This document shows positions 1-23,572 of a DNA stretch of 23,572 bases, piece by piece. Source of the stretch: a virus. The stretch covers positions 1 to 23,572 of the IMG/VR virus record IMGVR_UViG_3300030061_000188. One strand, 5' to 3'. The notes below the pieces were generated by a model, which saw only the letters and a program-made list of their open reading frames with translations, had not been told where the DNA came from and made no database searches. Numbering within the stretch: position 1 is the stretch's first letter; each line of letters opens with the position of its first letter. Both the position numbers and the translations under genes were made by a program.

Positions 1-3000
1 GACCACCAACAAGGGTGTTGAGTGTGCCTGTGGTTACTGATTGACCTGCGTTAAAACCTACTGCTGTATTATATCCAAACCCATCATAATTTAATGTAGA
101 TAATGTAGCGTTTCCGACTGCTGTATTTCTACCGCCTGTATCTTCTGTACTTAATGCTTCTTGTCCTATCGCAACATTGTTACTTCCTGTTGTAAGTGCA
201 TCACCTGCAAGACCACCCATAATCTGATTGCCTGTACCAGTAGTCATTGCTTTACCAGCATGATAACCAACTGCTACGTTATAGCTTTGTCCATCTGCTG
301 GTTCTAATGTTTCTAACGCTTTATAACCTATAGCTACTGCACCATCACCATCTATGTTGGTATCTAACGCTTTATAACCAACTGCTACGTTAAATTGCCC
401 AGTTGTATTTGCCGATAAAGCCTCAACTCCAATAGCAACATTTTGTGTACCAGTTGTTCCTGCAAACAAAGCCGCTCTGCCGACAGCAGTATTTTCTCCT
501 CCTGTAGTAAGTGCTGACCCTGCTATAGAACCAATAAGTGTATTATGACTAGCAGTAGTTTGAGCATCACCAGCAAGGCCACCGATTAGAGTGTTCTCTG
601 TGCCTGTGGTTACGTTTACACCAGCCGCATAACCAACAGCAGTGTTATAGTTATCTGTAGCTGTTGTAAAGTTTTGACTAAATAAAGCACCTTGACCAAT
701 AGCAGTAGCCCTAGAACCTTTTGTATCCGAACTTAAAGCATGAAATCCAAGTGCTACGTTATAGTCTGCATCCGTTAGTGCATCACCTGCTAGGCCACCA
801 ATAAGCGTGTTGCTTACGCCTGTGGTTACATCGTTACCTGCATTATGTCCTACCGCTACGTTGTAAGTGTCTGTAGCAGTCGTAAAGTTTTGTGTATTTA
901 AAGCTCCGTTTCCTACTGCTGTTGACTTACTACCTAGAGTATCTGTAGCTAAAGCAGACCTACCTAAAGCAACATTGTCATCTGCGTCAGTTAGAGCATA
1001 ACCTGCATTAGATCCGTATAAAACATTATCTATACCTGTTGTTGTACTTCTACCTGCTTCATATCCTACGGCTGTGTTATTAGCAGCAGTTGCTGTTGTA
1101 AAGTTTTGGGATATTAAAGCATTTCTACCAATGGCTACATTACGAGAACCTAAAGTATCTGAGCCTAAAGCCGCATAACCAATGGCTACATTATAATCAG
1201 CGTCAGTTAATGCGTCACCTGCTAATCCACCTACAATAGTGTTCTGTATGCCTGTGGTTACTGCGCCACCTGCACTATCTCCAACGGCTACATTATAATT
1301 ATCAGTGGCAGTCGTAAAGTTTTGTGCAAGTAAAGCATTTCTACCTATAGCTACAGCTTTACTTCCTAAAGTATCTCCGCTTAAAGCTGAAATACCAACA
1401 GCAGTGTTTCTAGTGCCTGTTGTAATAGCATCACCTGCTAAAGCACCAATTAAGGTGTTTGATATACCTGTGGTTACTGCTCCACCTGCTGAAAAACCTA
1501 CTGCTGTGTTGTAAGTATCACCTGCTGATGGTTCCATTGTTTGAAGTGCGCCTGAACCTACCGCTGTGTTTCTATCTCCATCTACGTTAGTTGCAAGAGC
1601 ATTGTACCCTAAAGCAGTATTGTTATCTCCTGTTGTATTAGCAGATAAAGAACCATATCCAATGGCTGTGTTTCTTTCTGAAGTTGTTGCTGCGCCTAAA
1701 GAATTATAACCAACCGCTACGTTTTTCATACCTGTTGTAAGGGAATCGCCTGAAAGACCTCCAATGAGAGTGTTTTCAACGCCTGTGGTTATTTCTTTAC
1801 CAGCAGACCTGCCTACGGCTGTGTTGTAAACATTTGTAGCTGTCGTAAAGTTTTGTTTTTGTAATGCAGCACCACCAACAGCAACACTATTACTTCCTAA
1901 TGTGTCAGCCGATAAAGCAGTTTGACCCACAGCAACGTTATCATTTCCTTCAGTTACTGCATCACCAGATTCATATCCTACAGCAACATTGCCTGAACCT
2001 ACAGTGTTTGAGCGTAAAGCATCTAAACCCACTGCAGTATTGTTTCCACCAGTTGTAGCTAAACGCAAAGAATCGTGTCCTACTGCAACGTTATTTGTTG
2101 CTGTAGTACTTGTAAGTAAAGCGTTTTGTCCAACGGCTGTGTTCTGACTTGCAGTTGTATTATTAGCTAATGCGTTTTCTCCCACCGCTACGTTGTTTGA
2201 GCCAGTACTATTATCTGTTAAAGCAGATTTACCTATTGCTGTATTAGCTCCACCAGTTGTAATAGCATCACCTGCTAAACCACCTATCAAAACATTATTA
2301 ATGCCTGTGGTTACTGAAAGACCTGCTCCATAACCTACCGCTGTGTTGTAAGAGTCAGTAGACGTTGTAAAGTTTTGAGATTTTAATGCCTGAAGACCTA
2401 CAGCTACGTTTCTATCGCCCTGTGTATCAGCACTTAATGAATCATAACCTATGGCTACGTTACTACCACCAGTTGTAATAGCATCACCTGCTAAACCACC
2501 TATCAAAACATTATTAATGCCTGTGGTTACTGAAAGACCTGCCTGAGAACCTACAGCAGTGTTATAAACATTAACCGCAGAACCACCTGATGTGTTTTGA
2601 TTAACTAACGCTTGATTACCTATAGCTACGTTATTTTGACCTACATCTTCTGTTGATAGTGCAGCATAACCTACAGCTACGTTTGACCCTCCAATAGTTA
2701 AAGCATCACCTGCTAGTCCACCCATTATAGTATTATTAACACCTGTGGTTACGTTTACACCAGCTTGAAAGCCAACAGCTACGTTATAAGAATCTGTACT
2801 TGTAGTAAAGTTTTGTGCAGCTAGCGCATCAGTACCAATAGCAACGTTTCTATCACCTTGCGTATCAGCACTTAGTGCATTAAATCCTAATGCCACATTA
2901 TTATCACCAGTAGTAAGTGCATCTCCAGCTAAACTACCCACAAGGGTGTTTCTTACGCCTGTGGTTACTGATAGACCTGCATCATATCCAACAGCTACGT

Positions 3001-5461
3001 TGTAAGAATCACTACTAGTAGTAATGTTTTGTGTTTTTAAAGCACGATAACCAATAGCAGTAGCTCTATGACCTCTTGTATCTGCTGACAATGCTTCATA
3101 GCCTATAGCAGTATTAGCTGCTCCATCAGTGTATGCATCCCCAGAAAGTCCACCGACAAAGGTATTTACTGTACCTGTGGTTACTGATAACCCTGCTTCA
3201 TATCCTAGTGCTGTATTGTAAGAATTAGTAGCTGTTGTGAAGTTTTGTGCATATAATGCATTTGTACCAATAGCTGTAGAACGACTACCTAAAGTGTCTG
3301 AACCTAAAGAACCCACACCTAATGCAACATTATAGTCAGCGTCAGTTAAAGCATCGCCTGATAGAGCGCCTATCAAAACATTATTAATGCCTGTAGTTAC
3401 TGCTTGACCAGCTCCATAACCAACGGCTGTATTGTAGGCAGTTGTGGCAGTAGTAAAGTTTTGAGTTTCTAATGCAGAAGCACCAACAGCTACAGACCGT
3501 TTTCCTAAAGTATCAGCAGATAAAGCGAAAGCTCCTAGTCCTGTATTAAATTCACCTGTGCTTATTTTGTCTGCTGCTGCGTAACCTACAAATGTATTAT
3601 AATCACCTGTTGTTATATCATTACCAGCTTCGTCACCTACAGCTACGTTGTAGTTACCCCCTGATGCAATGTTAGCACCTGCGTTAACACCTGCTCTAAA
3701 GTTAGATGTACCTGATGTATTGGTAGACATACCATCTGATACAGATATTCCTGTAATGTCTATGCCTGTAGAGGTTGTGGCTAGTTTGGCTGCGTTGTCG
3801 TGATAAAGTGTGACTGAACCATTTGCAATAGCATATAAGTAATTCTCAAAAGTACTTGGATTGTTAATCCTGACGTTAGCACCCGATAATAGTAAATCAC
3901 CAGTTCCAGCATCTTTTATGTAGCTATTTGTCCCATCATGGTAAATTTCTAGGTCAGACCCAGCACCGAAGATAGCCTTTGCATTATCAGCAAATGTAGC
4001 GTTACCAGCGTGAGCAGTAGTAGATGCAAAATCAACTGCACCATCAATATCCACCACGTCTAGGTTAGTTGTGCCGTCTACATCTATGTCACCTGAAATA
4101 TCTAGTGAGGCAAATGTACCTATACCTGCTGTTACATTACCTATTGTACCACTAAATACTTCAGAACTATTTGTAGCAGCAGTTAAGAATGTAAATGCAG
4201 ATGCACTATCATCATAACCAAAGAAACCTACCCTTGCTGCAGAACCATCGTGGTATCTAAACTCAATACCTCTATCTTTATTATCATCAGAGCCTGGAGC
4301 AGAGTCACCACCTAAAGTAAAAATAGGATCATCTATAGTAACAGTAGTACTGTTTACAGTTGTAGTTGTACCATTAACAGTCAAGTCTCCTGTAACAGTT
4401 AAGTTATCATTTACTGTAGTTTCAGATGTAGTGTGACCAATAGATACAGGTACACCAGAGGTTGCTGTACCAATAGTAATGCCATTTGTTGTGTTTGAAT
4501 TATCAATGCTTAATGTAGATGTACTGTCTATATCTATAGTAGATGCATCAATATCAACAGTTCCATCAACATTAAGATCTCCTGCTATGTCTACATCTGA
4601 GCCAAATACAGCATTACCAGTAAGTGCCATTCCTCCAGTCATTACTGTACCATTTGATGCATTTATATCTAATGTAGCTGTATCGATTTGTACTTCTGAG
4701 TCAGCAGCAATGTCCATTTGACCATCTGCACTTGAGTGAATAGAAATAGCACTGTCACGGAACAGTATTTTTTTATCTGTAGCGACAAGCATATCCTCTG
4801 CTAAACCATCAATGTAAGCAGAGCCATCTATATAAATATTACGCCATTGTTGTGTAGAACTACCTAAGTCATATGTGTCATCGTCATCAGGAATAATGTG
4901 AGAGTCTACATCTGCACCAAATACAACATTGTCTGATGCACTGTCTCCTAATGTAAGTGTACCACCATTAAATGTACTAGTACCTGTAACAGTTAAGTTA
5001 CCACCTACTGCTAGATTGCCAGATATATCAGCAGCACCATTTATATCTACAGTAGTAGCAGCTATCTGTATTTCTGTGTCAGCTACAAGATCAAGCTGTC
5101 CATCTGCTGAAGAGTTAATATATATTGCTGTATCACGGAACTGTATTTTTTCTGTAGAAGCTACAAGTATATCATCAGAGAATTCAAAGTAATCTTCGTC
5201 TTCCATCCATATTAATACACCATCATTTGACTCACCATCAAATGTTACTGTTATATCTGTACCTGCTGTAGCGTCACCAATAGTAATAGAAGTACCAAGT
5301 AACTTAGTTATTGGGCCACCTTCACCTGTAGTATTATCGTGTGTGTGTCCTGATGATGCAGCAAAAGCAGCTAGTAACTGATCAAATTCATTGTTACTAT
5401 CTGCAGCTTGTATTACATCTCCATCAGTATACGAAGACTGTCGTGTATAATTTGCTCCCAT
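1..5461 (-). CDS. Giant tail fibre / adhesin-like protein, C-terminus beyond window
   Basis: One frame starts at ATG 5461, directly after the TAA of the upstream tail gene, and stays open to the left edge (1820 codons, no stop in the many lines checked). Residues 1-60 include YTRQSSYTDGDVI and GHTHDNTTGEGGP, an N-terminal type I associate with marine phage fibres and which probably docks on the tail. Residues 60-270 hold two copies of a beta-rich module. Residues of about 370-560 contain GGDSAPGSDDNKDRGIEF, VGFFGYDDSASAFTF and KAIFGAGSDLEIYHDG, modules I recall from cyanophage and marine phage fibres. From about residue 590 on, the protein is a long array of NTAVGYNAG / TTG / NTLVGGLAGD rungs, like the YadA head or Hep_Hag beta-roll. 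The likely role is host receptor binding as a trimer. The C-terminal tip, possibly with an intramolecular chaperone, is not in the window. The family name is inferred from motifs. Confidence 0.85.
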   Translation of the reverse strand, partial: MGANYTRQSSYTDGDVIQAADSNNEFDQLLAAFAASSGHTHDNTTGEGGPITKLLGTSITIGDATAGTDITVTFDGESNDGVLIWMEDEDYFEFSDDILVASTEKIQFRDTAIYINSSADGQLDLVADTEIQIAATTVDINGAADISGNLAVGGNLTVTGTSTFNGGTLTLGDSASDNVVFGADVDSHIIPDDDDTYDLGSSTQQWRNIYIDGSAYIDGLAEDMLVATDKKILFRDSAISIHSSADGQMDIAADSEVQIDTATLDINASNGTVMTGGMALTGNAVFGSDVDIAGDLNVDGTVDIDASTIDIDSTSTLSIDNSNTTNGITIGTATSGVPVSIGHTTSETTVNDNLTVTGDLTVNGTTTTVNSTTVTIDDPIFTLGGDSAPGSDDNKDRGIEFRYHDGSAARVGFFGYDDSASAFTFLTAATNSSEVFSGTIGNVTAGIGTFASLDISGDIDVDGTTNLDVVDIDGAVDFASTTAHAGNATFADNAKAIFGAGSDLEIYHDGTNSYIKDAGTGDLLLSGANVRINNPSTFENYLYAIANGSVTLYHDNAAKLATTSTGIDITGISVSDGMSTNTSGTSNFRAGVNAGANIASGGNYNVAVGDEAGNDITTGDYNTFVGYAAADKISTGEFNTGLGAFALSADTLGKRSVAVGASALETQNFTTATTAYNTAVGYGAGQAVTTGINNVLIGALSGDALTDADYNVALGVGSLGSDTLGSRSTAIGTNALYAQNFTTATNSYNTALGYEAGLSVTTGTVNTFVGGLSGDAYTDGAANTAIGYEALSADTRGHRATAIGYRALKTQNITTSSDSYNVAVGYDAGLSVTTGVRNTLVGSLAGDALTTGDNNVALGFNALSADTQGDRNVAIGTDALAAQNFTTSTDSYNVAVGFQAGVNVTTGVNNTIMGGLAGDALTIGGSNVAVGYAALSTEDVGQNNVAIGNQALVNQNTSGGSAVNVYNTAVGSQAGLSVTTGINNVLIGGLAGDAITTGGSNVAIGYDSLSADTQGDRNVAVGLQALKSQNFTTSTDSYNTAVGYGAGLSVTTGINNVLIGGLAGDAITTGGANTAIGKSALTDNSTGSNNVAVGENALANNTTASQNTAVGQNALLTSTTATNNVAVGHDSLRLATTGGNNTAVGLDALRSNTVGSGNVAVGYESGDAVTEGNDNVAVGQTALSADTLGSNSVAVGGAALQKQNFTTATNVYNTAVGRSAGKEITTGVENTLIGGLSGDSLTTGMKNVAVGYNSLGAATTSERNTAIGYGSLSANTTGDNNTALGYNALATNVDGDRNTAVGSGALQTMEPSAGDTYNTAVGFSAGGAVTTGISNTLIGALAGDAITTGTRNTAVGISALSGDTLGSKAVAIGRNALLAQNFTTATDNYNVAVGDSAGGAVTTGIQNTIVGGLAGDALTDADYNVAIGYAALGSDTLGSRNVAIGRNALISQNFTTATAANNTAVGYEAGRSTTTGIDNVLYGSNAGYALTDADDNVALGRSALATDTLGSKSTAVGNGALNTQNFTTATDTYNVAVGHNAGNDVTTGVSNTLIGGLAGDALTDADYNVALGFHALSSDTKGSRATAIGQGALFSQNFTTATDNYNTAVGYAAGVNVTTGTENTLIGGLAGDAQTTASHNTLIGSIAGSALTTGGENTAVGRAALFAGTTGTQNVAIGVEALSANTTGQFNVAVGYKALDTNIDGDGAVAIGYKALETLEPADGQSYNVAVGYHAGKAMTTGTGNQIMGGLAGDALTTGSNNVAIGQEALSTEDTGGRNTAVGNATLSTLNYDGFGYNTAVGFNAGQSVTTGTLNTLVGG
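26..3400 (-). repeat. In-frame 216-bp (72-codon) super-repeat array in the fibre gene
   Basis: The codons for TTG at the rung boundary, seen on the plus strand as variants of gcctgtggttac, begin at 602, 818, 1034, 1250 and 1466, then 1781, then 2303, 2519, 2741, 2957, 3173 and 3389. Nine of the spacings are exactly 216 bp; 2519 to 2741 is 222, and the block 1466-2303 is irregular. A further copy is at 26. Each 72-residue unit holds about four beta-roll rungs of the NVALG / STAVG / NVAVG / NTLIGG kind, plus a conserved QNFTT turn (gtaaagttttg on the plus strand). Because the spacing is a multiple of three and the frame stays open, this is protein architecture rather than a DNA element. Confidence 0.9.
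2250..2542 (-). repeat. Exact 77-nt duplication one repeat unit apart
   Basis: Positions 2250-2326 and 2466-2542 are identical over 77 nt. The offset is exactly 216 bp, and the match breaks on both sides (t/a before, t/c after). A shorter piece of the same sequence recurs near 3370-3393. Neighbouring units share the protein pattern but differ at many silent positions, so this pair looks recently homogenised by unequal recombination or gene conversion. Confidence 0.9.
4658..5167 (-). repeat. Duplicated N-terminal module of the fibre
   Basis: Fibre residues of about 99-142 (5036-5167) and 225-268 (4658-4789) repeat the same pattern. The first has LVASTEKIQFRDTAIYI, SSADGQLDLVADTEIQI and TTVDING; the second has LVATDKKILFRDSAISI, SSADGQMDIAADSEVQI and ATLDINA. 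The offset is 126 residues. Between them lies a LGSSTQQWRNIYIDG segment. The similarity is at protein level, so the duplication is older than the 77-nt one. Confidence 0.85.
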
Positions 5462-7225
5462 TTATCTTCTAGCTCCTAAATCAAATTCTAATTGAAAACC
5501 TTTTAATGAATATGGAGCAGTTACTCCACCATCATTAACTCTTAATGCTACTGCAAAACCTGAACCTTCTACAGGTTGTCTTACTAAAGGTGTACTTGTT
5601 CCACCGTAGGTTGGCCCACCATATATTGCTATTCCATATATACCAGCAATGTCTGATGAATCTAATGGGTATGCTGCTGGTCTAGCAGACTCAGCACTTT
5701 CATAATCATACCTTACAAATAAGTCTGCGTCAATAGTAGATTCAGGTTTAAAGTTAACTATTACCCTTTGCATATGTTTTCTGATACCAGGGTCATCCAT
5801 AGTTAAATCTGAACTACGATATTTAGCGTTTATTGCTGTTCCGTTAAAGTCGTTACCTTCTTCTTGTCTGTATATGTAGCCATCAAAACCACCATGTAAA
5901 ATAAGTATATTACCCTGTTCAATAAAAGAGTCTGTACACGCAGGTTTAATGCCTTTTATTTTAGAAAACTCATATGCCTGTTGTCCACTTTGTTGTCTTT
6001 TAAGTACGCATATAATACCCTCTGTTCTACTTTCTAGCCCTGCAGTTTTAGTAAAAAATAATCTATACTGTGTTTTTTCTGGTATAACTACAGATTCAAA
6101 TACTGAAGAGTCTAATATGTTATCATCAAATATAGACTGAACATTACCACTAATTGTACCAATGTTAACATCACCAATGTTTTGTGTACCAGCAACAGTA
6201 CGTAATCCATCTGGCCCTAAGAAAATTAAATCGCCAGCAAATTCTTGTATAGTCTTACCATTAATGCAACCAATGTTTCTAGTAACAGGAGTAATAGCAA
6301 AGTTAGCAGAAGAACTACCTGTTAATTTAAATATTCTATTTTCACAAAATATAAATAACGCATCACGAAAAACTTTTAAACCGACAATAGTATCATCAAC
6401 TTTAACACTACCTGCACCCTGACCTGAATTAAAACTATCTTCATCAAAAGGTACACTAAATACTAACTCTTGTGGTGTACTTGACATACCTGCGTAGAAC
6501 ATATGTTCTCTATATGAAGATACAATACTTGCTCCTGCTATAGAAGATTCACTTATGTCAGTGGTAGCTAAAGAAGTATTTAAAACTACAGGTGCATTTG
6601 CCCCATCTACAAGAACTATCTTGTCATTACCATCGTAGTTAAATCGTTCAAAAGAATATTTACCTGCGCTAGTTCTTCCTGTATCTCTTACTGTCCATGT
6701 CTCTGATACTACGTTTCTAGCAGAGTCCGTAGAGGCACTGTGTGCAGCAGCAGAAGTACTATTAGTAGAACGAGTAACTCCTGTAAATGTAGTAGCTGTT
6801 TTACCTGTGTACGTAAATTCTTCTGAGTTAATTACAAAACTACCACTAGAACTAAATCCTGTTGTACTTTTAACAGTAACCGTTCCAGAACCTGACAATG
6901 TAGCATCTATAGCTATTGCACTAGACGGCCCTGTACCCAGATCAGTAGAAGCAGAACTCCATATTTTTTCTCCTCTAGCAGCAATTACATTGTTATTAAA
7001 AAATGTAACAAGTAATACTTCTTCAGAAGATGAAGATGTTTGCGGAACTATAGAACGTATGTGCCGTTTAAAACCACTTATTCTTCTATATCCACCCTCA
7101 ACATCAGGCTCAAAATTTTCTAGTTGAAGAGCTTCTCCTGCTCTCATAATAAATGTAGAGCGGTTAGCGACTAGTCCACCTTCACACACAAAAGGAAAGT
7201 GTTGTGTTTGTGCTAAATCAGGCAT
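5462..7225 (-). CDS. Tail nozzle / tail-stabilisation-like structural protein (587 aa)
   Basis: The ORF is complete; its ATG at 7225 overlaps the TAA of the previous gene (TAATG), with AGGATT upstream as ribosome binding site. The N-terminus has LQLENFEPDVEGGYRRISGF, a pattern I associate with podovirus tail accessory proteins that close the portal channel (P22 gp10-like, functionally like the T7 gp12 nozzle). The remainder is beta-rich, with segments such as FCENRIFKLTGSSS, GDLIFLGPDGLRTVAG and ILHGGFDGYIYRQ that would suit beta-propeller blades. Residues of about 109-165 form an Ala/Ser/Thr-rich insert shared with the next upstream gene. It lies between that tail/neck protein and the fibre, which fits a distal tail role. 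The exact family is not proven from sequence alone. Confidence 0.6.
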   Translation of the reverse strand: MPDLAQTQHFPFVCEGGLVANRSTFIMRAGEALQLENFEPDVEGGYRRISGFKRHIRSIVPQTSSSSEEVLLVTFFNNNVIAARGEKIWSSASTDLGTGPSSAIAIDATLSGSGTVTVKSTTGFSSSGSFVINSEEFTYTGKTATTFTGVTRSTNSTSAAAHSASTDSARNVVSETWTVRDTGRTSAGKYSFERFNYDGNDKIVLVDGANAPVVLNTSLATTDISESSIAGASIVSSYREHMFYAGMSSTPQELVFSVPFDEDSFNSGQGAGSVKVDDTIVGLKVFRDALFIFCENRIFKLTGSSSANFAITPVTRNIGCINGKTIQEFAGDLIFLGPDGLRTVAGTQNIGDVNIGTISGNVQSIFDDNILDSSVFESVVIPEKTQYRLFFTKTAGLESRTEGIICVLKRQQSGQQAYEFSKIKGIKPACTDSFIEQGNILILHGGFDGYIYRQEEGNDFNGTAINAKYRSSDLTMDDPGIRKHMQRVIVNFKPESTIDADLFVRYDYESAESARPAAYPLDSSDIAGIYGIAIYGGPTYGGTSTPLVRQPVEGSGFAVALRVNDGGVTAPYSLKGFQLEFDLGARR

Positions 7226-8166
7226 TAAATAATCCTAGTTGATGTTCGTGACCCTATATAATTTGAAGACTGCGGTATATAAGTTGATCGTAGATAGTCA
7301 TATCTATTTACTAATAGAGTCTGCATGTGTTTTATGCCAGCTTCAAAACGTGTAAATGTTACACCATACTGTTGCATTTCACCACGATACTGATACACAA
7401 ATGCTGTAGCTCCATCTACTATAACTGCAGCAAATCTGTCAGGTATAGTAGTAGTGTCACCGTGTGCAGTTAAGTCTGATGGAAAAGTAAAGTAATCAAA
7501 CTTTAATGAGTAAGATTTTGTAGGAAAAGGATATAGTATGTAGTTATTGTCAAGAGTTCTTGTTACGTATTTAGGTATTCCACCATTGTCAAACTGTGCA
7601 ACTTGTACGCCACTTGCGTGTGCTGCTGCAGTAGTTCCACCAGTAGCTCTAGTTACACCAGTAAGAGTCGTTGAAGATCCTACTGCTGTATATGTCATAA
7701 CTTCATTGCCTACATATACAGTTCCTGAACTGTCAAATCCTGTTGTACTCGCTACTGTTAGTGTAGTTACAGAGTCAGTGTGAGACTGACTTAGTGTTGT
7801 AGTTTGTATTTCATCTTCTTGTTCTACGTAGCTTCTTAGATAGTCGTTGTAGTTTAGTGGGCTTAGACTTATAGATCCATTACCTAAGTCTGAGTCTTTT
7901 ACTAATCTAAATGTATTATAGTCTACTACTTTTGTAGAAGTAGGAACGCTGTATTTTACCGTACCTGCTGTAAGCGTCTGTGTAGCAGTAGCATGATTAA
8001 AGGGATAGTTATATTCTCTTTGATTAATGTATCGAATAGCTTCATTGACAGCGTTCTGACACTGTACTTGTATTCCTCTAGCTGATGTAAAATTAGCTGA
8101 TGTTAACTCAACTTCATTTAATCTAGCTATAACTTTATTTGTTAACGTAAGGTATGTTTCAGCCAT
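7225..8166 (-). CDS. Head-tail connector / tail tubular A-like protein (313 aa)
   Basis: The ATG at 8166 is preceded by AGGAATTACA, a usable ribosome binding site, and lies just downstream of a terminator. The N-terminal 60 residues are helical (LTNKVIARLNEVEL, NAVNEAIRYINQREYN), and the C-terminus (AAVIVDGATAFVYQYRGE, FEAGIKHMQTLLVNRYDYL) is also helical. This layout resembles the helical-bundle neck proteins T7 gp11 and P22 gp4. Residues of about 130-190 are a beta-rich insert (STTGFDSSGTVYVGNEVMTY, GVTRATGGTTAAAH), which accounts for part of the length above the roughly 200 residues typical of such neck proteins. The position, downstream of the capsid genes and immediately before the nozzle-like gene, supports the call. 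It could instead be an unrelated tail protein. Confidence 0.5.
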   Translation of the reverse strand: MAETYLTLTNKVIARLNEVELTSANFTSARGIQVQCQNAVNEAIRYINQREYNYPFNHATATQTLTAGTVKYSVPTSTKVVDYNTFRLVKDSDLGNGSISLSPLNYNDYLRSYVEQEDEIQTTTLSQSHTDSVTTLTVASTTGFDSSGTVYVGNEVMTYTAVGSSTTLTGVTRATGGTTAAAHASGVQVAQFDNGGIPKYVTRTLDNNYILYPFPTKSYSLKFDYFTFPSDLTAHGDTTTIPDRFAAVIVDGATAFVYQYRGEMQQYGVTFTRFEAGIKHMQTLLVNRYDYLRSTYIPQSSNYIGSRTSTRII

Positions 8167-8181
8167 TGTAATTCCTATGAT

Positions 8182-8211
8182 AAAAAGTGAGGCAAGTTGC
8201 CCTGCCTCACT
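8182..8211 (-). terminator. Rho-independent terminator after the capsid genes
   Basis: AGTGAGGCA (8186-8194) and TGCCTCACT (8203-8211) form a perfect 9-bp stem with an 8-nt loop. In the minus direction the stem is followed by four more T residues (8185-8182). It sits between the stop of the decoration-like gene (8220) and the start of the neck-like gene (8166). Confidence 0.85.
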
Positions 8212-8219
8212 AAATATTA

Positions 8220-8699
8220 TTATGCTAGTTGATCACGATCAACTTCGTCTGCTTCCATTTCACCACAGTCGCTGACATCCATTAGGACTGCATATACTCT
8301 GATTTCACCTGCTGTGAAGGAAGCTCCTCCACCTGCTAGTGTTAAGTCTAAAGTATCTGCTGAAGTAATAACTACTTCTCCTGCTGGAGTAGCACATGGT
8401 GCGTAAGCTCCGTCAGATGCACCGTCAATATCAAATGCTGCAACATACTCGTTGTCATCAACAGCAGTTCCAAGAATAGCTGTTGCGTCTGTACCAGTAT
8501 TTTGTGTCGCACTTGAAGTTACCTGAAAACCTGCAGCAATAATTTTGGTGTTTGCAGGTACAGTAATACACTGTACAACATCACCATTAGGATTAATGCT
8601 GTTAGCTGTTAGGTCAACGATTTGCTGAACGTAATAAGGTTGTCTTCCTCTTGCAGAAGAACCGTGAGTATTAGCAAGTGTTGCTGTAATTGTAGCCAT
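8220..8699 (-). CDS. Capsid decoration / head-fibre-like protein (159 aa)
   Basis: The gene lies 14 bp downstream of the major capsid gene, with a G-rich ribosome binding site (AAGGGGGGATTAG) before ATG 8699. The product is small, acidic and rich in Ala, Thr, Val and Gly, with alternating beta segments (ITVPANTKIIAAGFQVTSS, DTLDLTLAGGG, GEIRVYAVLMDVSD) and an acidic C-terminus ending EADEVDRDQLA. Small beta-rich proteins directly after the capsid gene are commonly capsid decoration or stabilising proteins, and the terminator just downstream means it would be made together with the capsid protein. I recognise no family, so the role rests on position and composition. Confidence 0.55.
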   Translation of the reverse strand: MATITATLANTHGSSARGRQPYYVQQIVDLTANSINPNGDVVQCITVPANTKIIAAGFQVTSSATQNTGTDATAILGTAVDDNEYVAAFDIDGASDGAYAPCATPAGEVVITSADTLDLTLAGGGASFTAGEIRVYAVLMDVSDCGEMEADEVDRDQLA

Positions 8700-8713
8700 T
8701 ATCTAATCCCCCC

Positions 8714-9775
8714 TTATATACCAGAAACATATATTGCACGAGTCAAAGCCTCTGGACGCAATATTTTTCTGCCGTACATATGCATACCTCTAACAATATC
8801 AGCAAAGCTATCAGGATCTCTGTAGGTTTCTGTTTTATTGATTGAGTCTGCTGTTGCAACTGCTGATGAATGACCACCAACGATCACACCAAAGTGTGAG
8901 CTTCCTGTTGATGTTGCACCAGTTGCACCGTTACCAACTGCAGGTAGATTGTTTGACATGTAAACTTTAAATCCATGAACGTTGTTCAAGATTAATCCGT
9001 TTTGTAAGCCAGATCCACCGAAGTCAGAATTAAGAAGACGTGAGTCTTCGTCTTGAAGAAGCTCTGCAAACACTGGGTCTACTACAAGCCATCTACCAGT
9101 TGTGTCAACGTTTTGTTGGTCAAGTTTTCTTGACATACGAGCGATGATTGACAAAGGTGATGCTTTAGCAGTAGTTGTGTTTAAGCTATCTCCGCTTGCA
9201 CGAGGAACAGCAACGATTGAGTTGCCACTTGTTCCACTATTAAAGTCAGCAGCGTCTACTTGCATAGATGCTAATAACTCATTAGTAGCAGCAGTAGATA
9301 CAGCAACTGAACCATTTACGGTTGTGTTAACTGCATTTGCTGCGCCATGCAATGCTGATTGTTTGTAACCTGACAAGTAACCAAGAACGTCTTGGTCAAA
9401 TTGGTCAGCCAAACGGTAAGCAGCACGATCACTTGCAAGGTCTTGAAAGTTGACGTGTGAATGTGCTTCCTCAATGTCATCAACTTTAAATGCAAAGTAA
9501 TTTGCTTTGTCAATGGTCAATGAGAAATCTTCGTCATCAAGATCTTGTGGTTGAATAGTAGTACCACGTGCATACTCTTTCACGGTGATTTCTGGTTCTT
9601 TGATAATTTTTACAGAATCCCCCATGTTAGCAATTTCTCCGAAATAGTCGGAGTTTGTTACAGCTCCTACAACTGATGCTTTGCGGAACGCAAGTTGCAC
9701 CTGTTTGCTGTATATGACTGGTGAGAAGTTACCGTTAGGTAAGTTACCATACCCAGCCGCAGTTGAAAATGCCAT
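8714..9775 (-). CDS. Major capsid protein (HK97 fold, 353 aa)
   Basis: ATG 9775 has a strong site (AAAGGAG, 6 nt before the start). The protein begins MAFSTAAGYGNLPNGNFSP and continues with LAFRKASVVGAVTN, an acidic E-loop-like stretch (TTIQPQDLDDEDFSLTI) and YFAFKVDDIEEAHSHVNF, a pattern typical of phage coat proteins that assemble with a separate scaffold. Later parts include GRWLVVDPVFAELLQDED and GFKVYMSNNLP. Length and order (scaffold, capsid, decoration) fit a HK97-fold coat protein of a podovirus or small siphovirus. It has its own likely promoter and leader upstream and a terminator after the next gene, consistent with high expression. Confidence 0.9.
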   Translation of the reverse strand: MAFSTAAGYGNLPNGNFSPVIYSKQVQLAFRKASVVGAVTNSDYFGEIANMGDSVKIIKEPEITVKEYARGTTIQPQDLDDEDFSLTIDKANYFAFKVDDIEEAHSHVNFQDLASDRAAYRLADQFDQDVLGYLSGYKQSALHGAANAVNTTVNGSVAVSTAATNELLASMQVDAADFNSGTSGNSIVAVPRASGDSLNTTTAKASPLSIIARMSRKLDQQNVDTTGRWLVVDPVFAELLQDEDSRLLNSDFGGSGLQNGLILNNVHGFKVYMSNNLPAVGNGATGATSTGSSHFGVIVGGHSSAVATADSINKTETYRDPDSFADIVRGMHMYGRKILRPEALTRAIYVSGI

Positions 9776-9936
9776 TTTAATTCTCCTTTGGATTTTCTAC
9801 AGATGCAAACGAAACAAGTATTTATGTAGTGGCTAAATCTTATAGGGTGCATTTTAGTAAAAGTTGGCCGACTTCTACATCAATGGGCCAAAAGACTTTA
9901 GGTAGTCTATATTATTATTGCTGTTTGCTATTATTA

Positions 9937-9972
9937 AGTTGCGTAGGTAATCTTTACAGAGGCTACGCAACT
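9937..9972 (-). other. Leader hairpin upstream of the capsid gene
   Basis: AGTTGCGTAG (9937-9946) and CTACGCAACT (9963-9972) are perfect 10-bp inverted repeats around a 16-nt loop, which itself contains the small palindrome GTAA-tct-TTAC. There is no T-run after it in the minus direction, so it is a poor terminator. From the promoter at 9987-10014, transcription would begin close to 9980, placing this hairpin near the very 5' end of a leader of about 200 nt. Such hairpins often protect abundant mRNAs from decay, but that role is inferred. Confidence 0.7.
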
Positions 9973-9986
9973 ACATTGTACATATA

Positions 9987-10014
9987 GTTATACATAATTG
10001 TATAAATATGTCAA
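9987..10014 (-). promoter_or_regulatory. Sigma70-like promoter for the capsid unit
   Basis: On the minus strand a perfect TTGACA (10014-10009) is followed by 16 nt and TATAAC (9992-9987; 5 of 6 to consensus). It starts 8 bases after the scaffold stop codon and faces the capsid gene. It is the best promoter match I found in the window. Confidence 0.75.
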
Positions 10015-10021
10015 TACCTTT

Positions 10022-10888
10022 TTAACGAGCATTGCCAGATATATCATATACAAACTTACCTGATCGTATAGCTTCCATAATTTTATCTGCGTTTTTCTCG
10101 TATTGCTGTGCAGACATCTTTTGCACAACTGATTCTTTTATCGTTCCAGTTTCTTCGCCAGATGGTTCACTTCTAGTATTTGTTTTAGATACTGCTTTTG
10201 CTGCATCTTTACTTGAAGAGGACTTTTTAGCTTTTATTCCTTTGTCTACTTTATATAAGTCTATAGCTCTTGATGCTGCTTTAGCATCATTATCATTTTC
10301 ATATAAAGCATCTTGAATCCACTTAGGTTGTTCTTCAGCCCATTCATGAAACTCATCACTTTCTCTTATATCAACAAAGTCTGGATGTGCAGTCATTAAC
10401 TCAACTTCTGCTTTATCTCTATTTGCTGCTTCTCGCATTTGATCTATTTCTTTTACACGAGCTTCTAAACCAGCCGCTTGTTCTTTAGCTTTTTTAATTG
10501 CTATAGTTTCTACTATTGCTGCAACATCAGGATACTGACTTGCCCAAGCATCAATATCTTCATCAGACTTAGGTAGTTTAATTTCTTGTTTAGTAGACTG
10601 CTCTAGCTGGCTTTGTAATGCATTTATTTTTTCTACATGTTCTTGTAGTTGTTTCTGTGAATGCCTACGTAAGTCACCATATCTTTTCTTAAAACTTTTT
10701 TCTTCAGCATTAGTAGGTTCTTCTTCTTTTTTAACCTCTTCAGGTTCTACTTCACCTTTTTGTTCTGCAACTAACGCTGCCAGTTCTTCTTCTTCTTTTT
10801 TAATTCTATCTTCATTAGAGTATTTACGATTTGCAAATGCAACTTTTTCTTCTGGCTTTACTTTTTCTGCCATTACTGTGTCAGACAT
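10022..10888 (-). CDS. Capsid assembly scaffolding-like protein (288 aa)
   Basis: I chose ATG 10888 (MSDTVMAEK) because AAGGAG ends 6 nt before it; an upstream in-frame GTG at 10912 lacks this. The product is highly charged and mostly helical, with acidic runs (RIKKEEEELAALVAEQ, VKKEEEP), coiled-coil segments (QKQLQEHVEKINALQSQLEQ; KEIDQMREAANRDKAEVE) and a Ser/Lys linker (KAKKSSSSKDAAKAVSK). These are normal features of phage scaffolds, which line the procapsid interior and leave before or during packaging. The position immediately upstream of the major capsid gene supports this. The C-terminus (NADKIMEAIRSGKFVYDI) would be the likely coat-binding end by analogy with other scaffolds. A scaffold family could not be assigned by motif. 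Confidence 0.75.
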   Translation of the reverse strand: MSDTVMAEKVKPEEKVAFANRKYSNEDRIKKEEEELAALVAEQKGEVEPEEVKKEEEPTNAEEKSFKKRYGDLRRHSQKQLQEHVEKINALQSQLEQSTKQEIKLPKSDEDIDAWASQYPDVAAIVETIAIKKAKEQAAGLEARVKEIDQMREAANRDKAEVELMTAHPDFVDIRESDEFHEWAEEQPKWIQDALYENDNDAKAASRAIDLYKVDKGIKAKKSSSSKDAAKAVSKTNTRSEPSGEETGTIKESVVQKMSAQQYEKNADKIMEAIRSGKFVYDISGNAR

Positions 10889-10900
10889 TACTGTCTCCTT
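10889..10900 (-). promoter_or_regulatory. Ribosome binding site that decides the scaffold start
   Basis: AAGGAG at 10900-10895 (minus strand), 6 nt before ATG 10888. It makes this ATG preferable to the GTG at 10912, shortening the protein by eight residues. Confidence 0.8.
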
Positions 10901-10959
10901 TACTAGGGCCACCGTAGCCTATGTTGGTAGGGGGATGAGTAGCTAGTCAAATAGGATTA

Positions 10960-11160
10960 TTAAACTCTTGAAGCTAATCCTGCACTTCTTCGTGATTTAC
11001 TAGGCTGCATAAAAGAACCTAAAGCGTCATTAAATTCTTCACCAAAAACTTTAAACATTACCACTCTAAGTGGGCCATTCATAGCTGAACGTATTAAATC
11101 TTTTTCCTTATCAGACAAAGCATCGTAATTTCTACGCAATTCATTAAAATCTATTTCCAT
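10960..11160 (-). CDS. Small conserved phage protein (66 aa), unknown role
   Basis: This short helical protein (IDFNELRRNYDALSDKEKDL, FKVFGEEFNDALGSFM) ends in a basic Ser/Arg-rich tail (KSRRSAGLASRV). Its start lies one base after the stop of the 1206-aa gene, with AAGGT before the ATG. Similar small proteins, as I recall, occur between the large virion gene and scaffold of other uncultured marine phages. Its place in the head module suggests an assembly factor or minor head protein, but nothing in the sequence proves a function. Confidence 0.7.
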   Translation of the reverse strand: MEIDFNELRRNYDALSDKEKDLIRSAMNGPLRVVMFKVFGEEFNDALGSFMQPSKSRRSAGLASRV

Positions 11161-11161
11161 C

Positions 11162-14100
11162 TTAATACCTTTTTTCTGTATATAGTTTTACTTTACCAGC
11201 AGTGTATACTATTGGATGTATTATACTACACCATATTTTACCTATTAAATTATCTTTAGCTTTACCTTTAGTTAATATATGTTTAATATGTTGTGTTCTT
11301 TTTTCTGCTAATAAAGAACCTAAACTAGTAAGTATAGTACTTTTTTTCATTCCTCTTACATAAGGTTTAAATAACCAATGATAACCTACTTCATGTACAG
11401 GTGTCAAATACTTTCTTTGATATACATCCCACATTTTCATTGCTTTTGCCCAGTCATCTAAATTAGTTTGTCTGTACATTTCTGTACATACAATTTTAGG
11501 GCCATCTGGCCCATCAGCACCGCCACCATCTTCACCGCCACCTCTTCCTTTTTCACCTACACTTATACTTCCTAAATCTCCTGTGCCTGTACCTGTATTT
11601 GCTTCAGTTCCACCGCCTGAGTATGCAAAACCTCCTCCTGCTTGGTTATCAGATTCGTTTGAGTCAGGCCCATCAGGAACATCAGGAACATCAGGAACAT
11701 TAGTAGTACTACTAAATAAACTAGTAAGAATATTTTTAGGTTGTGCATCTGTTAAAAAATCTTTTGGAGTTTTTTCTCCAGCCGTAAATGTGCCGTTTTT
11801 ATTTTTTGTAACAGTAAAAGTAGAACCAAAAGGATTTTTAGCGTAAAGTTGACCAAGGCTATTACTAAATACTGTATGCTCTGTAACATTACCATTAGAT
11901 AATGTTTTCTCTACTTTACTAACATATCCTGGATTATTAACATCTGGTACTACACCTTCAGGGCCAGTTACTCCAGCTATATTACCACCTTCAGATATTA
12001 CACCACCCATACCTGATCCTGTGTAAGCACCCGAAACTAAACTTGAAGTGTCGTATTTTTTTACTACAGGAGTTTTTACTACAGGAGTTTTTACTGGTGC
12101 AGTTTTTACTGGAGCTTCTAAGAATCTAAAATCTTCTGTTAATGTTGGTGAAGAAGTTATTCCTGTGTCTCCAATACCAATGTCATATCCTACTCCTGCT
12201 GCAGGTGCTGTTGGAGTTAATCCCATTATTTGATTTGTACTCATTTGTTGATTAGATAACTGTTGTGCTGTAGGTACATTTGATGGAGAAGTAGAATACT
12301 GACTTTCTAAGTCTCCTATTGTTTGTGCAGGTGCTGGTGTAGGTACAACTGAAGCTGCAACAGGATCTCCAACAGGTTCTTGAAGTTCAGCAGGTATATT
12401 ACTACTAGTATCAAAATCTGCAGCACCAGGTATATCTTTTACTTGTTGTTGATAGTAACCAAAAGGTGCTGCTATTTCTCCAGACCCATAACTTACCATT
12501 GCTGGTGTGTCAATTCCAAGGGCTGTTTGTGGAGCTTCTACTCCAATATCAAAACCTTGTCCTGCAGCAACAGGTGATGTAGAAGCAGGTGATGTTATTC
12601 CAATATCGTAACCTACTCCTGCTGCAGGTGCTGTTGAAGGTTGTGATGCAGGTTGATAACCACCACCAAAACCTGTCATGCCTGGCATTCCAGTTTGTTG
12701 TCCATATCCTAAATTAAACATATCTAGTTGAGCTTGTGGAGAAAAAGCATTTCCATAGTCATCAGTTTTAACCTCAATACTAGGAGATAAATTAGGTGTA
12801 GTATTATCAGGAATAAATCCTATACCACCAGAAGGTTTCATAGAAGGTTCCATAGGCATACCTAATGTAGGATTTATATTTTTTATATTTGAAGTGTCTA
12901 TCATTGAAGCATCCATAGGCATACCTAACATAGGATCTATACGATCTATAGGTCTACCTACAGCAGCTTTGTTTGAAACAAGTTGATCAAATGTAGGAGG
13001 AGCAACAGGAGTAAAAGGTAGTTTACTTTCTAGTTGTCCTGTGACAGGATTAAACTCTGCAGTAGGCATAGATTTTTGAATAATAGAATCTGCAACATTG
13101 CTAGGTTTTGTACTATCTACTATATTATTACTAGGCGATGCTGGTGTAAATGACTGTCCACTAGTCATTTGTTGATTAGCTATTTGTTGTGGTGTAAATA
13201 CTTGTTTACTAATCATTTGTTGATTAGCTAATTGTTGTGGTGTAAGAGTTAGTGCCGCTCCATATGGATTTATTTCTCCAGGTTTATCTACACTAGGAGT
13301 TCCTGAAACAACTTTATCTGTTGTTTTTGTAAAGCTAGGTGCAATTTTTGCCTGATCTTTAAATGTAAGTTGTTTTGTAGCATTACTAACAAAAGTATTA
13401 ACATTTTCATTATTATTTGTTTCAGTATTTACTGCTGCATTTGTAGCTTGCGTAGCATTATTTTTATATTGTTCTATTTGCTGTGGGTTTAAACCTAATG
13501 CTTTTGCTATAGAGTCTGTTATATTTAATACACTTTTTGCAAATGCACCTCCTATTTTACCTTTAGCAGTAGCTATTGCTGCATCTAATGCTTTTGTTTG
13601 TTCTGTAGTTAAACTTCCTTGAGACTTTCTGGCTTCCATTCTTGCAATGTCTAGTTGAACATCTTTATAGTGAGCAATAGTAGCAATAGTGCCTACAGGA
13701 GGAGCTACAATAGATATAAGACTTAAAGCAATTTTATCAGTGTTAAGCCCTTTTGTATGTTTTGTAGTCATTGCAGAAGTAAATTCTGCATTATTCATAA
13801 CTGAATAATTTGGAGGTGTATGTACTGAACCTACAGGTCTACCTAAACTATCCAGTTCTCCACCATATTCAGGTGTTTCTTTTACTAAAATGTTAGGTTG
13901 TGTAGGAGGTGCTGTACCACCTATTCCAGTGCTAGGATGACTATCAGGATTATTAGGATCATAATAAGTATAACCATCAGGTATAGGATATAAAGGTACA
14001 TTTCCTAAAAAAGCAATAGTCATACTTTCACCTGCAGCGTTTCTATATTCTTTAAATATTATTCTATTTTGACCCATAATTTCCTTAAATGTAGTACGTC

Positions 14101-14782
14101 TATTAACTCTAGTTGGCACTGCAGAAGTAGATAATTGTCTAGTACCTGCAACTCCACCTTCTGCCATTTCTAATGGTTCACCACTTTCTGATACAACAAT
14201 TAAATCTGCCATACCAAAAGGTAACTCTTCATCTTTAGATGCATCACGTTCTTCACCCATTTGACCCATAGATTCCATTTGAGCTAAACCCATTTTAGCA
14301 TCTTGTCTTAATGACATTAATTTATCTAAACCTATATAACGAGTAACATCAGCAGGAAATACAAACTCTCCTTCACTTAACATTGCAGGTATATCATCAG
14401 CAACTTCTTCACGAGAACTACCTGATGGAACAACATTACCTGACTCAGGTTCTATCATGCCACCTTCTTCTTTAAGACCACCATCTTCAAATAATTCCAT
14501 TTGTCTTTTCATCATTGGAGTTCCACCTTTGTTAAATTCTCTTGACACACTTATTTTTATTTCTTTATCACTAAGTTTTTTTACTGCTTTTAATACTTTA
14601 GATAAATTACTACCTTGATACCTATTAACAATATCTTTAAGAAAACTACGTTCTTGCATAGGTAAACTATCTACAACAGTTTTACCTTCTTTCGTACTAA
14701 TCCATTCTTCAAAAGGCTTAGAAGATTTTTCAGATTCTTCTTTTTTTTCTATGTAGTTAATTATATCTTTAAGATCTGCCAT
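11162..14782 (-). CDS. Large composite virion protein (1206 aa)
   Basis: Three parts can be seen. Residues 1-100 are charged and helical. Residues of about 128-175 contain DDIPAMLSEGEFVFPADVTR and GLDKLMSLRQDAKMGLAQME, a motif I know from large virion-associated proteins of many marine phages. The long middle (about 200-1090) is Pro/Ser/Thr/Gln-rich with repeats such as PAAGVGYDIGI, LTPQQLANQQM and LGMPMDAS. The last 110 residues (11165-11493) form a separate helical basic domain starting CTEMYRQTNLDDWAKAMKMW and containing VGYHWLFKPYVRGMKKS. Start ATG 14782 overlaps the stop of the 70-aa gene. Because it lies between portal and scaffold it may be an ejected internal protein or a head-vertex protein; this is inference. 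One hydrophobic stretch near residue 360 (ALSLISIVAPPVGTIATIA) could insert in a membrane. Confidence 0.75.
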   Translation of the reverse strand: MADLKDIINYIEKKEESEKSSKPFEEWISTKEGKTVVDSLPMQERSFLKDIVNRYQGSNLSKVLKAVKKLSDKEIKISVSREFNKGGTPMMKRQMELFEDGGLKEEGGMIEPESGNVVPSGSSREEVADDIPAMLSEGEFVFPADVTRYIGLDKLMSLRQDAKMGLAQMESMGQMGEERDASKDEELPFGMADLIVVSESGEPLEMAEGGVAGTRQLSTSAVPTRVNRRTTFKEIMGQNRIIFKEYRNAAGESMTIAFLGNVPLYPIPDGYTYYDPNNPDSHPSTGIGGTAPPTQPNILVKETPEYGGELDSLGRPVGSVHTPPNYSVMNNAEFTSAMTTKHTKGLNTDKIALSLISIVAPPVGTIATIAHYKDVQLDIARMEARKSQGSLTTEQTKALDAAIATAKGKIGGAFAKSVLNITDSIAKALGLNPQQIEQYKNNATQATNAAVNTETNNNENVNTFVSNATKQLTFKDQAKIAPSFTKTTDKVVSGTPSVDKPGEINPYGAALTLTPQQLANQQMISKQVFTPQQIANQQMTSGQSFTPASPSNNIVDSTKPSNVADSIIQKSMPTAEFNPVTGQLESKLPFTPVAPPTFDQLVSNKAAVGRPIDRIDPMLGMPMDASMIDTSNIKNINPTLGMPMEPSMKPSGGIGFIPDNTTPNLSPSIEVKTDDYGNAFSPQAQLDMFNLGYGQQTGMPGMTGFGGGYQPASQPSTAPAAGVGYDIGITSPASTSPVAAGQGFDIGVEAPQTALGIDTPAMVSYGSGEIAAPFGYYQQQVKDIPGAADFDTSSNIPAELQEPVGDPVAASVVPTPAPAQTIGDLESQYSTSPSNVPTAQQLSNQQMSTNQIMGLTPTAPAAGVGYDIGIGDTGITSSPTLTEDFRFLEAPVKTAPVKTPVVKTPVVKKYDTSSLVSGAYTGSGMGGVISEGGNIAGVTGPEGVVPDVNNPGYVSKVEKTLSNGNVTEHTVFSNSLGQLYAKNPFGSTFTVTKNKNGTFTAGEKTPKDFLTDAQPKNILTSLFSSTTNVPDVPDVPDGPDSNESDNQAGGGFAYSGGGTEANTGTGTGDLGSISVGEKGRGGGEDGGGADGPDGPKIVCTEMYRQTNLDDWAKAMKMWDVYQRKYLTPVHEVGYHWLFKPYVRGMKKSTILTSLGSLLAEKRTQHIKHILTKGKAKDNLIGKIWCSIIHPIVYTAGKVKLYTEKRY
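11669..11700 (-). repeat. 9-bp tandem repeat in the 1206-aa gene
   Basis: About three and a half in-frame copies of a 9-bp unit (catcaggaa on the plus strand) encode VPDVPDVPDGPD in the Pro-rich linker. This is typical slippage-prone linker DNA. Confidence 0.85.
12061..12120 (-). repeat. 15-bp tandem repeat in the 1206-aa gene
   Basis: Four consecutive 15-bp units occur, the first two identical (ttactacaggagttt) and the others diverged. They encode EAPVKTAPVKTPVVKTPVV, a Lys/Pro/Val linker. The unit length is a multiple of three, so copy-number change would keep the frame. Confidence 0.85.
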
Positions 14783-14994
14783 TATTTTAACACTTCATCT
14801 CTAAGTTTTTGCAGTCTACGCAAAGTGTATATAGATCCTTGCGCTCTATGAACTGCAACCATATTATCTGCTTGTTCCATAGTACGATACTGCTGGTTAA
14901 CTAGCTCTTCTAAGTAGTTATTGAAGTTGGCCCATTCCTTCGGGCGGCTGACCAGCCCCTTGAGTTTGCTGAGTATTTCCTTGTTCATTACCAC
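14782..14994 (-). CDS. Conserved small phage protein (70 aa) overlapping the portal gene
   Basis: This small helical protein contains EWANFNNYLEELVNQQYRTM and ADNMVAVHRAQGSIYTLRRL. Short proteins with this VDNxVxxHRAQG type of pattern follow the portal gene in many marine phages, but their role is not known to me. The start is inside the portal gene: codons from ATG 14994 (or ATG 14988) overlap the portal's last 70-77 nt in a different frame. Its stop overlaps the start of the 1206-aa gene, so expression of the three genes is probably coupled. It could be a minor head or packaging component. Confidence 0.75.
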   Translation of the reverse strand: MVMNKEILSKLKGLVSRPKEWANFNNYLEELVNQQYRTMEQADNMVAVHRAQGSIYTLRRLQKLRDEVLK

Positions 14995-17047
14995 TAAATC
15001 CTTGTTCTTGAGGTCTAGGTGCTGTACCTGTACCTATGTTACCACCACCTGCTCCTGTTGGATCTGCTGGATTAGCTCCTGCTGGCGCAGGTGTTTGTTC
15101 TTCTGGTGCAGGTTGTTGAAACGCTTTCATAAGCTCTGCTTGTATAGCTGCTTCATTCATATTGTTGGTTACTTTGTCAGGGTCTAGATCCATAGATTTT
15201 GCAATCTCACGGATTATGTAATCAAACTTAGCAAAAGGTGCTAGTGTAGGACTAGATGCAACTTGCATAAATTGCATTAATCTTTGGCTACGTACTTCAT
15301 TAGCCATAAGACTTTCTGTTCCTCTTGCTTTAACTTCCAAGTCTCCTTTAATATCAGAATCATAGTCAAACTGCATATTAAAACGAAATAAACCCTCTCC
15401 TAAAGGGCGCAATAAATAATCATCTACATTTTTAATAACATTCTTAATGCCACCACTAGCAGCATTCATTAACATACTTATACCTGAAGCTGTTCTACCT
15501 ACTCCTGATACGCCAGTCTGACCATGTGAAAAACTAGGTAGCCCAGTGCTTTCATCAGATAATTGTCTAGCTTTATCAAATAACTGTAGGTTTTCTCCTG
15601 CAACATTAGGAAACTTTGTACCAAAAATAGCCTGACCAGGTGCGCCACCCTGTCTTCTAAATACTTTTCCTGGGTATACCGATAGATCTTGGCCTGGTAC
15701 TAGATTTGTTTCATCTACTTCTATAAGAAGATTACCAGACAATACAGCATTGTCAACAGCCATTCTCATAAAGCCGTTCATTAATGTCTGAGTATCATCC
15801 ATGTTTTCAGCTATACCCACACCAAAAAAACTGTATGGGTTAAGTTCATATGGAGCAGCCATGTAAGGTATACGTGCAGGTTTAAATGGATTAATAACCA
15901 TTCTAATTAGTTTACCGTTACATATCCAGATGTTAGCCTGTAGTTCGTCTGCTTCTTCTAGCTCTTCAGGTATATCTACACCCTGTTCTTGTAACATTTC
16001 TATATCACACATACCCCAATATTCTAGTACTTCAAATCTTTCTGTACCATGCTCTGGTGCATAATCAGATAAATCATCTTCCCAATGTTCTCTATCATAA
16101 TTTTCACCTATCTGTATAGCTTCATCTATTACAGCAGATCTAAAGTAGGGTCGTTTTTTTAATGCACGTAATTGACTACGTGACATTTTGTGACGTTCAA
16201 TTACATACTGTGCTTCTTCCATATTGTTTGCATCAGGGTCAGGATAAAAGTTCCATACAGATACATGAGATACTTGAGGAACTGTTTTTATTGTAGGTTC
16301 ATATTCTCCGTTGTCATTCCAACTAGGGTACTCTTTATCTACAGCAAATGGCCCTTTCATTACACCTGTACCAAACAAAGCCATTTCAAATGCTGTACTA
16401 CGTAAATGTTTAGATGCACTAGACTCTTCTAACTGGTCTTGTATTTTCTTTTGCATTTTTTTAGCTGCAATCATTGCAGGACTAAAAGTTATAGCTGATG
16501 GAGTTTTACCTGCTCCATTTTTTAAACTGTCTATACCTTCAAGATCATCTGATAATGGCCCTAGTAAATCTACTAATGTTTGTTCGGTAGCTCCTGCTGG
16601 TAATTTTTTACCATCTCCTGCAAATCCATAGGGATTAACATTTCTATCACTAAGTTGTTCAGGTAGTTTAGGATCAAAGTGTACACTATCTACTACACCA
16701 TCAGGTAACTCTGTAGGATCAACAGATAAAGGAAATTTATTATTAGCAAATAATACGTCTACTATTTGTCCATATGCTGCTAAAGTTTTAGTTTTAGTTA
16801 CTTTTATAAAAACACGAGATTTTTCAGCTTCTGTAAATTGAACATCTGAACCATATATACCTCTATAATTTCTATACGATTTTAACCATCGTGTTTCATC
16901 TTGTTGACGATAATCATCTGCTCTAGTGTACCTATCCATAACAAAAGGAATAATACTAGATACATCTGCATCTTCTATAATAGAGTCTTCAGAATCTTCT
17001 AAAGCTATTGCTTCGTCTTCAATAAATACTTCGTTTTCTTCTTCCAT
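14918..17047 (-). CDS. Portal protein (709 aa)
   Basis: This is the dodecameric ring at the capsid vertex through which DNA enters and leaves. ATG 17047 is preceded by AAAGGA and lies 10 bp after the terminase stop. Length is close to the P22-type portal (725 residues). Features include an acidic N-terminus, RWLKSYRNYRGIYG, SRVFIKVTKTKTLAAYGQI, FEMALFGTGVMKGPF, VWNFYPDPDANNMEEAQYVI, MDDTQTLMNGFMRMAVDNAV and GRTASGISMLMNAASGGIKN; the last two resemble the stem and tunnel-loop regions of portal proteins. The final 60 residues are Pro/Gly/Gln-rich and probably disordered (ANPADPTGAGGGNIGTGT). Position directly after the large terminase supports the call strongly. Confidence 0.88.
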   Translation of the reverse strand: MEEENEVFIEDEAIALEDSEDSIIEDADVSSIIPFVMDRYTRADDYRQQDETRWLKSYRNYRGIYGSDVQFTEAEKSRVFIKVTKTKTLAAYGQIVDVLFANNKFPLSVDPTELPDGVVDSVHFDPKLPEQLSDRNVNPYGFAGDGKKLPAGATEQTLVDLLGPLSDDLEGIDSLKNGAGKTPSAITFSPAMIAAKKMQKKIQDQLEESSASKHLRSTAFEMALFGTGVMKGPFAVDKEYPSWNDNGEYEPTIKTVPQVSHVSVWNFYPDPDANNMEEAQYVIERHKMSRSQLRALKKRPYFRSAVIDEAIQIGENYDREHWEDDLSDYAPEHGTERFEVLEYWGMCDIEMLQEQGVDIPEELEEADELQANIWICNGKLIRMVINPFKPARIPYMAAPYELNPYSFFGVGIAENMDDTQTLMNGFMRMAVDNAVLSGNLLIEVDETNLVPGQDLSVYPGKVFRRQGGAPGQAIFGTKFPNVAGENLQLFDKARQLSDESTGLPSFSHGQTGVSGVGRTASGISMLMNAASGGIKNVIKNVDDYLLRPLGEGLFRFNMQFDYDSDIKGDLEVKARGTESLMANEVRSQRLMQFMQVASSPTLAPFAKFDYIIREIAKSMDLDPDKVTNNMNEAAIQAELMKAFQQPAPEEQTPAPAGANPADPTGAGGGNIGTGTAPRPQEQGFSGNEQGNTQQTQGAGQPPEGMGQLQ

Positions 17048-17057
17048 TTATTTTCCT

Positions 17058-18647
17058 TTAATATCCAAACGTTGTATCTGCTATAGCCATTCTATTTGTT
17101 CTAGAGCTATTGGGATCATAATCAAATATACTAAACCTTGGTCTTGACATAATACCATACCTTAATGCATCGTACAAGTGGTCTTCTGAAGTTGTGTCAA
17201 TATCTTCTGGATTTTTCTTGTCTATTGGTAGTGCAGGTAGTTGCGCTATCATATTAGTGCAGTTATTAAAAAACACAAGTCTAGGTTCTTCTGTGTATTC
17301 ATCTATCTGTAAACGCCTGTGTATTTCGTTTTTACCTGCGACACGAGATCCTTTTGATCTATCTGAAGGCCGCCATCTGCAACCTCGTTGTACCATTTGT
17401 TCAGCTAGAGATGGGCCTGTGTCACCACGTTTGTGCCATAGTGAGGAGTCAAGTACTCCGTATCTCATTCCACCATCACCAGCTTCTAGTTCTAGTATCA
17501 TGTCAGCTAAATCTGTAGCTAATACTTTACTTACATATAACTCTCTATATACAATAAGCTGTTCATTTGGGGATACAGCGAACCATACAACGCCTGATTT
17601 ACTTCCGTATCCGTAGTCACATGCTCTAAATCTAACCCAGTTGTTAGGTATATCAAAGGGTTCAACGACATGTACATTCCTATCAAACTCTGTAAATGCT
17701 GCACCTTCTTTAATATCCCAATCACCGTCTAGTAACTGTCTACGTTGTTGTTCAGGCAAAGATAGAAGCATTGCTTCGTAGTCACCTTGTTCAGCTAAGT
17801 AGGGGTTGTCTTTTAGTCTTGCAGGTATAAACTTTCTTTTAAATAAAGCCTTACCTGCTTTTTCGTGACCTGCTGGATACTTTAACTCTTCTCCTGTTTC
17901 AATGTCTGTAGCATTAAATGCTGTATTTACTGAAGCAGGATCTATAAACATTTTCTTTACCCAGTGATGTCCTCTACCTCCTGGGTTGGTAGTAGCCCTC
18001 ATATATACTGGTAAATCGGTTGCAGTGGATCGTAGACGAGAACGCATGTAATTCCATGCAAATGGTGTGGGCCATTGAGTCAATTCGTCAAAACCTATCC
18101 AGCTAAACGCTAGACCCTGATAACGCAAAGCATCATCTTCTCTATCAAGATATGACATCCACAATCTTGCGCCAGATGGTGCGACCCACTGCATCTTTCT
18201 TTCTGACCATTTTATTCCAGGCCAGATTTTTGGATACATCTCTTGAGACTTAAATATAAGTTCTCTAAGCTCTTCCGTAGTGTGTCGTAACAACAACCCA
18301 GAAAATGCAGGATGCCCCATGTATCGTAACGGATCGGCAAGCATAGCGTAACTTTTACCACCACCAGCAGAACCACCGTAAAGAACTTCTCTTTCGCCTG
18401 CTGCAAGAAACGCAGTCTGCGGCCCAGCATTAGGTTTAAATATAACATTATGTTGTTCTTCAAGAGTTTCAATAGGATCTAGTTTATCTATTTCTACTAC
18501 TTTAGATTGCTCTTGCTTCTTCTTTGCTGCTGTCTTCTTTTGAACCGACTCTTTGGCTTTCAATTTTTTCCGCTTTGGCGATTGCCTCTTTCGCATAGTC
18601 TGCCCATCTGCGTAAGCTTGCAGCTTTGTTGTTTCTTCTTTTTTCAT
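17058..18647 (-). CDS. terL: Terminase large subunit
   Basis: This is the ATPase and nuclease that drives DNA into the procapsid. Walker A is seen at about residues 91-99 (GGSAGGGKS), Walker B at 183-188 (WIGFDE) and a coupling-type motif at about 219-224 (ATTNPG). The C-terminal RNase H-like nuclease keeps acidic residues at ACDYG (about D345), VLDSS (about D401) and DHLYDALRYG (about D494). The first 50 residues are Lys-rich and overlap the previous gene by 146 nt. ATG 18647 has only a weak ribosome binding site, so the true start may lie further inside, before residue 50; the catalytic core is unaffected. It sits between the small-terminase region and the portal. Confidence 0.95.
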   Translation of the reverse strand: MKKEETTKLQAYADGQTMRKRQSPKRKKLKAKESVQKKTAAKKKQEQSKVVEIDKLDPIETLEEQHNVIFKPNAGPQTAFLAAGEREVLYGGSAGGGKSYAMLADPLRYMGHPAFSGLLLRHTTEELRELIFKSQEMYPKIWPGIKWSERKMQWVAPSGARLWMSYLDREDDALRYQGLAFSWIGFDELTQWPTPFAWNYMRSRLRSTATDLPVYMRATTNPGGRGHHWVKKMFIDPASVNTAFNATDIETGEELKYPAGHEKAGKALFKRKFIPARLKDNPYLAEQGDYEAMLLSLPEQQRRQLLDGDWDIKEGAAFTEFDRNVHVVEPFDIPNNWVRFRACDYGYGSKSGVVWFAVSPNEQLIVYRELYVSKVLATDLADMILELEAGDGGMRYGVLDSSLWHKRGDTGPSLAEQMVQRGCRWRPSDRSKGSRVAGKNEIHRRLQIDEYTEEPRLVFFNNCTNMIAQLPALPIDKKNPEDIDTTSEDHLYDALRYGIMSRPRFSIFDYDPNSSRTNRMAIADTTFGY

Positions 18648-18927
18648 TCTCTAATCTTTTCATTAAACCTACGTGAGATATATATCTACCAGTATTACGA
18701 GTTAACCATTGAGATACTTCTCTGTATGAATACTGTTTTAAATATCGTTTTGCTATTTCTAATTTATCTAGTTGGTCAGGTATAGGGTTTAATATGCCAT
18801 TATCTTTTGAGTCTACTTCGTAGCCAAAAGGTATGGTGCGAGAAATTTTAGGTATTGATACCCATTCATTGTCTTCTTTTATATCTGTCGGTTGAGGTAA
18901 CTTCCACCTACCTAGTGATTTAGTCAT
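18502..18927 (-). CDS. Small DNA-binding-like protein of the packaging module (141 aa)
   Basis: The central part (QLDKLEIAKRYLKQYSYREV then SQWLTRNTGRYISHVGLMKR) looks like a helix-turn-helix of the recombinase or small-terminase kind. It is followed by a charged helix (LRRWADYAKEAIAKAEKIES) and a polar Ser/Lys/Glu tail. ATG 18927 overlaps the small terminase stop by 8 nt, and its last 146 nt are also read as the start of the large terminase in another frame. Similar genes precede terL in other uncultured marine phages as I recall. It could be a second small-terminase component or a packaging-site binding protein; neither is proven. Confidence 0.7.
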   Translation of the reverse strand: MTKSLGRWKLPQPTDIKEDNEWVSIPKISRTIPFGYEVDSKDNGILNPIPDQLDKLEIAKRYLKQYSYREVSQWLTRNTGRYISHVGLMKRLENEKRRNNKAASLRRWADYAKEAIAKAEKIESQRVGSKEDSSKEEARAI

Positions 18928-19291
18928 CGTCTACCGTATTTTTAGGTGGCATTAGCATAACTCCACCTTTAGCTTCTACTTGTACTTTTTCAGTTTTAAC
19001 AAGTCCAGTACGATCTAGTAACTCTTTAGCTGCTGCCATCTTATCTCGTATGCCTAGTTCAGTAGGATCATATAGTCCACCTACCATAGCCATTGCAGCT
19101 TTAGGAGCATTACGAGCCATAAAACTCTGTGTACTTTCTAATATTTCTTCTTTCATAGAATTGACAACTTCAGTAGTACTAGTTGCATCAGAGTATCCAG
19201 CTATCTTTTTTGCTGCTACTACATCACCACCTGCGTCATCAAATAACACAGATAAAAACTTTTGTTGTCGTTCTGTTAGTTGTCTAGCCAT
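18920..19291 (-). CDS. Terminase small subunit-like protein (123 aa)
   Basis: I chose ATG 19291 (MARQLTERQQKFLSVLF) rather than the in-frame ATG 19360, because the extra 23 residues would overlap the endolysin gene by 77 nt and look unlike a protein start. The N-terminal part (TERQQKFLSVLFDDAGGDVV, AKKIAGYSDATSTTEVVNSM) is a helix-turn-helix of the type seen in small terminases that recognise the packaging site. Then come KAAMAMVGGLYDPTELGIRD, KMAAAKELLDRTGLVKTEKV and a C-terminus GGVMLMPPK that could contact the large subunit. Start overlaps the endolysin stop by 8 nt. The gene order with terL supports the role. Confidence 0.8.
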   Translation of the reverse strand: MARQLTERQQKFLSVLFDDAGGDVVAAKKIAGYSDATSTTEVVNSMKEEILESTQSFMARNAPKAAMAMVGGLYDPTELGIRDKMAAAKELLDRTGLVKTEKVQVEAKGGVMLMPPKNTVDDD

Positions 19292-19799
19292 GTAACATTT
19301 CCAATGCTTTTTCTTTTGTTTCATCGTTACGTCTAGTCCACCCTTTACCGAAGGTATCAAAGGTAGATAGTTTCTCGTAGAAATTTTGACGTGTGTAATG
19401 CATTTGTTCTATTATATCTTCTGGGTCTACTTCAGCGACAGCCTGTAAAGTCATCGGGCCTATACCACCATCCTGCTCTACACCGACTATGCGTTGCAAA
19501 GCTTTAGCAGATCGTGATACACCTGAATTAACAGCCCAGTCAAATACACAAAGATCAACCCCACTAGGAAGTTGATCACACTTTGCTCTATTCCAATAAT
19601 TTTTTTTATAGATAGGAGCTACATCTTCATGCGTCAAGTCACGCATCTCTTTAGGTGTAGTCTCTCTGCCTACCCATTTATCATAGACTTTTTTAGTGAC
19701 ACCATAATTCGTAATGCCACCTGGATCTTTAGGATGATTTACAAAACCACCTTCGTGTTCAAGTATTATTTCTAAACACGTACTGTAATTGCTCATCAT
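19284..19799 (-). CDS. Endolysin, glycoside hydrolase family 108 lysozyme
   Basis: The enzyme would cleave host peptidoglycan at the end of infection. The N-terminus has EHEGGFVNHPKDPGGITNYG, the classic GH108 signature with the catalytic Glu in EGGF (residue 16). Downstream, DLTHEDVAPIYKKNYWNRAK, LCVFDWAVNSGVSRSAKALQ and DGGIGPMTLQAV match the rest of the lysozyme and the peptidoglycan-binding C-terminal half. At 171 residues it is full length for this family. No signal peptide is visible, so it depends on a holin, which fits the holin-like gene just upstream. Either of two adjacent ATGs (19799 or 19796) may be used; both overlap the stop of the Lys/Gly repeat gene. Confidence 0.92.
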   Translation of the reverse strand: MMSNYSTCLEIILEHEGGFVNHPKDPGGITNYGVTKKVYDKWVGRETTPKEMRDLTHEDVAPIYKKNYWNRAKCDQLPSGVDLCVFDWAVNSGVSRSAKALQRIVGVEQDGGIGPMTLQAVAEVDPEDIIEQMHYTRQNFYEKLSTFDTFGKGWTRRNDETKEKALEMLHG

Positions 19800-20032
19800 T
19801 TTTTCTTCTTCATTACACCGCCTTTAGCGTAACCTTTTTTCTTTTTAGTCATACCACCTTTAGCATAACCTTTTTTCTTCATCATGCCACCTTTAGCAGC
19901 TTTTCTGACTGGTGTTTTTCTTTTATCTGCTCCTCTAGGTTTAGGCATATATTTAACTAGTAGATCTTTAAAATCTAATCCTTTTTCTTTAGCTTCTTTC
20001 TTTAAGCCTTTTAGCCATGCTGGGTCTGCCAT
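19796..20032 (-). CDS. Lys/Gly repeat protein (78 aa)
   Basis: The N-terminal half is a charged helix (WLKGLKKEAKEKGLDFKDLL), while the C-terminal half is made of repeats of the type KKKGYAKGGMM. ATG 20032 has an excellent site (GGAGGAAAG) inside the end of the holin gene. Proteins with KKKGYAKGG repeats are, as I recall, common in uncultured marine phages and have no known function. The strong positive charge suggests binding to nucleic acid, lipid or peptidoglycan; its position inside the lysis block could point to the last two. Confidence 0.75.
   Translation of the reverse strand: MADPAWLKGLKKEAKEKGLDFKDLLVKYMPKPRGADKRKTPVRKAAKGGMMKKKGYAKGGMTKKKKGYAKGGVMKKKK
19810..19903 (-). repeat. 33-36 bp repeats encoding KKKGYAKGG units
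   Basis: Two full units and a partial one (plus strand cattacaccgcctttagcg, cataccacctttagcata, catgccacctttagcagc) encode KGGMMKKKGYA, KGGMTKKKKGYA and KGGVMKKKK. Unit lengths differ by one Lys codon. Confidence 0.8.
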
Positions 20033-20394
20033 TACTTCTTTCCTCCAAAAAATTTAGTTGCTGATCTTATTCCAAATGAAGCAGCTATTACTACTCCTAA
20101 ACTATAACTATACCATTGCGGTGCTTCTCCTAGCGCAGCAAACCCTGCTGCTGCAATCTCTCTGCCCCAATCCCCACAGAATGATAAAATAAATGGGCCA
20201 CTTAACAGCAGTGTCAACCATTCATCTTTCCACGAGTTCTGTGTAGCTTTCATAGCTTCCAGATCCCAGTCTATTTCACCTGTAGCAATCTTTAAATCTT
20301 TAGTCGCTTTAGCCTTTTGTACAGCAGTCTTGCCTTCAATCCATGAACCAGCAAGTCCAGCTATAGGGCCAAGTACATTACCTAACCCAAACAT
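20032..20394 (-). CDS. Holin-like membrane protein, GTA-holin (3TM) type (120 aa)
   Basis: The product has a Gly-rich N-terminus (MFGLGNVLGPIAGLAGSW), a charged linker, then SWKDEWLTLLLSGPFILSFC and a C-terminal hydrophobic segment (SYSLGVVIAASFGIRSATKF). The W-K-DEW signature followed by hydrophobic stretches resembles the family called holin of 3TMs for gene-transfer-agent release. With the endolysin one gene downstream it would form the pore that releases the enzyme. ATG 20394 overlaps the TAA of the miniprotein gene (TAATG). The family call is by motif memory; the lysis role is supported by context. Confidence 0.75.
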   Translation of the reverse strand: MFGLGNVLGPIAGLAGSWIEGKTAVQKAKATKDLKIATGEIDWDLEAMKATQNSWKDEWLTLLLSGPFILSFCGDWGREIAAAGFAALGEAPQWYSYSLGVVIAASFGIRSATKFFGGKK

Positions 20395-20474
20395 TATTTA
20401 CCACACTGACATTTGTCACAGCAGTTACAAGGCATAGCAAGTATTGCACGTAGAATACGATTTAGATAGGGCAT
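20394..20474 (-). CDS. 26-aa cysteine-rich miniprotein
   Basis: A very short ORF exactly fills the space between two membrane-protein genes. Its ATG (20474) overlaps the TGA of the upstream gene (TGATG), and its TAA overlaps the ATG of the holin gene (TAATG). The peptide starts MPYLNRILRAILAMP, an amphipathic or membrane-active helix, and ends CNCCDKCQCGK, with five Cys in nine residues. The C-x-C-C-x-x-C-x-C pattern could bind metal or be disulfide- or lipid-modified. The precise stop/start overlaps on both sides are good evidence of a real gene. Function unknown. Confidence 0.65.
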   Translation of the reverse strand: MPYLNRILRAILAMPCNCCDKCQCGK

Positions 20475-20638
20475 CATTCTGCCCCACCTTTTTCTTTTAA
20501 TACAATACCAAAGATACCGCCTATAATACCTGCCCATGTTAGTATAGGCAAGCTAAACATAAAACCTAGTCCTACACCTGCTAGAGCAAGTGCTAGATAA
20601 GTTGTAGGCTCTTTAAGTCTTCCAGTAATCCAATCCAT
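20474..20638 (-). CDS. 54-aa small membrane protein, holin-like
   Basis: ATG 20638 has GGGAG 8 nt upstream. The sequence MDWITGRLKEPTTYLALALA is followed by two hydrophobic stretches (YLALALAGVGLGFMFSLPIL and TWAGIIGGIFGIVLK) and a charged end KEKGGAE. This two-helix small protein in a lysis block could be a holin, antiholin or pinholin partner of the 120-aa protein. As I recall, related RLKEPTTY proteins occur in other marine phages. It has no catalytic motif. Confidence 0.75.
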   Translation of the reverse strand: MDWITGRLKEPTTYLALALAGVGLGFMFSLPILTWAGIIGGIFGIVLKEKGGAE

Positions 20639-20649
20639 ATTTATTCTCC

Positions 20650-21009
20650 CTATTTAAATGTAATAGCGACACCGATTGACAGGTCACTATATTTAAAGTC
20701 TTTGTCTAAAGATAGTTCAGAGTAAGCAGACAGGCTGTTACTTAAAGCCATTGTACTCTTTACTGATGCACCAGAAACACTAAAAGAATCTCCGCTTGCA
20801 TATCCCCAGTCTAACGCTGGTCTAATTGATAGTCTTGAAAGGTTTGCAGTTACGCCTACATCACCTGACCATTTTTTAGTTTTAATGCCGTACTCTACAG
20901 TAGCATCAGGCTTAAACATTGACATAATGCCACTCTTTATAACGCCTTCAGCCTGTGCTGACATTGCTGTTAGTGTAACAATAGCACCTGCAAGAAATAA
21001 CTTTCTCAT
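20650..21009 (-). CDS. Secreted beta-rich (outer-membrane-protein-like) protein (119 aa)
   Basis: A clear signal peptide is present: basic MRKLF, hydrophobic LAGAIVTLTAMS and a cleavage site AQA-E at about residue 20. The mature part has alternating polar/hydrophobic strands with Gly/Ser turns (ATVEYGIKTKKWSGDVGVTA, NLSRLSIRPALDWGY, DFKYSDLSIGVAITFK), the look of a small beta-barrel or half barrel in the outer membrane. It has an excellent ribosome site (GGAGG) inside the end of the DUF1127-like gene. A phage protein in the host envelope could alter receptors or exclude superinfection, or help outer-membrane disruption. Family unknown; role inferred. Confidence 0.75.
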   Translation of the reverse strand: MRKLFLAGAIVTLTAMSAQAEGVIKSGIMSMFKPDATVEYGIKTKKWSGDVGVTANLSRLSIRPALDWGYASGDSFSVSGASVKSTMALSNSLSAYSELSLDKDFKYSDLSIGVAITFK

Positions 21010-21013
21010 ATTA

Positions 21014-21160
21014 TCATCCTCCGAATCCTGTTAGTCTTCTAATTTCACCACGAGATATTCCTAGATCTTGTAGTTGTCTTTCTGTCATACTCATTAAAGT
21101 GTAGTATGCAGCTCTATTTTCCATGTATACATGGTATTTTTCTAGTAGTTTTTTCAACAT
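21014..21160 (-). CDS. DUF1127-like (YjiS type) small basic protein (48 aa)
   Basis: ATG 21160 has AAAGGAG 7 nt upstream and the stop lies 4 bp before the next gene. The C-terminal half (YYTLMSMTERQLQDLGISRG then EIRRLTGFGG) matches the DUF1127 pattern L..M..rqL.DiGisR.dI, small Arg-rich proteins common in Alphaproteobacteria, at least one of which (CcaF1 of Rhodobacter) binds RNA. The 48-residue length is normal for the family. A copy in a phage could act on host or phage RNA turnover, or simply be host-acquired. A promoter candidate lies just upstream, making this the first gene of its unit. Confidence 0.75.
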   Translation of the reverse strand: MLKKLLEKYHVYMENRAAYYTLMSMTERQLQDLGISRGEIRRLTGFGG

Positions 21161-21184
21161 AGTATAACTCCTTTATGTACATAC

Positions 21185-21203
21185 GTCAGTACTATTGACT
21201 GAC
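21185..21203 (-). promoter_or_regulatory. Inverted repeat, possible operator or leader hairpin
   Basis: GTCAGT (21185-21190) and ACTGAC (21198-21203) with a 7-nt spacer lie between the promoter candidate and the DUF1127-like gene. The 6-bp stem is short. An 8-bp palindrome ATGTACAT follows at 21175-21182. Either could be a binding site; evidence is weak. Confidence 0.35.
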
Positions 21204-21224
21204 TAGTAAGTTATACCATATCTA

Positions 21225-21253
21225 GTTATAACATAAAAGAGATAATAATGCAA
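21225..21253 (-). promoter_or_regulatory. Candidate promoter before the DUF1127-like / lysis genes
   Basis: On the minus strand TTGCAT (21253-21248) is followed by 17 nt and TATAAC (21230-21225). The -10 box is the same hexamer as in the capsid promoter. A second TATAAC occurs at 21215-21210, so more than one start is possible. The -35 match is only moderate (3 of 6). Confidence 0.55.
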
Positions 21254-21268
21254 CCCTGTTATGCAAAT

Positions 21269-21598
21269 TTATTCTTTTGATTTAGTTTTAGTTAAAGCTG
21301 TAGCACCCATAAACCCTAATACGACACCCATCTGTGCTACAAGAAAGGTATTAAGAAACCCTGATGCAGACTCCATACGAGCTACATTAATGATAGGCGT
21401 AAGTAATAGTATTACAGTTACAATGGTTGTACCCATAGCTAACCAAGCCATAGTGCGTTGCGTATCCATCATCTTGTCTTCGTTCTCTAGGCGTATCCAG
21501 CGTTCATGGCGATCCATCTCATCATCTGTTATGATGCCATCACCATCTGCATCTGCCATTGCATACTTGCTATCTGCCTGTAGTTTTTTAGGTGACAT
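21269..21598 (-). CDS. EF-hand-containing membrane protein (109 aa)
   Basis: Residues of about 16-27 (DADGDGIITDDE) match the 12-residue Ca2+ loop of an EF-hand, with acidic or oxygen ligands at loop positions 1, 3, 5 and 12. Two transmembrane segments follow (AWLAMGTTIVTVILLLTPII; FLVAQMGVVLGFMGATAL) with a Lys-rich end. ATG 21598 has AAAGGT upstream and overlaps the previous stop by 11 nt. A Ca2+-binding cytoplasmic or periplasmic head joined to two membrane helices next to the lysis genes might sense or be stabilised by calcium; this is a guess. It lies upstream of the promoter at 21225-21253, so it ends the preceding unit. Confidence 0.75.
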   Translation of the reverse strand: MSPKKLQADSKYAMADADGDGIITDDEMDRHERWIRLENEDKMMDTQRTMAWLAMGTTIVTVILLLTPIINVARMESASGFLNTFLVAQMGVVLGFMGATALTKTKSKE

Positions 21599-21806
21599 GT
21601 TTACCTTTCATTCTTAATACGTGTTCATTATAACTTATGCCTAACTCTTTAGCTCTTTTTACTCTAAGTTTAACTACCATTAAGTCTGGGTTTTTCCAAA
21701 ACTTTTTTACAGCTTTATCCCATAAAAATTTTTTATATACTAAATCTTTATTGTCAGAAGGTTGCCATATATCAGATAATACTGGCCCACCATTATGTCC
21801 TAACAT
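21588..21806 (-). CDS. Small conserved phage protein (72 aa), unknown role
   Basis: The protein has an N-terminal GHNGGPVLSD, an aromatic/basic helix (YKKFLWDKAVKKFWKNP) and VKLRVKRAKELGISYNEHVL. The HNxGPxL plus RVKRAxxLGxxYxEY/H combination recurs, as I recall, in phages and prophages of alphaproteobacteria. No catalytic motif is seen. ATG 21806 overlaps the stop of the preceding gene (TAATG), indicating translational coupling. DNA or protein binding through the basic helix is possible but not shown. Confidence 0.7.
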   Translation of the reverse strand: MLGHNGGPVLSDIWQPSDNKDLVYKKFLWDKAVKKFWKNPDLMVVKLRVKRAKELGISYNEHVLRMKGKHVT

Positions 21807-22006
21807 TATGCTTCTTCTCCATAAGGATTAAACTTAAAGCACTTAGCTTTTACGTAGTGGCCTGTAGTCAGTAAACCCTGTGCTACTAGCCTTATTTGTT
21901 CTTCACACTTTGCTTCTGTTTCAAACAAATGGTTCTTACGTATCATAACATCACAGGATGTAGGATCAGTAATAACTGAACAGTATAGTATTACAGCAAG
22001 AAACAT
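21806..22006 (-). CDS. Small secreted or membrane-anchored Cys protein (66 aa)
   Basis: The start MFLAVILYCSVITDPTSCDV is a short hydrophobic stretch that could be a signal peptide or anchor. The rest has KCEEQIRLVAQGLL and VKAKCFKFNPYG; four Cys in all (residues of about 9, 18, 34 and 57) could form disulfides in the periplasm. ATG 22006 overlaps the stop of the previous gene (TAATG). Small proteins of this shape recur in marine phages as I recall, without known role. Confidence 0.7.
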   Translation of the reverse strand: MFLAVILYCSVITDPTSCDVMIRKNHLFETEAKCEEQIRLVAQGLLTTGHYVKAKCFKFNPYGEEA

Positions 22007-22452
22007 TATTTTCTTTTTGGTTTAAAGTCTGGTGTTAAACTTACTTTACCTCTCATTTTTTTAGAGCGAGCAGCGTTAGAAGCAGTGCGACTAGCTTTAT
22101 CTTTTTCACTAGCTTGCATTTTTTCAAAACCTTTGCGTTTATCTTGTACAACTTTTTTCAACATATTTTTTATATTGCCAGGTTTCATAGCATTAACTTT
22201 ATTTTCGTAAGCATCTAATGCTCTTTTAGTTTTTGCTTGCTCAATATCTGACCTAGATACACTTGCTTTTTTAGCAATAGAACCTTTACGTTGTGGTGAT
22301 ATTCCTTTAGGTTTTACTCTTGCTGATCCTACCATAGATTTAGCTTTAGTACTTGTTAATAGATCTGGTTTTACCTTTGTAGATTTTTTAACTTTCTTTT
22401 TCTTTTTACCTGCTTTAGCTGCTGCTCTTGCTACTGCTCCTATAAAACTCAT
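22006..22452 (-). CDS. Lys/Arg-rich basic protein (148 aa)
   Basis: I chose ATG 22452 (MSFIGAVARAAAKAGKKKKK) because AGGAG ends 7 nt before it; an ATG 48 nt upstream would overlap the previous gene. The whole protein is highly basic (VKKSTKVKPDLLTSTKAKS, VVQDKRKGFEKMQASEKDKA), probably largely disordered, ending TPDFKPKRK. This composition suggests nucleic-acid binding, perhaps to DNA in the head or to the host nucleoid. No family recognised. Confidence 0.7.
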   Translation of the reverse strand: MSFIGAVARAAAKAGKKKKKVKKSTKVKPDLLTSTKAKSMVGSARVKPKGISPQRKGSIAKKASVSRSDIEQAKTKRALDAYENKVNAMKPGNIKNMLKKVVQDKRKGFEKMQASEKDKASRTASNAARSKKMRGKVSLTPDFKPKRK

Positions 22453-22459
22453 TTGGTTT

Positions 22460-22464
22460 CTCCT
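22460..22464 (-). promoter_or_regulatory. Ribosome binding site that decides the start of the 148-aa basic protein
   Basis: AGGAG on the minus strand, 7 nt before ATG 22452. It lies just beyond the stop of the 92-aa gene (22466). Confidence 0.75.
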
Positions 22465-22465
22465 A

Positions 22466-22744
22466 TTACCATTTAACTTTATTAGCCCAGTAAGCAGCAC
22501 TCATCTTACCCTTAGCTATATTTTTTCCATGTCTTGCTTTAAAACTCTTACGTTTTGCTTTCATTCTTGCTGACTCACCAGCTTTAGGTTTACCTGCGGT
22601 GCTTGCACCCTTCTCTCCAAACCTTATGAGTTTAATCTTTGAGCCTTCTTTGGCAAGTACAGCGTGTGACTTCTTAGGGTGATCAGGTGTACGTTTAGGT
22701 TTGTTATATCCTGCAAACTTTTCACCTCTATAGTCTATACTCAT
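22466..22744 (-). CDS. Conserved basic phage protein (92 aa)
   Basis: The sequence HPKKSHAVLAKEGSKIKLIR, FGEKGASTAGKPKAG and FKARHGKNIAKGKMSAAYWA ends KVKW. This pattern, with KSFKARHxKNIAKGKMSAAYWANKVKW at the end, is one I recall as widely conserved in uncharacterised aquatic phage proteins. ATG 22744 directly follows the previous stop (TAGATG), with AGGAG before it. It is strongly basic, so DNA or RNA binding is plausible; the function is unknown. Confidence 0.78.
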   Translation of the reverse strand: MSIDYRGEKFAGYNKPKRTPDHPKKSHAVLAKEGSKIKLIRFGEKGASTAGKPKAGESARMKAKRKSFKARHGKNIAKGKMSAAYWANKVKW

Positions 22745-22984
22745 CTATGATCTCCTGAACTTGCTAGTTTTCTTGCCTATATTTTTAGGTTGTCTACTAA
22801 ACTGTTTACCTTTAGCTGTATCTTCTCGTTTCTTACGAGTAGTCGCTGCATACTCTGAACTTGATAGAGACTTAATAGCACTCTCAGGCAAATATCTTTC
22901 CCCTGTTTTAGAGGAAGGCTTACCTGATTTCGTTCTCCAGTTTTGTCGAGTCCAGTTAGCTAAAGACTTCTGAGGTTTCTTCAT
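22745..22984 (-). CDS. Conserved basic phage protein, possibly DUF5872-like (79 aa)
   Basis: Conserved-looking parts are LANWTRQNWRTKSGKPSS, TGERYLPESAIKSLSSSEYA and TRKKREDTAKGKQFSRQPK. This resembles a short family of unknown function found in aquatic phages and viruses; the DUF5872 name is from memory and unverified. ATG 22984 has GAGGA upstream. It forms a run of three basic proteins with the next two genes and is probably co-translated with them. Confidence 0.75.
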   Translation of the reverse strand: MKKPQKSLANWTRQNWRTKSGKPSSKTGERYLPESAIKSLSSSEYAATTRKKREDTAKGKQFSRQPKNIGKKTSKFRRS

Positions 22985-22988
22985 ATAG

Positions 22989-23564
22989 TTATTCCTCGTT
23001 GTACATATTATTAAATACTCTACCTGTATCCCAGACGTAATCTAAATCTTCTTTAGAGTGAAACACTCTCTGACTAGGTTTGAAGTCTGGCGCACCTTCT
23101 CCTGTCTCAAACCAAGCAGGATGGGTAACTCTTACTCTGTTATTCGGTAATGCTACAATGTTTCCTGTGTAGCTACCTGCATCTACTAGCTCTAATACGT
23201 GGCTCTGTTTATGCTGTGCTGGGTCATCTGCTATCTCTGATCCTGTATAGTCTACAGTGAAGTAATATTTAGCTGGATAGAACTCACCATCTACTTTCGC
23301 CATCCAAGGGGCTGGTGTAGCCCTGTTCAGCACGTAGACTGAGTGATCATGTGACATACAATCCCAAGGCTGTGCTGCGTATGCTGGCAACTCCTCTGCC
23401 CACTCCTCTACAGGTGTATCACCTACGAGTGCAGTAATAGGCATTCTCGCCCACATCGCTCCACCGTGTACGTTAGGTTCGTCTGTGTCATCGGATTCGC
23501 AACCAGTAAAGATAACTTGGAAGCTGAGTGATCTATTTGGCATAGTCGTCACAGCTATTACCAT
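22989..23564 (-). CDS. Conserved phage protein of unknown function (191 aa, start uncertain)
   Basis: The product is acidic and rich in Trp and Pro, with WARMPITALVGDTPVEEWAE, WDCMSHDHSVYVLNRATPAP, YFTVDYTGSEIADDPAQHKQ, VRVTHPAWFETGEGAPDFKP and a conserved-looking end QRVFHSKEDLDYVWDTGRVF. Proteins of this kind recur in uncultured marine phages as I recall, but I know no function. Neither ATG 23564 nor ATG 23543 has a good ribosome site, and the frame is still open at the right edge, so the true start may lie outside the window. It probably begins or continues the unit of small basic genes, 4 bp upstream of the next one. Confidence 0.7.
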   Translation of the reverse strand: MVIAVTTMPNRSLSFQVIFTGCESDDTDEPNVHGGAMWARMPITALVGDTPVEEWAEELPAYAAQPWDCMSHDHSVYVLNRATPAPWMAKVDGEFYPAKYYFTVDYTGSEIADDPAQHKQSHVLELVDAGSYTGNIVALPNNRVRVTHPAWFETGEGAPDFKPSQRVFHSKEDLDYVWDTGRVFNNMYNEE

Positions 23565-23572
23565 GCAATGTA

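Follow-up and report, generated by a model that had tools for sequence, protein, structure and literature searches.

The rolls of YadA-type proteins are built of 14–15 aa coils with an invariant Gly, a rise of 4.8 A and rare loop insertions at one turn, and the roll of BpaC turns by about 5.7 degrees per layer (PMC9543794). YadA-domain proteins are also encountered in the virions of marine phages, where those of cyanophages S-TIM4 (ORF108) and S-SZBM1 and the pelagiphage tail fibers are tied to attachment. A role of such YadA-named proteins in host use is supported by the experimental evolution of cyanophage S-TIM4 (PMC6224464) and by lowered metagenomic recruitment at the YadA-bearing end of a pelagiphage-type fiber (PMC3909814). 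A marine phage fiber combining YadA-like repeats with an S74 end is a kind already known. The open-access papers searched gave no description of a strict four-coil unit, of its occurrence on unrelated attachment modules or of its age. The window analyzed here, a stretch of 23,572 nucleotides (positions 1 to 23,572 of the IMG/VR virus record IMGVR_UViG_3300030061_000188), encodes a tail fiber with such a unit.

Genome Organization and Phage Identity

The genes located to the right of the fiber gene encode a PHROG 5107 protein, an SU10-type adaptor, a P22-like coat protein, a scaffold-like protein (labeled as such by position), the portal, the terminase and a lysozyme. The terminase is 81–85% identical to those of Puniceispirillum phage HMO-2011 and Roseobacter phages CRP-345 and CRP-1. 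Homology of the terminase, coat, adaptor and neighbor gene, together with their conserved order, places the phage among the HMO-2011-like phages, and we infer its host to be a marine alphaproteobacterium. The tail fibers gp43 of HMO-2011 and gp66 of HTVC033P are encoded next after the PHROG 5107 homolog and have an N-terminus of the same type as the window fiber. By this synteny and shared N-terminus, the window ORF is the fiber of a conserved locus whose distal half has been exchanged.

The upstream neighbor gene (PHROG 5107; 5462–7225, minus strand), located between the adaptor and fiber genes, served to find syntenic relatives. Both its family and HMO-2011 gp44 carry an amidase label. The protein itself has no Pfam match and shows a weak match to a head-closure family as well, and its homolog in MW202701 is named phage stabilization protein. 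The amidase label on this protein is probably wrong. Between the scaffold-like and portal genes there is an ORF of 1206 aa without an assigned function (11162–14782, minus strand), with internal 48-bp repeats at 13142–13245 that encode QLANQQMIS-type motifs. A 36-bp imperfect tandem repeat of 2.9 copies (19799–19898) adjoins the lysozyme gene on its upstream side (minus-strand start at 19799) and may encode a lysine/glycine-rich end belonging to a small reading frame.

The Tail Fiber ORF and Its Coil Register

The fiber ORF (2–5461, minus strand, as are all of its parts below) takes up the left 5.46 kb of the window and contains no stop in 1820 codons, encoding 1820 aa with PHROG tail spike/virion structural matches. 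Since it runs off the left end of the 24,643-base viral record, its C-terminus is missing. It begins with an N-terminal attachment module common to HMO-2011-like fibers (aa 1–150, MGANYTRQSSYTDGDV..., 5012–5461), followed by a proximal shaft that is mosaic among relatives (aa 151–582, 3716–5011) and a roll entry cap, SGTSNFRAGVNAGANIASGGNYNVAVGDEAGNDITTGDY, kept across fibers with unrelated N-termini (aa 583–621, 3599–3715). A predicted beta-roll array of ~68 coils of 17 aa, including 14 long coils, occupies 2–3649. The first-pass annotation had recognized this array at 26–3400, short of its true extent.

From aa 605 on, the fiber consists of 17-residue coils, mostly starting N-[TV]-A-[VIL]-G. 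The 14 long (D) coils measure 19–23 aa and typically carry QNFTTATxxY. Every fourth coil is usually one of 21 aa, giving 17+17+17+21 = 72 aa, or 216 bp. In order from the N-terminal side, the long coils are those at 3434–3496, 3218–3280, 3002–3064 and 2786–2848 (21 aa each), 2564–2632 (23 aa), 2348–2410 and 1826–1888 (21 aa), 1511–1570 (20 aa), 1295–1357, 1079–1141, 863–925 and 647–709 (21 aa), 281–340 (20 aa) and 71–127 (19 aa), and the intervals separating them are 72, 72, 72, 72, 74, 174, 106, 71, 72, 72, 72, 123, and 71 aa. Ten of the 13 intervals span four coils; seven are exactly 72 aa and the three others are units of 74 or 71 aa. Four consecutive exact 72-aa units occur at aa 656–943 (2633–3496). 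The register is broken in the three intervals with 10, 6, and 7 coils, by blocks of extra coils; five plain 17-aa coils break it at 1991–2245 and two plain extra coils at 1571–1672, and the third such interval includes four coils at 341–544, mostly within the stretch 397–661 shared with L066.

Residue identity within the fiber reached 0.38 at a lag of 72, compared with 0.12 and 0.08 at the adjoining lags of 71 and 73. The coil-to-coil BLOSUM score at lag 4 was 33.2, compared with 22.9 ± 1.4 for shuffled coil order (5000 shuffles, maximum 28.3). Tandem Repeats Finder reported no long-period array over the fiber roll region, which would be explained by the window units sharing only 55–72% DNA identity. 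The 216-bp series of boundary codons noted at first pass (602–1466, 2303–2519, 2741–3389) is real and corresponds to the starts of B-type coils at 595–1459, 2296–2512, and 2734–3382, shifted by 7 bases. The exact 72-codon period claimed with it holds in seven of the 13 intervals and is not universal, given the 74- and 71-aa units and the 10-, 6-, and 7-coil gaps. Coil parsing and the survey described below agree with its description of four rungs with one special QNFTT turn in each unit, and the repeating insertion that it predicted is found in every fourth coil as the long D coil. No analysis shows the kink along the shaft that it offered as an alternative, and none bears out the receptor binding that it ascribed to the shaft.

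The Four-Coil Register in Other Fibers

Relatives were collected through the neighbor gene, roll peptides and a D-loop DNA pattern, which gave a set of 162 non-redundant fiber ORFs, mostly from uncultured viral contigs. In this set the spacing of long coils was four coils in 514 of 605 intervals. Pairs of 21-aa long coils kept it in 286 of 300 cases and pairs of 19-aa long coils in 102 of 121. The lag-4 signal was absent in 13 fibers lacking long coils, and from such plain 17-aa rolls it follows that the roll itself does not force the period.

Across 390 exact units, the consensus sequences were NxAVGYxAGxxVTTG for coil A, NTLIGGLAGDALT for coil B, NVAVGxxALSxDTLG for coil C and SVAIGxxALxxQNFTTATDxY for coil D. 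Coils A, B, and C stay at 17 aa in ~97% of units, with length variation confined to D. The conserved elements are the D loop and the B coil, and high variability is seen at the turn positions of coils A, C, and D. The probes had been drawn from A–D units and from the D loop itself; this sampling exaggerates how conserved QNFTT is and does not select for the spacing. Charge correlations between the ends of the B and C coils were weak (strongest −0.31), and a simple salt bridge between these ends was set aside.

Among 80 neighbor-gene loci, many of them truncated, a roll was found in three and long coils in two of these. None of the twelve annotated phage records that matched best, CRP-1 and HTVC111P included, had the four-coil register. 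A 166-kb viral contig (IMGVR_UViG_3300043539_000897) carries two adjacent giant roll proteins, one of 2674 aa with >100 coils and one of at least 1586 aa with ~70 coils, in which long coils are nearly absent. A genome collection gave seven matches. The best of these was a 3.3-kb contig of Rhodobacteraceae bacterium SB2 (LGRT01000019.1), encoding a roll fiber with a similar entry motif and an S74-like end. This contig may itself be viral, and a bacterial origin was rejected; the contig is possibly of phage or prophage nature, and as such a host lead.

The Missing C-Terminus

The DNA at the left end of the contig has no exact counterpart in other viral contigs. Two complete orthologs (L163, 1577 aa; L275, 1338 aa), with N-termini 83–87% identical to that of the window fiber, continue from the roll through an exit cap into a Peptidase_S74-like region with a helical end. 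Pfam S74 was found in all four complete four-coil relatives checked, and an SDxRxK motif in 107 of 121 complete fibers. Contig L242 overlaps the very end of the window and encodes 531 further residues, comprising coils, exit cap and S74-like region; if the window fiber ends likewise, its full length would be ~2350 aa. Judging from these relatives' sequences, the missing C-terminus is likely a Peptidase_S74-type chaperone.

Age, Probable Exchange, and Proposed Role of the Module

Units are 58.4% identical inside one fiber and 56.6% across different fibers. With these values so close, the A-B-C-D order appears to be old and maintained, and not the product of recent tandem duplication. Exact units were found behind four unrelated N-terminal clusters, and the roll commonly opens with the entry motif AGTSNFRAGVNAGNSIxSGGNYNVVVGDEAGTAxTTGD. 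DNA matches of the window roll to other contigs lie nearly all at 60–80% identity, apart from three islands: 4–457 (minus strand; 86% identical to L242, whose fiber has a different N-terminal module), 397–661 (91%, L066) and 562–829 (minus strand; 87%, L197). The backbones of L002 and L197 are >90% identical in DNA, yet their distal parts differ. Together, the islands, the differing N-termini and the differing distal parts are read as exchange of the distal module and its pieces, and the modular, evolving adhesin-like protein suggested at first pass is supported by the several N-terminal modules, the type-specific residues and the exchange islands. From its distribution among these sequences, the roll of many ocean phages has the look of an exchangeable module that serves for host recognition or as a spacer. 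Four syntenic fibers (L005, L006, L009, L071) have the N-terminus of the window fiber and no roll; they end in a short conserved tail (A.AIALG), like the ends of HMO-2011 gp43 and HTVC033P gp66, and these tails are alternative distal designs at one locus.

Our preferred reading, to which we give a probability of about 0.6, is that the array forms the distal shaft of an HMO-2011-like marine podovirus fiber: an A-B-C-D trimeric roll with clasps, a variable surface and an S74 end, subject to module exchange. Three chains would wind into a rigid YadA-like left-handed beta-roll advancing about 4.8 A per coil, in which D, with a turn longer by 2–6 residues, would contribute its three loops to a ring recurring every ~19 A. 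As conserved elements, the D loop and B coil could serve as inter-chain clasps that hold the register in a very long roll, and the variable residues in the turns of coils A, C, and D may make up a changing outer surface in contact with the host. The S74 domain would trimerize the fiber and then be cleaved off. Phages might trade the whole distal module, or pieces of it, and so alter host contact. A further step is suggested tentatively, and we would not lean on it: the A-B-C-D unit may be a distinct, evolutionarily locked component of marine phage fibers, a 72-residue "ruler" that places a ring of three identical loops every four coils and is traded as a module between phage lineages, for multivalent host contact or register control of a kind missing from plain rolls.

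It is possible, if somewhat doubtful, that the roll is a rigid spacer only, with the exit cap or another part of the fiber end binding the host. The S74 domains of fibers usually adjoin the working tip, and strong regularity with a conserved D loop and B coil would suit a spacer; the highly variable turn positions of A, C, and D would not, nor would the apparent exchange of roll segments between unrelated fibers. We consider it unlikely that the period is a fossil of an ancestral tandem four-coil duplication and in itself without structural or functional meaning. Within- and between-fiber identities of units are nearly equal, the A, B, C, and D coils remain distinct in 390 units, and 19-aa and 21-aa long coils keep the same spacing, although deviating intervals occur and plain 17-aa rolls, those of HTVC111P and CRP-1 among them, are without the lag-4 signal, so that roll geometry does not force the period. 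The pattern has outlived sequence similarity and is therefore probably under selection.

Predicted Fold and Integrity of the Array

An AlphaFold2 monomer model of the four exact window units, built with 21 relatives, formed a solenoid in which most coils contain two short strands (pLDDT 71, pTM 0.71). Two units with 114 relatives, also as a monomer, gave pLDDT 72 and pTM 0.64; this deeper alignment (115 sequences) did not yield a better model or any PDB match. Foldseek, queried with these monomer models of moderate confidence, found no significant match to a solved structure, its best weak PDB matches being other solenoids. Viral predicted structures with similar repeats matched well and are not independent evidence. 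Sequence searches of the PDB with window, profile and plain-roll queries returned chance matches only, and an NCBIfam search returned no matches. Pfam YadA_head (PF05658) matched weakly in 9 of 22 members (best E 0.05, below the cut-off), with no match in the window's own segment or the full ORF. A Gly at coil position 5 was invariant in 99–100% of the 390 units, the coil finder itself requiring a small residue (G, A, S or Y) there.

The YadA-like beta-roll named by the first-pass annotation accordingly stands in part, favored by the two-strand solenoid model and weakened by the missing solved match and the weakness of the Pfam hits. That the fold is another beta-solenoid and not a YadA-type trimeric roll seems quite improbable. 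The coils of 17 aa and the weak PDB matches to other solenoids, with no solved YadA-type head among the listed fold matches, would be in keeping with it; the single invariant Gly per coil, an insertion site that fits the known roll and the weak YadA_head matches argue the other way. A YadA-type trimeric roll is what we infer for the window fiber. If the Gly corresponds to that of YadA-type rolls, both the three residues that the 17-aa coil has in addition and those that D adds to them would lie in or near the turn that takes insertions there. Chance was rejected as the origin of the array, with a lag-4 signal far above the shuffles, and an assembly artifact or collapsed repeat is very improbable. 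The array does reach the contig end, and assemblies often break at repeats; against this, its units are 28–45% different at the DNA level, no stop interrupts the frame and the architecture recurs in independent contigs.

If the preferred reading is true, many uncultured ocean phages would have in common a host-contact module that is portable and has a structural period of fixed length, one not seen in any of the twelve annotated phage records that matched best and with no solved relative found. Such a module would be a clear structural target, a virome marker for the recombination of host-recognition genes, and a natural long self-trimerizing scaffold with evenly spaced loops.

Comparison With Known Systems

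Like the YadA-type heads of YadA, BpaC, and UspA1, the window fiber has one invariant Gly per coil, insertions in one turn and, as far as the model goes, two strands per coil. It differs from them in its coil length, with coils of 17 aa and every fourth of 19–23 aa in place of 14–15 aa. Trimeric autotransporter adhesins have a C-terminal membrane anchor, whereas complete relatives of the window fiber end in S74. In the accessible text on cyanophage S-TIM4 ORF108, S-SZBM1 and the pelagiphage YadA proteins, the four-coil unit present in the window fiber is not described.

HMO-2011 gp43 and HTVC033P gp66 resemble the window fiber in gene position and N-terminus, but their distal part is short, different and without the roll. 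Pelagibacter phage HTVC111P gp52 and Roseobacter phage CRP-1 gp37 have 17-aa coils of the form N-T-A-V-G-x-x-A-L..., as in the window fiber. Their C-termini match S74, above the Pfam cut-off in HTVC111P gp52 and just below it in CRP-1 gp37; the corresponding end of the window fiber is cut off. Both proteins are without a QNFTT-type D coil and without the four-coil register, and the window fiber has both.
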